Shown here: in pieces, positions 1-62,665 of the stretch | How positions within the stretch are numbered: position 1 is the first letter of the stretch | Layout of the letters: each line of letters opens with the position of its first letter | From: Hyphococcus sp. | GTDB lineage: Bacteria; Pseudomonadota; Alphaproteobacteria; Caulobacterales; Parvularculaceae | Reading direction: 5' to 3' | Length of the DNA stretch: 62,665 nt | Assembly: GCA_028285645.1 (NCBI GenBank) | Contig: JANQOV010000001.1 | Span: 1-62,665 of the forward strand | The notes under the pieces: model-generated | Databases searched by the model: none | Told to the model about the DNA's origin: nothing | The model's input: only the letters and a program-made list of their open reading frames with translations | Translations under genes and position numbers: made by a program

Positions 1-283
1 GCGGGATTTCTTCGCCGGGAAGGTCAAGCCACTCTGTCGGAAAAGGAAGCTGCTCGAACCGATTGGCGCCGCGGCGGCGCATGCCGGCCGAAGGCTCTAG
101 CGCATAGAGCCGGGTGATTTTTTCGGCGGCGTAGAAGGGCGCATTGTGCCCGGAGCCAAAGCCGATTTCGAGGACGTCTCCCGCTGCTTCCGGCACGATT
201 TGCGCGCGCTGTCTGGAAACCGCTTTCATGCCGCAAGCAAAGGAAACAATCGCCGGTTCGATATGATCGCCGTAAAAGCCCAT
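1..283 (-). CDS. Class I SAM-dependent methyltransferase, partial (C-terminus outside window)
   Basis: The visible 94 residues begin MGFYGDHIEP. They carry the glycine-rich SAM-binding motif I as VLEIGFGSGHN at about residues 38-48, followed by an acidic residue in ALEPS that would bind the ribose of SAM. This is the N-terminal half of a small class I methyltransferase of the UbiE-like superfamily, and the substrate cannot be told. A TTG at 292 (giving MELMGFYG) is an alternative start. The gene continues past the left edge. It points the same way as the dehydrogenase gene upstream of it (stop at 311), with about 27 bases between, so co-transcription is possible. Confidence 0.8.
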   Translation of the reverse strand, partial: MGFYGDHIEPAIVSFACGMKAVSRQRAQIVPEAAGDVLEIGFGSGHNAPFYAAEKITRLYALEPSAGMRRRGANRFEQLPFPTEWLDLPGEEIP

Positions 284-310
284 GAGTTCCAATTTAACGC
301 ATAAGCGCCG

Positions 311-1327
311 TTAGCTTATCGGGGGGCTCGGCGCGACCCTTTGGTTAAGGCCCGGAATTATCCGGTCCGGCGGTTTATGCCCGTCGGCAAACATCTTGAT
401 GTTGATAATCACCCGCTCGCCCATCTCAAGTCGCGATTCGATCGTCGCGGACGCCATATGCGGCAACAGGACGACATTGGGCGCCCGGGTCAGCTTGGGG
501 TTGGGGCTTTGCTCACGCTCAAAGACGTCCAGCCCTGCGCCCGCGAGACGCCCCTGTTCGATCAAGTCAGCCAGCGCATTTTCGTCAATGATTTCTCCGC
601 GCGAGATGTTCACCACATAAGCATGGGGCTGCATCAGCTCGAGATGCCGTTTCGATAGTAGGTGATAGGTCGCCGGCGTATGCGGACAGTTCACCGAAAC
701 AATGTCGACCCGCGCCAACATCTGGTCGAGGCTCTCCCAGTAAGTCGCCTCCAGCTCTTCTTCAACATGCGGATTAATCGGCCGGCGATTATGATAATGG
801 ATCGAAATCCCGAAAGCGCGGGCGCGTCTTGCGATCGCCTCGCCGACCCGGCCCAGCCCGATGATGCCGAGCTTCTTGCCGCGCACCCGACGGCCGAGCA
901 TCCATGTGGGCGACCAGCCTTCAAAGGCGCCGCTCTCAAGGGCGCGAACGCCTTCCACCAACCGCCGCGGCACAGCGAGGATTAGCGCCATCGCCATATC
1001 TGCGGCGTCTTCAGCAAGCACGGACGGCGTGTTGGTGACGGTGATGCCGCGGGCGTTGGCGGCTTTTACGTCAATATGATCAACGCCGGCGCCGAAATTC
1101 GCTATGAGGCGCAAGCGATCGCCAACGCCTGCAAAAAACTCCGCATCAAGACGGTCTCCAAGGGTCGGCGCCAGAACGTCGGCATCCTTCGCCATCGCCA
1201 AAAGCGCGCCGGGGGAAAGCGGCTCATCGCTGTCGCGCAATTGCGCATCGAACAAATCCGCGAGCCGCGCCTCGACCTCACCCGGCAGCTTGCGCGTAAC
1301 GGCCACTTTCAGCATCTTGCCGCTCAT
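311..1327 (-). CDS. D-isomer-specific 2-hydroxyacid dehydrogenase (glyoxylate/hydroxypyruvate reductase type)
   Basis: This 338-residue cytosolic NAD(P)H-dependent enzyme would reduce a 2-oxoacid such as glyoxylate or hydroxypyruvate. Visible family marks are the substrate-loop motif ANFGAGVDHID (about 76-86), the Rossmann motif LGIIGLGRVGEAIA (about 153-166), the catalytic arginine region NISRGEIIDENAL (about 241-253), and the catalytic histidine in LLPHMASAT (about 288-296). Length fits the family (310-340). The start MSGKMLKVAV is used; a second ATG five codons in (MLKVAV) is possible. The true substrate cannot be read from the sequence. The gene is divergent from the SH3 gene, and the CtrA-like site lies between them. 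Confidence 0.9.
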   Translation of the reverse strand: MSGKMLKVAVTRKLPGEVEARLADLFDAQLRDSDEPLSPGALLAMAKDADVLAPTLGDRLDAEFFAGVGDRLRLIANFGAGVDHIDVKAANARGITVTNTPSVLAEDAADMAMALILAVPRRLVEGVRALESGAFEGWSPTWMLGRRVRGKKLGIIGLGRVGEAIARRARAFGISIHYHNRRPINPHVEEELEATYWESLDQMLARVDIVSVNCPHTPATYHLLSKRHLELMQPHAYVVNISRGEIIDENALADLIEQGRLAGAGLDVFEREQSPNPKLTRAPNVVLLPHMASATIESRLEMGERVIINIKMFADGHKPPDRIIPGLNQRVAPSPPIS

Positions 1328-1385
1328 CGCGCGCTCCCTGCGAGGCTATGACGAAGGCCCGCTCTCGGCGATAATGGCGCAGAAG

Positions 1386-1400
1386 TTAACCGGAGATTAA
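1386..1400. promoter_or_regulatory. Perfect CtrA-type binding site TTAA-N7-TTAA
   Basis: TTAA at 1386-1389 and TTAA at 1397-1400 are separated by exactly seven bases (CCGGAGA), matching the canonical full CtrA box. It lies in the divergent region between the 2-hydroxyacid dehydrogenase (start 1327) and the SH3-domain gene (start 1457). The distance of about 57 bases to the SH3 start suits a promoter-proximal site for that gene. CtrA is the cell-cycle response regulator of many Alphaproteobacteria. Control of this gene is inferred from the motif alone. Confidence 0.5.
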
Positions 1401-1456
1401 CCCAATTGGCGCTCCATAAGTTTTTGTTAATCCTCAACACGCCGTTCGTGGACCCC

Positions 1457-1999
1457 ATGCCTCGTCAGATCTGCCGTCAAATCGCGCTCGCCGCGATCAT
1501 CGCCATTACTATGACCGCGCCCGCCCGGGCTGCGCAAGAAGCAAACCCCTCATCGGAAACGGCAATTTTCGACGGCGAACCGGTGCGCCTCGACACGCCG
1601 TCTGGCCTTCCGGTTCCGCGATTCGTCTCCCTTAAGGCCAAAAAGACCTATTGCCGGGCGGGTCCAAGCTTTGATCACCCTGTGCGCCTTACCTTCATGC
1701 GGAAGGGATTGCCGGTGATTGTGGTGGCTGAAACAACCGATCACTGGCGGAAAATCCGCGACCGGGAGGGCGACGAGTGCTGGACCCATAAATCGAAACT
1801 TTCAGGGGTCGAGACAGCGCTGGTCACCAAACACAAGCTGATCCTGCGGAAAAAGCCCAATGACCGCGCACCCTGGACGGCGCGCCTCGGCGAGGGCGTC
1901 ATTGTGGAAATCGAGAAGTCAAAGGGCGACTGGCGGCGTGTCAAAGCCGCCGGAAACCGCGGCTGGGCGCTCAAGAAGAACCTTTGGGGGGCGCGCTGA
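1457..1999 (+). CDS. Exported SH3-domain protein
   Basis: The start at 1457 gives a standard signal peptide (MPRQICRQIALAA, a hydrophobic core, then cleavage near PARA-AQ). An upstream in-frame ATG at 1406 would put 17 residues ahead of this signal and is less likely. The mature protein of about 155 residues has two bacterial SH3-like units (SH3_3/SH3_4 type). One includes KKTYCRAGPS with a GLPVIV loop and WRKIRD. The other includes KHKLILRKKP, GVIVEIEKS and WRRVKAAGNRGW. Such domains often bind peptidoglycan or other cell-wall components. The protein should be periplasmic, and its precise role is unknown. Confidence 0.82.
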   Translation: MPRQICRQIALAAIIAITMTAPARAAQEANPSSETAIFDGEPVRLDTPSGLPVPRFVSLKAKKTYCRAGPSFDHPVRLTFMRKGLPVIVVAETTDHWRKIRDREGDECWTHKSKLSGVETALVTKHKLILRKKPNDRAPWTARLGEGVIVEIEKSKGDWRRVKAAGNRGWALKKNLWGAR

Positions 2000-2063
2000 G
2001 CCGCGTGATTGACGCGACCCTCCGTCGCCTATACCTAGCCGCAAACGATAACGGCGATCCTTT

Positions 2064-2594
2064 ATGCTCGAACAAAAAAGCAGCTATAACCGGGAAGAAC
2101 TGCTGGAATGCGGCTATCACGGCTTTGCGGGGCCCGGCACAGCTCAGCTTCCGGTACCGCAGATGCTGATGTTCGACCGGATTACGCATATCAGCGCCGA
2201 TGGCGGGGCCTATGACAAGGGCCGTATCGAAGCCGAACTCGATATCCACCCGGATCTGTGGTTCTTTGACTGCCATTTTCCGGGCGATCCGGTGATGCCG
2301 GGCTGTCTTGGCCTCGACGCCCTCTGGCAATTGGTGGGTTTTTTTCTCACCTGGACCGGCATTCCCGGCAAAGGCCGCGCGCTCGGTTCGAAGGAAGTGA
2401 AATTTTCCGGCCAGGTTGAGCCAACCGCCAACGTAGTGCGCTACGAGCTTGACGTGAGGCGGGTGATGAAACGATCTTTCGGCCTTGGGATCGCTGATGG
2501 CGCAGTGCTGGTTGACGGACGCACTATATATGAGGCGAAAGACCTCCGCGTCGGTTTGTTTTCGGAAGACCAATTAAGCGCGGGGAAAATGTAA
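2064..2594 (+). CDS. fabA: 3-hydroxydecanoyl-ACP dehydratase/isomerase FabA
   Basis: FabA dehydrates 3-hydroxydecanoyl-ACP and isomerises trans-2- to cis-3-decenoyl-ACP, the branch point for anaerobic unsaturated fatty-acid synthesis. The 176-residue length is typical. The active-site histidine lies in [15 protein letters not shown] (about 67-81) and the catalytic aspartate in CLGLDALWQ (about 82-90). It is the first gene of a tight run fabA-fabB-small membrane protein-fabI. fabB follows 26 bases later with a good ribosome site (GGGAGG). FabA beside FabB is the hallmark of the gammaproteobacterial and alphaproteobacterial type II pathway. Confidence 0.96.
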
Positions 2595-2620
2595 CCCAAC
2601 CCTGGGAGGACCAGATTACC

Positions 2621-3841
2621 ATGCGTCGCGTCGTCATAACCGGTCTTGGCGTTGTCTCCTCAATCGGGGACGACGCTGATCAGGTGACCGCCTCGTTGCG
2701 CGAAAGCAAGTCGGGCGTTGCTCGCGCTGAAAAATTCGCTGAACTTGGCTTTCGCTGCCAGGTTGAAGCGCGGCCTGGCGTCAATGTGGAAGAAGCGCTC
2801 GACCGCAAGACCCGCCGTTTCATGGGCGAGGGCGCAGCCTGGAACTACATCGCCATGCAACAGGCAATCGCCGATGCGCGGCTTGGCGAAGATGAGATCA
2901 GCCATCCCATGACGGGCATCATCATGGGCTCCGGCGGCCCTTCCACCGGCGTGATTGTAGAGGCCGCCGATAAAACCCGCGATACCGGCGGCACCAAGAA
3001 AATCGGCCCGACGCAAGTGCCCAAAGCCATGTCGTCGACAAATTCAGCGACGCTTGCGGTCCCTTACAAAATTTTGGGCGTCAACTATTCCATATCCTCA
3101 GCATGCGCCACATCAGTGCATTGCATCGGCGCCGCGTTCGAGCAGATCGCCTGGGGCAAACAGGATATGATCTTCGCCGGCGGCGGCGAAGAGCTGGACT
3201 GGACGCTGGCGAACCTATTTGACGCCATGGGCGCCATGTCCACCAAGTTCAACGATACGCCGGAAGTCGCCTCCCGCGCTTATGACAAGGATCGTGATGG
3301 ATTTGTCATCGCCGGCGGCGCCGGCGTCGTCGTGCTGGAAGAACTGGAGCGCGCCAAGGCCCGCGGCGCTGAGATCTATGGCGAGATTGTCGGCTATGGC
3401 GCCAATTCCGACGGCTATGACATGGTGCAGCCTTCAGGCGAGGGCGCGGTGCGCTGCATGAACCTGGCGCTTGAAACCGTCAAGCAGCCCATTGATTACA
3501 TCAACACCCATGGCACATCGACGCCAGTGGGCGACGAACGGGAAACCGGCGCGATCCGCGAGACCTTTGGCGACAATATCCCGCCCTTCTCATCGACAAA
3601 ATCGCTGACGGGCCATTCCCTTGGCGCAACAGGCGCGCAGGAAACGATCTACTGCCTCCTCATGATGAAGCATGATTTTCTCGCCGCCTCCGCCCATATC
3701 GATGCGATCGATCCTGCATTCGAGGATTTGCCGATCATCCGCGAGCGCGTCGACAATGCAAATCTCAACTGTTTCCTCACCAACAGTTTCGGATTTGGCG
3801 GCACCAATGGATGCCTCGCCATTGCGCGCTATGACGGTTAG
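2621..3841 (+). CDS. fabB: 3-oxoacyl-ACP synthase I FabB
   Basis: FabB is the condensing enzyme that elongates cis-3-decenoyl-ACP, so it completes the unsaturated route begun by FabA. The 406-residue protein shows the Cys-His-His triad of the KAS I/II class. The nucleophile is in [12 protein letters not shown] (about 160-171), the first histidine in [12 protein letters not shown] (about 291-302), and the second in [12 protein letters not shown] (about 327-338). The C-terminal loop SFGFGGTNG is also intact. It starts 26 bases after fabA, and the next gene starts six bases after its stop. Confidence 0.96.
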
Positions 3842-3847
3842 ACAAGC

Positions 3848-4045
3848 GTGAGCGAAACAACGCTTTACGCTGTCTTCGCGGGCGTCGTCGTCGCCAGCCT
3901 TGGACTCTGGTGGTTTCGATTGATCCTAAAAAACCTTAGAAACCTGCCGCGCCAGACGCGCATTGGGGTTTACGCGCTGGTCTGGCTTGCTTATTTCATC
4001 CTGACGCTGATTGTCATCAACAATACGTCTGGCGGCGCGGGTTAG
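3848..4045 (+). CDS. Small two-helix inner-membrane protein in the fab operon, function unknown
   Basis: This 65-residue protein starts with GTG (MSETTLYAVFAG) six bases after the fabB stop. It has two predicted membrane helices, at about 6-25 and 42-60, joined by a short basic stretch (KNLRNLPRQTR) that would sit in the cytoplasm. There are no catalytic motifs, and I do not recognise a named family. Its place between fabB and fabI with short gaps suggests co-expression with unsaturated fatty-acid synthesis. A role in anchoring or regulating those enzymes would be a guess. Confidence 0.65.
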   Translation: MSETTLYAVFAGVVVASLGLWWFRLILKNLRNLPRQTRIGVYALVWLAYFILTLIVINNTSGGAG

Positions 4046-4093
4046 AACAGGCTGCGCTGGCGTCAGCGGCGATTAAGACGAAAGGACACTCAC

Positions 4094-4915
4094 ATGGGCG
4101 GCGAAGTTCCATTTCCAACTGGCGATCTGATGAAAGGCAAGCGTGGGCTCATCATGGGCGTCGCCAACAAAAACTCGATCGCCTGGGCGATCGCGCAGCA
4201 ACTGCATGCGCAGGGCGCCGTGCTCGGATTTACCTATGTGAACGAATCGATGGCGCGGCGCGTTGTGCCGCTGGCCGAAAGCGTTGACGCCGAGCTAATC
4301 ATCGAATGCGACGTTACGTCGGACGCATCCATGGATGCGGCCTTCGCCACAGTTGAAGAAAAATGGGGTGCGCTTGATTTTCTGGTCCACGCGATCGCGT
4401 TCACAGACAAAACTGCGCTTGAAGGGTCGTTCGTTGAAAACACGACGCGGCAGATTTTCAAGGACACCATGGACGTCTCGGCCTTTTCCTTCGTCGACGC
4501 CGCCAATCGCGCATCCAAACTAATGAAGCCAGGCGGGTCCATGATAACGCTCACCTATCTTGGGTCCGAGCGCACGGTGCCGAATTACAATGTTATGGGC
4601 GTCGCCAAGGCGGCCCTTGAAGCCTCGACCCGCTACATCGCCCGCGATCTCGGGCCGCAAGGCATTCGCGTCAACGCTATCTCCGCGGGACCGATCAAAA
4701 CGCTCGCCGCGGCAGGGATTTCTTCAGGCCGTCACATGTTTTCATTCAACAGGGTGGCAAGCCCTTTACGCGACGACACCGACCCGAAAGGCGTTGCAGG
4801 GGCGGCGCTTTATCTTCTCTCTGATCTCGGCGCGTCCTGCACCGGCGAGACCCACCATGTTGACGGCGGTTTCCACATTGTCGGCATGCCCGACGAGGCA
4901 GCGCTCAAAGAGTGA
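4094..4915 (+). CDS. fabI: Enoyl-ACP reductase FabI (NADH)
   Basis: FabI is the last reductase of the fatty-acid elongation cycle, reducing trans-2-enoyl-ACP. The 273-residue protein is a divergent short-chain dehydrogenase. The nucleotide site reads GLIMGVANKNSIAWAIA near the N-terminus. The catalytic pair is the FabI arrangement Tyr-x6-Lys, seen in NYNVMGVAKAAL. The segment GPIKTLAAAGI is the substrate-binding loop, also the triclosan site of known FabIs. It is the fourth gene of the fab run. Its TGA overlaps the GTG start of the cupin gene (GTGA, 4912-4915), so translation of the two was probably coupled. Confidence 0.95.
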   Translation: MGGEVPFPTGDLMKGKRGLIMGVANKNSIAWAIAQQLHAQGAVLGFTYVNESMARRVVPLAESVDAELIIECDVTSDASMDAAFATVEEKWGALDFLVHAIAFTDKTALEGSFVENTTRQIFKDTMDVSAFSFVDAANRASKLMKPGGSMITLTYLGSERTVPNYNVMGVAKAALEASTRYIARDLGPQGIRVNAISAGPIKTLAAAGISSGRHMFSFNRVASPLRDDTDPKGVAGAALYLLSDLGASCTGETHHVDGGFHIVGMPDEAALKE

Positions 4916-5335
4916 GCCTTTCGGCCAAGGACATTATCGATCGCCTTAAGCTCGAACCCCATCCGGAAGGCGGCTGGTATCGGGAGACCTGGCGCGCTGA
5001 CGCTGGGGACGGCGCGCGCGCCGGGCACAGCGATCTATTTCTTGCTGGAACGCGGACAACGCTCCCACTGGCATCGCATCGACGAAGCGGAAATCTGGCA
5101 TTATTACGCCGGCGCATCATTGGAATTGTCTTTGTCCGAAGACGGAGCAAACGTCAAAACGCAAACGCTCGGGCCGGCTCTTGATGCTGGGGAAAGCCCC
5201 CAAATCATCGTACCGCCGCATTGCTGGCAGGCGGCGCAAAGCCTTGGCGACTGGACGCTTGTGGGCTGCACCGTCTCCCCGGGCTTTGAATTCGCGCGGT
5301 TCGAATTGGCGGCGCCCAATTGGAGCCCAGGCTAA
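4912..5335 (+). pseudogene. Cupin (DUF985-type) gene broken by a one-base frameshift
   Basis: Translation from GTG at 4912 gives MSLSAKDIIDRL and EGGWYRETWRA, the typical start of DUF985 cupins. The frame then degrades after about codon 36. The rest of the family appears one frame over: GTAIYFLLERGQ, then SHWHRIDEAEIWHYYAG, then IIVPPHCWQAA. It runs to the stop at 5335. Removing one base within the GC run at 5011-5024 restores one continuous protein of about 140 residues (DGARA-GTAIYF). Either the gene is inactivated or the run was misread. The remainder is intact with no other stops, so the event is recent or an assembly error. If functional, it would be a small sugar-isomerase-like cupin of unknown substrate. 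Confidence 0.8.
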
Positions 5336-5339
5336 ACCC

Positions 5340-7232
5340 TCAAGCCGCTTTCTTTGCGGCAATCCAGGCGTTGATTTTCTTTTCCAGGACCGGCAGCGGC
5401 ATGGCGCCGGTTAAGAGCACCTCGTCATGGAATTCGCGGATATCAAAGCCGTCGCCGAGTTCGGTTTCCGCTTTGGCGCGTAATGCCTCCATCTTGATCA
5501 TGCCAAGCTTGTAAGCGCAGGCCTGCCCCGGCCAGACGGCGTAACGCTCGATCTCGCGGGTGATGGAAGCGCGCGTGTCGCCGGTGACATTCAGCATATA
5601 GTCGATCGCTTCTTCACGGGTCCAGCGTTTGTGGTGAAGACCTGAATCAACAACAAGGCGCGCCGCGCGAAAAAGCTCAGACTGCAGACGACCAAGATCG
5701 CCGAGCGGATCATCTTCATACATGCCCATCTCCGCTGCGACTTTTTCAGCGTAAAGCGCCCAGCCTTCGGCAAATTCCGAATAGCCGAGCATGTTGCGGA
5801 TGAGCGGCATGTCAGCAGCGCGCTCAAGGGAACGCTGGAAATGATGGCCCGGAACTGCTTCGTGATAGGTCAACGTTTTTAACGTGTGCTTCGGCCAATC
5901 TGCTGTGTCTTTCAAATTAATCCAGTAAATACCAGGGCGCGCCCCATCAAGCGGCGGCGACGTATAATAACCGCCTGGCGATGTATCCTGCTCATAGACG
6001 GGTATGCGCCTTACCTCGACAGGCTGCGACGGAATTGCGCCGAACCAGTCGGGCGCCTTTTCCATGATCTCGTTCACTTGAACATTAAGATCAGACAGCA
6101 ACGTCTCGCGCCCTTCGTCCGTGTTCGGATAACGCATGTCGGCGCGGGCGCCGATGGCGGCGAAGCGCGCCGCAACCGTGCCGTCGGCAAGGCCTTGCGC
6201 TTTCAGGATGGCGTCCATTTCGGCGGTGATGCGTTCAACCTCAGCAAGGCCGATTTCATGGATTTCTTCGCCGGTCAGGCCGCCGGCGCCATAGGAATTT
6301 AGCGCATGGGCGTAAAACGCTTCGCCCTCCTCCCCAAGGCGCCAGACGCCAGCGTCGCGACCGGCTTGCGAGCTTAAATTCTCAAGCGCCGCCGCGAGCC
6401 GGCCATAGGCAGGATAGACCGCCGTTTCCACCAGTTCGGCAACGCGAACTTCTAGCGCCGCGCGGCCTTCTTCCGATAAGCCGTCAATCTCTGCGATCCG
6501 TGCGCTGAACGTCGCCGCTAGCGGGTTATCCGCCGGCGGTGAGGCGATAAATCCATTGATGGACCGCACCGCGCCTTCAATGGCGAAATAGGGCGGCGCA
6601 ACGCCAAGCGCTGCATCAGCGCCGATCGACTGCGCAACCTCGTCGAAGACGCGCGGAAACTCAGCAAGCCGCGACAGATAATCTTCCGCATCCTGCTTTG
6701 ACTTGAGCGTGTGTTGAGTTTGCAAAAGACGCGGCAAAAACAAATGCGGTCCGGTCAGTTGTGTGACCACATAAGGACCGCTCGATCCCCATGGCGCGGC
6801 GCCGCCGAACTCAAACTGATGCCGCTGAGCCGCCATTTGATAGGCGCTGCGCAACACGTCATAAGTGATGGCCGATTGTGCATCGAGCTTTGCGCGATCA
6901 AGGCTGCGCAGCTCTTGCATGAACTCTTCATTGAGCTGACGCGCGCGTTGATTGCCTTCAAAACCATAATCGCCAAGACGCGCCTGAAACCCCTCGCCCG
7001 CGAGGTCTTCGCCGACGCCCAAAAACGTCGCCCATTCCGGCGCCTCGGCCAGGGCCAGCGCTGCGTGGCGGTCCGCCATCTCGCGCAGCAATCGCGATGT
7101 TGATCTTTCTTGGGCGGGCGCTTCAGCGTTCGTTTCAGCCGGCGGTTCGACCGTTTGCGGCGCCTCGCTGCAAGCGGCGAGACCAACGCAAAACACAGCG
7201 GCCACAATAGAGCGCGCGAGTTGACAGACCAT
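5340..7232 (-). CDS. DUF885 family lipoprotein, putative zinc metallopeptidase
   Basis: The 630-residue protein opens with a lipoprotein signal (MVCQLARSIVAAVFCVGLAAC; lipobox LAAC, Cys21), so it should be anchored in the envelope. The body is the DUF885 fold. Its signature HEAVPGHHFQRSL (about 463-475) resembles a HExxH-type zinc site extended to HExxxGHH. Downstream acidic residues in EFAEGWALYAEK (about 491-502) would supply a further ligand. Related proteins are thought to be carboxypeptidase-like, but the substrate is unknown. It is convergent with the broken cupin gene, with only four bases between the stops. Confidence 0.85.
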   Translation of the reverse strand: MVCQLARSIVAAVFCVGLAACSEAPQTVEPPAETNAEAPAQERSTSRLLREMADRHAALALAEAPEWATFLGVGEDLAGEGFQARLGDYGFEGNQRARQLNEEFMQELRSLDRAKLDAQSAITYDVLRSAYQMAAQRHQFEFGGAAPWGSSGPYVVTQLTGPHLFLPRLLQTQHTLKSKQDAEDYLSRLAEFPRVFDEVAQSIGADAALGVAPPYFAIEGAVRSINGFIASPPADNPLAATFSARIAEIDGLSEEGRAALEVRVAELVETAVYPAYGRLAAALENLSSQAGRDAGVWRLGEEGEAFYAHALNSYGAGGLTGEEIHEIGLAEVERITAEMDAILKAQGLADGTVAARFAAIGARADMRYPNTDEGRETLLSDLNVQVNEIMEKAPDWFGAIPSQPVEVRRIPVYEQDTSPGGYYTSPPLDGARPGIYWINLKDTADWPKHTLKTLTYHEAVPGHHFQRSLERAADMPLIRNMLGYSEFAEGWALYAEKVAAEMGMYEDDPLGDLGRLQSELFRAARLVVDSGLHHKRWTREEAIDYMLNVTGDTRASITREIERYAVWPGQACAYKLGMIKMEALRAKAETELGDGFDIREFHDEVLLTGAMPLPVLEKKINAWIAAKKAA

Positions 7233-7317
7233 GATACTGTCCCCTTGTTGTTTCCGTCGCCCGCATGAAGTTTAGCGGTTTTGACGGCGGCGCTCATTCA
7301 CGAAAACAGCGAATTTC

Positions 7318-7361
7318 AAAAAAAGCAAAAGGCGGGACCTGATTGCACCAGTTCCCGCCTT
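7318..7361 (-). terminator. Intrinsic terminator downstream of pnp
   Basis: On the minus strand the stem AAGGCGGGA (7361-7353) pairs with TCCCGCCTT (7337-7329) around a 15-base loop. It is followed by TTGC and a run of seven T (7324-7318). It begins 30 bases after the pnp stop and ends the minus-strand transcript before the DUF885 gene. Confidence 0.8.
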
Positions 7362-7391
7362 CAACCTAAAAAGTGCCAGAATTTCAGACGG

Positions 7392-9512
7392 TTACCCGTC
7401 CTCTTTTTTGATCTCCTGGCCCGTAGATTGGTCAACCACCTTCATGGAAAGGCGAACCTTGCCGCGATCATCAAAGCCGAGAAGCTTGACGAACACCTCA
7501 TCGCCTTCCTTGACGACGTCGGTGGTTTTCTCCGGGCGCCCATCATTGAGCTGCGAGATATGAACAAGTCCGTCGCGCGGTCCGAAGAAGTTTACGAAGG
7601 CGCCGAAATCCATGGTTTTGACGACGGTGCCTTTATAGATTTCGCCAACCTCCGGCTCCGCAACAATGGAATGAATCCATTTGTACGCCGCCTCGATTTT
7701 TTCTTTGTCGTTAGATGCGATCTTGATCAGTCCGTCATCATCAACATTGATCTTGGCGCCGGTTTCTTCAACGATCTGGCGGATGACTTTACCGCCGGAG
7801 CCGATGACATCGCGGATCTTATCCTTGTTGATCTGCATGGTCTCAATGCGCGGCGCATAATCGCCAAGGTCTTCGCGCGCCGTATCGAGCGCCTTGCCCA
7901 TCTCGCCGAGAATATGCAAGCGCCCGTCTTTTGCTTGGTCGAGGGCAATTTTCATGATCTCTTCGGTGATGCCGGCAATCTTAATGTCCATCTGCAAGGA
8001 CGTGACGCCCTCATTGGTGCCGGCGACTTTGAAGTCCATGTCGCCAAGGTGGTCCTCGTCGCCGAGAATATCAGACAGTACAGCAAAGCGATCGCCTTCA
8101 AGGATGAGCCCCATGGCGATGCCGGCGACCGGACGCTTGATCGGCACGCCGCCATCCATCAATGCGAGCGATGAACCGCAAACAGTCGCCATGGAGGAGG
8201 AGCCGTTGGACTCGGTGATTTCCGACACCAGGCGAATGACGTAAGGAAATTCTTCCTGGGTCGGAATAACCGCCTTCATGGCGCGCCAGGCAAGCTTGCC
8301 GTGGCCGATTTCCCGGCGACCGGTAAAGCCCATGCGGCCAACCTCGCCCACCGAATAAGGCGGGAAGTTATAGTGCAGGAGAAAGTGCTCCTTATAGGTG
8401 CCGGAGAGCGCGTCGATGAACTGCTCGTCCTCGCCGGTGCCGAGCGTCGCAACGACCAGCGCTTGGGTTTCGCCGCGCGTGAAGAGCGCCGACCCGTGGG
8501 TGCGCGGCAGAACGCCAGCCTCAGCGACAATCGGCCGGACCGTTTTGGTGTCTCGCCCATCAATGCGTTCGCCGGTATCGAGGATGCCGCCGCGCACGAT
8601 GTCGGATTCGATTGATTTGAAAGCGCCGCCGACAACAGATTTCGACGGCGCGTTTTCATCCTCTTCATCGCAGAGCGCTTCAACAGCTTTATCCCTGGCG
8701 GCGCCGATCGCGTCCACGCGGTCCTGCTTGACGACAATTTTATACGCTGAGCGCACATCTTCTTCGACAAGCCCGCGGACCTTGCTTTCAACGTCGGAAT
8801 TATCCGGAGGCGTAAACTCCCAGGGGTCTTTCGCGCAATCTTCAGCAAAGTCGATGATCAGATTGATCGCGTCTTTCGCCGCCTTGTGGCCGAAAGCGAC
8901 CGAGCCCAGCATGACGTCTTCCGAAAGTTCCTTCGCCTCGGATTCAACCATCATCACCGCATCTGCAGTGCCCGCCATGACAAGGTCGAGCTGTGTTTCG
9001 CCCATCTCGTCGATTTGCGGGTTCAAGACATATTCGCCGTTGATGTAGCCGACGCGCGCGGCGCCAATGGGGCCGAGGAACGGCACGCCGGAAACCGTCA
9101 GCGCAGCCGACGCTGCGATCATCGCCACAACATCCGGATCATTTTCAAGATCGTGACTTAGCACCTGCGTGACAACCAGGACTTCATTTTTGAACCCCTT
9201 CGCGAACAAGGGTCGGATCGGCCGGTCGATGAGGCGCGAGGTCAGCGTTTCCTTTTCGGTCGGGCGCCCTTCTCGCTTGAAGTAGCCGCCGGGAACGCGG
9301 CCTGCAGCGTAGTATTTCTCTTGGTAATGAACAGTCAGTGGAAAGAAATCGAAATTCGGGTTCGGTTCCTTCGCGGCCGTTACTGCAGCAAGAACGGATG
9401 TTTCGCCATAGGTGGCGAGCACCGCGCCGTCAGCCTGGCGCGCGATGCGCCCTGTTTCGAGGGTCAGCGTGCGACCGCCCCATTCAATCGATTTTTTTGT
9501 AATTTCAAACAT
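7392..9512 (-). CDS. pnp: Polyribonucleotide nucleotidyltransferase (PNPase)
   Basis: PNPase is the phosphorolytic 3'-5' exoribonuclease of the degradosome. The 706-residue protein has the full domain order. A first RNase PH domain (about 1-145, starting [13 protein letters not shown]) is followed by the all-alpha linker and a second RNase PH domain (about 310-550). Then come a KH domain with the GSGGKVIR loop (about 565-572) and a C-terminal S1 domain (about 620-690) starting [18 protein letters not shown]. Catalytic-core residues are visible in [16 protein letters not shown]. The usual partner rpsO is upstream on the same strand, but here a dehydrogenase gene lies between them. Confidence 0.97.
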
Positions 9513-9606
9513 TTCTTCTCTTCTCTTCGGTAATAGCGCCGAACGCGGATCGCTCGACGCTTCGGGTTATGTAGCCGGATAAACGATCCGCTCGCTTATT
9601 GTGTTT

Positions 9607-9625
9607 GCCCGCCTTCGCGGGCGGG
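9607..9625. other. GC-rich hairpin between the SDR gene and pnp
   Basis: GCCCGC (9607-9612) and GCGGGC (9617-9622) form a perfect six-base stem around CTTC, with GC-rich flanks. It lies about 95 bases before the pnp start on the minus strand and has no T run, so a simple intrinsic terminator is unlikely. It may be a leader or processing hairpin, since pnp leaders are RNase III targets in enterics, or a short GC-rich repeat element. Confidence 0.4.
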
Positions 9626-9640
9626 AGAGCGGCGCCTTGT

Positions 9641-10402
9641 CTATCGCGGCTGCATTCGGATGGCGCCGTCAATGCGAATGACGGCGCCGTTGATCATTGT
9701 GTTGCGACATATCTCCAACGCCAATGAGGCGTATTCTTCAGGTTTGCCAAGCCGTTTTGGAAACGGCACCATGGCGGCAAGCGCGTCCTGCACCTTCTGG
9801 TCCATGCCTTCCATCATTGGCGTCCAGAAAATGCCCGGCGCGATGGTGTTGACACGGATGCCCGCATTCATGAGGTCGCGCGCCATCGGCAGCGTCATGG
9901 CGACCACGCCGCCCTTAGACGCCGAATAGGCGGCCTGGCCGATTTGCCCTTCATAGGCGGCGACCGACGCAGTGTTGATAATCACGCCGCGTTCTCCATC
10001 CGCCTGCGGATCATTCTTCTCCATGGCTTCAGAGACGAGCCTTGAGCAATTGAACGTGCCGGAAAGATTAACGTCCAGCACTTTGTTGAAGCTTTCCAGC
10101 CGGTGCGGGCCGTTTTTGCCAACGGTTTTTTCGCCGATGGCGATACCGGCGCAATTCACCAAAATTGACGGCGCGCCGTTTGCCGCAATAGATTTTTCAA
10201 GCGCCGCCTTGACGCTTGCCTCATCGGAAACATCGGTTTCGCAAAAGACGCCGCCGAGTTTTTCAGCATGCGCTTCGCCCTTCGCGACATTCATGTCCCA
10301 TAGGGCGACTTTGACGCCAGCCTCGCCTAACGCTTCTGCGGTTGCGCCGCCAAGACCCGAGGCGCCGCCGGTGATGATTGCTGATGTTCCGGTGAGGTTC
10401 AT
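9641..10402 (-). CDS. Short-chain dehydrogenase, 3-hydroxyacyl-CoA dehydrogenase type II-like
   Basis: This 253-residue classical SDR has the NAD site TGGASGLGGATAEAL (about 11-25) and the NCAG structural motif (NCAGIAIG). The catalytic Tyr-x3-Lys is in AAYSASKGGVVAMT (about 158-171), with a serine upstream in NTASVAAYEG. The overall pattern resembles 3-hydroxyacyl-CoA dehydrogenase type 2 (HSD10-like). That suggests oxidation of short or branched 3-hydroxyacyl-CoA, but the substrate is inferred. It lies on the minus strand between rpsO and pnp, 149 bases after rpsO and 128 before pnp. Confidence 0.88.
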   Translation of the reverse strand: MNLTGTSAIITGGASGLGGATAEALGEAGVKVALWDMNVAKGEAHAEKLGGVFCETDVSDEASVKAALEKSIAANGAPSILVNCAGIAIGEKTVGKNGPHRLESFNKVLDVNLSGTFNCSRLVSEAMEKNDPQADGERGVIINTASVAAYEGQIGQAAYSASKGGVVAMTLPMARDLMNAGIRVNTIAPGIFWTPMMEGMDQKVQDALAAMVPFPKRLGKPEEYASLALEICRNTMINGAVIRIDGAIRMQPR

Positions 10403-10551
10403 GCTCAGTTCCTTTTGTCATCCCCTGTGCAGCGCGGTGTCTTCGACAGTGCGTCGCAAGGGATTTGTTTCAACGGGCGTCGCTCAAACTGGCGACCCGC
10501 TCGGATCGGCCATGCAACCTTCAAGGGGTCGCCCCGCATCCAAGACGGCGA

Positions 10552-10821
10552 TTACCGCCGCAATCCAAGCTCGCTGATCAGCTTTTGATACCGCGCCTCA
10601 TCATTTCGCTTTACGTAGTCAAGCAGGCGCCGCCGCTGGGAGACCATCTTCAACAGGCCGCGCCGGGAATGGTTGTCCTTTTTGTGGCCTTTAAAATGTT
10701 CAGTGAGGTTGGCGATACGCTCCGATAGGATCGCAACCTGAACTTCGGGCGAGCCTGTGTCGCCTTCATTTTGCGCAAATTTTTTGATGAGTTCGGCCTT
10801 ACGGCCAGCCGTAATCGACAT
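10552..10821 (-). CDS. rpsO: Ribosomal protein S15
   Basis: The start at 10821 gives the standard 89-residue S15 ([15 protein letters not shown] to SELGLRR). Conserved blocks visible are [33 protein letters not shown] and RRRLLDYV. S15 binds 16S rRNA helices 20-22 and starts assembly of the 30S platform. An in-frame upstream extension to 11043 has no family similarity and is rejected. rpsO is usually followed directly by pnp, but here a dehydrogenase gene separates them. Confidence 0.97.
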
Positions 10822-11073
10822 CTCGTTTTCTCCGCGGCGTCCGTGAATTGCCGGCCCTGCCGGGACGCCGTCCAGCAAGGTCGAGGGTTGGCGGGTCTTT
10901 AGGTGAAAAGCCTTCCTGAAGCAAGAGTAGAAGCGGCCCGCATGACGAGCGTTTAGCCGATAATGCCAGTTTTGGCGGAAAGGGCCGATTTTCGCTAATT
11001 TATGCGGAATCGAGGGGCCGGATTGTCTTATGCGGTGCAGCAATTTGCCGGATGGACCCTTCGAGCCCAGAAA

Positions 11074-12282
11074 ATGCCCCCCAATCCCGACGATATTGCC
11101 GGCCTGACGGCGCGGGCGGAAGCCGGCGAAACATCAGCGCAAATCGACCTTGCCTTTTATTTTGAGGGCAAGGGAGACGCAGGCGCGGCCGCAAAATGGA
11201 TGGATGCAGCGGCGGAAAGCGGCGATTCACTGGCGCGGATGCAACGGGCCGCCTGGCGGCTTTATGGGTCCAATTTTGAGCGGGATGAGGCCGCTGCGCT
11301 CCGCGAAATCGAGGATATTGCCGAGACGGGCGCGAACCCTGCGGCGCCGACTTTCGCCGCTGTCTTGCGCGCAGCCGGACTTGGTGCGGCGAGCGACTGG
11401 AACGCAGCAACCAACTGGCTCGCCAGAGCCGCCTTCGACGACGAACCACGGGCGCTTGCGCAATTATCGCTCTTGCAGCCGGACACGGATGACGGCCGCC
11501 GCCGGGCGGGGTTATTGCTCGGCCGCGCCGCCGCGCTTGGATATGAACCGGCGCTTTCCATCATCGGCGAAGAGCCCGCGCCGGCAACGCCTAAACAGTC
11601 AACAGCGTTGATTGTGGAAGCAGCGGACGCAGCGGAAGATCCGTCTTTATGGCGCCCTTCCGAGCATCAAATTTTCTTAAAGCGCCCGCGGGTTGATATT
11701 TATCCGCATACGGCGCCGGCGCTCTGGCGGCGCTATATCATCGAAACCGCAACGCCTCTCTTGCAGCCGGCGCAAGTCAAAGACGCCAATACCGGCAAAC
11801 GCGCCGATGACCCGATGCGCACCAACCGCGTCGCCATCATTGAGCTGTGGAACAGCGATTTAATTTTTTACGCCCTCACCCGGCGCATCGCTGCAGCCAT
11901 GGGCGAACCCCTTGAACGCCAGGAAGCGCCGCGGGTTTTGCATTATCGTCCGGGCGAAGCTTATGCGCCCCATTTCGATTTTGTGAACCCGGAGGTCCCG
12001 GCTTTCGCCCGCGAGCTTTCCGTCAGGGGCCAACGCATCAAAACCCCGCTTATCTATCTCAATGACGATTACGCCGGCGGCGCCACGAGCTTTCCGGAAG
12101 CCAATGACGCTTATAAGGCGAGAGCCGGCGATCTTCTCATCTTGCGAAACACGCGATCGAGCGGCAAACCCGACCCGAGAAGCCTGCACGCAGGCACACC
12201 GCCGATCCGCGGCGACAAATGGGTGATGTCAGCGCGCACCAGAAGCAAGCCGCAGATCGCGAGGATTTGGAGTGATTTTTAG
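11074..12282 (+). CDS. Sel1-like repeat protein fused to a 2OG-Fe(II) prolyl-hydroxylase-like domain
   Basis: From the ATG at 11074 the protein has about 402 residues. The first half (about 5-170) contains helical Sel1/TPR-like units such as [20 protein letters not shown] and [20 protein letters not shown]. The second half is a prolyl 4-hydroxylase-type oxygenase domain. The iron ligands His and Asp are in YAPHFDF. The distal His is in [14 protein letters not shown], with the oxoglutarate-binding lysine shortly after. It would hydroxylate a protein residue using oxoglutarate and O2, with the repeats perhaps recruiting the partner. The target is unknown. A start at 11002 is possible but adds residues unlike the family. 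Confidence 0.85.
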
Positions 12283-12291
12283 GGCGCGGGC

Positions 12292-13224
12292 CTACAGATT
12301 AAAAACCCGCGCCGGTTTGAGCTTCAGCCCATCCAGCTCGCAAATCGCAACCGGAGCGTCGTGACAAACCGCAAGAACCGTCGGCACAACACCCGCCTCG
12401 CCGGCGCGCACGCCCTTTGCCGTCGCCGGCGACAGCACAGCCGCCTGACCACGTCGCAATTTGTCCGCCTGCGGACCGTCAATCAAAGCTTGCGGCAAAG
12501 ACGCAAGCGCTGTTTCTACTGGCGCGAGCGTTGCGTCGCGATCTTCGATAAGACTGATCTCTTCAAGCGCCTCGATTGTAACTGCATCATCTGCGCGAAA
12601 CGGCCCAACGGAAATACGCCGCAAAGAAGAAACATGCCCTTCCGCGCCGAGCGCGTGCGCAAGGTCGCGCACCAGCGCGCGCACATAAGCGCCCTTGCCA
12701 GTCACGGCTTCAAATACCGTTTCATCCGCATTCGGCGCATCAACAATAGATAACTCATGCACGGTAATCGTGCGCGGCTGAAGCTCGACGGTCTCGCCTT
12801 CCCGGGCGATGTCGTAAGCGCGTTCACCGCCAATTTTGACCGCAGAAAATTGCGGCGGGACTTGTTGAATCTCGCCTATGAAACCGGGCAACGCAGCTTC
12901 GATGGCTTGCGGGTCGGGGCGCTCCTCAGAGGTCGCGATGACTTCGCCCTCTGCGTCGTCGGTCGCCGTCGCCTCGCCCCAGCGCGCTGTGAACCGGTAG
13001 CGCTTTTCGCCGTCCATGGTGTAGGGAACGGTCTTGGTCGCCTCGCCGAAGGCGATTGGCAAGACCCCGGTCGCGAGCGGATCAAGGGTGCCGGCGTGTC
13101 CTGCTTTTTGCGCCTGAAACAACCATTTGGCCTTCGAGACGGCTTCCGTGCTCCCAAGCCCATAAGCTTTATCGAGAATGAGCCAACCGGAAATCGGCCG
13201 GCCCTTTTTTCGGCGTCTGCCCAT
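12292..13224 (-). CDS. truB: tRNA pseudouridine-55 synthase TruB
   Basis: TruB makes pseudouridine 55 in the T-loop of tRNAs. The catalytic aspartate is in the signature AGHAGTLDPLATGVLPI, about 45 residues from the chosen start MGRRRKKGRPISGW. The KRYRF and GGERAYDIAREGE segments are also typical. Total length is about 310 residues. A longer in-frame start at 13269 lacks family support. It follows rbfA on the minus strand and ends the rimP-nusA-infB-rbfA-truB block. Confidence 0.95.
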   Translation of the reverse strand: MGRRRKKGRPISGWLILDKAYGLGSTEAVSKAKWLFQAQKAGHAGTLDPLATGVLPIAFGEATKTVPYTMDGEKRYRFTARWGEATATDDAEGEVIATSEERPDPQAIEAALPGFIGEIQQVPPQFSAVKIGGERAYDIAREGETVELQPRTITVHELSIVDAPNADETVFEAVTGKGAYVRALVRDLAHALGAEGHVSSLRRISVGPFRADDAVTIEALEEISLIEDRDATLAPVETALASLPQALIDGPQADKLRRGQAAVLSPATAKGVRAGEAGVVPTVLAVCHDAPVAICELDGLKLKPARVFNL

Positions 13225-13367
13225 GGCGGGCGTCCTCCATTTTTGTTGCCGTTTGATCGGTAAGCCCACGGCCGCCGGATCGAACGGCTGACCGCTGCTG
13301 AAAACACTACCGCGCCTTCAATCAGACCCTGCAAGACCGGTCAAGGGGCGACAGCGGATGGCCGCGA

Positions 13368-13769
13368 TCAGTTATCTTCTTTGCGCAAATCCCTGGCGAC
13401 TTCTGGAGAGGCGAGCAGCGTGTCTATTCTTTCCGCTTCGGCAAAACTGTCGTCGCTACGAAAGACAAGCGCCGGGGTGAATTTCATCTCAATCTTGCGG
13501 CCAAGCAGCCCGCGTAAGTGCGGCGCAACTTTGTTGAGCGCCGCAACGACCTCTTCCTTGGCGCCGCCGCCAAGAGGCGTGCAGAACACCGTCGCCTGTT
13601 TTAAGTCGGGCGAAGCGCGCACTTCGCTCACCGTTACCGAAACACCGGAAAGCGCTGGCTCGCGCAAATCCTCCCGCTGTAGAATTTCCACCAGCGCATG
13701 ACGGATGAGTTCGCCGGCGCGAAGCTGGCGCTGGCTTGGGCCTTTGGAATTTGAAAAACGTTTGGACAT
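13368..13769 (-). CDS. rbfA: Ribosome-binding factor A
   Basis: RbfA binds free 30S subunits late in maturation and is needed for 16S processing, especially in the cold. The chosen start gives MSKRFSNSKGPSQRQ, about 133 residues. The KH-like domain includes RAGELIRHALVEILQRED, SVTVSEVRASPDLKQATVF and PHLRGLLGRKIEMKFTP, all typical. It lies between infB and truB, the usual order. An in-frame extension to 13814 is not supported. Confidence 0.94.
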   Translation of the reverse strand: MSKRFSNSKGPSQRQLRAGELIRHALVEILQREDLREPALSGVSVTVSEVRASPDLKQATVFCTPLGGGAKEEVVAALNKVAPHLRGLLGRKIEMKFTPALVFRSDDSFAEAERIDTLLASPEVARDLRKEDN

Positions 13770-13829
13770 GGAATTAGCCGGCGCGCCATGCGCCATAAGT
13801 AAATAACAAAGCAACGTGTTTTCAGAAGA

Positions 13830-16436
13830 CTAAAGCGTCCGCGTCACCGTCTCGACGGAGAAACACTCGATGACGTCGCCGACCTTCATGTCTTCGTAGT
13901 TAGCGAAGCTCATGCCGCATTCCTGGCCTGCGGGCACTTCCTGCACGTCGTCCTTGAAGCGTTTAAGCTGCGAGAGTTCGCCTTCGTGAATGACAACATC
14001 GTCGCGGATGAGGCGTACTTTGGCGCCGCGCTCGACCTTGCCTTCGGTAACGCGGCAGCCTGCAACCTTGCCGTGCTTGGAGATCGAAAAGACTTCGAGA
14101 ATTTCCGCATTGCCGAGGAAGGTTTCGCGCAGTTCCGGCGCAAGCATGCCTGAGAGCACGCCTTTGATATCGTCAATCAGGTCGTAAATCACTGAGTAAT
14201 AACGGATTTCAACGCCGCTGCGTTCGGCCTCGTCGCGCGCGCCTTTGTTCGCGCGGACGTTAAAGCCAATCACCGGAGCGCTCGATGCGCCCGCCAGAAT
14301 GACGTCGCTTTCGGAAATGCCGCCAACGCCTGTGTGCAAAACGCGGACGCGCACTTCATCCGTAGACATCTTTTCAAGGCTTGAAACGATCGCCTCGACC
14401 GAACCCTGAACGTCGCCCTTGATGACGATGGGCAGTTCTTTGATTTCAGAATCCTGAAGCTGCGCCATCATCTGATCGAGCGACGTGCCCGACGATTTGG
14501 CGACTTCTTTTTCGCGCCGCTGACGATGACGGAACTCCGCCACTTCACGGGCCCGCGCTTCGCTATCGACCACAACGAACTGGTCGCCAGGTTCCGGCAC
14601 GCCGTTAAGGCCAAGCACCTCAACCGGAGACGCTGGTCCCGCCTCTTGAATGGTTTTGCCTTTGTCGTCGGTCATGGCGCGGACTTTGCCCCATTCAGCG
14701 CCGACCACCATGATGTCGCCGCGCTTTAAGGTCCCGCGCTGAACAAGCAGCGTTGCGACCGCGCCGCGCCCCTTGTCGAGCCGCGCTTCAACAACAGCGC
14801 CCTCAGCCTCACGATTGGGGTTGGCTTTCAACTCCAGAAGTTCAGACTGCAAGAGGATTGCTTCCTGCAAGCCGTCGAGATTGGTTTTCTGAAGCGCCGA
14901 GACCTCAACATCCTGCACGTCGCCGCCGAGGCTTTCGGTCTGGATTTCATGCTGCAGCAAGTCTGTGCGCACCTTGTCGGCGTTGGCCTCAGGCTTGTCG
15001 ATCTTGTTGATCGCCACAATGATCGGCACTTCAGCCGCCTTGGCGTGGCTGATCGCTTCTTCCGTTTGCGGCATAATCGAGTCGTCCGCCGCAACAACGA
15101 GGATGACAATATCCGTCACTTCAGCGCCGCGAGCGCGCATTTGCGTAAACGCAGCGTGGCCCGGCGTATCAAGGAAGGAAATTTTCCGGCCGTCTTCGGT
15201 TTCGATCTGGTAGGCGCCAATATGCTGGGTGATGCCGCCCGCCTCGCCGGCGACCACATCGGTCTCGCGCATGGCGTCGAGCAGAGATGTTTTGCCGTGA
15301 TCCACATGACCCATAATGGTCACCACCGGCGGACGCGGCTCTAAATCCTCGTCCTTATCCGGTTCGCCGCCAAGACCCTCTTCCACATCGGCTTCAGAGA
15401 CGCGTTTTACGGTGTGACCGAGATCTTCAACGATCAACTGCGCCGTATCCGCATCAAGGAGTTCATTGGCGGTCACCATCTGGCCCTGCTTCATCAGCTC
15501 CTTGGTAAGATCGACAGCGCGCATGGACATGCGCTGCGCCAGTTCCTGCACCGTGATGGTTTCCGGAATGACAACTTCGCGGACAACGCGCTGAACATCG
15601 CCGCGCTGCAGGCGCGCGCTTTTTTCGCGTTCGCGGGCGCGCTTCACAGAAGCGAGCGAGCGTTGTCGCTCATCATCATCAAGCGCGTTGGCGATGGTCA
15701 GTTTTCCGGTGCGCCGGCGAACCGGTTCTTTGGGTTTTGAGTCGCGCCGTTCTTCAACGCCCTTACGCCGAGTTTTCAAACGCCCGCCAAGTTGCGCAAG
15801 CGGATTGTCGGGGTCGGCTTCGACCTTGCGGTCTTTTTCAGTATCGGCGCCCTTATCCTTGGCGTCCGCTTTTGCAGCGCTGCGTTGTTTGCGTTCGAGT
15901 TCTTCTGCCTCAAGCGCAAGGCGCGCTTCTTCTTCAGCCTTGCGGCGGACTTCCGCTTCGCTGGCGCGTTTTGCTTCTTCTTCTGCGACGCGCTGGCGCT
16001 CGGCTTCGAGCCTCGCGCGTTCTTCAGCCTCACGCGCTTCGCGGTCCGCCCGCTCGGCGGCTTCCTGCTTGGCGCGCGCTTCCTGTTCGCGGCGGGACTT
16101 CGCGAGCGCTTCCGCGCGAGCCTGCTTTTCGTCTTCTGAAAGCGTTCTTAAAACCGCGCCTTGTTTTTTTTCATCATCTTCTTCCGGCGGCGGGGCTGCT
16201 TTTTTCGCCGCCGGTTTCGGCGTCAGGGTTTTCTTCTTGACGACTTTTGTCGGTGTTTCAGACGCAGCAGCATCGGACTTCGCGCCGAGAACACGGCGAC
16301 GCTTGGTCTCCACAACAACCGTCTTTGAGCGGCCATGAGAAAAGCTCTGCTTAACGGCGCCTTTTTCCGTGCGGCGCAGCGTCAAGGGTCTCCGGCCCGA
16401 CTTCGGTTTCGTTTCTGTTTCGACGTCGTCGCTCAT
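13830..16436 (-). CDS. infB: Translation initiation factor IF-2
   Basis: IF-2 is the GTPase that places fMet-tRNA on the 30S subunit and joins the subunits. The start at 16436 gives about 868 residues ([15 protein letters not shown]). An N-terminal IF2 association region is followed by a long, highly charged Glu/Ala/Arg coiled coil (about 110-215). The G domain has G1 [14 protein letters not shown]3 DTPGHAAF and G4 NKID. Domains II-IV follow and end [12 protein letters not shown] longer in-frame start at 16529 is not supported. The charged region varies in length between species. It follows ylxR with about 100 bases between. Confidence 0.97.
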
Positions 16437-16541
16437 CCAATCTCCAATTTGCATCTCTGATGCGAGATGCGCTTTCTTTTTCTCATGAAAGCTGCACAGG
16501 ACATACAGCCCTAGCCAGCCCGGGTCCATGGGGAACCCGCA

Positions 16542-17147
16542 TTAACTCTTCACTAACGCCGGCGCTGATCGGAACCCCTCAAGCCGCGCCGCCGCGCGCT
16601 TAAACCGTTCCGCCGCCGGCCCTTTTTTTAATGCGACATGGACAACGCCGTCGCGTCCAAGCGCCTTAGACAACTCAGGGCTCGAAAAAGCGTCCACATA
16701 AAAAGCGCCTTTTGCGAGCGCTTTTAACTTTCGCTTGCCGTCTTCGCCGCCTTCCCGCGCCGCCGCCAACACGGTTGCATCGCCATCCTTCAAAAGCCGT
16801 TTGACCTGATCGAAGCCCGCCGCAGCGTCGCCGACCCGGCGCGCCAGCCCCAGCGCGTTGAGCGCTGCTTTAACAAGCCCTTGCTCAACCGTTTCAGCCA
16901 ACGCCTCGGGCGTCTTAGCGCCCGTCTTGAAAGAACGCGCGAACGCGCCGCGCTTAATCGCTTCTTCAAGCGCTGACCTGTTCGCCGTCACCCAGGCGCC
17001 GCGCCCGGGCAATTCGCCGGCAAGATCCGGCGTCACAACGCCGGAAGGGTCTATGACAAAGCGCAACATCGCATGAGATGATCCGACCGCGCCGGTCGCG
17101 ATGCATCGTCGCTCAGGGTCGCTTTGCGGCTTAGGCGTTTTCTTCAA
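16542..17147 (-). CDS. YlxR (DUF448) RNA-binding protein, nusA-infB operon
   Basis: The N-terminal YlxR domain shows the conserved ERRCIATGAVG and LPGRGAWVTANRSALEEAIKRGAF. The C-terminal part (about 105-200) looks like an L7Ae/Gadd45-type RNA-binding domain (ARRVGDAAAGFDQVKRLL). YlxR genes sit between nusA and infB in most bacteria and are thought to bind RNA and affect transcription. I choose TTG at 17147, which gives MKKTPKPQSDPERRCIATG, a 17-base overlap with nusA, and GGAGG 12 bases upstream. The nearest upstream ATG (17201) would need a 71-base overlap and a low-complexity Lys/Arg leader. Confidence 0.85.
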   Translation of the reverse strand: MKKTPKPQSDPERRCIATGAVGSSHAMLRFVIDPSGVVTPDLAGELPGRGAWVTANRSALEEAIKRGAFARSFKTGAKTPEALAETVEQGLVKAALNALGLARRVGDAAAGFDQVKRLLKDGDATVLAAAREGGEDGKRKLKALAKGAFYVDAFSSPELSKALGRDGVVHVALKKGPAAERFKRAAARLEGFRSAPALVKS

Positions 17148-18756
17148 CAGCTTCCGTTTCCTCCATTTCTTCCGCTTCTGCTTGGGCTTGCATGGCGTCA
17201 ATGTCTTCCTGGGTCAGCCAGCCCGCCTTCAATCTTGCGCGGATGATTAAGTCTTCTGCTTCTTCGGCCGTCATCTTGAAGGCTTCCAGCATGCCTTCGT
17301 AATGTTTGCGTTCGCCATCAACGCGTTCGTTCCAACCAACCAAATCATCGGTGGCGCAACCCGCCAAATCTTCAACAGATTTCACATCTTCTTCGCCAAG
17401 CGCCACGATCATTTTAAGATCAAGGCCTTCGAGTTCGAGAATGTCGTCGGCGACGCCAAGCTCTTTGCGTTTTTCATCGAGCTTCTTGTTTTCTTCCTCG
17501 ATGAAGTCTTTGGCCCGCGCTTGCAATTCTTCGGCGGTTTCTTCATCGAGCCCGTCAATATCCAACAGCTCATCGATCTCCACATAGGCGATTTCTTCGA
17601 TGCGTGAAAAACCCTCGGAGACAAGGAGACCGGCCATCATGTCGTCAACGTCAAGGCCTTCCATGAAGCGTTCCGACCGTACGCGGAATTCTTCCTGACG
17701 TTTTGCGCTCTCTTCTTCCTCAGTCATGATGTCTATCTCATAACCGGAAAGCTGCGAGGCGAGCCGCACATTTTGACCGCGCCGGCCAATGGCGAGCGAC
17801 AATTGCTCGTCAGGCACCACGACTTCGATACGCTGCAATTCCTCGTCGAGCACGACCTTGGTGACCTCGGCGGGGGCGAGCGCATTGACCACGAACGTCG
17901 CGTCATCCGGCGACCACGGCACAATATCGATCTTTTCGCCGCCAAGCTCGTTGACCACAGCCTGCACGCGGCTGCCGCGCATGCCAACACACGCGCCCAC
18001 GGGATCAATCCCGCCGTCATTGGACATCACGCCAATTTTGGCGCGGCTGCCGGGATCGCGCGCCACAGCGCGGATTTCAATAACGCCGTCATAAACTTCC
18101 GGCACCTCCTGCTCGAACAGCTTCGCCATGAATTGCGGGTGCGAGCGGGAAAGGAAGATCTGGGGCCCACGCGGCTCGCGGCGCACATCCATAATGTAGG
18201 CGCGTACGCGCTCGCCATTGCGATAGTTCTCGCGGGGCAATTGCTGGTCGCGGCGCACAATCGCTTCTGCCTTGCCGAGATCGACAATCACATGACCATA
18301 TTCAACGCGCTTGATGATGCCGTTGATGATCTCGCCGATGCGGTCCTTGAAGTCTTCATACTGACGGTCGCGCTCGGCGTCGCGCACTTTCTGAGTGATT
18401 ACCTGTTTGGCAGCCATGGCGGCCACGCGGCCGAAATCGATCGGCGGCAAAGGCTCTGACATAAAGTCGCCAATTTCGGCTTCAGGGTTGCGGTGACGCG
18501 CTTCATCGAGGGTGATCTCGGCGGATTCGTTTTCCACCTCCTCAACCACTTCCATCAGGCGCCACAATTTCGTTTCGCCTGTGGTCGGGTTGATTTCCGC
18601 TTTGACGTTGGTTTCGTGGCCGTAGCGCGAGCGCGCGGCTCGCGCCAATGCGTCTTCCATAGCGTCAATGACCAGCGCTTTTTCAATCGATTTTTCGCGC
18701 GCGACCGCATCTGCGATCTGGATCAATTCAAGCTTGTTGGCGCTAACCGCGTTCAT
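17131..18756 (-). CDS. nusA: Transcription elongation/termination factor NusA
   Basis: NusA binds RNA polymerase and controls pausing, termination and antitermination. The start MNAVSANKLELIQIADAV at 18756 gives 541 residues. Domains in order are the N-terminal polymerase-binding domain (about 1-130), S1 (about 135-200), two KH domains (about 205-345; GACVGMRGSRVQAVVNELGG and LAIGRRGQNVRLASQL are visible), and two acidic helix-hairpin-helix repeats (about 360-520). The acidic tail ends EAVEENA. It overlaps rimP by 14 bases and ylxR by about 17, so translation is coupled. The hairpin before rimP could couple NusA activity to its own expression. Confidence 0.97.
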   Translation of the reverse strand: MNAVSANKLELIQIADAVAREKSIEKALVIDAMEDALARAARSRYGHETNVKAEINPTTGETKLWRLMEVVEEVENESAEITLDEARHRNPEAEIGDFMSEPLPPIDFGRVAAMAAKQVITQKVRDAERDRQYEDFKDRIGEIINGIIKRVEYGHVIVDLGKAEAIVRRDQQLPRENYRNGERVRAYIMDVRREPRGPQIFLSRSHPQFMAKLFEQEVPEVYDGVIEIRAVARDPGSRAKIGVMSNDGGIDPVGACVGMRGSRVQAVVNELGGEKIDIVPWSPDDATFVVNALAPAEVTKVVLDEELQRIEVVVPDEQLSLAIGRRGQNVRLASQLSGYEIDIMTEEEESAKRQEEFRVRSERFMEGLDVDDMMAGLLVSEGFSRIEEIAYVEIDELLDIDGLDEETAEELQARAKDFIEEENKKLDEKRKELGVADDILELEGLDLKMIVALGEEDVKSVEDLAGCATDDLVGWNERVDGERKHYEGMLEAFKMTAEEAEDLIIRARLKAGWLTQEDIDAMQAQAEAEEMEETEAVEENA

Positions 18757-19297
18757 CAATGGTCTCCATTTCAGGCGTCTCCTCATTTTGCGGCATCGTT
18801 TTCGCCGCTTTCAGACTTTCTTTGATCAGTTCATCGGTAAGGGCGAGTTTGGCGTTTGCGATCCATTCGAATGGAAAAAGCGCCGTTTCGTCTTCACCCT
18901 CTATGTCGAACGCGACATTGTCGCCGTCGACGCCGGCGAGCACGCCGGTAAATCTTTTGCGCCCCTCAACCATGCGGTTGAGTTCAAGCTTCGCCCCGTA
19001 GCCTTGCCAGTCTTCGAAATCCTTGAGCGCAACCAACGGTCGGTCAATCCCCGGCGACGAGACTTCGAGAACATAAGCGCCCTCGATCGGGTCCGCCGCT
19101 TCCAGGACCGGCGACAAGGCCCGTGATAGCCTTGCGCAATCTTCAGCCGACATGGTCCTGTCCGGACGCTCCGCCATCACCTGGAGGGTTTTGGTCTTAG
19201 CTCCGGTGATGCGCACGCGCACGAGGACAAACCCCTGTTCTAAGACAGTCGGTTCAATCAGCTCGTTAAGGCTCCAGCGCTCCATTCGCCAATCCAT
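18743..19297 (-). CDS. rimP: Ribosome maturation factor RimP
   Basis: RimP helps assemble the 30S 3' domain. The start MDWRMERWSLNEL at 19297 gives about 184 residues; an internal ATG (MERW, 19285) is an alternative. Family blocks are APTVLEQGF-like near the start (LIEPTVLEQGFVLVRVRI), then EDCARLSRALSPVLE, and YVLEVSSPGIDRPL. The SM-like C-terminal domain includes FTGVLAGVDGDNVAF and FEWIANAKLA. It is the first gene of the rimP-nusA-ylxR-infB-rbfA-truB block. Longer in-frame starts would translate a terminator-like hairpin, so they are rejected. Confidence 0.94.
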   Translation of the reverse strand: MDWRMERWSLNELIEPTVLEQGFVLVRVRITGAKTKTLQVMAERPDRTMSAEDCARLSRALSPVLEAADPIEGAYVLEVSSPGIDRPLVALKDFEDWQGYGAKLELNRMVEGRKRFTGVLAGVDGDNVAFDIEGEDETALFPFEWIANAKLALTDELIKESLKAAKTMPQNEETPEMETIDERG

Positions 19298-19309
19298 ATT
19301 GCGGTAACG

Positions 19310-19337
19310 AAAAAGCGGGCCCCGAGGGGCCCGCTTT
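19310..19337 (-). terminator. Terminator-like hairpin immediately before rimP
   Basis: AAAGCGGGCCCC (19312-19323) is complementary to GGGGCCCGCTTT (19326-19337), giving a near-perfect GC-rich stem. Read on the minus strand it is followed by five T (to 19310) and lies only 12 bases before the rimP start codon. Read on the plus strand it is followed by CGATTTTT. No gene end is nearby on the minus strand, so it fits a leader attenuator. It may also block read-through or shield the rimP ribosome site. Confidence 0.65.
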
Positions 19338-19482
19338 CGATTTTTCGAATAGCGTTTGGCCGTTATATAGGGCGCCCAATGCGGTTTGTCAGCCCCCGGC
19401 GCGCCTTCATTGGTTAACAAATCCTTTCAAACTGGCGCCGGGCTTGAATCGGAACGTTCTCTAGCAAAGACGGACGCATCCC

Positions 19483-20268
19483 ATGAAACGCCGCAGAGCC
19501 ATCGCTTTCTTGTTGTTTTTTCTGATGACGACTGCTGCGGCAGCGCCCATCGCGTTTAAGGCGGGCAAGGCGAATGCGACCGCGCAAAAACAGACGAAAG
19601 CAGCCTCGTCTCATTTCTCGATAGGCAAGGCCAAACCATGGGCAAATGCGGGACATGGCCGCGCCGTCACCGAAAAAGATTGTGCGTTTTTGAGACATGA
19701 AGGGTCGTTCAGCCGCATTGGCGCGGAGATCGATTGCTTAACGCGGGGGTCCGGGAAACGCCGATTAGAGGTAAAAACCGCGGCGAACTCCATTAAAGGG
19801 ATGAAAACGCAACATGCCGGATTGGAAGATGCGGTCATCCGCGCGATCGCAGGCGGCGCCCAAGACCCGAACGCAACGCCCTACGCCAGTCCGAACGAAG
19901 TTGTTCCGGCAGCACCTTTTGCAGCATCCAGCGCAGCAACGAGCACCGCGGTCGGCACAGGCGGCGCCGGCAGACAAAAGCACGGTACTGGCGTTGGAAA
20001 CCATGTGGGCCTTCCAGACATCATCATTTCCGATGTGTTTCGCGCGCCAGGCCTGAGCGCTGGCGGAACCGCCGGTGGAGACGACGGTGGAAGCCCGCCT
20101 AACATTATGGAGCCCGACCCTTTCACGCCCCCGTCGGGCGGTGGCGGGTCCGGCCCAGGGATTACAGATCCTGGACCTCAAGCCATCCCCGTGCCGTCGG
20201 CGCTGCCGCTGCTGCTTACGGGACTTGGCGGTATCTGGTTGGCGTCGCGGCGTCGCAAGCGCAGCTGA
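19483..20268 (+). CDS. Exported protein with VPLPA/PEP-CTERM-type sorting signal
   Basis: The 261-residue protein starts with a basic signal peptide (MKRRRAIAFLLFFLMTTAAAA). It ends with a tripartite sorting signal: VPVPSALPLLLTGLGG, a short hydrophobic segment, then the basic tail ASRRRKRS. The VPxPxA...LLLxGLGG pattern is that of VPLPA-CTERM proteins, which are cut and anchored by an exosortase. The middle (about 110-230) is rich in Gly, Pro and Asp, low in complexity, and has no recognised enzyme domain. It is probably a surface or matrix protein. No exosortase gene is in the window. Confidence 0.75.
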   Translation: MKRRRAIAFLLFFLMTTAAAAPIAFKAGKANATAQKQTKAASSHFSIGKAKPWANAGHGRAVTEKDCAFLRHEGSFSRIGAEIDCLTRGSGKRRLEVKTAANSIKGMKTQHAGLEDAVIRAIAGGAQDPNATPYASPNEVVPAAPFAASSAATSTAVGTGGAGRQKHGTGVGNHVGLPDIIISDVFRAPGLSAGGTAGGDDGGSPPNIMEPDPFTPPSGGGGSGPGITDPGPQAIPVPSALPLLLTGLGGIWLASRRRKRS

Positions 20269-20455
20269 ACTAAAGTCGCGCCGGCGGGATTTTCACACAA
20301 TCTGCAGCCCGTCACAGTTCGAAATTGCCAAGCATCCCCATTCTGCGCCGTTTCCAGGGTGTAACGATGCGCGAACGGCCCTAGATTTTGCCGCCGTCAT
20401 CGGTCAAAATCGCAACCGGGGTGACGAGAGCACGCTGTAATGGAGGGGTCGCGCT

Positions 20456-20953
20456 GTGGGTCGTTTTCTAGCTTTCATTCTGGGGCTCGCCGGTGCGGTG
20501 ATCGCATCGCAAGGGCCGGGCTTTACCCTTCAATATATGCAGAACCTTCAGGGCCGCGTCGATGAGCTTCGCCCGATCGTCGAAGAGTTCGAGGCGAACG
20601 TCGAACAACACGGCTATACCCGCGCCACCGCCATGTCTGAATGCACGACCGCGGAAGGGCTCTTGGACGCGCTTTGCACCACTTATCGGAGCGCGGTTGT
20701 TCGCTATGAACTTTTGACGGCGCATCTCGCGGAACTCAACGCGGCTTCCGACTGGGTGCGGCCGCTGATCCTTGCGCGCACCTATTACAAAGACATTGCA
20801 GAATCCGTTCACGAACAATTTGAACCGGCGATCCCCGCAACGCTGCAAGGCGCAGCTTACGCGGGCGGCGGCTTCGCGGTTCTCTGGGGCGGCGCGTCGT
20901 TTATCTTCGGCATCCTCGGCGCAATGTTCGGCGGCGGGCGAAGGTACGCCTGA
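20456..20953 (+). CDS. DUF2937 family membrane protein
   Basis: GTG at 20456 is preceded by GGAGGGG and gives 165 residues. There is a hydrophobic N-terminal segment (FLAFILGLAGAVIAS), a helical middle with QYMQNLQGRVDELRPIVEEF, and a C-terminal membrane segment (GGFAVLWGGASFIFGILGAMF). This matches the DUF2937 pattern (GSQ.PxFxQQYxQRLxG.xDE). Function is unknown. Two helices plus a coiled-coil-like middle suggest an envelope protein. Two cysteines in SECTTAEGLLDALC could form a disulphide if that part is periplasmic. Confidence 0.75.
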   Translation: MGRFLAFILGLAGAVIASQGPGFTLQYMQNLQGRVDELRPIVEEFEANVEQHGYTRATAMSECTTAEGLLDALCTTYRSAVVRYELLTAHLAELNAASDWVRPLILARTYYKDIAESVHEQFEPAIPATLQGAAYAGGGFAVLWGGASFIFGILGAMFGGGRRYA

Positions 20954-20976
20954 CCTTTCACTAAAAGCAAAGAGCC

Positions 20977-22920
20977 TTACTCTTCGCCCTTCAAATATTT
21001 GTTCAAGAACGCGACATAAGCGTTGGAAGCGGTGATTCGGTTTTCCCGGCGCAAAAACCCGTGCCCCTCGTCGGGGAACACGACGTATTCGACGGGCACG
21101 CCGTTTTTCTCGAGCGCCGCGACCAGTTCGTCGCTTTCGACCTGCAGCACCCGCGGGTCGTTTGCGCCCTGAACAACGAGCATGGGCTTGGTGATGTTTT
21201 CCGCGTGGAACAGGGGAGAAATGCGGCGATGACGTTCGCCGTCGGTCGCGGGATCGCCCATTTCATCATAGAGCGCATCACGAAACGCGCCCCACCAGGG
21301 CGGAATGCTTTCGAGCGTGCGCACCCAGTTAGTGACGCCAAAGATATTGACGCCAACTTCAAACGCGTCAGGGTGGAAGGTAAGCGCCGCGGCGGTCATG
21401 AAGCCCCCATAGGAGCCGCCCATGACGCCGACTTTTTCAGCATCGACCCAGTCAAGGCCGCGTAAGTAATCGCCAGCGGCGACGATGTCTTTGAGGTCTT
21501 CTTCGCCATGGCGGCGATCATCCATGTGAAAGAAGGTTTTGCCGTAGCCTGAAGACCCGCGATTATTCGCGGCGTAAATGGCGTATCCGTGATTGACGAG
21601 ATGCTGGATGAGCGCGCTGTAACCGCGGGTGGATTGCCCGCCGGGGCCGCCATGCACCAACACGATCGCGGGGACGGGCGTTTCAGCAGAGGCTTGTTTT
21701 GGTTTGTAAAGGACGCCCGGAATAACCAAGTCGTCAAAGCTCTCAAAGCGCTCGATTGTCGCCGTAACGAGATGGCGCTCATTGATTTCGGGGTTTAGCG
21801 CATTGGTAAGGCGCGTTGCCGGCTCGCCCAATGTGGTGAGGTAAAGGTTGAACGGCGACGTGTCCGTGTTCGCTCCGAAGGCAATGCGCGTTTCATCGCG
21901 CGAAAAACGGATTTGCCCAAGCTCCCCCTCGGGCACGCCCGGCAGTGAAACAGCTTCGCCGGTTTCATTGTCAGTGATGGTCAGCTCTGTTAGCGCATCT
22001 GCGTTGATCGCATGGACGCGGTATCGCCCGCTCGGGCTGTCAAAGACAAAACTGACATCCCAGTCCGCTTCGATGAGCGGCGCTTTTTCACCGCTCTCTG
22101 GCGTGTAGGTCCAAGCCTGATTGAATTCGCCATGTTCGTTGGTTGCGTAAATCAGTTTCTCGCTTTGCGCATCGAACCCATAGGTCCCATAAGCGATATT
22201 ACCCTCATGTTCGGTAATCAGCATGGGCTCCGGCGCCGCTGCAGCGAGGTCCACCAAATAGATATCGGAATTCGCGCTGGTAAGTGGTTTGTCGAGGGCG
22301 ACCCACCGGCCATCAGGGCTGATGCCGCTCAGTTGAAAACCGGGATTTTCATAAATCAGCTCCCGCGCATAATCATCGACATTGTAGGCGTATAAGTCGA
22401 ACGACGAAGGATCGCGTTCATTTGTCGAAACATAAAAGACCTGATGGTCTTCACGCCACCCAGCGAACTGCGCCTTGACTTCTTCGCCTGGCGTTAGGTC
22501 TTTGAGCGTCCCGTCAAGTTCGCGAACATAGATGTGGTTTAACTCATTACCGCCCTGGTCCGCCGTCACCAATATGCGGTCATCCTCGGGGAAAAAAGTT
22601 TCGGCGAAATGCGCGTCAGTCGTCGATTCTGTGAGCGGCGTTACTGAGCCGTCTGCCGCCAGCGTAATCGCATTGAAAACACCTGAAGCGTCGGAGGGTG
22701 CGAGGATTTTCGATCCGTCAGCAGAAAATGCAAAGCCTGCACTATCGGCCAGCGTAAAGCTCGTCGTCTGGAAAAACGCTTCTGCCGAATAGGCTGGGAT
22801 TGACTCTGTTGCAGCAATTTCTACGTCCGGCGCGCCTGGCGCCGTCTGCCCTACATCGGCGCTATCGCACCCAACTAATCCCAAAACCAAAAATCCGGCT
22901 GAAACAAGTCCCGCACGCAT
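20977..22920 (-). CDS. Prolyl oligopeptidase family S9 peptidase, lipoprotein
   Basis: The 647-residue protein starts with a lipoprotein signal (MRAGLVSAGFLVLGLVGC, lipobox LVGC). A beta-propeller region (about 45-370) is followed by an alpha/beta-hydrolase domain. The nucleophile serine is in GVMGGSYGGFMTAA, the aspartate in VVQGANDPRV, and the histidine in FPDEGHGFLRREN. LVHGGPGGQSTRGYSA forms the oxyanion region. This is the S9C acyl-aminoacyl-peptidase arrangement, cleaving short peptides in the periplasm. It is convergent with the DUF2937 gene and independent of its neighbours. Confidence 0.92.
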   Translation of the reverse strand: MRAGLVSAGFLVLGLVGCDSADVGQTAPGAPDVEIAATESIPAYSAEAFFQTTSFTLADSAGFAFSADGSKILAPSDASGVFNAITLAADGSVTPLTESTTDAHFAETFFPEDDRILVTADQGGNELNHIYVRELDGTLKDLTPGEEVKAQFAGWREDHQVFYVSTNERDPSSFDLYAYNVDDYARELIYENPGFQLSGISPDGRWVALDKPLTSANSDIYLVDLAAAAPEPMLITEHEGNIAYGTYGFDAQSEKLIYATNEHGEFNQAWTYTPESGEKAPLIEADWDVSFVFDSPSGRYRVHAINADALTELTITDNETGEAVSLPGVPEGELGQIRFSRDETRIAFGANTDTSPFNLYLTTLGEPATRLTNALNPEINERHLVTATIERFESFDDLVIPGVLYKPKQASAETPVPAIVLVHGGPGGQSTRGYSALIQHLVNHGYAIYAANNRGSSGYGKTFFHMDDRRHGEEDLKDIVAAGDYLRGLDWVDAEKVGVMGGSYGGFMTAAALTFHPDAFEVGVNIFGVTNWVRTLESIPPWWGAFRDALYDEMGDPATDGERHRRISPLFHAENITKPMLVVQGANDPRVLQVESDELVAALEKNGVPVEYVVFPDEGHGFLRRENRITASNAYVAFLNKYLKGEE

Positions 22921-23017
22921 GCGCCCCTCCCGTGATGAAATGTTCCGGGGACATTAGCGACGGGCGACGCCCGTGTCTAATGGGTTCGCACAGCGCTTGT
23001 CGGAAACCGTCGCTGAT

Positions 23018-23878
23018 TTATTCCTCGACCTTTAGGTCCTCAAAGTTCCAAACCCGCTCATCCGCCAGATGGCTGGGCCTGACATTTTGAAGCGCCCGGA
23101 ACATTACCTCGCGGCGGCCGGGATGTTTTTTCTCCCAAGTCTCGAGCATCGCTTTCATGGCGGCGCGCTGCAGCCCGTCCTGGCTGCCACACAAATTGCA
23201 AGGGATGATCGGATAGGCCATCGCCTCCGAGAATTTCTCAATATCCCGCTCGGCGCATAAAATCAGGGGACGGAGGACAAACAAATCGCCCTCGTCATTG
23301 ACCAGCTTTGGCGGCATGGCGGCGAGCCGCCCGCCGTGAAACAAATTCATCATGAAGGTCTCAAGGGCGTCGTCCCGGTGATGGCCAAGGACGATGGCGT
23401 CGCAGCCTTCTTCTCGCGCTGCGCGATATAAAATGCCGCGGCGAAGGCGCGAGCAGAGGGCGCAATAGGTTTTGTTCTCCGGCACTTTTTCCGTGACGAT
23501 GGAGTAAGTGTCCTGGGTGATAATCCGGTATTCAACGCCGAGCTTCTCGAGATAGTCCGGCAAGACTCCCTTCGCAAAACCCGGCTGGCCCTGATCGAGA
23601 TTGCAAGCGACAAGCTCCGCCTTGAGCGCGCCCTGCCATTTAAGGTCAAGCAGCGCTGTCAATAGCGTGTAGGAATCCTTGCCGCCGGAAAGACAGACCA
23701 GCCATTTTTGCGGAGCGCCATCGGCGTGGGGAGCGTCCATGCCATAGCGACGGATAGCGTCGAGGGTCTGGCGCAACAGCCTTTTGCGCAATTTCTTAAA
23801 CGCAACGCTATTCGGCGCATCACGCATCACAGTGGAGACGTAAGGCGTCTCGCCCTCTTGTATCTCAAGCTCGCTCAT
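23018..23878 (-). CDS. ttcA: tRNA 2-thiocytidine-32 synthase TtcA
   Basis: TtcA thiolates cytidine 32 of certain tRNAs using ATP and a 4Fe-4S cluster. The 286-residue protein has the PP-loop [20 protein letters not shown] and the two cluster/catalytic CxxC motifs, [10 protein letters not shown] and [27 protein letters not shown] is the conserved metal/adenylate motif. It starts seven bases after the mechanosensitive channel stop on the same strand and may be translated with it. Confidence 0.95.
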
Positions 23879-23885
23879 TTATCGC

Positions 23886-25037
23886 TCAGGCTTCAGCCGG
23901 CGCATTGCGCATTGTCGCCGGATCAAAAATCTCAGCGCCCTCCGGCGCTTTTTCAATATAGACCGACTGGCTCGGGAAGGCGAAGCCTGCGCCCGCGCCC
24001 TCAACGATCTCGATGATCCGGCAGGCAAGCTCTTCCTTGATCGCCAGCCAATGCCCCCAATTGGTGGTCTTGGTGAAGCAATAGAGCATGATATTGATGG
24101 ATGAATCCGCGAAGCTGTCCACATGCACAAAGGTTGACACTTCCGACGCCGGCGCAAAGGCCTCGTTCTCGGTGACATAAGCTTCGATGCCGTTGCGTAT
24201 CTGGCGCAACTGATCGACGCTGGTGCGATATTCAAGGCCGATCATCCAATAGATGCGCCGGTGGGTCATGCGCGAGAAATTCGTAACGGCGTTGTCGGCG
24301 AATACTGAATTCGGCACATGCACCGGCGCCTTGTCAAAGCGGCGCACCTTGGTGGAGCGAAAGTTGATCCGCTCCACCGTTCCCTCAACGACGCCGTCAA
24401 CCTTGATCCACTCGCCCGGCGCAAAACGGCGCTCGGCAAGGATGGTGGCGCCGCCAATGAGGTTTTTGAAAAGGTCCTGAGCGCCCAGCGCAATGGCGAC
24501 GCTGAGAAGAGAAAAACTCGCAAGGATCGGAATCACCGGGATGTTCCAGATTTGCAGGACGGCGACAGCGCCGGCGAAAAGGAAAAAGAGTTTCAACGCC
24601 TGGCGGAACCAACTGACAATGGTTTCCGTGAGTTCGCCGCCGCGCAGCGCGATCAGCGAAGAAATCGGCGGCACAAGGCGCGTCAGTCCCCAAAAGATGA
24701 TGATCGCAATCAACGTGCGGTCGATCCTGTCGGCGATCGCGAGCGCCTGATCCGGCAATTGCAGAATGCGCGCCGCCAGAAAAATGCCAAGGGCGATGGG
24801 CGCTAGGGTGAGCGGCTTTTCAATCGCCTCAACGATTTCATCATCAAGGTCGGTTTTGGTGCGCGCGGTCAGCTTTTGCAGCCAAACTGAAATCAGATGC
24901 GCAATGAAACGCCGCAACAAATAAGACGCAAAAAGGACGAGGAACGCCAAGAACACAAGACCCGCCTCAATGCCGAAAAAGCCAAGGTTCCACACCTCAA
25001 CGACCCGGCCCCAGAATTCCACAAGAAAATCAGGCAT
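23886..25037 (-). CDS. MscS-family mechanosensitive channel
   Basis: The 383-residue protein has about four N-terminal membrane helices (about 15-175) and the MscS core. The pore helix reads ASFSLLSVAIALGAQDLFKN. A beta domain follows (FAPGEWIKVDG, VEGTVERINFRSTKVRRFD). The C-terminal cage domain includes HRRIYWMIGLEYRTSVDQL. It would open under membrane tension to release solutes after osmotic downshift. It lies just upstream of ttcA on the same strand. Confidence 0.92.
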   Translation of the reverse strand: MPDFLVEFWGRVVEVWNLGFFGIEAGLVFLAFLVLFASYLLRRFIAHLISVWLQKLTARTKTDLDDEIVEAIEKPLTLAPIALGIFLAARILQLPDQALAIADRIDRTLIAIIIFWGLTRLVPPISSLIALRGGELTETIVSWFRQALKLFFLFAGAVAVLQIWNIPVIPILASFSLLSVAIALGAQDLFKNLIGGATILAERRFAPGEWIKVDGVVEGTVERINFRSTKVRRFDKAPVHVPNSVFADNAVTNFSRMTHRRIYWMIGLEYRTSVDQLRQIRNGIEAYVTENEAFAPASEVSTFVHVDSFADSSINIMLYCFTKTTNWGHWLAIKEELACRIIEIVEGAGAGFAFPSQSVYIEKAPEGAEIFDPATMRNAPAEA

Positions 25038-25138
25038 TTTTCATCCGTATACGTCCAGAAAGCTCGCTTAAGCAGAGGCAATCTAGGCCGTGTCGCCGGG
25101 AAGGTCACCCCCGAACGGATGTCGAATATGCAAGGCAG

Positions 25139-26437
25139 TCAGCTTTCGCCGCGGGCAAAATGCGCGCCCAAGAATTCAAGGAACGCCGGCCAGTCTTCTT
25201 TGACGACCCCATGGGTGCCGGGCCTGATCCAGAAGGCAAGCGCTGCTTCAGGCCGCCACTCATCAAGCCGTTCCTGCTCAACGCCGCCGGCGCCTAAGAG
25301 TTCGTAGACGGGATCAGCGCCAAGCGCCGCACGAAAGGCGCCGTTAGGATCGGACCAGACATCGCGGCGCGCATTGCCCAAAAGCACCGGCCGCGGCGCG
25401 ATCAGCGCCAGGAGATGGTGCTGGTCGATCGGCATCTCTTCTTCTCGTCCGGCAAAGGCCGCATAGCTTTCCGCAAACCAATGGGGATATGTGTCTGTAA
25501 TCGCGGCGATGCTTTCGCCTTTCTTGCGCCGGTTAAGGGATGCGCCGCCGGTTCCCGATTGGTGAGAGACAACGCCATCAATGCGTTCATCGAACGCCGC
25601 CGCCAACAGCGCCGCCTTGCCATAGCGGGAATGTCCCCAGAGGATAAATCCCTCTTGGTCAAAGCGCGCGTCTTCTTCAAGCGCCGTTGCAACGCTTGAA
25701 AAGAGCCATCCCCAGGCAGCGATGGCGCCCCAGCGCTCGCCGTCAGCATCAAGGCCTGCAGACAGCCGTTTTAATTCCGCAAGCCCCTCTTCGCGGCGGT
25801 CGGGTATGACCGCGCCGGGATAAATCGATGCGATGGCGTAGCCCTCGTCAAGGATCATCTCGATGGGCGGCGTGCAGATATATCGCCCAAACACATAGGT
25901 CGCGATGCCGCCGATGATACCGCCGCTCATGGAGTTGGCGTCTTCCGGGCGCCAAACCTCAGGATGAGGAATAACGTCCCAGGAGGGACAGAACGTCTGC
26001 ATCAAGATGACCGGGACCGAGCCCTTTGCATTGGTTGGCGTTAGTAGCTGAATGAGAAAACCATCATGGGGGCCGACTTTCTGGGTCGATACCGCAACGC
26101 CATTGAACGTCGCCGTTGCGGATAGCGTCCATTGTTCAAGCCGGCCGCGGCCGCCAAAGGCGGCATCGTCAAGGAGTTCGCGATCAATGACGTCAACATC
26201 CGTCGCGTCCGGCATCACGCCAAAAACGTGGCGCTCAAGCTCGTCACGATAAAGGTCGATCCGGTTTTGCCAGTCTGCAGATGTCTCAACCGGCGCGGCC
26301 ACGCCGAAAGCGCCAAGGGCCTCAGGCGTTGCGGCCTCGCCGTCGGGCTTTAGGTCAGCCCAGGCAAGGGTGAACTTGACGCAACCGGTGAGGCAAAGCG
26401 CCGCCGCCGCAATCAATGGAAGTTTTAGTCTACGCAT
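25139..26437 (-). CDS. CE15-like alpha/beta-hydrolase lipoprotein (glucuronoyl esterase-like)
   Basis: The 432-residue protein has a lipoprotein signal (MRRLKLPLIAAAALCLTGC). The nucleophile elbow GHSRYGKAAL resembles the GCSRxGK motif of CE15 glucuronoyl esterases. The downstream SGTGGASLNRR, YPHWFAESYAAF and PIDQHHLLALIAPRPVLL (about 350-366) parallel CE15 features, with the catalytic His expected later (about 410; GTHGVVK). CE15 enzymes cut esters between glucuronoxylan and lignin or other alcohols. The exact substrate is not readable here. It stands alone on the minus strand. Confidence 0.8.
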   Translation of the reverse strand: MRRLKLPLIAAAALCLTGCVKFTLAWADLKPDGEAATPEALGAFGVAAPVETSADWQNRIDLYRDELERHVFGVMPDATDVDVIDRELLDDAAFGGRGRLEQWTLSATATFNGVAVSTQKVGPHDGFLIQLLTPTNAKGSVPVILMQTFCPSWDVIPHPEVWRPEDANSMSGGIIGGIATYVFGRYICTPPIEMILDEGYAIASIYPGAVIPDRREEGLAELKRLSAGLDADGERWGAIAAWGWLFSSVATALEEDARFDQEGFILWGHSRYGKAALLAAAFDERIDGVVSHQSGTGGASLNRRKKGESIAAITDTYPHWFAESYAAFAGREEEMPIDQHHLLALIAPRPVLLGNARRDVWSDPNGAFRAALGADPVYELLGAGGVEQERLDEWRPEAALAFWIRPGTHGVVKEDWPAFLEFLGAHFARGES

Positions 26438-26513
26438 GAACGCACCAATTGCTTTGCAGCTATATTCATGACGCCGCCCGGCAGGCGCAAGTCACAAGGT
26501 GTTCAGAAGAAAT

Positions 26514-27200
26514 CTATAAACGACGGAATTTAAGATAGGTGGCCGTCCTGCCTTCGCGCAACGCTTTCGCCTCATAGCGGGTTTGCGGCCAGTCATCGGG
26601 GCGGTTTCGCCAATCAACCGGCGCCGTTGCCGTCCATTCAAAGTCTTTGGCGCTGCGCGCATGCATGAGCGTCCAACGGATGTAATCGTCGATGTCCGAG
26701 GCAACGCGCAATTCGCCGCCGGGGCGCAGTAACCGCGCCGCTTCAGCAAAAAACCACGGGCTTATCATCCGGCGCTTGTGATGGCGCGTCTTCGGCCAAG
26801 GATCAGGGTGGAGGACAAAGAGGCGCGCGAGCGACGCATCCGGCAGCGCCTCCATCAGCGGGCGGGCGTCGCCATGATGAATACGGATATTATCTAGCTG
26901 TTGTTCTTCGATATGAACAAGGAGCTTAGCGACGCCATTGATAAAAGGTTCAGCGCCGATGAGCCCCACATGCGGGTGCTGCGCCGCCTGCCAGGCAAGA
27001 TGCTCGCCGCCGCCAAACCCGACCTCCATCCAGATTTCTTCCGCTTGCGGAAAAAGCCTTGCCAGATCAATGGTTCCTTGCGCAGGATCAGACATGGCAA
27101 GTTGCGGCAGCAGATCCCGCATCAACCGCGCCTGTCGCGGTTTTAGCGGCTTGTCCTGCTGGCGGCCGTAAAGCCGCGGGATATATTTCGGTTGCGCCAT
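26514..27200 (-). CDS. trmB: tRNA (guanine-46-N7)-methyltransferase TrmB
   Basis: TrmB methylates guanosine 46 in the tRNA variable loop. The 228-residue protein has the SAM site MEVGFGGGEHLAWQA and the family signature LFVLHPDPWPKTRHHKRR, including the catalytic aspartate. RPGGELRVASDIDDYI completes the fold. It is divergent from the MmcQ gene, with about 50 bases between the start codons. Confidence 0.95.
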   Translation of the reverse strand: MAQPKYIPRLYGRQQDKPLKPRQARLMRDLLPQLAMSDPAQGTIDLARLFPQAEEIWMEVGFGGGEHLAWQAAQHPHVGLIGAEPFINGVAKLLVHIEEQQLDNIRIHHGDARPLMEALPDASLARLFVLHPDPWPKTRHHKRRMISPWFFAEAARLLRPGGELRVASDIDDYIRWTLMHARSAKDFEWTATAPVDWRNRPDDWPQTRYEAKALREGRTATYLKFRRL

Positions 27201-27251
27201 AACTTCCGAGGCAATAGCGAAAACGCGATTGCCGCGCTAGATTGCCGGCCC

Positions 27252-27629
27252 ATGTCAAAGAAACTCAAAACCCTTTGGACAAAGCTCCACGATTATGCGC
27301 TTGGTTTTCCTGAAGCGTATGAAGAATTTCCCTGGGGCCATCCGGCGATCAAAGTGCGCAAGAAAGCCTTTGCGTTTATGACGGCGGAGGACCTGCCGGA
27401 GGGGAAATTATCGCTCACCGTCAAACTGCCCATCTCGGCGGAGATGGTGTTGTCACTCCCCTATGTAGAGCGCACCGGCTATGGGCTCGGTCGTTCCGGC
27501 TGGGTGACGATGACGCTTGCGCCCAAGGACAAGCCTGACCTTGAAATGTATAAAGGCTGGATCGATCAGAGCTATCGCGCCATCGCCCCCAAAACGCTGG
27601 TGAAGAAACTTGATGAAAACGCGGCGTGA
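27252..27629 (+). CDS. MmcQ/YjbR family protein
   Basis: The start at 27252 (MSKKLKTLWTKLHDYAL) gives 125 residues; an in-frame start 20 codons upstream is less likely. The protein shows the YjbR/MmcQ pattern GFPEAYEEFPWGHPAIKVRKKAFAF and ends with a KTLVKKLDENAA tail. The fold is a small double-wing structure thought to bind DNA, but no target is known. Its last 17 bases overlap the agmatine deiminase start, so the two genes are probably co-translated. Confidence 0.82.
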   Translation: MSKKLKTLWTKLHDYALGFPEAYEEFPWGHPAIKVRKKAFAFMTAEDLPEGKLSLTVKLPISAEMVLSLPYVERTGYGLGRSGWVTMTLAPKDKPDLEMYKGWIDQSYRAIAPKTLVKKLDENAA

Positions 27630-28731
27630 ATTCTTCCCCCTGGCGGGTGCGGCAGGCCTTGCCGCCGCGTTCGGCTGCAATCCACACGTTCGCGCTGACG
27701 AGGAAAAACCGATGACTGCAAAAGCCGCCGGTTTCAAAATGCCGCCTGAAGATGCGCCTCATGAGCGCACGTTCATGCAATGGCCGTCGGTCGCAAAAAT
27801 CTATGGCGGGCGGCGTTACCTTGAAGAAACGCAAGCGGCGATTACAACGCTCGCTAACGCCATAGCGGACTTTGAGCCGGTGGTCATGGTGGCGGATGCG
27901 GAACACGCAACGCATTTGAAAGCTGAACTATCGGGCGCCGTCGAGCACTGGGACATTCCAACGGAAGACCTTTGGTGCCGCGACGCAGGTCCATGTTTTG
28001 TTGTGTCGGACAATGGCGAACTTACGGTTGCGGATTTCAACTTCAATGGCTGGGGTGGCAAGCAGAGCCACACCCATGACGGGCTCATCGCCCGCAAAGT
28101 TGCCGAACGCATGGGGCTGCGCCATTTCGACACCGGCGTTGTCGGCGAGGCCGGCGGTCTTGAGACCGATGGCGAAGGAACCGTCATCGCCCATGAAAGC
28201 TCCTGGGTGAACCCGAACCGTAACATCATGAGCCGTGATGAGATTGAACAACGCATCCTTGATGGACTTGGCGCGGAAAAGATGATCTGGGCGCCGGGCC
28301 TTAAGGGCGAAGACATTACAGACTACCACATCGATGCGCTGGCGCGTTTCGTTACGCCAGGCAGGATCGTTATCCAGCTGCCTGACGCTGTCGATCCTGA
28401 CGATCCCTTTTCCATCGCCGCACGCGAAACGTTTGAAATCCTCCGCGCCGCAATAGACGCTGAAGGCCGCGCGCTCGACATCACCGTTTTGCCTGAGCCG
28501 ATCGACATTCGCGGGGCGTCGGAAGAGTTCGTTGCAAGCTACGTCAATTATTATGTCTGCAATGGCGCTGTTATCGCTGCGCAATTTGGCGACGAAGAGG
28601 CCGATGAAATAGCGGCGGCAACGCTTGGGAACTTATATCCCGGGCGCGAAATCGTCATGCTCAATGTCGACCCCATTGGCGAAGCCGGTGGCGGCATTCA
28701 CTGCGCGACACAGCAACAGCCGAAGGTTTAA
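27613..28731 (+). CDS. aguA: Agmatine deiminase with a Tat/lipoprotein-type export signal
   Basis: Agmatine deiminase converts agmatine to N-carbamoylputrescine, leading to putrescine. The family residues are present: DLWCRDAGPCFVV (about 120-132), AHESSWVNPNRN, the histidine in DYHIDALARFVTPG, and the catalytic cysteine in GGIHCATQQQP at the C-terminus. Unusually the N-terminus reads MKTRREFFPLAG followed by a hydrophobic stretch ending AAFGC. That is a twin-arginine motif with a lipobox-like cysteine near residue 22, so the enzyme may act outside the cytosol. It overlaps the MmcQ gene by 17 bases. Substrate-specificity residues cannot be checked here. Confidence 0.85.
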   Translation: MKTRREFFPLAGAAGLAAAFGCNPHVRADEEKPMTAKAAGFKMPPEDAPHERTFMQWPSVAKIYGGRRYLEETQAAITTLANAIADFEPVVMVADAEHATHLKAELSGAVEHWDIPTEDLWCRDAGPCFVVSDNGELTVADFNFNGWGGKQSHTHDGLIARKVAERMGLRHFDTGVVGEAGGLETDGEGTVIAHESSWVNPNRNIMSRDEIEQRILDGLGAEKMIWAPGLKGEDITDYHIDALARFVTPGRIVIQLPDAVDPDDPFSIAARETFEILRAAIDAEGRALDITVLPEPIDIRGASEEFVASYVNYYVCNGAVIAAQFGDEEADEIAAATLGNLYPGREIVMLNVDPIGEAGGGIHCATQQQPKV

Positions 28732-28796
28732 CGGATCAACGCACTTTGATCAGATGCCCTGGACCCCACGGATAAGCCATAGGGAGTCGAAGAAAA

Positions 28797-30017
28797 CTAA
28801 ACTGCAGCCTTTAGCGCATCGACGAGATCGGTGCGCTCCCAGGAAAAGCCGCCTTCCGCATCAACGTCGCGGCCGAAATGACCGTACGCCGCCGTGCGGC
28901 CATAGATCGGCTTGTTGAGATCTAGCGTGCGGCGAATGCCCGATGGCGATAGGTCCATGACTTCAGCAAGGGCTTTTTCAAGCTTTGCTTCATCGACTGT
29001 GCCAGTGCCGTGCAAGTCGACATAAACGGAAAGCGGCTGCGCGACGCCGATCGCATAGGAAAGCTGGATGGTGCAGCGTTCCGCAAAGCCAGCCGCAACG
29101 ACATTCTTGGCAAGATAGCGAGACGCATAAGCCGCCGACCGGTCAACCTTGGTGGTGTCCTTGCCAGAGAACGCGCCGCCCCCATGGGGCGCTGCGCCGC
29201 CATAGGTGTCCACGACGATTTTGCGGCCCGTAAGACCAGCGTCGCCGTCAGGGCCGCCGATGACGAACTTGCCGGTGGGATTCACATGCCAGGCGCAATC
29301 GTCGGCGATCGTTAAGTCGCCCACAGATTTGCGGATGTATGGCTCGACCACAGAGCGCACTTTGGCGGAATCCCAGGTTTCGTCGAGATGCTGCGTCGAC
29401 AGAACGATGGACGTGATTTCAACCGGCTTGCCGTTTTCATAACGCACCGTCACCTGGCTTTTTGCGTCGGGGCCAAGCATGCCGGCTTCGCCTTCGCCGG
29501 CGTGACGGGCGGCTGCGAGATCTTCAAGGATCTTGTGGCTGTAATAGATCGGCGCCGGCATCAACGCCGGCGTTTCGGTACAGGCGTAACCGAACATGAT
29601 GCCCTGGTCGCCCGCGCCTTCTGAATTAGCGTCGGCAGCATTATCAACGCCTTGCGCAATGTCAGTAGACTGAGCATGCAGGAGAACCTCAATCTCTGCG
29701 TTCTTCCAGTGAAACCCGTCCTGCTCATAGCCGATCGACTTAATCGCCTCGCGCGCCGCTTCGACAAATGGCTCCGGCTTAACGCCGCCATGACCGTTCA
29801 TCAGCGTTTCCGGTGCCCGCACCTCGCCGGCAATCACAACGCGATTGGTCGTCGTCAAGGTTTCGCAAGCAACCCGCACATCCCAGGCGTTCATGCCGGT
29901 CCGCTCCGCTTCGCGGTAAATCAGATCGACAATTTCGTCAGAAATGCGATCGCAGACCTTATCCGGATGACCTTCAGAAACGCTTTCGCTGGTAAACAGA
30001 TAAGATTGGCGCGCCAT
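28797..30017 (-). CDS. metK: S-adenosylmethionine synthetase
   Basis: MetK makes SAM from ATP and methionine. The start [20 protein letters not shown] at 30017 gives 406 residues. The ATP-binding motif [10 protein letters not shown]-like is present as [12 protein letters not shown]. The phosphate loop reads [19 protein letters not shown]. The N-terminal histidine of EGHPDK is intact. A 7-codon longer start is possible but unsupported. A perfect 18-base palindrome lies 35 bases upstream of the start and may be an operator. It follows the XRE regulator on the minus strand. Confidence 0.97.
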
Positions 30018-30051
30018 GACGATGGGTGTTCCTCTCATATAAGGAAAAGTT

Positions 30052-30069
30052 TATATGGCGCGCCATATA
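30052..30069. promoter_or_regulatory. 18-base perfect palindrome upstream of metK
   Basis: TATATGGCG (30052-30060) is followed directly by its complement CGCCATATA (30061-30069). It lies between the XRE gene and metK, 35 bases before the metK start on the minus strand. The AT-rich flank TATAAA on the metK side could serve as a -10 element. I do not see a known SAM-riboswitch core in the short leader. The palindrome may bind a dimeric repressor of methionine metabolism. Confidence 0.45.
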
Positions 30070-30130
30070 GCCAAGGGCGAAGGGCTTGTCCATGGCCGCA
30101 AGGCAATGCGCAATCGCTGGGCGGCGCCTG

Positions 30131-30595
30131 TCAGGAGGCCGCCGCCTTTTCCTTATCGCGTTCGCCTTCGGCAATCGAACGCACCAGTTCCAAGACGCGC
30201 TTTCGCACCTTGGGGTCGCTGATCTCGGAAAAATACCGGCAAAGCTGGATGCCCTCAGGAGAATTGAGCAGCTCCATAAATGAGTCGCCCGCTCCGCCCT
30301 CCGCCATGCCGGGGGCTGCGCCGATAACGCCGTCATAATCATCGTAAAAATACTGGATCGGCACTTCCAGCAGTTCGGACAGCTTAAAAATACGGCTGGC
30401 GCCAATGCGATTGGAGCCTTTTTCGTATTTCTGAATCTGTTGAAATGTAAGGCCCAGCGCCTTGCCGAGCGTTTCCTGGCTCATGCCAAGCATTAGCCGC
30501 CGCAGGCGAACCCGGTTACCCACATGCACGTCAATGGGGTGTGGCCCCGACTGTTTCTTTTTTTGTGCGTTTCGTTTCTTTTTGTCGTCCGCCAT
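30131..30595 (-). CDS. XRE-family helix-turn-helix transcriptional regulator
   Basis: The start MADDKKKRNAQKKK at 30595 gives 154 residues. After a basic leader the HTH domain spans about 22-78 (VGNRVRLRRLMLGMSQETLGKA, then FQQIQKYEKGSNRIGASRIF). The C-terminal part (about 85-154) has a helical region ending RELVRSIAEGERDKEKAAAS-like. It lies between lnt and metK on the minus strand, a place where similar regulators occur in many alphaproteobacteria. Targets are unknown; the metK palindrome is a candidate. Confidence 0.9.
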   Translation of the reverse strand: MADDKKKRNAQKKKQSGPHPIDVHVGNRVRLRRLMLGMSQETLGKALGLTFQQIQKYEKGSNRIGASRIFKLSELLEVPIQYFYDDYDGVIGAAPGMAEGGAGDSFMELLNSPEGIQLCRYFSEISDPKVRKRVLELVRSIAEGERDKEKAAAS

Positions 30596-30691
30596 GTCTC
30601 CACCCAAAGCCGCACGGAGCTATCCGTTACAGCCCTCCCAGCGCCTTGAAATCTATAGCGGATTTTTATTGACCCGCAAAGGTTGCGGGAA

Positions 30692-32311
30692 TCAAGACCT
30701 AGCACCTCGGCTTCTCGCCCCGCCAGAATACACGCTTAGCGCGAAAAATACTGCAACCAAAGCGAAGAAAAACCAGTTCCCGACTCTGTCGTAAATTGTG
30801 CGCGGCAGCTTGCCTGGCAAGGCGGCGTCGATCCGCCCTGGCTCATATAGCCGAACCCGTTCGACAATCCGGCCCTTGGCGTCGATCAAGGCTGATATTC
30901 CCGTATTGGCGGAGCGCGCCATGGGCAGCCCGCTTTCAATGGAGCGCAATCGCGCCTGATCAAGATGCTGGCGGGGCCCTGACGTATCACCGAACCAGGC
31001 GTCATTGGTGACCGTCAACAGCCAGTCAGGCCGCTCGCCGCGGGGATAAATCGCGCCCGGGAAAATCGCCTCATAGCAAATCATCGGCGCAAAAGAAGGC
31101 CCGCCTGCTTTCATGACCTTGGGGCCCTCGCCGGCAGAAAACCCATCGTCATAAGGCGCGAGCTGGGCCAGGCCGACCGCGCGCAAAAGCCCCTGCAGCG
31201 GCAGATACTCCCCGAAGGGAACGAGGTGATGCTTGTCATAAAAGCCGACGACCTTGCGGCCTTGGGCTGTGTGCGGCGTAACGGCGATGGAATTATAAAA
31301 CCGCATCTTGCCGGTTTCATCTTCCGCCCGGCGTACTGCGCCGGCAATCAGGACCGCATTCGGCGAAAGCGCAGCCTCCATATCTGCAAGCGCGCTCGCC
31401 GCCTCATTGATGAGAGGCGCGCCGTTCTCTGGCCAGATGATGAAGATGCGGCCGCGATCAGGCAGTCCTTCCGAAGAAAGCGCTAATTGTCGGTCGAAAT
31501 TTCGCCGCCAAAGACCTGGATCAATCTTTTCTCTTTGCGGAATATTCGGTTGAATGATCCTGACAAAGGTTTCCGGGCTGGGCGCCGGTTCTGGGGCGAC
31601 AAGCCGGATGGCGCCAATTGCAAACAGCACCGCCGTTGCAGCAATAGAGATGATCGGACCAAGAAGCTGGCGTTTAATTGGTAGTGCATAGCCAGCCCAC
31701 GCCGCAGGCGCGGCCGCGATCAAGACCGTTATAAGCGATAGTCCATAGGCGCCGTACCAGGCGGCGGTTTGCGCGCCGATGGCCGATCCCGCCAGCGCCT
31801 GACCGGCAAGGTTCCAGGGAAGGCCGGTAAGGACATGGCCGCGGGTAAACTCAAAGAGCGCCCAAACGCACGCGAAGAGAACAACACGCCGCCATCCCGG
31901 ACGCCAGAACGCCGCCGCCGTTAGACAGGCGGCGCCGGTAAAGAGACCAAGAAAAGCCGGCATGCCCGTCACCGCAAACGGCGCCATCCAGGCGAACTCT
32001 TCGGCTTGAACAAAAAACGAAAACGCCATCCAGTAAACGCCGACGAGGAAATAGCCGAAGCCGAATTGCCATCCGGTCCAGAATGCGCGGCGCAATGGTT
32101 TGTCGCTTGCCGACGCCGCATCGATCAACAGGATGAGGACGGAAAATGCGACCGCCAAAAGCGGCAGCGCATAGACCGGGGCCATCGCCAATGCGCCGCA
32201 AGCGCCAGCGCCAATAGCGGTTGCCGCCTTGCGCCAACCGGAAAGCGCGCGCAGCGACCCCGCCAGCTGTTCAAACCCATCGCCAGCTTGACCTGCGCTT
32301 GTTTGCGACAC
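30692..32311 (-). CDS. lnt: Apolipoprotein N-acyltransferase
   Basis: Lnt adds the third acyl chain to the N-terminal cysteine of lipoproteins at the inner membrane. The 539-residue protein begins with GTG (MSQTSAGQAGDGFEQL). It has several N-terminal membrane segments (about 35-225) and a periplasmic nitrilase-like domain with the Glu-Lys-Cys triad. The glutamate is in IIWPENGAP, the lysine in YDKHHLVPFGEYLP, and the cysteine in APMICYEAIFPG. A C-terminal membrane helix completes it. The DUF885, S9, CE15 and beta-propeller lipoproteins of this window would be substrates. corC is six bases upstream. Confidence 0.95.
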   Translation of the reverse strand: MSQTSAGQAGDGFEQLAGSLRALSGWRKAATAIGAGACGALAMAPVYALPLLAVAFSVLILLIDAASASDKPLRRAFWTGWQFGFGYFLVGVYWMAFSFFVQAEEFAWMAPFAVTGMPAFLGLFTGAACLTAAAFWRPGWRRVVLFACVWALFEFTRGHVLTGLPWNLAGQALAGSAIGAQTAAWYGAYGLSLITVLIAAAPAAWAGYALPIKRQLLGPIISIAATAVLFAIGAIRLVAPEPAPSPETFVRIIQPNIPQREKIDPGLWRRNFDRQLALSSEGLPDRGRIFIIWPENGAPLINEAASALADMEAALSPNAVLIAGAVRRAEDETGKMRFYNSIAVTPHTAQGRKVVGFYDKHHLVPFGEYLPLQGLLRAVGLAQLAPYDDGFSAGEGPKVMKAGGPSFAPMICYEAIFPGAIYPRGERPDWLLTVTNDAWFGDTSGPRQHLDQARLRSIESGLPMARSANTGISALIDAKGRIVERVRLYEPGRIDAALPGKLPRTIYDRVGNWFFFALVAVFFALSVYSGGARSRGARS

Positions 32312-32317
32312 GCGGCG

Positions 32318-33202
32318 TTACTCCGCTGCTTTGCTGTTTTGTTGGGCGCCTGCCGGAAAAATGCGGATCTTTCGGACTTTCCGCGGGTCCGCTTCAATTA
32401 CTTCGAAATCAAGACCGCTTGGCCCGACAATGACTTCCCCGCGCTGTGGAACACGGCCCGCCAGCGTAAACACAAGTCCGCCCAGCGTATCGATTTCTTC
32501 ATCGTCAGGGCAAAGATTAATGCCCGTTTCCTCGTAGAACTCTTCAAGTTCAACGCGCGCAGACGCGTCCCAGCCGCCATCAGGGCGCGGCGCGATCAAC
32601 ATGGCGTCGTCTTCGTCATGCTCGTCATTGATATCGCCAACAATTTCCTCAACAAGGTCTTCGATGGTGACGAGGCCGTCTGTTCCCCCATACTCATCGA
32701 TGACCAGGGCCATGTGAATGCGCGAAGCCTGCATACGTAACAACAAATCCGTAATGCGCATCGAAGGCGGCACGTAAAGGATTTCGCGGCGGATAGATTT
32801 AAGTATCGGTCCTTCGCCATTATTCTTGACGCGGCCGGTTGCGATCAATCCGACAAGGTCCTTGATATGCACCATGCCGACGGGGTCATCCAAGTCGCCG
32901 CGATAGATCGGCATGCGCGAATGGCCGGCTTCGGAAAAGACTTTGATCAGCTCTTCAAAGGGCGTTTCCATATCCACCGCAAAAATGTCAGCCCGCGGCG
33001 CCATGACATCAACGACGAGCTTCTCATCAAATTCAATAACGCGCTCAATCATTTCCCGGCGCTGGGCGGGCAGCGCGAGCGCAGCGGTGTCATCTCCATT
33101 TTCGATGGCGTCGGGGATCGCATCTTTGCTGGATTTGCCGAGCAAAGCGGCAAGACGGCCAAATAAGCTGCTACTGTCTCCGGACCCATTGTCGCCGGTC
33201 AT
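32318..33202 (-). CDS. HlyC/CorC family transporter-associated protein (CBS pair)
   Basis: The 294-residue protein has two CBS domains (about 65-190; [20 protein letters not shown] and [21 protein letters not shown] are typical). A C-terminal CorC_HlyC domain (about 205-285) includes [20 protein letters not shown]. It lacks the membrane domain of larger relatives, so it is the soluble CorC form. Such proteins are linked to Mg/Co efflux. Its GTG/ATG overlaps the ybeY stop by four bases, in the block miaB-phoH-ybeY-corC-lnt. Confidence 0.92.
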
Positions 33203-33678
33203 GTCGCCCCCGCTTCCTCATCCGACAACATGTCTGTTGCAGCGTAAGGATTTGCAACGCCAAGCCGGGTCAAAATTTTTATCTCGCGTTGTTCCATGTC
33301 GTCAGCGTCAATATCGGACTGATGATCATAGCCCATGAGATGCAACAGCCCATGCACAATCAGGTGGGCGGCGCGATCCTTGAAGGCAATCCCCAGTTCC
33401 CGCGCCTCATCTTGGCATATTTCGCGGCCAATCGCGATATCGCCAAGGCGATCAGCGCCGTCATCGCCCGGGAAAGACAAGACATTTGTCGGCTTATCCT
33501 TGCCGCGAAAGCGCTTGTTGAGGTCTTGCATCGCCGCATTATTGGTTAACAGCAGCGCCACTTCGTCGGCCGGCGCGCCAACCGCCCGGATGGTTTCCTC
33601 ATAGCAGGCCGCCGCAAGCGCCGACATATCCGCCGACGCATCGCGCCAACCCTCGTCCTCGGTAATCGTCTCAATCAT
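33199..33678 (-). CDS. ybeY: Endoribonuclease YbeY
   Basis: YbeY is a metal-dependent endoribonuclease acting in 16S rRNA 3'-end processing and ribosome quality control. The 159-residue protein carries the zinc motif HLIVHGLLHLMGYDH (about 109-123) and the upstream conserved block NVLSFPGDD. It overlaps corC and phoH by four bases each (ATGA), so the three genes are translationally coupled. Confidence 0.96.
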   Translation of the reverse strand: MIETITEDEGWRDASADMSALAAACYEETIRAVGAPADEVALLLTNNAAMQDLNKRFRGKDKPTNVLSFPGDDGADRLGDIAIGREICQDEARELGIAFKDRAAHLIVHGLLHLMGYDHQSDIDADDMEQREIKILTRLGVANPYAATDMLSDEEAGAT

Positions 33679-34667
33679 GGCCGGGCGGGTTTGTCCTCGC
33701 GGGCGTCATAAGCGTCGATGATGCGCGACACTAGCGGGTGACGCACTACATCCGCCGCCGTGAACCGGGCGACGGCAACGCCCTCGACGCCGGTGAGCAC
33801 CGACAAGGCGTCGTTGAGACCGGAAACCTCGCCATGGGGCAGGTCTGTTTGAGTTGGGTCTCCGGTCACCGCCATATGCGCGCCTTCGCCGAGGCGGGTT
33901 AAAAACATCTTCATTTGGGCTGGCGTTGCGTTTTGCGCTTCATCGAGAATAACCGCGGATCGCGAGAGCGTTCGCCCGCGCATGAAAGCGATCGGCGCGA
34001 TCTCAATATCCCCGGAAGCGATGCGCCGCTCTACATAGTCAGCATGCAGCATATCGTGAAGCGCATCGTAAAGCGGCCGTAAGAAAGGATCGACTTTTTC
34101 CTTCATGTCTCCGGGCAAGAACCCGATGCGTTCTCCCGCTTCCAGCGCCGGCCGCGATAGAATGATCCGTTCAATGACGCCGGTCATCAGCAGGCCGACC
34201 GCATGGGCGACCGCAAGATAGGTCTTGCCGGTGCCAGCGGGCCCGACGCCGAACGTTAAATCGTGAGAATCGAGCTTTTGTAAGTATGCCGCCTGGTTAG
34301 GCGTCCGCGCCATGATCTGGCGCTTTGGGGTTTTGATGGAAGGCGCAACGGTTTTGACTTTGCCCAAAGGTTGCGTTTCGGCGAGCTTGGCGGCTGCGCG
34401 CACTTCGCCAAGGCCCACAGATTCGCCGCGCTCTAGCTTGCCGTAAATCTGATTGAGCGCCGCCACCGCAGCCGCACGCGCTGAAGGCTCGCCGCTGATG
34501 GCGAACCGGTTGCCGCGCGGATCGATACGGACGTTGAGCGCGTCTTCGAGAACAGCCAGATGCGCGTCATGTTCTCCGGATAGGTCGGCGGCCAGGCGGT
34601 TGTCTTCAAAGGCGACGATTTCAACATCGCCATTTTCAACCCGGGTTCCGGTTTTCTGTTCGCTCAA
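33675..34667 (-). CDS. ybeZ: PhoH-like ATPase (YbeZ type)
   Basis: The 330-residue protein has the PhoH ATPase domain (about 120-325) with Walker [18 protein letters not shown] and Walker [15 protein letters not shown]. The segment [12 protein letters not shown] is the sensor motif. An N-terminal KH-like region precedes it. YbeZ is genetically tied to YbeY and thought to have helicase-type activity on RNA. It overlaps ybeY and miaB by four bases on either side, matching the conserved order. Confidence 0.95.
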
Positions 34668-36043
34668 GCCGCAGCCTCTCGCCGTTTATCCAGCTCACCC
34701 GCCAATGCGTTCGGCGTTACGCCTTTAATCTTCACCGGCGCGATCGAGCCTAGCATGGATTTTGGCGCCGTTACGTGAACGCTTTGCAAATATGGGCTGC
34801 GGCCTACCAGCTGCCCCTCGTGACGGCCGGTTTTTTCGAATAGAACCGGCAAAGTACGACCGCGCTGGGCGTCGTTAAAACTGCGCCGCTGAACGTCGAG
34901 AAGCGCCTGCAATAGCGACAAACGCTCGTCTTTTAGCGCTTCCGGAACCTGTTTTTGCATCACGGAACCCGGGGTGCCCGGCCGGCGGGAATATTTAAAG
35001 GAAAAGGCCGAGGCGTATTCCACTTCCGTGACGAGATCTAATGTCGCTTGAAAATCCTCATCCGTTTCGCCGGGGAAACCAACGATGAAGTCACCAGAAA
35101 TCGCAATATCGGGCCGCGCCGCTCGAATGCGCTCGATCTGCCGCAAATAGTCTTCGGCGGTATGGCCGCGGTTCATGGTTTTGAGAATTTGGTCAGACCC
35201 CGCCTGCACCGGAAGGTGCAAATAGGGCATCAGTTTTTCTTCCTCGCCAAGGGCAGCGATCAGGCCGTCATCCATGTCGCGGGGGTGCGAGGTCGTAAAG
35301 CGAAGGCGCTCGATGCCGTCGATTTTTGCAAGATGCCGGCAGAGCTCGCCAAGCCCCCAATCGTCACCCGCATCGCCCGCTGGCGGCGCATGGCGCCAAG
35401 CGTTGACGTTTTGTCCAAGCAGCGTGATTTCTTTGACACCCTGGCCGGCAAGCAAGCGCACTTCGTCGGTGATCTGATCAACGCTTCGCGAAACCTCGGC
35501 GCCTCTCGTATACGGAACAACGCAAAACGTGCAGAACTTATCGCACCCTTCCTGGATGGTGACAAACGCCGTCGGTCCGTCGGCCTTGCGGTCCGCCAAG
35601 CGATCGAATTTTTCTTCCACCGCAAAATCGGTTTCCAACACTGCGCCGTCTTTTCGCGCTGCTTTCGCGAGCAACTCCGGCAGCCGGTGATAAGCTTGCG
35701 GCCCGACCGTGATGTCGACTTGCGGCGCGCGCGCTTTTATCTCGGGTCCTTCCGCCTGCGCGACGCATCCTGCGACGGCAATGGTCAACTCTTCGCCGGC
35801 GGTTTTTTTTGCGGTTTTGATTTGTTTGAGCCGTCCAAGTTCGGAGTAGACCTTTTCCGCCGCTTTTTCGCGGATGTGGCAAGTGTTGAGAATAACGAGA
35901 TCCGCGTCTTCCGGCGCATCGGCGACACCATAGCCAAGCGGCTTTAACAACCCCGCCATGCGCTCGGAATCATAGACATTCATCTGGCACCCATAGGTGC
36001 GGATGAAGACCGATTTCCCTTGCTCTTGCGCCGGTTTCGTCAT
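34664..36043 (-). CDS. miaB: tRNA-2-methylthio-N6-isopentenyladenosine-37 synthase MiaB
   Basis: MiaB is a radical-SAM methylthiotransferase acting on tRNA position 37. The 459-residue protein has the N-terminal cluster domain with cysteines in [27 protein letters not shown] and [10 protein letters not shown]. The radical-SAM CxxxCxxC is in [19 protein letters not shown]-terminal TRAM domain follows (about 375-440; [13 protein letters not shown]). It is the first gene of the miaB-phoH-ybeY-corC-lnt block on the minus strand. Confidence 0.97.
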
Positions 36044-36205
36044 GGTTTCCGCTGAATTCTGCGAGCGAGCCTTTTAGGCGTGCAAGGGTCATGATGCAAC
36101 GGGCTGAATTTCAACCAAAATCGACCGGAACTCCATAAGCCGCCGCCTCGACCTTGGCGGGCTGATCCGATAAGCTAAAGCAGCAAAAGCGGGGAGGGTA
36201 GGGTT

Positions 36206-36385
36206 ATGCCGCGCTGGCTTTCATCACTGATGATTTTGATCGGTTTTTTAGCGTTGGTGGCGCTGGCGATCCTGCCGAAAAACGTCACCGTTATTGTCGA
36301 CGTGGATTCCCAAACGGAAGTCGAAAACGAAACCACCATCAATCACAACGGACCGGTTCCGCTGGAAGGTCCGGAGGGCGGCTAG
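36206..36385 (+). CDS. Small single-helix membrane protein, 59 residues
   Basis: ATG at 36206 is preceded by a strong ribosome site (GGGGAGGG). The product starts MPRWLSSLMILIGFLALVA, giving one membrane helix at about 5-25. It is followed by a strand-like segment (NVTVIVDVDSQTEVENETT) and a Gly/Pro tail ending LEGPEGG. It stands alone between miaB and the ferritin-like gene, both of which are on the other strand. I do not recognise a family. A short anchored periplasmic peptide is the plain reading, and the coding call is supported mainly by the ribosome site. Confidence 0.55.
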   Translation: MPRWLSSLMILIGFLALVALAILPKNVTVIVDVDSQTEVENETTINHNGPVPLEGPEGG

Positions 36386-36421
36386 GTCGACGACGCGCCC
36401 TAAGGGCGAATTCTTCGTCCT

Positions 36422-37534
36422 CTACTCAGCGGCAACACCGTTGGCGCCTTTGCCAAGCTCGGCGACTTCCTCGACATATTGCTGGCGCTTGCGCTTATTG
36501 ATTTCGTCAAACTCTTCGGCGCGCTCGTTGTCATTTTGCATCAACGCTTCATAGTCCGTATCCGCATAGCCGATGACGCCCATCTTGGCGTAGGCTTCCT
36601 GAATTTTATCAGACCACAGACCGATATCCCTGACGATGGGCACAATCCGCTGGAAGAGAACGGAGCGGAAATGACGCTGGAATTCTGAGTCGCGCTGCGC
36701 ATCGACGATTTCCTCAACCGGCAGTCCAAGCCCGGTATAGACCTCACGCGCCTCAAACCGGTCGCGCATCAAATAGCAGGCCTCCACCAGAAATTCTTCG
36801 CGCTCGTCACGCTCAGCTTGCGTGAGCTGCGGGTAATAGTCACTCAACGTCAGACGCCCAAACGCCACATGCCGGCTTTCGTCCTGCATCACATAAGCGT
36901 TCACCTGTTGCGCCAGCGGGTTTTGCGAAATTTCACGGATATTGTTGAAGGCGGCGAGCGCCAGGCCCTCAATCACCACCTGCATGGCGAGATAAGTCAT
37001 GTCCCAGCGGGAATCTCTCAGCGCCTGATCGATCAGCGTCTGCAATGGCGCGGTCATAGGATAGGCGACGCCGAATTTGTGCAAAAGCTTTTGGTAGGCC
37101 TCTACGTGCCGCGCTTCATCCATCACTTGCGTTGACGCATAAAACTTGGCGTCGAGGTCGGGCACCTGCTGCACGATCTTCGCCGCGCAAATCAGCGCTG
37201 CCTGTTCGCCTTGCATGAATTGCGAAATCATCCAGGCCTGTTGATGGCGGCGCAATTCGTTGCGCTCTTTGTCGCTCATCTTTTTCCAGACGTCCGTATG
37301 ATATGCGCCGTTCATCTCGTCGGGCATCTGCATCGGGTTTTCGAAGTCGAGTTCTTCCGTCCAGTCGATGCGGTTGAGCGCATCCCACTGCATGTCTTTG
37401 CCTTTTTGATAAAGGTGCATCATCTGCTTGCGGCCGTCGTCATACTCCCAGTCAAAGGCCGTGTCGTAATCTTGCGGCACGGTCCATGAGGGATCGATGT
37501 CCGGCATGGGGTAAAGGTCGCGCAAAGACGTCAT
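36422..37534 (-). CDS. Ferritin-like diiron protein (R2-like), possible oxidase or desaturase
   Basis: The 370-residue protein shows the four-helix diiron ligand set. Glu110 is in QGEQAAL, Glu140 and His143 in DEARHVEAY, Glu189 in IEGLALAAF, and Glu219 and His222 in DESRHVAFG. This E/ExxH/E/ExxH pattern is shared by ribonucleotide-reductase R2, bacterial multicomponent monooxygenases and soluble acyl-ACP desaturases. I cannot tell which reaction it performs. It has no neighbours typical of a nucleotide reductase. A strong promoter with a palindrome stands upstream, so expression is probably controlled by a dimeric repressor. Fur is the next gene upstream. Confidence 0.75.
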   Translation of the reverse strand: MTSLRDLYPMPDIDPSWTVPQDYDTAFDWEYDDGRKQMMHLYQKGKDMQWDALNRIDWTEELDFENPMQMPDEMNGAYHTDVWKKMSDKERNELRRHQQAWMISQFMQGEQAALICAAKIVQQVPDLDAKFYASTQVMDEARHVEAYQKLLHKFGVAYPMTAPLQTLIDQALRDSRWDMTYLAMQVVIEGLALAAFNNIREISQNPLAQQVNAYVMQDESRHVAFGRLTLSDYYPQLTQAERDEREEFLVEACYLMRDRFEAREVYTGLGLPVEEIVDAQRDSEFQRHFRSVLFQRIVPIVRDIGLWSDKIQEAYAKMGVIGYADTDYEALMQNDNERAEEFDEINKRKRQQYVEEVAELGKGANGVAAE

Positions 37535-37622
37535 TGATGTTCTCCGACTTGAGGCGTTGCCGATTTATCGCGCCGAACCTCGCATTCAGGCGTTAACGGG
37601 GCCTGACTTGACGTTCGCTCAG

Positions 37623-37654
37623 GTAAACTAAGTAGTTTACTTTAAAAAAGTCAA
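37623..37654 (-). promoter_or_regulatory. Promoter with overlapping palindromic operator before the diiron protein gene
   Basis: On the minus strand TTGACT (37654-37649) and TTAGTT (37631-37626) are 17 bases apart, the standard spacing of -35 and -10 elements. A palindrome covers the spacer and the -10: GTAAACTA (37623-37630), two bases, TAGTTTAC (37633-37640). A repressor bound there would exclude polymerase. The form is like a TetR-family operator. The start codon lies at 37534, about 90 bases on. Confidence 0.55.
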
Positions 37655-37739
37655 GCAGCGACAGCGTCATTTGGACACTTCTGCTAAAGATTTTTGAAAG
37701 GGCCGCTAAGAACTCGGGCGGCGCGATCGGTTAAGCGGT

Positions 37740-38156
37740 TCAGTCGTCGCCCGTACCAAGCTTTACGCCATAGAGCTCCAGACGATGGGCGACCAGCTTG
37801 TAGCCGTGTTCTTTGGCGATGCGTTGCTGTAATTGCTCGATTTCCTCATTGACGAACTCAATGACATCGCCGGTCCGAATATCAATGAGATGATCATGGT
37901 GATCTTCGGATGCCTCTTCATAGCGGGAGCGGCCATCCTGAAAGTCATGGCGCTCAACGACGCCAGCCTCCTCGAAGAGACGCATAGTCCGGTAGACCGT
38001 TGCGATGGAGATATTCTTGTCGATTTCCGAAGCGCGGCGATGGATTTCTTCCACATCAGGATGATCGTCGGCGAGCGACAACACCCTGGCGATGACCTTG
38101 CGCTGCTCGGTCATGCGCATGCCTTTTTCGACACAGAGTTTTTCAAGCCTGTCCAT
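37740..38156 (-). CDS. fur: Fur-family iron/metal regulator
   Basis: The 138-residue protein has the winged-helix domain (about 1-80; GMRMTEQRKVIARVL, SIATVYRTMRLFEEAGVVER). The C-terminal metal and dimer domain includes EDHHDHLIDIRTGDVIEF. The usual C-terminal CxxC pairs are absent, as is common in alphaproteobacterial Fur/Mur, so Mn or Fe sensing cannot be told apart. It represses metal-uptake genes when metal is bound. It stands about 140 bases from rimI on the same strand. Confidence 0.9.
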   Translation of the reverse strand: MDRLEKLCVEKGMRMTEQRKVIARVLSLADDHPDVEEIHRRASEIDKNISIATVYRTMRLFEEAGVVERHDFQDGRSRYEEASEDHHDHLIDIRTGDVIEFVNEEIEQLQQRIAKEHGYKLVAHRLELYGVKLGTGDD

Positions 38157-38297
38157 GCAAACTCCTTAGCGCGGCGCCTTATTTTCTTAGATCACGCCGT
38201 GGGGCGCATTCGCAACCGTAATCGCATGATTCTCGGCGCGAAATCAGCGCCACCCATTACGCTGATGAGAATGAAACTCAATTCCAAAGCTGACTAC

Positions 38298-38756
38298 TCA
38301 ACTGGTCTCATTGAGCGGTTTTTCAAGTATCAGCGCATCGGCGCCATTTCGGTAATAGGCGGCACGACGGGAAATCTCATAAAAGCCGCAGGCGCGGTAA
38401 AGCGCCAATGCGGCGCGATTGTCATCGGCAACGTCCAACAACAACCGGCGCGCGCGCTGTTCTAAGGCTGCAATCTCAAGCGCATCGAGCAACAACCGAC
38501 CGACGCCTTGCCGCCGCACCTCGGGCGCAACCCCGATGGACAAGAGGTCCGCATCCTCGCCAGCAAGCAGCCACAGCGCAAAGCCTTGCGCCGCCGCGCG
38601 CGAGCGCCCCGCGAGCAGCAACCGCACGCCGGGAGAGGAGGCGGTTTTCTCAAAGCTCGCAGCGCCCCAACTCCGATCACCAAACGCGCTTTCCTCGATG
38701 GCGGCGGCGCTCGCCAGGTCGTCCTTGGCCCCTTCCCATACTTGCATGGCCGTCAC
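38298..38756 (-). CDS. rimI: Ribosomal-protein-alanine N-acetyltransferase RimI
   Basis: This 152-residue GNAT acetyltransferase has the acetyl-CoA motif LSIGVAPEVRRQGVGRLLLD (about 72-91) and the motif-B region ALALYRACGFYEISRR. RimI acetylates the N-terminus of S18. Its start overlaps the tsaB stop by four bases, matching the usual tsaB-rimI pair. Confidence 0.93.
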   Translation of the reverse strand: MTAMQVWEGAKDDLASAAAIEESAFGDRSWGAASFEKTASSPGVRLLLAGRSRAAAQGFALWLLAGEDADLLSIGVAPEVRRQGVGRLLLDALEIAALEQRARRLLLDVADDNRAALALYRACGFYEISRRAAYYRNGADALILEKPLNETS

Positions 38757-39436
38757 GGCGCCGGATCCGCCCGGAAACGAGACGGCGCTTGCGGTTTTGC
38801 GTCAGGCCCGCGCAAATAAAGCGGCGCCGGCGGCGCTGCAGGCGTCGGCGCAGCCGCGGCAAGACGCGCCACAATCTTCGCGTCGAGTTGGTCGGGCGCT
38901 GCCGATGACGACCATTGGGAATTACTCGCCGGCAATAAGGGCGCGCCAGTTCCAACGGTCAGCACACGTTGCGTTGCAGAGGCGGCTTTAAGTTTCGCCG
39001 CCGCCTCTTCGGGCGTTGCGACAAAGGGCGCAGCACGCACGTCCCCATTGGCGCCGTAAAGAGCCGCATAAACCTGGCCGCGGCGCGCATCGATCACCGG
39101 TGCAATGAGCGTTTCCGCATCCGCTTCGACATTCGCAGCGAGCGCCGCAAGGCTGGTCACGCCGACGACCTCGATCTTGCCGCCAACGCCTGCCCCGCGC
39201 GCAAATGCAAGGCCGACGCGGACGCCCGTAAACCCGCCGGGACCCACAACGACGCCAACGCGGTCGACGTCAGCCATGGCGACGCCGGCAGCGCTGAGCG
39301 CCTCTGCAACCATGGGCGCCAAGCGCTCGGCGTGACCTTTCACCAGCGGCTCCGCGACTTCGGCCAGCAGCTTCCCATCGCGCATAATCGCAACAGAGCA
39401 ACTTTGAAGCGCCGTATCAAAACCAAGCACAAGCAT
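38753..39436 (-). CDS. tsaB: tRNA N6-threonylcarbamoyladenosine protein TsaB
   Basis: TsaB partners TsaD and TsaE in making t6A37 of ANN-decoding tRNAs. The start at 39436 (MLVLGFDTALQSCSVAIM) gives about 227 residues; an in-frame longer start lacks family similarity. The ASKHA-like fold shows VGVVVGPGGFTGVRVGLAFARG. The 3' end overlaps rimI by four bases. The C-terminus is Ala/Pro-rich (AAAAPTPAAPPAPLY-like), a variable tail in this family. Confidence 0.93.
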   Translation of the reverse strand: MLVLGFDTALQSCSVAIMRDGKLLAEVAEPLVKGHAERLAPMVAEALSAAGVAMADVDRVGVVVGPGGFTGVRVGLAFARGAGVGGKIEVVGVTSLAALAANVEADAETLIAPVIDARRGQVYAALYGANGDVRAAPFVATPEEAAAKLKAASATQRVLTVGTGAPLLPASNSQWSSSAAPDQLDAKIVARLAAAAPTPAAPPAPLYLRGPDAKPQAPSRFRADPAP

Positions 39437-39489
39437 GGGGAAGCGTTTACCGCAAACTGTTCCGACCACCAACGGCGCCAGGCGTTGCT

Positions 39490-40278
39490 TTATCGCTTCC
39501 GCGCCACGAACAGGGTTTGCGCAAAGAGGTCAATCGGCGGCTCAATAATGTCAAAATTTACCAGCAGTTTTTCCCGCAGATAAGGCTCAGGATGATGCGC
39601 GGTGTAAGTGCGCGATCCTTCCTTAACACCGCCGCGCACCACTAATTGACCAGCCTCAAAGCGACTTTGCTCGTCCGGCAAAAGTTGGCCCGCGGGCGGA
39701 ACCATATGAAAGGCCCCTAGAAAAACGCCGCCCGGCGCCAGCACCCGCTCGATTTCGCCGATCCAGGCATCATGGGCGGCTTCTGAGAGATGCGTAAAAA
39801 CGGAAAGCGCATAAAGCGCGTCAAATGAAGCGGCCGCTGCCGGCAAAGGCGGCATGAGATTGTTGTGATAAAACTCAACGCCTTCAATTTCTTCTTTGCA
39901 CCAATTAATGGCGTGGAGGTTATAGTCAAAGCCGGTGCGGCGGTAACGCTCGGGCAAATGCCGGATGACCCGCGCCAGTCCGCAGCCCCAATCGGCGACG
40001 CGCGGCGCACCCGCTTCAACATGAGCGTCAATCTTGCCGGCGATGACCGCGGCCGTTTGCATTCCCATGCCCCAATATTGCGAGAACGAGGTTCCCGCAT
40101 ACATGTCATACATCCACCTGAGGGGCGGGGGCGCAAATTCCTGATGTTCTGCGAGAAACTTACGGTTCGCCGCCGCATTTTGTCTTGTGCTTCGAAAATA
40201 TCGAATTGCATCCAGCGCCGGCAACAACCCGGCGCCGCGCGCCAACGCGATAAGCCTTTGTCGTTGGGCCCGCTCCAT
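39490..40278 (-). CDS. Class I SAM-dependent methyltransferase
   Basis: The start MERAQRQRLIALARG at 40278 gives 262 residues. A long in-frame extension to 40455 overlaps the nitroreductase gene and is not credible. The SAM site is RVADWGCGLARVIRHL. FDALYALSVFTHLSEAAHDA and RVLAPGGVFLGAFHM are motifs of the methyltransf_25 class. The substrate is unknown. It starts 11 bases after the nitroreductase stop, so the two may be an operon. Confidence 0.85.
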   Translation of the reverse strand: MERAQRQRLIALARGAGLLPALDAIRYFRSTRQNAAANRKFLAEHQEFAPPPLRWMYDMYAGTSFSQYWGMGMQTAAVIAGKIDAHVEAGAPRVADWGCGLARVIRHLPERYRRTGFDYNLHAINWCKEEIEGVEFYHNNLMPPLPAAAASFDALYALSVFTHLSEAAHDAWIGEIERVLAPGGVFLGAFHMVPPAGQLLPDEQSRFEAGQLVVRGGVKEGSRTYTAHHPEPYLREKLLVNFDIIEPPIDLFAQTLFVARKR

Positions 40279-40289
40279 CGTTGAAGCTC

Positions 40290-40883
40290 TTAAAGGACCC
40301 GGCAGACCTCGTCGAAGGTAAGCCGCGGCGAGCGCGGGAACAAGTTTTCGTCGGTTCCGTAGCCGATATTGCAGAGAAAATTCGACTTGACTGTCGTCCC
40401 TGCAAAAAACTCCGCGTCTACGCCTTCCTTGTTGAAACCGGACATCGGTCCGCAATCAAGGCCGAGCGAACGCGCTGCGATCATCAAATAGGCGCCCTGC
40501 AGCGTTCCATTGCGGAAGGCGGTTTCTTCAATCAGCGCCGCATTGCCCGCAAACCAGCTTTTGGCGTCCGCATGCGGAAAAAGCTCAGGCAGTCTTTCGT
40601 AAAACTCAAGATCATGGCCGATGATGACGCAGCAAGGGGCTGACATGGTTTTTTGGCGATTGCCTTCTGAAAGATGGGGCTCAAGTCGTTTCTTGGCGTC
40701 ATCGGACGCAAGGAAAACAAACCGCGCCGGCGAGCAATTCGCCGAGGTCGGCCCCATCTTGGTGAGATCATAAACCGCCTGCATCAACGCCCGGGATACG
40801 TCACGCGGCTCCCAGCCATTGCGGGTGCGCGCCTCCCGAAAGATGACGTCGAGGGCCTCATCATTAATGATTTTGTCGGACAT
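40290..40883 (-). CDS. Nitroreductase family protein, malonic-semialdehyde-reductase (RutE)-like
   Basis: This 197-residue flavin enzyme has the family layout. [20 protein letters not shown] and [14 protein letters not shown] would bind FMN phosphate. The dimer and flavin loop includes [22 protein letters not shown]. The arrangement resembles RutE/HadB malonic-semialdehyde reductases. No other Rut genes are near, so the role is inferred. It is upstream of the methyltransferase in the same direction. Confidence 0.87.
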
Positions 40884-40915
40884 GGAACCCAGCCTTTGGC
40901 AAGTGGAATAAGACG

Positions 40916-41125
40916 CTATTTCTCGTAGCGGAATCCGATTTCAAGAGAAACCTGATAGTAACGGACTTTGCCTTCGTCGATGAACCCCCGCGTTTCGACT
41001 ACTTCAAACCAGTCCATATTCTTGACGGTCTTGCCGGCGGTTGAGATTGCATTTTCAATCGCGTCTTCGATGGATTTCGACGACGTGCCGACGACTTTTG
41101 AAACGGCGTAAACATTATCTGACAT
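40916..41125 (-). CDS. Dodecin, flavin-storage protein
   Basis: The start [15 protein letters not shown] at 41125 gives 69 residues, the usual dodecin length. Family marks are [12 protein letters not shown], the flavin-stacking tryptophan in [13 protein letters not shown], and the C-terminal strand [13 protein letters not shown]. Dodecins form hollow dodecamers that bind riboflavin or FMN. The in-frame extension to 41188 is not supported. Confidence 0.93.
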
Positions 41126-41268
41126 GGGATCATCCTTCCTGAGGTAATTGGCGCAAGGAAACCGGGCGCCGCCCCTGCAAGCAAACATCAGCGCCGGGAT
41201 TGGCGCGCAGAAACATCTGCGCCAAGACAGCAGAGAACGAAGCCAAGTTCAAACAAATTTCGAAAAAA

Positions 41269-41871
41269 CTAGGCCACTGCCTCGACGCTGACCACTTCCG
41301 GCACATAATGCTTGAGCATGTTTTCGATGCCGGCTTTCAGCGTCATGGTGGAGGAGGGGCAGCCGGCGCAAGCGCCATGCATGGCGAGAAAGACAACGCC
41401 GGTGCGTGGTTCGAAATGCTTGAAGACGATGTCGCCGCCGTCAGCGGCCACGGCAGGTCGCACGCGGGTGTCGATGAGCTCGACGATTTGCTCGACGATT
41501 TCCCGGTCCTCGCCTTCATAATCGTCAAGGCTGGTCGCGGGCCCGTCATTGGGCGTTTCGGCGTTCTCATCCATCACCGGCGTTCCGGCGGCCAGAAAAT
41601 CCGCCAACGCCCCAAGCAGCGCCGGCTTGATGTGCATCCATTCAACAGCTTCAGCTTTCGTCACGGTGACAAAGTCGGCGCCCAGATAGACGCTCATGAC
41701 GCCATCAATCTGAAACAGCGCCTGCGCGAGCGGTGACGCCCCAGCGGATTCCAGCGTCGGAAAATCATGGCCGAGCTTTGGCTGGCCCCGGTCATCAAGG
41801 CCAAGCACCGCCTGGCCGGGCAGGAATTTCATGGATTGCGGGTTCGGCGTGTCTTCTGTCTGGATGAACAT
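41269..41871 (-). CDS. Nfu-type iron-sulfur cluster scaffold protein
   Basis: The 200-residue protein has an N-terminal Nfu_N domain (about 1-85; MFIQTEDTPNPQSMKFLPG) and a C-terminal NifU-like domain (about 110-195). The cluster-binding CxxC is in GACAGCPSSTMTLK. It carries 4Fe-4S clusters to target enzymes. The MiaB and TtcA iron-sulfur enzymes of this window would be users. It is divergent from the malic enzyme. Confidence 0.95.
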   Translation of the reverse strand: MFIQTEDTPNPQSMKFLPGQAVLGLDDRGQPKLGHDFPTLESAGASPLAQALFQIDGVMSVYLGADFVTVTKAEAVEWMHIKPALLGALADFLAAGTPVMDENAETPNDGPATSLDDYEGEDREIVEQIVELIDTRVRPAVAADGGDIVFKHFEPRTGVVFLAMHGACAGCPSSTMTLKAGIENMLKHYVPEVVSVEAVA

Positions 41872-42009
41872 CTTGCTTACCCTTGTAACGTTTCCACCAT
41901 CTATGCTTCCGGCCTAGGCTGTGCAAGAGCGTTCACGGGCTCTTTCCTTGCCTCTCTTTCGGCAAAAGCGTAAGCGCTAAAGAAAGGGACGCGAATAAAG
42001 GCGCAAGGG

Positions 42010-44310
42010 ATGGTCGACGACTCCACCAAATTCACCGACGAAGAAGCATTGGGTTTTCATAGCCGCGGCAAGCCCGGCAAGCTGGAAATCAACCCCACAA
42101 AACCCATGGCGACGCAACGGGATTTGTCCCTTGCTTATTCCCCAGGGGTCGCCGTACCCGTGCAGCACATAGCCGATGATCCCGACTGCGCCTATGACTA
42201 CACCTCCAAGGGCAATATGGTCGCGGTGATTTCCAACGGCACCGCCATCCTTGGCATGGGCGATCTTGGGGCGCTCGCTTCGAAGCCGGTCATGGAAGGC
42301 AAGTCGGTCCTCTTCAAGCGCTTTGCAGACATCGATTCTGTCGATATCGAAGTCGATACGAAAGACCCGGAAGAATTCATCAACGCCGTTAAATATCTTG
42401 GCCCCGCCTTTGGCGGCATTAATCTCGAAGACATTGCGGCGCCGGAAAGTTTCGAGATTGAGCAGCGCCTGAAAGAGCTGATGGATATCCCCGTCTTCCA
42501 TGACGATCAGCATGGGACGGCGATCATCGCAGCGGCCGGGTTGCTCAACGCCCTCGACATCACCGGCAAGTCAATCAAGGAGATCAAGGTCGCGGTCTCC
42601 GGCGCCGGCTCCTCGGCGCTTTCCGTCATTGGGCTGATCAAGGCCATGGGATTGCCTCATGAGAACGCCCTCGTCTGCGACTCCAAAGGCGTCCTTTACA
42701 AAGGCCGCACCGAACGCATGGACCAGTGGCGTTCCGCGCATGCGGTCGAAACGGATAAACGCAGTCTTGCGGAAGCCATGGACGGCGCCGATGTCTGCAT
42801 CGGGCTGTCGGTCGCCGGTGCAGTGACCAAAGACATGGTCAAGTCCATGGCGAAAGACCCGATCATTTTCGCCATGGCGAACCCGACGCCGGAAATCCTG
42901 CCGGAAGAAATCCGTGAGGTGCGGGATGACGCGATCATCGCCACCGGTCGCTCGGACTATCCGAACCAGGTCAACAATGTGCTCGGGTTTCCTTATATCT
43001 TTCGCGGCGCCCTCGACGCCCGCGCGCGCACCATCAATGAGGAAATGAAAATCGCCTGTGCGGAAGCCCTCGCAAAGCTGGCGCGCCAGGACGTGCCCGA
43101 CGAAGTCGCCGCGGCTTACGGCAAGCGCCTCATCTATGGGCCGGGCTACATTATTCCAACGCCCTTCGACCCGCGGCTGATTTCCGAAATCCCGCCGGCA
43201 GTTGCGAAAGCCGCCGCAGAAACCGGCGTCGCCCGCAAACCCATTGAAAATCTTGTAAGCTACCGACAAACCCTTGCGGCGCGGCTTAATCCTTCAGCAT
43301 CCTTCCTGCAAAAAATCCAATCCACATTGCGCGGCTGCGAGACGCCAAAGCGCATCGTCTTTGCAGAAGGCGAAGAAGAGACCATCATTCGCGCCGCCTA
43401 CGGCTTCCAACAGGAAAACCTTGGCAAGGCGATCCTTATCGGTCGGGAAGAGAGGATCAAAGAAACGCTCGGCAGGCTGGGACTGCCGAAAGACGCAGAC
43501 TTTGAAATCTACCATTCCCGCAACGCGCCCAATACTGAGACCTATACGGAGTATCTATACAAACGCCTGCAACGCAAAGGCTATCTGCGCCGCGACGCGT
43601 TAAGGCTCGCCAACACAGACCGGAATGTCTTCGCCGCTTGCATGCTGGCGCACGGCCATGCTGACGGCATGGTGACAGGCGTAACGCGCCATTATGACGT
43701 CGCTTTCCGGAATATTCGTCTTGCGCTCGATCCGCGTCCCGGCGAGCGCATTATCGGCATGTCGATTCTCCTAACGCCGAACCGGACGCTGTTCGTCGCC
43801 GACACCAGTGTCACGGAGCTGCCCGAAGCCGAAGATCTTGCGGAAATTGCCGTACAGGTCGCTCACGCTGTTAGCAGTCTCGGCTACACGCCAAAGGTCG
43901 CATTTGTTTCCTATTCGAATTTCGGCAATCCGGACACGAAACACTCACGGCGGGTGGCCGGCGCAGTTGATATTCTCGATCAGCGCGTCGATGTGGATTT
44001 CGACTATGAAGGCGAAATGACGCCGCGCATGGCGCTCAACGAAAAGTTCCGCGCCGTCTATCCGTTCTCGCGCCTGAAGGGCGAAGCGAATGTGCTGATC
44101 ACGCCGGGGGTTCACTCCGCAGGGATTTCCACCAAGCTCGTCGGTGAGATCGGCGGGGCCATCGTTATTGGTCCGGTTTTGATCGGGCTCGAACATTCCG
44201 TACAGATCGCCCAAGTCGGTGCGCGGGTTGGCGATATTGTTACGCTCGCCGCCATGGCCGCATACGAGCTCGACAAAGAGCATCGCGTCTGGGCGCAAAA
44301 GGCCGTTTAA
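42010..44310 (+). CDS. maeB: NADP-dependent malic enzyme with C-terminal phosphotransacetylase-like domain
   Basis: The 766-residue protein is the large bacterial malic enzyme, decarboxylating malate to pyruvate with NADP. The N-terminal malic domain (about 15-160) includes YSPGVAVPVQHIA and the lysine region. FHDDQHGTAII marks metal binding, and the Rossmann motif VAVSGAGSSALSVIG follows. The C-terminal PTA_PTB domain (about 430-760; KRIVFAEGEEE, GMSILLTPNRTLFVAD) is thought to be regulatory, binding acetyl-CoA, rather than catalytic. It supplies NADPH for the lipid synthesis seen in the window. A GC palindrome 60 bases after the stop may be part of transcript ending. Confidence 0.93.
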   Translation: MVDDSTKFTDEEALGFHSRGKPGKLEINPTKPMATQRDLSLAYSPGVAVPVQHIADDPDCAYDYTSKGNMVAVISNGTAILGMGDLGALASKPVMEGKSVLFKRFADIDSVDIEVDTKDPEEFINAVKYLGPAFGGINLEDIAAPESFEIEQRLKELMDIPVFHDDQHGTAIIAAAGLLNALDITGKSIKEIKVAVSGAGSSALSVIGLIKAMGLPHENALVCDSKGVLYKGRTERMDQWRSAHAVETDKRSLAEAMDGADVCIGLSVAGAVTKDMVKSMAKDPIIFAMANPTPEILPEEIREVRDDAIIATGRSDYPNQVNNVLGFPYIFRGALDARARTINEEMKIACAEALAKLARQDVPDEVAAAYGKRLIYGPGYIIPTPFDPRLISEIPPAVAKAAAETGVARKPIENLVSYRQTLAARLNPSASFLQKIQSTLRGCETPKRIVFAEGEEETIIRAAYGFQQENLGKAILIGREERIKETLGRLGLPKDADFEIYHSRNAPNTETYTEYLYKRLQRKGYLRRDALRLANTDRNVFAACMLAHGHADGMVTGVTRHYDVAFRNIRLALDPRPGERIIGMSILLTPNRTLFVADTSVTELPEAEDLAEIAVQVAHAVSSLGYTPKVAFVSYSNFGNPDTKHSRRVAGAVDILDQRVDVDFDYEGEMTPRMALNEKFRAVYPFSRLKGEANVLITPGVHSAGISTKLVGEIGGAIVIGPVLIGLEHSVQIAQVGARVGDIVTLAAMAAYELDKEHRVWAQKAV

Positions 44311-44369
44311 ACTCGATATATGAAGCTGCGCCGACAGCAACTTAAGAGCGCCTCGCCAAATCACTGTTC

Positions 44370-44387
44370 GCGAAGGCCGGCCTTCGC
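44370..44387. other. 18-base GC-rich perfect palindrome after maeB
   Basis: GCGAAGGCC followed directly by GGCCTTCGC is self-complementary. It lies 60 bases after the maeB stop and about 120 before the DUF547 start. No T run follows, so an intrinsic terminator is unlikely. It shares the CCTTCGC element with the hairpin at 9607-9625, so it could be a small GC-rich repeat or an RNA-processing hairpin. Confidence 0.35.
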
Positions 44388-44509
44388 ATGGCGCCTCCAG
44401 TCGTCAGCGCAGCTTGGTATTACGCATATGTGATCGCGCGGCGCCCGTTGTTATTTGGCGGCTGCTCCTTACGTGGCTAGCTTCCGCTCGATCAACGCGG
44501 AAGCAACTC

Positions 44510-45400
44510 ATGAACCCCAAAGTCTTTTTCATTGCCGTCGTCTTTGCTGTGTTGAACATCAAAGCCGCCGCCGCTGCGCCACTATGGATTGAGCGCCAGT
44601 TCGTTCCCGATACGGAGCTTATCGACCCCATATTCGCGGAATATGACGATGCGTCTGTCAAAGTCATGGACCATCAAGTCTGGACAACCTTTCTGGAAAG
44701 ACGCCTTGCTGCAGATGATAACGGGATCAACCGCATCGACTATGGCGGCGCAACAGCGACAGAACGACGCCTGCTGCAGTCATATATCGAAATGCTTGAG
44801 ACCATCGATGTAACGGCGCTACCGCGCAATGAGCAACTTGCCTTCTGGATCAACCTCTACAACGCAGCGACGGTCAAACTGATCCTTGACCATTACCCCA
44901 CGGACAGCATCCGCGACATTAGCGCGCCCTGGAAAACACCGGTCGCGACGGTGAACGGCGTCGAGCTTACCCTCAACGATATTGAACACGGTATTATCCG
45001 CCCGGTGTTCAAAGACCCGCGCATCCATTACGGGGTCAATTGCGCCGCTCTTGGGTGCCCCAATCTCCGCGGTGAAGCTTACGAAGGCGCCTCCGTTTAT
45101 ACGGCGCTTGATGAACAGGCTCGCAAATTCATCAATCATCCGCGCGGCGTTCGCATCGACGACGACAAACTGATCGTCTCGAAAATCTTTGGATGGTTTC
45201 GCGAGGATTTTGGCGACACGGAGGAAAACATTCTGGATCATATAAGGCAGTTCGCAGATGCGCCGCTATTACGCGTATTGGAGGGGCGAACGGATATTGA
45301 TCGCTACAAATATGATTGGACGCTCAATGACGCAGCAACAATCGAAGCTGATCAAGCCCGGCGGTCATCCCGCGGAGATTTCAACCAAACTGGCCGATGA
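44510..45400 (+). CDS. Exported DUF547 protein
   Basis: The start at 44510 gives a signal peptide (MNPKVFFIAVVFAVLNIKAAAAA, cleavage near AAA-AP) and about 296 residues. The DUF547 core shows NEQLAFWINLYNAATVKLILD (about 101-121), HYGVNCAALGCPNLRGEAY (about 169-187) and LIVSKIFGWFREDFGD. Cysteine and histidine residues in that core suggest a cysteine-protease-like fold seen in the family, but activity is not established. It is probably periplasmic. Longer upstream starts lack a signal peptide. Confidence 0.85.
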   Translation: MNPKVFFIAVVFAVLNIKAAAAAPLWIERQFVPDTELIDPIFAEYDDASVKVMDHQVWTTFLERRLAADDNGINRIDYGGATATERRLLQSYIEMLETIDVTALPRNEQLAFWINLYNAATVKLILDHYPTDSIRDISAPWKTPVATVNGVELTLNDIEHGIIRPVFKDPRIHYGVNCAALGCPNLRGEAYEGASVYTALDEQARKFINHPRGVRIDDDKLIVSKIFGWFREDFGDTEENILDHIRQFADAPLLRVLEGRTDIDRYKYDWTLNDAATIEADQARRSSRGDFNQTGR

Positions 45401-45433
45401 AATCGCCCCATCGTTTTGATTTAAGAAGCGTGG

Positions 45434-46288
45434 TTATTTGCTTTTAGGTTTGCGCGCTTCAAAAGCGATCACCGTATCGGCGCTGGTCGGCGCAACAAGG
45501 AGACCGTCAGCAAGATCGAAATCGGCGATAAACTCGCGCCCTTCAAACAACGGGATCGTATTTCCTTCCTTCGTCACCTGATAAAGCGGTCGATCTCCGA
45601 TTGCAGACACATAATACCCGCCGGCGCCGTCTGCTTTGACGCCTTCGAGATCGTTCAAAACACTGCGGTCGCCCAGTAAGGTGATTTTTTTAGTTGCACG
45701 GTCAACGCGCACAAGGTTGTAAGCGGCGACAACGACATCCGATGACGTCGCGTAAACGCCGTTGGCCGTCGCCAAGTTGTCGTTGTCCTTTAACCAGACG
45801 ACAAGCGCGCCATCTTTCAAATGATAGACTGAATTCGACGCTGATCCGGTAACGAAAACCTCGCCGCTTTCGCTTACCGCAACATCGTTGAGCAACGGCC
45901 TTTCATCCGGTGCCGGAAAAAACGCGCGAACCTCACCGGTTGGAATGTCGATCTCAGCCAGCCGGTCGAAGTCAACCGCCCATAGCGTATCGCCGTCAAC
46001 TGCAAGCCCAGTGGGCGCGTTCAGCCCTTCCAACCAGACCAGGTCCTTAACGGCGCCGTCAAAGGACAAGCGAGAGATGAACCCTTCGCCGTTCTTTTCG
46101 TAACCTTTGACGTTGGAAATAAAAATCGCATCGTGCTTGCGCGCAATGGCGGCGCTTTCAGGGCTTTTGAACGCGTCCGTCGTCGCCCATGCTTCATGCC
46201 AGATTGCATCATCAACCGCCTGCGAACAGGCGATGAGGCATGCCGCCGCAAGACCGAACACCCCAACCTTAAGCATCGCGTGTTTCAC
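45434..46288 (-). CDS. SMP-30/gluconolactonase-like beta-propeller lipoprotein
   Basis: The 284-residue protein has a lipoprotein signal (MKHAMLKVGVFGLAAACLIAC). The rest shows repeated blade motifs: NAPTGLAVDGDTLWAVDF, LLNDVAVSESGEVFVTG and DLEGVKADGAGGYYVSAI. The Asn/Asp metal ligands of SMP-30 lactonases may be present, but I cannot map them all. It would bind or hydrolyse a small molecule in the periplasm. An SDR gene lies upstream on the same strand. Confidence 0.82.
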   Translation of the reverse strand: MKHAMLKVGVFGLAAACLIACSQAVDDAIWHEAWATTDAFKSPESAAIARKHDAIFISNVKGYEKNGEGFISRLSFDGAVKDLVWLEGLNAPTGLAVDGDTLWAVDFDRLAEIDIPTGEVRAFFPAPDERPLLNDVAVSESGEVFVTGSASNSVYHLKDGALVVWLKDNDNLATANGVYATSSDVVVAAYNLVRVDRATKKITLLGDRSVLNDLEGVKADGAGGYYVSAIGDRPLYQVTKEGNTIPLFEGREFIADFDLADGLLVAPTSADTVIAFEARKPKSK

Positions 46289-46307
46289 GCGGTTCTCCTT
46301 CTCGCCG

Positions 46308-47120
46308 TTAATCGGCGGTTGCGCGCCTGAACTTCGCCGACTGGTTTTTCACCATAAGAGCCGCCCAGGGGCGCGGCAGCGCTTTCATCAGCCAAACGGT
46401 GAACTTGTTCCAGGCGCCCGGCACATAAACCACATGCGCCTTTTCCACCGCCTCAAGGGCGCCCTCGACCACGGGCTCCGCCTCCATGAACATATGTTTC
46501 GGCAACTGCGATACCAGCGACCGTGTTTCGTTGACATCGTGAAACTCGGAATAGGTAAAGCCCGGACAAAGCGCGCTCGCATGCACGCCGGTTCCTTCGC
46601 ATTCGCCGGCAAGCGATTGCGCAAAGCTTACAAGAAACGCCTTTGAGGCGCCGTAAAGCGTATGGCCGGAAGAGCCGGGCACGAGCCCCGCAACAGACGC
46701 AACCTGAATGATGCGACCGTAATCGCGTTCCAGCATGCCTGGAAGAAACGCATGCGTTAGATGCGCATAACTCGTCACCATCAGCGCCAAAAAATCACGA
46801 TGCGCCGCCCAATCGCTCTCGGTGAAATTACCTGGCATGCCAAAGCCCGCATTATTGACGAGAATGTCGATATTGACGCCATCGCTTGCGAGCTTTTCGG
46901 CGATATCAGACGACGCAAGCGGATCAGCAAGATCAGCGGCGATGACTATTGTTTCAACGGAATACGCAGCGGCAAGTTCTGCAGCAAGGCTCTCAAGCTT
47001 TTCCTTGCGCCGCGCAACCAGCACGAGATTGGCGCCTTTTTGCGCCAGGGATCGCGCAAAGGCCGCTCCGATGCCTGCAGACGCGCCAGTGATCAGCGCC
47101 CATTTGTTCTTATACGTCAT
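46308..47120 (-). CDS. Short-chain dehydrogenase/reductase
   Basis: The start MTYKNKWALITGASAGIG at 47120 gives 270 residues. The NAD(P) site is TGASAGIGAAFARSLA; an arginine pair after it (VARRKEK) suggests NADPH. LVNNAGFGMPG is the structural NNAG motif, and the catalytic YxxxK is in HTLYGASKAFLVSF. The C-terminus (about 215-270) has a hydrophobic, basic tail, so membrane association is possible. This resembles DltE/YqjQ-like reductases. It precedes the beta-propeller lipoprotein gene by about 20 bases. Confidence 0.88.
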   Translation of the reverse strand: MTYKNKWALITGASAGIGAAFARSLAQKGANLVLVARRKEKLESLAAELAAAYSVETIVIAADLADPLASSDIAEKLASDGVNIDILVNNAGFGMPGNFTESDWAAHRDFLALMVTSYAHLTHAFLPGMLERDYGRIIQVASVAGLVPGSSGHTLYGASKAFLVSFAQSLAGECEGTGVHASALCPGFTYSEFHDVNETRSLVSQLPKHMFMEAEPVVEGALEAVEKAHVVYVPGAWNKFTVWLMKALPRPWAALMVKNQSAKFRRATAD

Positions 47121-47344
47121 CGCTATTTCTTCTTGCCTCCTATGCGCATGCAAAGCGTTGTAGCGCCGATATTGGCGCTCTCATCGACGAAGCGGTCGAT
47201 CGGCGCGACGCACGGGATTTTCGCGCGCCTTCCAACGGGTCATAGTGGGTTTATTCGCAGACGACAAAGCTAAACGACATCTCGGAGGCGTCGCGGATGA
47301 CTTGATCAGAGGGCAGCGTAGAAGCCTAATGAGGAGCCTTTGAG

Positions 47345-47671
47345 ATGCGCCAATCACCACTTTTGGCCGTTACCGGCCTTGCCGCCATGTTATCGTTCGC
47401 CACGCCGGCCGCGGCCGGCGATGACTATCGATTTTCCTATCAGCCCCATGAACTGCAGACCGTAGGCGGAGCGCAAAACGTCTACAAACGGATCGAACTA
47501 CGGGCGTCGCAGTCTTGCCAGACCCGCGGCCGAGAGACGATATTTGCAAAGCGCGCCGCTGCGGATTGCGAAGCCGGCATGATCGAGAACATTGTCGAAG
47601 AGATCGACAATGCGCGGCTCAACCGCGTGCATGCGAATGCAAAAAGTAAACGGCGCTACGCATCGGGTTGA
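47345..47671 (+). CDS. UrcA family exported protein
   Basis: The 108-residue protein has a signal peptide (MRQSPLLAVTGLAAMLSFATPAAA) and the UrcA pattern. A sequence like FSYQPHELQTVGGAQNVYKR is followed by two cysteines about 25 residues apart (QSCQTRG, AADCEAGM) that should form a disulphide. UrcA proteins are common in Caulobacterales and Sphingomonadales, and their role is unknown. GAGGAG-type ribosome binding (GAGGAGCC) precedes the start. Its 3' end overlaps the O-antigen ligase stop by 16 bases, convergent. Confidence 0.8.
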   Translation: MRQSPLLAVTGLAAMLSFATPAAAGDDYRFSYQPHELQTVGGAQNVYKRIELRASQSCQTRGRETIFAKRAAADCEAGMIENIVEEIDNARLNRVHANAKSKRRYASG

Positions 47672-49212
47672 CAGGCGTAACCATCGTCATCGTCAGCAGG
47701 ACGGCGCGCGATATGAAATCGCGCCGCCGTCCCCACATAAGCGCCGAGGACGAGATAGAAAAAAGAAAGATTGCCGGTCTGTGAAATAATCGACCGGGAC
47801 GTGGCGAAGGCCGCCATGGCGCCGGCGAACCCTATCCATATCCAAAACTCTCTTGACGCTGCTTCATCAGCGCTGCGTCCTCGCGCTACTTGCGCAGCAT
47901 TGCGAATGGAGCCGCGCGCGCAGAAGATAAGCATACAGAGGAAAACGATGGGCCCCGGAAACCCAAGATCAACGGTGAGCGACAGATAGTAATTATCGAC
48001 CGTCAGGGACCGACCGTAAAACCCGATAATCCGCGCAGACCGGCCTGTGCCATAGCCGAGCACCGGCCGCTTTAGAATTTTGGGCCATGCTTTTTCGATC
48101 TGCTCAATGCGGGACTGCGTGGACCGCGCCGCCGACGCGCCGCTGTCGCCGGAGATCATTTGATGGGCGCCGACGACCAGGACGGGCGACGCAGCAATCG
48201 CCGCAAATGTCGCAAGACCAATCGCCGGACGGTAAAGTTCAGCGGCGGCGGTTTTCATAAATCGCAGCAGCATGAAGCCGCCCACCAGCCCGAGGCCCAT
48301 CAAAAGACCAAGAAGCGCGCCGCGGGAATTCGTCGCAACAACGCCGCCCAATATCGCAACAAGGATGACCGCCCAGAAGATGCGGCCGCGGGATCGGGCG
48401 GCTGCGCAAAACCCAAGCGCTACCGGCGCCAGAAGCGCCAAAAACTCGCCCAGTGACAAGGGATGCGTATGGGTCGCCTGAGCGCGAAAGACGCCGTCAC
48501 GGATTTTTTGCTCCTGCGTAATCCTCAACCATTCAGCTTCGCCGCTGATGAAGGGCGACAAAAGGTTCGCAACCAGCCTGCCGCTGGCGAGCTCGCCCAT
48601 GGCGATCACGCCGGCGCCCCCCGCACCAACGACCGCCGCCGCGAGCAGGCGGTAAAAATCCTGCCTGCGCCGCACATAGGTGGCGAAGGCGCAAAAGGGC
48701 AGGAACCAAATCACCACCTGCCGGAAGAACTCTTGCCCCGCCAGCAGCTTTCCCTGAGCCAGGGGCACGCTCATGAAGTTGAGGCCGAAGAGCAGCATGA
48801 CGAAGCCGCCCACGAGCCGGCTATTGCGGATCGCCAGCAGAAACTGACCGCGCCGCAGGGGCGAGAACGTCATGTCGTAGAGCCAGAGCGCCGTTACTGC
48901 GTAAAGGAAAATCCGCGGCGGCGTGATGATCGGCGCGGGGCCAAGCTTTAAGTGAATATAGGCCGGCCACAAGGGCATCAAAAAAGCTCCGGCGAACAAA
49001 AGCGGCATGATGATCGATTTGGGCGCCGGGCGAGCGGAAGGGGCGGCGGCGACCATGATCAACAGTAAGGGCGCCAAAAAGAGAAAAATCGCCAGCGGGG
49101 CAAAAAGACTCGCGACCGTCGCAACGGCCACATAGGCCGCAAACGCAGCCAGCGCTGCCGCAGCGAGCAAGGCCCGCGTCAACGATATTTCGAAAACCGC
49201 CGCTCTTCCCAT
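47656..49212 (-). CDS. O-antigen ligase/polymerase family (Wzy_C) membrane protein
   Basis: The 518-residue protein has about ten to twelve membrane helices. A large periplasmic loop (about 335-410) includes RSTQSRIEQIEKAWPKI, RPVLGYGTGRSARIIGFYG and NYYLSLTVDLGFPG, the Wzy_C loop with its conserved Gly-Arg region. Such proteins ligate or polymerise polysaccharides at the periplasmic side. No glycosyltransferase or Wzx is nearby, so the polymer is unknown. ATG at 49212 is used; GTG one codon upstream (49215) is equally possible. An unusual palindrome cluster lies upstream. Confidence 0.85.
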   Translation of the reverse strand: MGRAAVFEISLTRALLAAAALAAFAAYVAVATVASLFAPLAIFLFLAPLLLIMVAAAPSARPAPKSIIMPLLFAGAFLMPLWPAYIHLKLGPAPIITPPRIFLYAVTALWLYDMTFSPLRRGQFLLAIRNSRLVGGFVMLLFGLNFMSVPLAQGKLLAGQEFFRQVVIWFLPFCAFATYVRRRQDFYRLLAAAVVGAGGAGVIAMGELASGRLVANLLSPFISGEAEWLRITQEQKIRDGVFRAQATHTHPLSLGEFLALLAPVALGFCAAARSRGRIFWAVILVAILGGVVATNSRGALLGLLMGLGLVGGFMLLRFMKTAAAELYRPAIGLATFAAIAASPVLVVGAHQMISGDSGASAARSTQSRIEQIEKAWPKILKRPVLGYGTGRSARIIGFYGRSLTVDNYYLSLTVDLGFPGPIVFLCMLIFCARGSIRNAAQVARGRSADEAASREFWIWIGFAGAMAAFATSRSIISQTGNLSFFYLVLGAYVGTAARFHIARRPADDDDGYACQPDA

Positions 49213-49247
49213 CACCCGAAGAAACTAAGCGTGGGAGCGATGATAAA

Positions 49248-49281
49248 GCGTTAACCAACCGGTTGGTGGTTAACGCGTTAA
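49248..49281. promoter_or_regulatory. Nested palindromes with TTAAC half-sites upstream of the O-antigen ligase
   Basis: GCGTTAACC (49248-49256) faces GGTTAACGC (49268-49276), enclosing the perfect palindrome CCAACCGGTTGG (49255-49266). TTAACGCGTTAA (49270-49281) is a further perfect palindrome overlapping the right arm. The start codon of the ligase is at 49212, about 36 bases away on the minus strand. TTAAC half-sites recall CtrA, but the N7 spacing is absent. A dimeric regulator or several sites are possible. Confidence 0.45.
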
Positions 49282-49433
49282 GACTCCTCACGACAATGCG
49301 TTCGTGAGCGAACGCCTTCATCCCATCGTGAACCGCCTGGATTGCATAGGTCTTGCACCTTCACTTTTTGAAAAGCGCGCCTCGCTTTTCTGAATCAAAT
49401 GGTTAAAGTCACGGCGGTTGTTAAGGAATTCTC

Positions 49434-49844
49434 ATGGTGGGCGGACTCGAATTCATCGGCGTTATTGCAACACTTGCAATCATTCTCGCTTGGTACACGC
49501 AAAATGTAGAAGGCGACAGTGAAGCTGGCCTCGGCTGGTTTGCAATTGCCGCTGACCCGGCGCCGGTCGTTCCCACCAGCAAAAAGCGGTCATACGCTGT
49601 GAAACATCGCCTGGCCTATCGCGCCCACGAATTGCGGGATGTGGAAAGCGTGCGCACCGCCGCCGCCAATGCAAAACCCTCCTACCGGCTCCTGGACGAA
49701 GACGGCTCTCGGACCCGCCGCGCGTACCGTCAACTTGACGAAGCGCGCTACGGCCGCCGCGAGGCAAAACCGCGCTATCACGCAAAAGAAGAAACCAAGC
49801 GATATAAGCCGCGCACCGGGCCCGCCGCCAATATTCGCGCTTAA
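49434..49844 (+). CDS. Small anchored basic protein, function unknown
   Basis: The 136-residue protein starts MVGGLEFIGVIATLAIILAW, one membrane helix at about 5-20. The rest is strongly basic and rich in Arg, Lys, Tyr and Ala. It includes two imperfect copies of a Y-R-x-L-D-E unit (SYRLLDEDGSRTRR, AYRQLDEARYGRR). No catalytic domain is seen and I do not recognise a family. A basic tail behind a single anchor would suit binding to DNA, RNA or an acidic polymer. Confidence 0.6.
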   Translation: MVGGLEFIGVIATLAIILAWYTQNVEGDSEAGLGWFAIAADPAPVVPTSKKRSYAVKHRLAYRAHELRDVESVRTAAANAKPSYRLLDEDGSRTRRAYRQLDEARYGRREAKPRYHAKEETKRYKPRTGPAANIRA

Positions 49845-49952
49845 GATCGATAAGCAGCCAGTCTGCAAGATGACGGCGCTTTCCTGCGACATTGCAAGCT
49901 GCTAACGCCTTTGCGATCAAGTGACGGATGACCGTCTTTTGGAGCAACGGCG

Positions 49953-50999
49953 ATGGACGCCAAGAACTCGACAATTCCGATGGCGCTGCACCGGCCAGCC
50001 GGGCACCCTGACGTCAGCGATGACCGTGTTGGGGTATTGCTCGTCAATCTCGGCACGCCGGATGCGCCAACTGCCAGCGCTGTGAGGCGCTATCTCGCGG
50101 AGTTTTTAAGTGATAAGCGGGTTGTGGATTTACCGCGCGCCATTTGGCTTCCCTTGCTGTACGGCGTCATCTTGAATGTCAGACCGGCGGCTACAGCGCG
50201 TAATTACAAAAAGATATGGCGCGAAGAGAGCCAGGAATCGCCACTGCGATATTACACGCGCCAACAGGCGGAAGGATTGGCAAGCCGCTTTGGCGAAGAT
50301 GTGGTTGTTGACTGGGCTATGCGCTATGGCGCGCCGTCGATTGCTGACCGTCTGAAATATTTGCAGGACGAAGGCTGCGCCCGGATTTTGGTGGCGCCGC
50401 TTTATCCGCAATATTCCGCTACGACGACCGCCAGCGTAACAGACGCCGTGTTCAGCGCCCTTGGTCAGATGCGCTGGCAGCCGGCAGTGCGCGTTGCGCC
50501 GCCATTCTATGACGACGCCGCTTATATCGACGCCCTTGCCGCAACGGCGCGTCAGCTTCTGTCGTCACTCGCCTTCAAGCCGGAGCGCGTCATCCTTTCT
50601 TATCACGGCATTCCGCAGCGATATTTCGATGCGGGCGATCCCTATTACTGTCATTGTTCAAAAACATCGCGCCTGTTGCGGGCAGCGATGGACTGGACGG
50701 ATGAATTAGCGCCGATGACGTTTCAGTCAAAGTTCGGCCGTGAGAAATGGCTTGAGCCCGCAACCGAAGACACAATCCAATCGCTGGCCCAGTCCGGCGT
50801 TAAAAATATCGCTGTCATGGCGCCGAGCTTCGTTTCAGACTGCATCGAAACATTGGAAGAACTCGACATCGCCGCACGCGCCGTTTTCAAGGAGGCAGGC
50901 GGTGCACATTTCGAAGTCATTCCCTGCCTTAATGACGGGGTGGAAATGATCTCGCTTCTTGAAACGGTCGCGCGCCGGGAAACAGCGGGCTGGTTTTAG
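49953..50999 (+). CDS. hemH: Ferrochelatase
   Basis: HemH inserts ferrous iron into protoporphyrin IX, the last step of haem synthesis. The 348-residue protein shows GVLLVNLGTPDAPTASAVRRYL at about 26-47. The catalytic histidine is in ILSYHGIPQRYFDAGDPY (about 211-228), and APSFVSDCIETLEELD carries the conserved glutamate. The haem-peroxidase gene downstream would be a haem consumer. It is convergent with the threonine-aldolase-like gene, with nine bases between the stops. Confidence 0.96.
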   Translation: MDAKNSTIPMALHRPAGHPDVSDDRVGVLLVNLGTPDAPTASAVRRYLAEFLSDKRVVDLPRAIWLPLLYGVILNVRPAATARNYKKIWREESQESPLRYYTRQQAEGLASRFGEDVVVDWAMRYGAPSIADRLKYLQDEGCARILVAPLYPQYSATTTASVTDAVFSALGQMRWQPAVRVAPPFYDDAAYIDALAATARQLLSSLAFKPERVILSYHGIPQRYFDAGDPYYCHCSKTSRLLRAAMDWTDELAPMTFQSKFGREKWLEPATEDTIQSLAQSGVKNIAVMAPSFVSDCIETLEELDIAARAVFKEAGGAHFEVIPCLNDGVEMISLLETVARRETAGWF

Positions 51000-51008
51000 A
51001 GTTGCTCG

Positions 51009-52061
51009 TCAACCGCTCTTTAGCGCCAACCGTGTTGCTTCGACAAAGGCTTTAACATCGGCCTGTTGCGTCTGAAACGACGCAATCATCCTATGCATTT
51101 TCCCGTCGGCGGGATCTCCCGGCGTTATCCAGGGATACAGAAACGACCCGCCTTGCCGCAATTTTTCCGCAACGCCGTCGGGAAAAGTCGCAAAGACTTC
51201 GTTGATCTCGGTCGGGTAAGCGATTTCAACTCCCGGCAGGCGCGAAAGCGCTTGCGACAGGCCTTTCGCCTTAGCATTCGCATGCGAAGCCAGCTTCAAC
51301 CAAAGATCATCCGTAAGATAAGCATCGAACTGCGCAGCAATAAAACGCATTTTCGACAATAGGTGCCCTGCACGCTTGCGCCTGAATTCAAAATCTTGCG
51401 CTAACGCAGGGTCGAAAAAAACCACCGCCTCAGCAGCGATGCAGCCATTTTTTGTGCCGCCGAAAGAAAGCGCGTCGACGCCGGCTTTCCAGGTCATCTC
51501 CGCCGGGCTCGCGCCGACCGCCGCAACCGCATTGGCGAAACGCGCGCCGTCCATATGCACCGCAAGCTTTGCGTCATGGGCGACGGCGTTGATCGCTTTT
51601 AATTCGTCTACGGAATATATGGTCCCACATTCCGTTCCTTGCGTCAGAGACAAGACACGAGCTGGACACCCATGGGGCGGCCGCTCCGGAAAACCAGCGA
51701 GCGCCTTTTTGACGGCAGCCGGCGTCAGTTTCCCGGCGGCGCCCGCTACCGGCAAAAGCTTTGCGCCGCCGGTGAAGAATTCCGGCCCGCCGCATTCGTC
51801 CATCTGCACATGGCTTTCCTCGTGGCAAAGGACCATGCCGTAAGGCGGCGTCAACACAGAAAGCGCAAGGCCATTGGCGCCGCCGCCGGTCGCTACGAAA
51901 AAAGTCTTACAATCGCGCTCGAACAATTCAGAAAAACGCGTTTCAACGCGCGCTGATAATTCATCGCCGCCATAGGAAGGCGCTGTCCCTTCGTTGGCGC
52001 GGACAATCGCATCGATGATCTCTGGCGCCGCGCCCGCCCAGTTATCCGAGGCAAAATTCAT
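51009..52061 (-). CDS. Low-specificity L-threonine-aldolase/beta-eliminating-lyase family enzyme
   Basis: The start MNFASDNWAGAAPEII at 52061 gives 350 residues. The PLP lysine is in LSFGGTKNGCIAAEAV, and the aspartate that contacts the pyridine ring is in KLAVHMDGARFANAV. Family members cleave threonine or allo-threonine to glycine and acetaldehyde. The longer start MTARIPRA at 52097 is also possible. Substrate preference cannot be told. No serine hydroxymethyltransferase is near. Confidence 0.9.
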   Translation of the reverse strand: MNFASDNWAGAAPEIIDAIVRANEGTAPSYGGDELSARVETRFSELFERDCKTFFVATGGGANGLALSVLTPPYGMVLCHEESHVQMDECGGPEFFTGGAKLLPVAGAAGKLTPAAVKKALAGFPERPPHGCPARVLSLTQGTECGTIYSVDELKAINAVAHDAKLAVHMDGARFANAVAAVGASPAEMTWKAGVDALSFGGTKNGCIAAEAVVFFDPALAQDFEFRRKRAGHLLSKMRFIAAQFDAYLTDDLWLKLASHANAKAKGLSQALSRLPGVEIAYPTEINEVFATFPDGVAEKLRQGGSFLYPWITPGDPADGKMHRMIASFQTQQADVKAFVEATRLALKSG

Positions 52062-52252
52062 GAGCCCATCTGTCGCGCGAGGGATGCGCGCCGTCAAGTT
52101 TGGCTGTCGTCGGGAGCGTACAGCGCCCCACTTACACTCTCATTATGGGAGGCGGCCAGACATCCGCACGGGCTCTGATCTGGAAAGTCATTTTGTTTCG
52201 ATTTAAGACCCCAGACGCTAGTGAAACTTCTTGGAGAGGCTGCGGTTGAACG

Positions 52253-52612
52253 ATGCATGAAGATAAAAAGTCGCGGCAAATTGGATCGGTCCTAGGGCCG
52301 ACGCTGATTGCAGTCACCACATCAGAATGGATGAACCTCGACATCTGGTCGGAAAACATCCCGCCAATGACCTATCTGAACGGCATGATCTTGTTCGCAG
52401 TTGGTTTGGGCGTCGTCCGATTCCACAACCAATGGCGGCCGATGTGGACGCTGAGTATAACGATCGTCGGATGGCTAATGATTGCAGGCGGCTTTTTTCG
52501 GTTATTTTTCCCAACATCACCGCAAGCGGACGCCAGCCCTGCAACCTATGCATTTATTGTTCTTTTGGGTGTGCTGGGGGTTATCATGACGATCAAGTCC
52601 TACGCCAAATAG
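52253..52612 (+). CDS. Small multi-helix membrane protein, function unknown
   Basis: The 119-residue protein has three or four predicted helices (about 9-25, 40-55, 66-86 and 96-115), with the short motif FHNQWRPMW between two of them. The N-terminus MHEDKKSRQIGS is charged. I recognise no family. The start ATG follows a GAGAGGCTGCGG-like ribosome region. It stands between the threonine-aldolase-like gene (divergent) and the HAD gene (convergent). Confidence 0.6.
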   Translation: MHEDKKSRQIGSVLGPTLIAVTTSEWMNLDIWSENIPPMTYLNGMILFAVGLGVVRFHNQWRPMWTLSITIVGWLMIAGGFFRLFFPTSPQADASPATYAFIVLLGVLGVIMTIKSYAK

Positions 52613-52657
52613 CTGCAATAGTGACTTTCGCCAAACGCGTACTTGTCGCCTGATGAT

Positions 52658-53350
52658 CTAAGACAATGCGACGCCGAGCGCTTTGAAATCCTTAACAACC
52701 TTATGCGCGCCAGCCGCCGTCAGACGGGCCCCGTGGCCCTCAAAGCAATGCCCGCCGCCAAGGAAACCCCAGACTGTCATGCCGGCGGCGTATGCGGCCT
52801 TAACGCCGTTTTCACTGTCCTCAATCGCAAGACACTGCTCTGGCGCAACGCCAATTTTTTCCGCCGCATAGAGAAATATGTCCGGTGCCGGTTTGCCATG
52901 GGCGACCTGGTCCGCCGAATACACATGAGGGTCAAACAAATCATAAAGCCCGGTGCGTTTCATCTTGCCGACGAGAAATTCCGTGCGGGATGAGGACGCG
53001 ACCGCTTTCGGCGTCCGCATCGCAGCAATCGCAGCCCTAGCGCCCGGCACCGGCGCTAACAAATGCCGGCGCGACCGCCTTGTCTCAACCAGTCCGGAAA
53101 AAAAATCCGTGTTGGGATCAACGCCATGCAGGTCGCGATAGGCCTTGGTCAGCCGCTCGGCAAACACGTCATCCCGAAAACCGGTAAAAAGCCGCACAAG
53201 ATCAGCCGGCGACCAGTCAAAGCCATGGTCTCGCAAATAGGCGGTGGAAGCGTCGAGCCCCAAAATCTCGCTATCAACAAGGACGCCGTCACAATCGAAA
53301 ATCACCGCTTCGAACTCAGAAGTCGCCACGACAATGCTCTTTTTAACCAT
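52658..53350 (-). CDS. HAD-superfamily phosphatase (phosphoglycolate-phosphatase/beta-phosphoglucomutase-like)
   Basis: The start MVKKSIVVATSEFEAVIF at 53350 gives 230 residues. The nucleophile aspartate is in IFDCDGVLVDSEI, motif II in AVASSSRTEFL, the lysine in DQVAHGKPAPDIF, and motif IV in LAIEDSENGVKAAYAAG. The cap insertion (about 30-100) points to a class I cap. Substrates are small sugar or glycolate phosphates, not decidable here. A longer in-frame start at 53548 adds 66 residues unlike the family. Confidence 0.9.
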   Translation of the reverse strand: MVKKSIVVATSEFEAVIFDCDGVLVDSEILGLDASTAYLRDHGFDWSPADLVRLFTGFRDDVFAERLTKAYRDLHGVDPNTDFFSGLVETRRSRRHLLAPVPGARAAIAAMRTPKAVASSSRTEFLVGKMKRTGLYDLFDPHVYSADQVAHGKPAPDIFLYAAEKIGVAPEQCLAIEDSENGVKAAYAAGMTVWGFLGGGHCFEGHGARLTAAGAHKVVKDFKALGVALS

Positions 53351-53514
53351 GGGCTCTAACCGTTCGGCCTCAATAGCGCGAAGTTTGAACCCTGTCTCGC
53401 GTCTCGCGCGTATACACCGGGAATTATTGACGCGCTTGCTTGAAAACCGCCGCTTTTCGGATCGATAATTGCTAGGCGTGATATATTGGGGCAAAGAGAG
53501 GGGGACCTGCAGCA

Positions 53515-55281
53515 ATGAAAATGCAAGCGGTGTTGGGGGCGAGTGCAATGGCGCTTGTGCTGCTCATGAGCTCATCGGCGCTCAGTCTGCGCGGCGAGGA
53601 GCGAGACGACAAACCTTCGCAAAATATTGAGCGGGATGAACGGGCGAAAAATGACGCGCGCCGCCGCGACCGCGCAAGATATTTTCGCAAGCGCTTCCAT
53701 CGCGGCCGAGAGATTCGTTCAATGGACGGCTCCGGCAACAACCAGCTTGATCCTCTGGCGGGCGCCAGCTTCCAACAGTTTCAGCGTCTCGCGCCGGTAG
53801 GATATGCTGACAGCATCGCAACGATGGCGGGTCCCTTGCGCAAAAGCCCGCGCGAGATCAGCAACCTTGTCGCCGCGCAGGAACGTTCACTGCCGAACCA
53901 TTTCGGCGCCAGCGATTTTCTATGGCAGTGGGGACAGTTCCTCGATCACGACCTGTCGCTCGGCGACGAGGTTGCAAGCGCGGATCGTTCCTTCGACATC
54001 AAGATTCCTGCTGGCGATTCTTATTTTGATCCGGCGGGAAACGGCGACAAAACAATGCACTTTAACCGCGCGCTCAGCGACGCAGAAACCGGAACGGACC
54101 TCGCCAATCCTCGTCAACAGGTGAACGAGATCACCTCCTGGATCGACGGATCAATGGTCTATGGTTCAAGCGACGAGCGCGCAACGGCGCTGCGGACAAA
54201 TGACGGGACCGGGCGCCTGCGCACCAGCCGCGGCGGACTGTTGCCGTTCAATACAGACGGCCTGCCAAACGCCAACGGCCCGGCGCCTGACCCGGCAAAG
54301 CTGTTCCTCGCGGGCGACGTGCGCGCGAATGAGCAGGTTGGACTGGCCGCCATGCACATTTTATTCGTGCGCGAACACAATCGATGGGCCAAGCGTATTC
54401 GCAAAGCCCGTCCTCACTATTCCGGCGACGATATCTATCACGCAGCACGGCGCATGGTGATCGCCGAGATCCAGATCATCACCTATAACGAGTTCCTGCC
54501 GGCGCTGATTGGCGAAGGCGCGATCCCGCCTTATCGCGGCTATACGCCTGGAAACGCGACGATCTTCAATGAGTTTTCGGGCGCTGCATATCGTCTCGGC
54601 CACAGCCTGATCAACACCAACCTGTTGCGTCTCAATCGTCGCGGACGCGAGATTCGAAATGGTCACCTTGCGCTTCGCGATGCGTTTTTTAATGCGCCAT
54701 CTTTGTTGAAGCGGCGCAACGACATTGACCCGATCCTGCGCGGCCTGGCGGCGCAGAAAAGTCAAACGATTGATCCCAAAATCGTTGATGATCTCAGAAA
54801 TTTCCTGTTCGGACCGCCCGGCGCCGGCGGCTTCGATCTCGCGTCGCTGAACATTCAACGCGGGCGCGACCTTGGCCTGCCATCCTATAACGACGCCCGC
54901 GTCGCCATGGGCCTACCGCGTGTTTCGGATTTCGATGAGATTTCGTCAGACCCGGCTGTGCAATATACGCTATATAACGCTTACGGTTTAGTCGACAACA
55001 TCGACCTTTGGGTTGGCGGCCTTGCGGAAGATGCTTTAACGTCAGAAGGCTCGCAGCTCGGGCCCCTTTTCCGCGCGATCGTTATCCGTCAGTTCACAGC
55101 ATTGCGCGATCATGATCGCTTTTGGCACGAGCGCGACCTGACGCACGCGGAGCTGGCGATGCTAAGACGAACAAGTCTTTCGAAAATCATCAAAGCCAAC
55201 ACGAATATTCGCGGCAAAGAAATCCCGCGAAACGTCTTTTACGTTCGCCGCAACAAGCGCGACACAGGGCTTGATGATTGA
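53515..55281 (+). CDS. Animal-type haem peroxidase, exported
   Basis: The 588-residue protein has a signal peptide (MKMQAVLGASAMALVLLMSSSALS). The peroxidase-cyclooxygenase domain keeps the myeloperoxidase residues. These are distal Gln141, Asp144 and His145 in GQFLDHDLSL; Arg270 and Glu273 in AGDVRANEQV; REHNRWAKRI; and proximal His363 in AAYRLGHSLIN. The calcium loop TSWIDGSMVYGSS (about 207-219) is present. Asp144 and Glu273 occupy positions that in mammals form haem ester links. It would oxidise halides or small molecules outside the cytosol. A terminator follows it. Confidence 0.92.
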   Translation: MKMQAVLGASAMALVLLMSSSALSLRGEERDDKPSQNIERDERAKNDARRRDRARYFRKRFHRGREIRSMDGSGNNQLDPLAGASFQQFQRLAPVGYADSIATMAGPLRKSPREISNLVAAQERSLPNHFGASDFLWQWGQFLDHDLSLGDEVASADRSFDIKIPAGDSYFDPAGNGDKTMHFNRALSDAETGTDLANPRQQVNEITSWIDGSMVYGSSDERATALRTNDGTGRLRTSRGGLLPFNTDGLPNANGPAPDPAKLFLAGDVRANEQVGLAAMHILFVREHNRWAKRIRKARPHYSGDDIYHAARRMVIAEIQIITYNEFLPALIGEGAIPPYRGYTPGNATIFNEFSGAAYRLGHSLINTNLLRLNRRGREIRNGHLALRDAFFNAPSLLKRRNDIDPILRGLAAQKSQTIDPKIVDDLRNFLFGPPGAGGFDLASLNIQRGRDLGLPSYNDARVAMGLPRVSDFDEISSDPAVQYTLYNAYGLVDNIDLWVGGLAEDALTSEGSQLGPLFRAIVIRQFTALRDHDRFWHERDLTHAELAMLRRTSLSKIIKANTNIRGKEIPRNVFYVRRNKRDTGLDD

Positions 55282-55303
55282 TTTGATTTGCATGACTGAA
55301 AGA

Positions 55304-55333
55304 AAAAAGGGACCGCAATAGCGGTCCCTTTTT
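55304..55333. terminator. Bidirectional intrinsic terminator between the peroxidase gene and hppA
   Basis: AAAAAGGGACCGC (55304-55316) pairs with GCGGTCCCTTTTT (55321-55333) around the loop AATA, a 13-base perfect stem. On the plus strand it ends in five T; on the minus strand the A run reads as T. It serves both convergent genes. Confidence 0.9.
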
Positions 55334-55356
55334 GAATTCGCGATGATGGTCGGCGC

Positions 55357-57474
55357 TTAAGCGGCAAGCACCGACAATAAAAGCAAGGCCACGATATTGG
55401 TGATCTTGATCATCGGGTTAACGGCGGGGCCAGCCGTATCCTTGTAAGGATCGCCCACCGTATCGCCGGTGACGGCGGCTTTGTGGGCTTCAGAACCCTT
55501 GCCGCCATGATGGCCGTCTTCGATGTACTTTTTAGCGTTGTCCCAGGCGCCGCCGCCGGCGGTCATGGAAAGCGCCACAAAAAGCCCGGTGACAATAACG
55601 CCCATGAGCATGGCGCCAACTGCCGACAGAGCAGCGGATTTATCCGCAACGAGGCCGACGACAAAGTAGACCACAAGCGGCGAAAGGATCGGCAACAGCG
55701 AAGGCTTAACCATCTCCTTGATGGCGGCGCGGGTCAGCATATCTACCGCACGGCCGTAATTCGGCTTCGACGTTCCCGCCATGATGCCCTCATCTTCGCG
55801 GAATTGCTTGCGCACTTCCTCAACCACCGACCCGGCGGCGCGTCCAACCGACTGCATCGCCCAGGCGCCAAAGAGGAAGGGCAACAGACCGCCGATAAAG
55901 AGGCCGACAACCACATATGGATTGGACAGCGAGAAATCGATCGCGACATCCGCGAAGAATGGAAACTCATCCGGGTGCGCAACAAAGTGGTTGATGTCTT
56001 CCGTATAGGCGGCAAACAAGACAAGCGCGCCAAGGCCCGCAGACCCAATGGCGTAGCCCTTGGTGACCGCTTTGGTGGTGTTGCCAACGGCGTCGAGCGC
56101 GTCTGTCGTATCGCGTACCGACCCTTCAAGGCCTGACATTTCCGCAATGCCGCCGGCGTTGTCCGTTACCGGACCAAACGCGTCGAGGGCGACAATCATG
56201 CCCGCAAGCGCAAGCATGGTCGTAACCGCCGTTGCGATGCCGTAAAGGCCGGCAAGGTTAAACGTTGTGATAATACCGACAACGATGACCAACGCCGGCA
56301 AGGCTGTAGCTTCCATGGAAACCGCAAGGCCTTGGATAACATTGGTGCCGTGACCGGATTCGGACGCCGCAGCGACTGACTTTACCGGCCGAAAGGCGGT
56401 GCCGGTATAATACTCCGTGATCCAGACGATCAGTCCCGTCACCACCAGTCCGACAACGCCGCACAAAAAGAGGCTAAGGCCGGAAAACTCCGTCCCAGGA
56501 ATCGTCTCTCCGACCGGAAACATGGAGAAGGTCACAGCAGCGATGGCGATCAGTGACAAAACGCCAGTGACGATCAGGCCTTTGTAGAGCGCGCCCATGA
56601 CATTGGTGGAACCCTTGCCGAGGCTCACCGCAAAGGTGCCGATGATCGACGTCACGATGCAGACCGCGCCGATGGCCAGCGGGTAAAACATGAACTGCCC
56701 GGCGTTGGCGGTGTAAAGAATTGACCCAAGCACCATAGTCGCGGCGACCGTCACCACATAGGTTTCAAAGAGGTCAGCAGCCATGCCGGCGCAATCGCCG
56801 ACATTGTCGCCGACATTGTCAGCAATCGTCGCCGGGTTGCGCGGATCATCTTCCGGGATGCCTGCTTCGACCTTACCTACAAGGTCGCCGCCAACGTCAG
56901 CGCCCTTGGTGAAGATGCCGCCGCCAAGACGCGCGAACACCGAGATCAAGGAAGCGCCAAGCGAAAGCGCCACAAGACCGTTAATGACGGTTCTGTCTTC
57001 CGGCGCACTGCCAAGGCCATAGACCAGGAAGGCGTAGTAGCCGGCAAGGCCCAAAAGCGCGAGGCCAGCCACAAGCATGCCGGTAATGGCGCCGGCGCGG
57101 AAGGCAACCGAAAGGCCCTTGCCGATTGACTCGCTCGACGCCTGCGTGGTGCGCACATTGGCGCGCACGGAAACCAGCATGCCGATGAAGCCTGCTGCGC
57201 CCGAAAGCACAGCGCCAATGGCGAAGCCTGCGGCCGGAATCCAATCCAGCCTGAACGCAAATAATAGAATAAGGAACACCACCAGACCGGCGATGCCGAT
57301 CGTCGTGTATTGCCGGTTCAAATAGGCTTGCGCGCCCTCCTGAATCGCGGCCGCAATTTCTCTCATACGGTCGTTGCCCGTCGGCAGCGACATCACCGCA
57401 TTTACGGTGAAGGCGCCATACGCAATCGCGAGCAAGCCGGCCGCAATGACCAACCAAAGCTCTAAGCTCATCAT
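55357..57474 (-). CDS. hppA: Proton-translocating membrane pyrophosphatase, K+-independent type
   Basis: HppA hydrolyses pyrophosphate and pumps protons across the membrane. The 705-residue protein has about 16 helices. Its catalytic loops include [20 protein letters not shown] (about 188-207), [13 protein letters not shown], and the C-terminal [12 protein letters not shown]. The segment [15 protein letters not shown] has Lys where K+-dependent forms have Ala, which marks the K+-independent class. It could recover energy from pyrophosphate released by fatty-acid activation in the adjacent ceramide cluster, though that link is inferred. It ends at the shared terminator. Confidence 0.96.
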
Positions 57475-57672
57475 TCTGCCTTTCTTGGAATTTTGTTCAG
57501 CGAATGCCGGAATGGCGGCTCGCGCGCTTAACCGCCTCGCCCTTCAACCGGCTCTTACCAGAGGTCGGCGCGGAAACTGGCAAAGCCTGCACGCAAAATC
57601 AATATGAAAGTGCCCCTGCGCGACGAATTCGCAAAGCCGCGCAATCACTTGCGCAAGAACAGAGCTTAAATC

Positions 57673-58440
57673 TCAGACAGCGTCTGGCCGCATGCCGCCC
57701 TTGGCCTTGGGCTCCGCATCGGTCAACTGCTTTACCCAAGGAAACTTCTTGGCCATTTCGTCTGTGTAACCAAGATTGCGGGCTGTGGCGGTCCGGGGAA
57801 TATCCTCCGCCTCCTCATAGAAGGTGCCGAACACTTTATCCCAGAAAAATTCAGCGATGCCGTAATTTCCCTGCTCATTATGAAAATGATGCGCAAGGTG
57901 ACGCTTTTTCATGACCTTCCAGAAGGTTGATTTCGGCTCAAACGCCAGATGCTCGCCTGCGTGCAGGAACTCCGTCACGCACGTCATGAAAACGGTGCCG
58001 GCGACCGCGCCCGCCGCCCCGGCGGGTCCGCTGATCAGCCAGCCAACCGGCGCCGCAACAACCAAAATCGTTGGCAACGTCGTATGAAGACCACCGAATA
58101 ACACTGATAAATCATTGGGGTAGCGGTGATGATCGTAATGTATGCGTTTCCACAATTTAGCCAGGTAAGGCGATTTATACATCCAGCTTCCGTGCAGGAT
58201 GAAGCGATGAATGAAGTACCAGGCGATCGGGAACAACAACGCACCCACTGCGAATGAGCCGGCAAATAGCCAGAACGAGGTCATGGTCGCAAAGCCGATT
58301 GCAAGCGTCGCGACAATCACAACCGCATAGACCTGGATCGCCGGATAGGTGACATAGGCGCGGAGAAGGTCGTCAAATGTCATGCGATTGAGGAGATACT
58401 CCTCCTCTTTCCAGGCCTTATATCCAATAAAAAGCCGCAT
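57673..58440 (-). CDS. Di-iron fatty-acid/sterol hydroxylase family protein, candidate ceramide hydroxylase
   Basis: The 255-residue protein has membrane helices at about 32-75 and 125-155 and the histidine boxes of the fatty-acid hydroxylase superfamily. These are H78-x4-H83 (HRFILH), H101-x2-HH104-105 (HYDHH), H160-x3-H164 (HAGEH) and H181-x2-HH184-185 with H187 (HLAHHFH). The sequence FIHRFILHGSWMYKS resembles FA2H/Scs7-type enzymes, which hydroxylate the 2-position of ceramide acyl chains. It is divergent from the ceramide genes with a 377-base gap, so shared control and a sphingolipid role are plausible but inferred. A carotenoid or plain lipid hydroxylase is the alternative. Confidence 0.75.
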   Translation of the reverse strand: MRLFIGYKAWKEEEYLLNRMTFDDLLRAYVTYPAIQVYAVVIVATLAIGFATMTSFWLFAGSFAVGALLFPIAWYFIHRFILHGSWMYKSPYLAKLWKRIHYDHHRYPNDLSVLFGGLHTTLPTILVVAAPVGWLISGPAGAAGAVAGTVFMTCVTEFLHAGEHLAFEPKSTFWKVMKKRHLAHHFHNEQGNYGIAEFFWDKVFGTFYEEAEDIPRTATARNLGYTDEMAKKFPWVKQLTDAEPKAKGGMRPDAV

Positions 58441-58817
58441 GGGCGACGCTCCCGGCAGTCATGGGGTTTCGAATTCTAGGGTACTGATGGGTGTACTAGC
58501 TAAGCCGCAATCAAGCGAGAAACAAGATAGCGCAGGGCCCCAAGTCACGAAAATTGGTAAACTGTAACATCCTTGCGCAAAACTTGACCAAAGGCGCCGA
58601 CACACGCCCTTGCCGGCTTGTCTAAGGGGTTGTATTCGCTCAATATTGCCGATTGCGATTGGGGATGGTGACACCATCGCTTTAAAGGTTAGGATGGTGC
58701 GATGCGTCTCAACGCAACAGGGCGGGTGCAAGAACCTCAAATTGAATCGGGATTTGGGGAAATCCTGATGGTAGGTGAAAACGCCGGGCGGAAAACCGGC
58801 AAAGTGCGGGGGCGTTA
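58441..58817 (+). promoter_or_regulatory. Divergent region between the hydroxylase gene and ceramide cluster
   Basis: This 377-base stretch has no supported gene. The only sizeable reading frame on the minus strand (58459-58740) is Cys/Pro-rich and unlike a family. It holds a perfect inverted repeat GATGGT-GAC-ACCATC at 58664-58678 and a further GATGGT at 58693, which could be an operator. TTGACC at 58582 is a possible -35. It should contain the promoters of both divergent transcripts. Confidence 0.4.
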
Positions 58818-60626
58818 ATGGCCGTCAATTCAAGTCGGACGCCGGCTGAAAATGCATCGGGCGAAACCATCAAACCGACGCCGTCGGTCAATGATGCGTT
58901 GCCGTTCAAAATTTGCGATACGCTGACGCTCGTTGAAGTGCTCGATTACGCAGCGCAAGGTTCGACCGGGTATAATTTCTTCGACTTACGCGGCGCCGTT
59001 AAAGAAACGCTGCCTTACTCAGCTTTGCGCGACCGCGCTCGCACCCTGGCGGAAAAACTCTCCGCACGATTTAAGCGCGGCGACCGGATCGCCATCGTTG
59101 CAGAAACAAGTTCCGATTTTGTCGTAGCGTTTTTCGCTTGTCAGTATGCAGGGATTATCCCGGCGCCAATGCCGATGCCGGTCAATCTCGGCGGCAAAGA
59201 CGGATACCTCAATCAGATCCGGCAAATGATCACGGGCGCCGGCGCAGTAGCGGCAATTGGGCCGGAAACCCTGACATCCTTTCTCGACGAGGCGACCGAG
59301 AACGTAGAAGGCGTTGAAGTCTTGAGTTTCGACGCCCTTAATGCGTTAGAAGAAAAAGCTGCGGCGACTTCGTTTTCCGCCGACGAAGAGTGCTACATCC
59401 AATATTCGTCGGGGTCCACAAGCGCGCCCAAGGGCGTCATCGGCACCCAAAAATCTGTAATGAGCAATCTTGTTGCGATTTCCCGCGACGGTCTTCACGC
59501 AAGAAAAGGCGACCGCGGTGCAAGCTGGTTGCCGCTCTACCACGATATGGGCCTGATCGGGTTCCTCCTGGCGCCGATGATCTCACAAATGTCTGTGGAT
59601 TATCTGACCACGTCGGATTTCGTCCGCAGACCGCTTTTGTGGCTGCGCATGATCACCGAACACGGCGCGACCCTTACCTACAGCCCATCCTTCGGGTACG
59701 AGCTTGCCGCAAAGCGTTCAGCGCGCGCGGAGCCTGGAGCGATTGACTTATCTAATGTCCGCGTCGCTGGGATTGGCGGCGACATGGTGCGGCCCGAGGC
59801 CCTTAACGCATTCGCTGACGCATTCGAACCTTGCGGCTTTGACCGCACCGCATTTACGCCAAGCTATGGCATGGCTGAAGCAACACTGGCGATTTCATTT
59901 CCGGAACTTGGCGCGCCCTTTGTGGTCGATGAAGTTGATATGCGTCACTACACCAGATCGGGCGTGGCGCAGCCGGCGTCTGCAGTGACCTCGCCGGAGC
60001 ATAAGCGCGGCTTTGTGTTATGTGGTCGGGCGCTGCCGGGCCACGCAATAGAAGTCCGCGATGACAATGGCGACGCAGCGGGCGAACGCGTTGTGGGGCG
60101 CATATTCATCAAAGGACCAAGCCTTACGCCAGGCTATTTCTCAGATCCCGAAGCCTCCGCTGCGATGTATCATGGCAAGTGGCTCGATACTGGAGACATG
60201 GGCTACATTCTTGACGGTCAGATTGTCATCACCGGCCGCGCGAAAGACCTCATCATCATCAACGGCCGCAATATCTGGCCGCAAGATATCGAATGGGCGG
60301 TAGAAAAAGTTGAAGGCGTCAGAAGCGGCGGCGTCGCAGCATTTTCCGTCGATGACGGCATCGACGAACGCATTGTCGTGGTGGCCGAACGCCGGGGTAT
60401 GGACGACGACGCGCGTAACGAATTAAAACGCGAAATTGCGCGGGTCATCCAGAATGCAGCCGGTGCGCCAGCAGAAGTGGTGCTTGCGCGGCCGCACTCC
60501 ATGGTGATGACGTCGTCTGGAAAGTTGTCACGGGCAAAGGTCAAACAGAAATTTCTGGACGGCGCGTTTGCTGATGACGCCTCTGCACGCGCACCCGTAC
60601 GCGCACTTGCTGAAGCGCGGGGTTAA
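58818..60626 (+). CDS. aasR: Fatty acyl-AMP ligase, probable acyl-ACP synthetase of ceramide synthesis
   Basis: The 602-residue adenylate-forming enzyme has the ATP loop QYSSGSTSAPKGV (about 195-207), the FAAL-type WLPLYHDMGLIGFLL (about 237-251), GMAEATLAIS, and the C-terminal core GRAKDLIIINGRNIWPQDIE. WLPLYHDMG is a hallmark of acyl-AMP ligases that load an acyl carrier protein rather than CoA. It would charge the dedicated carrier protein encoded two genes on. The symbol follows the Caulobacter ceramide gene named AasR, as I recall it. It is first in the cluster and ends three bases before the next gene. Confidence 0.85.
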   Translation: MAVNSSRTPAENASGETIKPTPSVNDALPFKICDTLTLVEVLDYAAQGSTGYNFFDLRGAVKETLPYSALRDRARTLAEKLSARFKRGDRIAIVAETSSDFVVAFFACQYAGIIPAPMPMPVNLGGKDGYLNQIRQMITGAGAVAAIGPETLTSFLDEATENVEGVEVLSFDALNALEEKAAATSFSADEECYIQYSSGSTSAPKGVIGTQKSVMSNLVAISRDGLHARKGDRGASWLPLYHDMGLIGFLLAPMISQMSVDYLTTSDFVRRPLLWLRMITEHGATLTYSPSFGYELAAKRSARAEPGAIDLSNVRVAGIGGDMVRPEALNAFADAFEPCGFDRTAFTPSYGMAEATLAISFPELGAPFVVDEVDMRHYTRSGVAQPASAVTSPEHKRGFVLCGRALPGHAIEVRDDNGDAAGERVVGRIFIKGPSLTPGYFSDPEASAAMYHGKWLDTGDMGYILDGQIVITGRAKDLIIINGRNIWPQDIEWAVEKVEGVRSGGVAAFSVDDGIDERIVVVAERRGMDDDARNELKREIARVIQNAAGAPAEVVLARPHSMVMTSSGKLSRAKVKQKFLDGAFADDASARAPVRALAEARG

Positions 60627-60629
60627 TCC

Positions 60630-61559
60630 TTGAAAGCAGCCGTTACCGGCGGCGGCGGCTTTGTCGGCGGCGCGCTTGTGAACCGTCTCATCAAAGACGG
60701 CTGGCAGGTGCGCTTGCTGGCGCGCGATCCCAAAAGGCTTGCCGCTGACCTCAACGCTGAGATTGTTACCGGCGATCTCGACAATGCGGATGCGCTTGGC
60801 CAGCTCGCCCAGTCGACGGATGTTTTCTTCCATCTCGCGGGCGTTACTCATGCGCGCGATGACGCAATCTATCACGCCGTCAATGTCAAAGGCGCAGCCA
60901 ACGCCGCCGCCGCTGCGGCCGACGCCGGCGCCAAACTCGTCCATGCTTCTTCCATGTCAGCGCGCCTTCCCGCTGCGTCGCCTTATGCCCAGAGTAAGTT
61001 CGACAGCGAACAGGCGGTGAAATCAGCGAGCGGCGACAATCCATGGCTGGCGCTTCGATTGCCCGCTATTTACGGCCCCCGCGATTTTGCGACGCTGCCC
61101 TATTTCAAGCTGGTCAAATCTGGCTGGGCGCTCGAACCGCGGACTGATGAGCCCGCCCGCGCCTCGCTGCTCTATGTGGAGGACGCAGCCGGGGCGCTCA
61201 TCGCCGCCGCCAAGGCCGCCCCGACAGGCGAGATATATGAAGTCGGCGACGAACAGCCGCACGGCCATAAATGGCGCGAAATCGCCGAAATTCTGGGCGC
61301 CGTCCTTGGGAAATCCCCCCGCAAATTAAGGGCGCCGCGCCCGATTGTTTCGGGATATCATAGTCTTGTTCGAAACGCTGAGCGCTTATTAGGGAAAGCG
61401 CCGAGCCTGCGGACGGGCCAGGTCAACGAGTTTTTCCACGCCGATTGGGCGGCGCGTGAAAACCTCTTATCTAAGGCTTGCGATTGGGCCCCCGAAACGC
61501 CGCTTGAAGAAGGATTTGCAAAAACCGTACGCTGGTATCAAGACAATGGGCTGTTATAG
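60630..61559 (+). CDS. cerR: NAD-dependent epimerase/dehydratase family protein, probable ceramide reductase CerR
   Basis: The 309-residue extended SDR uses a TTG start (MKAAVTGGGGFVGGALV); no ATG precedes the conserved nucleotide motif. The dinucleotide site is TGGGGFVGGALVNRL. The catalytic Ser and Tyr-x3-Lys are in VHASSMSARL and SPYAQSKFDSE. Its place between the acyl ligase and the carrier protein matches the Caulobacter order for CerR, which reduces the 3-oxo group of the sphingoid backbone or ceramide. The 3' end ends NNGLL-like (RWYQDNGLL). It starts three bases after the ligase stop. Confidence 0.82.
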   Translation: MKAAVTGGGGFVGGALVNRLIKDGWQVRLLARDPKRLAADLNAEIVTGDLDNADALGQLAQSTDVFFHLAGVTHARDDAIYHAVNVKGAANAAAAAADAGAKLVHASSMSARLPAASPYAQSKFDSEQAVKSASGDNPWLALRLPAIYGPRDFATLPYFKLVKSGWALEPRTDEPARASLLYVEDAAGALIAAAKAAPTGEIYEVGDEQPHGHKWREIAEILGAVLGKSPRKLRAPRPIVSGYHSLVRNAERLLGKAPSLRTGQVNEFFHADWAARENLLSKACDWAPETPLEEGFAKTVRWYQDNGLL

Positions 61560-61620
61560 GAACCTGCGCACAACATTGAAGCCTTGCGGCGGCGGCCTGC
61601 CTGGCAAAGGAGACGCTTGA

Positions 61621-61884
61621 ATGTCCAGCATTCAACAGGACGACGATCTCGTCTTTCACAAAATTTGTTCGCTGCTTGAGCCTCTGAACGAAAAGGGGAT
61701 AACGCTCGCCCGCGAGACAGATCTCATTGCCGATCTCGAGATCGACAGTGTGTCGGTTCTGGATATCGTGATGGATATCGAGGACAATTACGACATCTCC
61801 ATCCCTGTAAACACGATTTCCGAAATCAAGACGATTGGCGAACTGGTGGACGCCATTCATGCGATTAAGAAAGAGCAAGCCTGA
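61621..61884 (+). CDS. acpR: Acyl carrier protein of the ceramide cluster
   Basis: The 87-residue protein has a typical carrier fold. The phosphopantetheine site is Ser43 in ADLEIDSVSVLDIVMD; the usual DSL is DSV here. AAGGAG lies just before the start. It is separated from cerR by 61 bases and from spt by three. A private carrier beside serine palmitoyltransferase suggests the substrate is supplied as acyl-ACP rather than acyl-CoA. It is distinct from the general AcpP. Confidence 0.9.
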   Translation: MSSIQQDDDLVFHKICSLLEPLNEKGITLARETDLIADLEIDSVSVLDIVMDIEDNYDISIPVNTISEIKTIGELVDAIHAIKKEQA

Positions 61885-61887
61885 CCG

Positions 61888-62665
61888 ATGAGCCTGTTCG
61901 ATAAGTTCGAAAAAACAGCTGAGCTTTATTACGGTTTGGCGGAAGCGGACGCCAATCCATTTACTGTGGTGATGGAGGACGTGATCGGGCCGACGCGCGC
62001 GATTATCAAGGGCCGCGAAACAGTGCTAGCCGGCACCCACAATTATCTCGGGCAAACATTCGAACAAAAAGCCATCGACGCCGCCAAGAAAGCGCTGGAC
62101 GAAGACGGCACGGGCACTACCGGATCCCGCTTCGCCAATGGCACGTTTTCCGCGCACAAAGCGCTCGAACGAGATATCGCCGCCTTTTTGGGCATGCAGC
62201 ATTGCGTGATATTTTCGACCGGATACGTCGCAAATCTCGGCGCTATAGCCGGGCTCATCAATCCAGCAGAAGATGTCGTTCTGATCGATGCAGACTGCCA
62301 TGCCTGTATTTATGACGGCTGCCAGCTCGCCGGCGCGGAAACCATCCGGTTCCGGCATAATGACCCGGAAAGTCTTGATAAGCGCCTTGGCCGCGTTGAT
62401 CCGAATACGAAGGGTAAACTTGTCTGCATTGAAGGCATGTACTCCATGTATGGCGATATTGCGCCGGTGGCTGAATTTGTTGAAGTCGCCCACAAGCACG
62501 GCGCCTATTTGCTCGTCGATGAGGCGCATTCCTTTGGCGTCTATGGCGAGACCGGTAAGGGCGTCTCGGAAGCCGAAGGCGTCATGGATAAGATCGATTT
62601 TTATACGGGCACGTTTTCGAAGAGCCTGGCTGCCATCGGCGGTTTTGTGGTGTCAAACCATAAGG
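61888..62665 (+). CDS. spt: Serine palmitoyltransferase, partial (C-terminus outside window)
   Basis: The visible 259 residues are the N-terminal two thirds of an alpha-oxoamine synthase. The segment THNYLGQTFEQKAID is SPT-like. The PLP contacts are His138 in DADCHACIYDG, Asp211 and His214 in LLVDEAHSFGVYG, and the Schiff-base Lys245 in GTFSKSLAAIGGF. The enzyme condenses serine with a fatty acyl thioester to 3-ketosphinganine, the first step of ceramide synthesis. It follows the carrier protein by three bases. The gene runs off the right edge. AONS or KBL homologues are less likely given this context. Confidence 0.9.
   Translation, partial: MSLFDKFEKTAELYYGLAEADANPFTVVMEDVIGPTRAIIKGRETVLAGTHNYLGQTFEQKAIDAAKKALDEDGTGTTGSRFANGTFSAHKALERDIAAFLGMQHCVIFSTGYVANLGAIAGLINPAEDVVLIDADCHACIYDGCQLAGAETIRFRHNDPESLDKRLGRVDPNTKGKLVCIEGMYSMYGDIAPVAEFVEVAHKHGAYLLVDEAHSFGVYGETGKGVSEAEGVMDKIDFYTGTFSKSLAAIGGFVVSNHK

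Follow-up and report, generated by a model that had tools for sequence, protein, structure and literature searches.

A gene at positions 57673 to 58440 on the minus strand of the window, by which we mean the whole stretch of 62,665 bases that was analysed, very probably encodes a membrane di-iron hydroxylase of the bacterial ceramide pathway. We refer to this gene and its orthologues as FAH. By analogy with Scs7 and FA2H, the protein is likely to hydroxylate the amide-linked acyl chain of (dihydro)ceramide, probably at C-2, and we describe it as a probable ceramide N-acyl hydroxylase of the FA2H/Scs7-like type. The observations behind this reading are the protein family, an intact set of histidines, a fold match, co-occurrence with the serine palmitoyltransferase gene spt, adjacency to a presumed cerS gene, and the occupation of the same slot by another di-iron family elsewhere. 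From them we infer the activity, the acyl chain rather than the base as its target, the C-2 position, the form of the substrate, and the electron donor.

Protein family and predicted di-metal site

The open reading frame encodes 255 amino acids from an ATG start and runs exactly between the positions at which the original prediction had placed it. We aligned the protein of the window with those of 80 fetched loci, the 80 most similar of 295 relatives rather than a random draw. The start codon is backed by the seven nearest loci, which align from residue 1, and by W10, which is present in 80 of the 81 aligned proteins. A Pfam profile search placed FAH in PF04116 with 78.1 bits (cut-off 31; E 1.1e-21), and this was the sole Pfam match across the 255 residues. 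No cytochrome b5 domain was found, and neither the FA_desaturase profile (PF00487) nor a P450 domain matched at E <= 0.01. The genome to which the window belongs, which is 86.6% complete, holds one copy of FAH.

Four intact histidine boxes had been described in the original prediction, and all ten of their histidines are in place on the minus strand. Box 1 (HX4H; H78 and H83; positions 58192 to 58209), box 2 (HX2HH, reading HYDHH; H101, H104, and H105; 58126 to 58140), and box 3 (HX3H; H160 and H164; 57949 to 57963) are conserved in 81 of 81 proteins. Box 4 (HX2HH, reading HLAHH; H181, H184, and H185; 57886 to 57900) is conserved in 80, 81, and 81 proteins, respectively, so that nine of the ten histidines are invariant across the window and the best 80 of 295 relatives. 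Judged by sequence, the four boxes predict a di-metal site. Assignment to the FA2H/Scs7 superfamily also held up. Scs7 was the only profile match in the PDB (E 5.5e-16), and all ten box histidines fall on histidines of Scs7, with box 1 aligned to HRFLFH, box 2 to HGCHH, box 3 to two histidines, and box 4 to HLEHH.

An AlphaFold2 model, for which 38 of the 81 proteins served as input, had a mean pLDDT of 87.8 and four helices of at least 20 residues. When the model was compared with the PDB using Foldseek, only four chains matched at E <= 0.001, all of them Scs7 (for 4zr1_B, E 4.2e-05 and TM 0.61), while the next-best structure had an E value of 1.3. FAH therefore shares the fold and the histidine spacing of the Scs7 hydroxylase domain, in a comparison where PF04116 subfamilies lacking a solved structure could not compete. 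In the mechanism that we propose, the ten histidines, borne by a scaffold of membrane helices, would coordinate two iron atoms. With O2 and two electrons from a separate donor, FAH itself having no cytochrome b5 domain, a C-H bond of the acyl chain would become C-OH.

In a tree of FAH proteins, that of the window is nested within a Marinicaulis/Parvularcula clade (support 100/91). We take the window's family (f1) to be Parvularculaceae from this placement and from the identical spt coordinates of G124, an f1 member, and the genome of L011 (Parvularcula dongshanensis, G448). L011 sits on a long branch joining the Nitrospirota rows, which leaves their placement unsure. Two bins labelled Rhizobium sp. 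contain identical hydroxylases, and a bin labelled Candidatus Kuenenia contains a very similar one (L030, L034, L047). All three adjoin a Sphingomonadales bin in the tree, and their labels probably reflect foreign contigs.

Co-occurrence with spt

The original prediction had tied FAH to spt, and had taken occurrence mainly without spt or beside carotenoid genes as grounds for abandoning the link. The outcome was the opposite, with spt as a near-constant companion. We drew two samples by taxonomy: 150 genomes of the window's order, in which spt was called by NF047599 at E <= 1e-100, and 289 genomes of its class, in which FAH was called at E <= 1e-20. FAH orthologues (195 to 593 bits, against 26 bits or less for other genes) were found in 18 of the 150 order genomes, own genome included. 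All 18 were among the 48 genomes with spt, and none of the 102 spt-less genomes carried FAH. At the level of the class, FAH was found in 33 of 289 genomes and spt in 43 (41 above the cut-off, with partial copies in the own genome and in G355). Both genes were present in 32 genomes, and FAH occurred in 1 of the 246 without spt. With the own genome left out, Fisher's test for co-occurrence gave p values of 2.9e-10 for the order and 3.3e-31 for the class, which overstate independence because the sampled genomes are related. The class exception, G428, has only a weak spt-like match (140 bits); its FAH adjoins lptF/lptG-like genes and an NTP transferase gene, with a cerS homologue 8 kb off (L131). 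In 17 of the 18 order genomes, FAH and spt lie within 10 kb on one contig, while in G124 they are 134 kb apart, also on one contig. A further draw, around G178, covered the 15 genomes of the order to which G178 belongs, probably not Sphingomonadales, and 13 of them carry FAH.

The fetched loci gave a similar picture. Among these best 80 of 295 relatives, 77 come from genomes with spt. The gene lies inside the locus in 47 cases and elsewhere in the genome for 30 of the other 33, 29 of these genomes having Spt above the cut-off and one (L010) having Spt in two contig pieces. The genome of L071 has only a 343-bit Spt match, with aasR beside FAH at a contig end, and no Spt was found in the genomes of L019 and L068. 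Distances between FAH proteins correlated with those between CerS, Spt, and CerR proteins (r 0.90 to 0.93), as shared ancestry alone would also yield. By its occurrence with spt and its clustering with the set, FAH belongs to the bacterial ceramide genes aasR-cerR-acpR-spt-cerS.

PF04116 also includes carotenoid, sterol, hopanoid, and ornithine-lipid hydroxylases, and FAH could in principle be one of these that lies near ceramide genes by chance, given that it has a weak match to the OlsE profile NF052566. That match, however, reached 16 bits against a cut-off of 475. In addition, co-occurrence with spt is near absolute in both taxonomy samples, linkage to the presumed cerS spans loci labelled Alphaproteobacteria, Gammaproteobacteria, and Nitrospirota, and no carotenoid gene was found among the flanking genes profiled, which came from a minority of the 80 loci. 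We regard a chance association as very unlikely, and the identities of carotenoid hydroxylase, OlsE, and plain sterol desaturase were rejected based on spt co-occurrence and neighbors.

Linkage to ceramide synthesis genes

In the window, FAH lies back to back with aasR-cerR-acpR-spt, as originally predicted. An intergenic region of 377 bp between the divergent start codons (58441 to 58817) leads to aasR (58818 to 60626, plus strand), an acyl-ACP synthetase of sphingolipid synthesis that was named by gene order and homology (PF00501; fatty acyl-AMP ligase NF006624, 733.7 bits). It is followed on the same strand by cerR (60630 to 61559), a reductase of ceramide synthesis of the NAD-dependent epimerase/3beta-HSD type placed as in G042 (L123), by acpR (61621 to 61884; PF00550), a specialised acyl carrier protein, and by spt (61888 to 62665; NF047599, 389.7 bits over positions 1 to 257 of 394). 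The window spans an entire contig, so that spt is truncated by the assembly; residues 1 to 259 of Spt, about two thirds of the protein, are present. The gap between FAH and aasR measures 352 to 755 bp between match ends in relatives (L002 to L004, L006 to L008). Promoter and terminator scans, including a promoter scan of the FAH/aasR intergenic region, returned nothing better than shuffled sequence.

Other neighbors recur as well. After FAH on the same strand lies hppA, which encodes a proton-pumping pyrophosphatase (55357 to 57474, minus strand) and stays close to the ceramide genes in L125 and L126, from two genomes of the window's family in which FAH is absent from that position. An animal-type heme peroxidase gene (53515 to 55281, plus strand; PF03098, E 1.5e-151) has homologues near the same ceramide cluster in L004, L006, and L007.

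The pairing of FAH with the ceramide cluster is real, but its tightest and most widespread form is not the divergent arrangement with aasR that the original prediction had emphasized. Of the 47 spt-holding loci within the set of 80 (the best of 295 relatives), 19 show that arrangement with all four genes: 6 belong to the window's clade, 11 to Nitrospirota, and 2 are labelled Gammaproteobacteria. Most of the 19 are metagenome bins. In contrast, a presumed cerS lies directly downstream of FAH on the same strand in 65 of the 80 loci, with 9 to 183 bp between match ends in 63 and an overlap in 2. The presumed cerS is elsewhere in the locus in another 12 of the 80, and was not seen in three loci where the contig ends nearby (L003, L005, L062). 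In five loci of the window's clade it instead follows spt.

The presumed CerS is a GNAT-like protein of about 390 amino acids. The GNAT name comes from a single match at the Pfam cut-off (L049, 20.7 bits), and the homologue in L045 had no match. We named the gene cerS because of its position in G042, a genome of the window's order, where a homologue comes after HIT-lptF-lptG and before an NTP transferase gene; this fits the published order CC_1157 to CC_1153 of C. crescentus, in which CC_1154 is cerS according to the available portion of PMC11324152. The order in Sphingomonas L049 is lptF-lptG-FAH-cerS. In Nitrospirota L045, FAH-cerS-NTP transferase runs divergently from aasR-cerR-acpR-spt, and a HIT gene separates the two groups. 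An apparent fusion of CerS and NTP transferase in L009 was dismissed as an artefact of choosing the longest open reading frame, the CerS match starting in another frame.

Taken together, co-occurrence with spt and adjacency to the presumed cerS support, as far as genomic sequence can, the suggestion that a hydroxylation step has been added to the ceramide pathway. FAH would act together with CerS, either on the acyl donor or on freshly made ceramide. Hydroxylation of a free or carrier-bound fatty acid before CerS is a tentative variant of our explanation rather than an exclusive alternative to it. The position of FAH directly upstream of the presumed cerS in 65 of the best 80 of 295 relatives would suit this variant, as would the precedent of P450SPalpha, whose substrates are free fatty acids, although the present data fit either donor or ceramide as the substrate. 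If hydroxylation of the amide-linked acyl chain is indeed the function of FAH, it would be an integral step in how these bacteria make and export ceramide. As a single gene beside cerS, FAH is an easy target for a knock-out.

A second di-iron family in the same slot

Among the PF00487 proteins of 12 genomes, three of them without spt, clustering yielded one type, here called DesB, that was seen in spt genomes only. A different cluster (A, the L093 type) was rejected as a sphingolipid gene, being also present in spt-less G002, G007, and G012. DesB was found in 16 of the 150 order genomes, all 16 with spt, and the own genome is without it. In 60 class genomes, it was carried by 4 of 11 with spt and no FAH, 2 of 31 with both spt and FAH, and 0 of 18 without spt. 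The four FAH-less carriers account for every f15 genome with spt in the class sample, and in each the order is lptF-lptG-DesB-cerS (L133, L138 to L140), with DesB in the slot held by FAH in Sphingomonas L049. We call f15 sphingomonad-like because its lptF and cerS share 55 to 77% identity with their counterparts in Sphingomonas L049. The occupation of one slot by two unrelated di-iron families has the appearance of a clear non-orthologous displacement.

The two genes do not exclude each other strictly. Within the window's family, 20 genomes other than the own have spt; 12 of them carry FAH only, 5 DesB only, 3 both, and 0 neither. One of the three with both, G134 (L124), has a broken FAH, with an internal stop and two matched pieces, the second of 40 bits. 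Over the 47 spt genomes of the order (own left out), exclusion was a trend only (p 0.07). FAH and DesB occur together in G010, G074, G209, and G226, where they could perform two different hydroxylations. In G209 (L132), DesB lies beside spt and FAH retains the slot between lptG and cerS, while G010 (L129) matches spt on two contigs, near FAH on one and with a cerS homologue following it on the other. None of the sphingolipid genes that we probed lay near DesB in ten order stretches (of 16 genomes), nor in G226. Neither gene was found in 17 of the 47 spt genomes of the order (own left out) and 7 of the 43 of the class, so the acyl hydroxylation step is either dispensable or served by further enzymes. 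Four alphaproteobacterial genomes with aasR-cerR-acpR-spt, G203 (L136), G253 (L137), G340 (L152), and G317 (L153), have neither FAH nor DesB, and may have a third hydroxylase or none.

PF04116 also includes sphingoid-base hydroxylases. Hydroxylation of the base at C-4, like that by yeast Sur2, would lead to phytoceramide-type lipids and would fit the linkage to spt and cerS equally well, but we consider it unlikely. Box 1 of FAH is HX4H, as in Scs7, whereas Sur2 and sterol enzymes have HX3H, and the usual neighbor of FAH is a presumed N-acyltransferase gene. Furthermore, the slot is occupied in f15 by a DesA-type gene, and the DesA-type step reported in the portion of PMC11324152 at hand concerns the acyl chain. 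That step belongs to CC_0202 (CCNA_00202), a DesA-family protein reported to hydroxylate the amide-linked acyl chain of C. crescentus ceramide at an undefined position (Stankeviciute 2022, as cited there). PMC11324152 gives m/z 720, beside 704, for the hydroxylated ceramide phosphoglycerate. Based on distribution, DesB is perhaps the orthologue of CC_0202. In each of three sampled g15 genomes PF00487 is represented by two genes, of which DesB, with its distribution, is the likelier counterpart, and DesB is missing from 4 of 8 spt-bearing g15 genomes.

2-Hydroxylation in sphingomonads

Sphingomonas and its relatives are marked taxonomically by 2-hydroxy fatty acids, a point also made in the title of a reference cited in PMC10002949. 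As described in the available part of PMC10002949, Sphingomonas species carry 2-hydroxyacyl sphingolipids, and the 2-hydroxylases cloned from them are P450s, not FA2H homologues. It could be argued from this that the P450 peroxygenase CYP152B1 (P450SPalpha) supplies the sphingomonad 2-hydroxy acid and that FAH does something else. Used as an exact pattern, which would miss variants of the motif, the CYP152 heme motif matched just 1 of 38 sphingomonad genomes that carry FAH. Since these genomes were picked for FAH, the figure shows how rarely P450SPalpha accompanies FAH rather than its overall frequency. The sole match (L122) is identical to P450SPalpha as crystallised (3awm), and therefore the pattern works. 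We accordingly think it improbable that CYP152B1 accounts for these acids while FAH serves another purpose. The genome with the match, Sphingomonas lacusdianchii (also that of L049), carries both candidate 2-hydroxylases. Another pattern match (L121, in the group around G178) lay in a frame read as MoeA-like and was discarded as no P450.

On balance, we lean toward a broader proposal, namely that the FAH clade serves as the general ceramide acyl 2-hydroxylase across most Sphingomonadales, Parvularculaceae, and Nitrospirota that bear sphingolipids, that it and not P450SPalpha makes the sphingomonad 2-hydroxyacyl chains, and that two unrelated di-iron families replaced each other between lptG2 and cerS. 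FAH may thus perform in Sphingomonas a step otherwise credited to P450SPalpha, an enzyme that rarely accompanied it in the tested genomes. Acyl hydroxylation also bears on the function of sphingolipids in outer membranes, because loss of CC_0202, and with it the ceramide acyl hydroxyl, leads to colistin resistance in C. crescentus, as stated in the part of PMC11324152 available.

Comparison with known systems

An N-terminal cytochrome b5 domain is typical of Scs7/FA2H-type enzymes. We have filed FAH as a PF04116 member and not as FA2H proper because it has no such domain and its activity is putative. A cytochrome b5-like domain is said, in the available text of PMC10002949, to have been left out of the FA2H model there. 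The original prediction knew of no established enzyme of this class for bacterial sphingolipids, a view that does not survive the literature. Functional FA2H-like 2-hydroxylases of myxobacteria (Ring, Schwar and Bode 2009, as cited in the available part of PMC10002949) and CC_0202 (in that of PMC11324152) are both in print. The word hydroxylase is absent from the main texts of PMC9386255 and PMC11334938, and we found no publication on a link between this gene and spt or cerS in the open-licence literature searched. Within that literature, the kind of enzyme is known, while the cerS/spt-linked clade, its linkage to cerS, and the slot in common with DesB appear to be new.

The known systems resemble FAH in different respects. 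P450SPalpha (CYP152B1 of Sphingomonas paucimobilis) likewise yields 2-hydroxy fatty acids in a sphingolipid producer, but it is a heme peroxygenase. CC_0202 shares the reported acyl-chain hydroxylation, and its possible orthologue DesB holds the FAH slot beside cerS in four sphingomonad-like genomes; yet DesB is of another Pfam family (PF00487 rather than PF04116), and CC_0202 sits outside the spt/cerS region of C. crescentus in the available portion of PMC11324152. The myxobacterial FA2H homologues, compared here by description only, are bacterial and FA2H-like with histidine motifs, and the cited title connects them with sphingolipid formation. As for Scs7 and FA2H, all ten box histidines of the hydroxylase domain align with those of FAH, the folds are alike (TM about 0.6), and the chemistry is presumed to be the same. 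FAH differs from them in its low identity (22 to 24% in the fold match), in having no cytochrome b5 domain, and in being coupled to a bacterial ceramide synthase gene.
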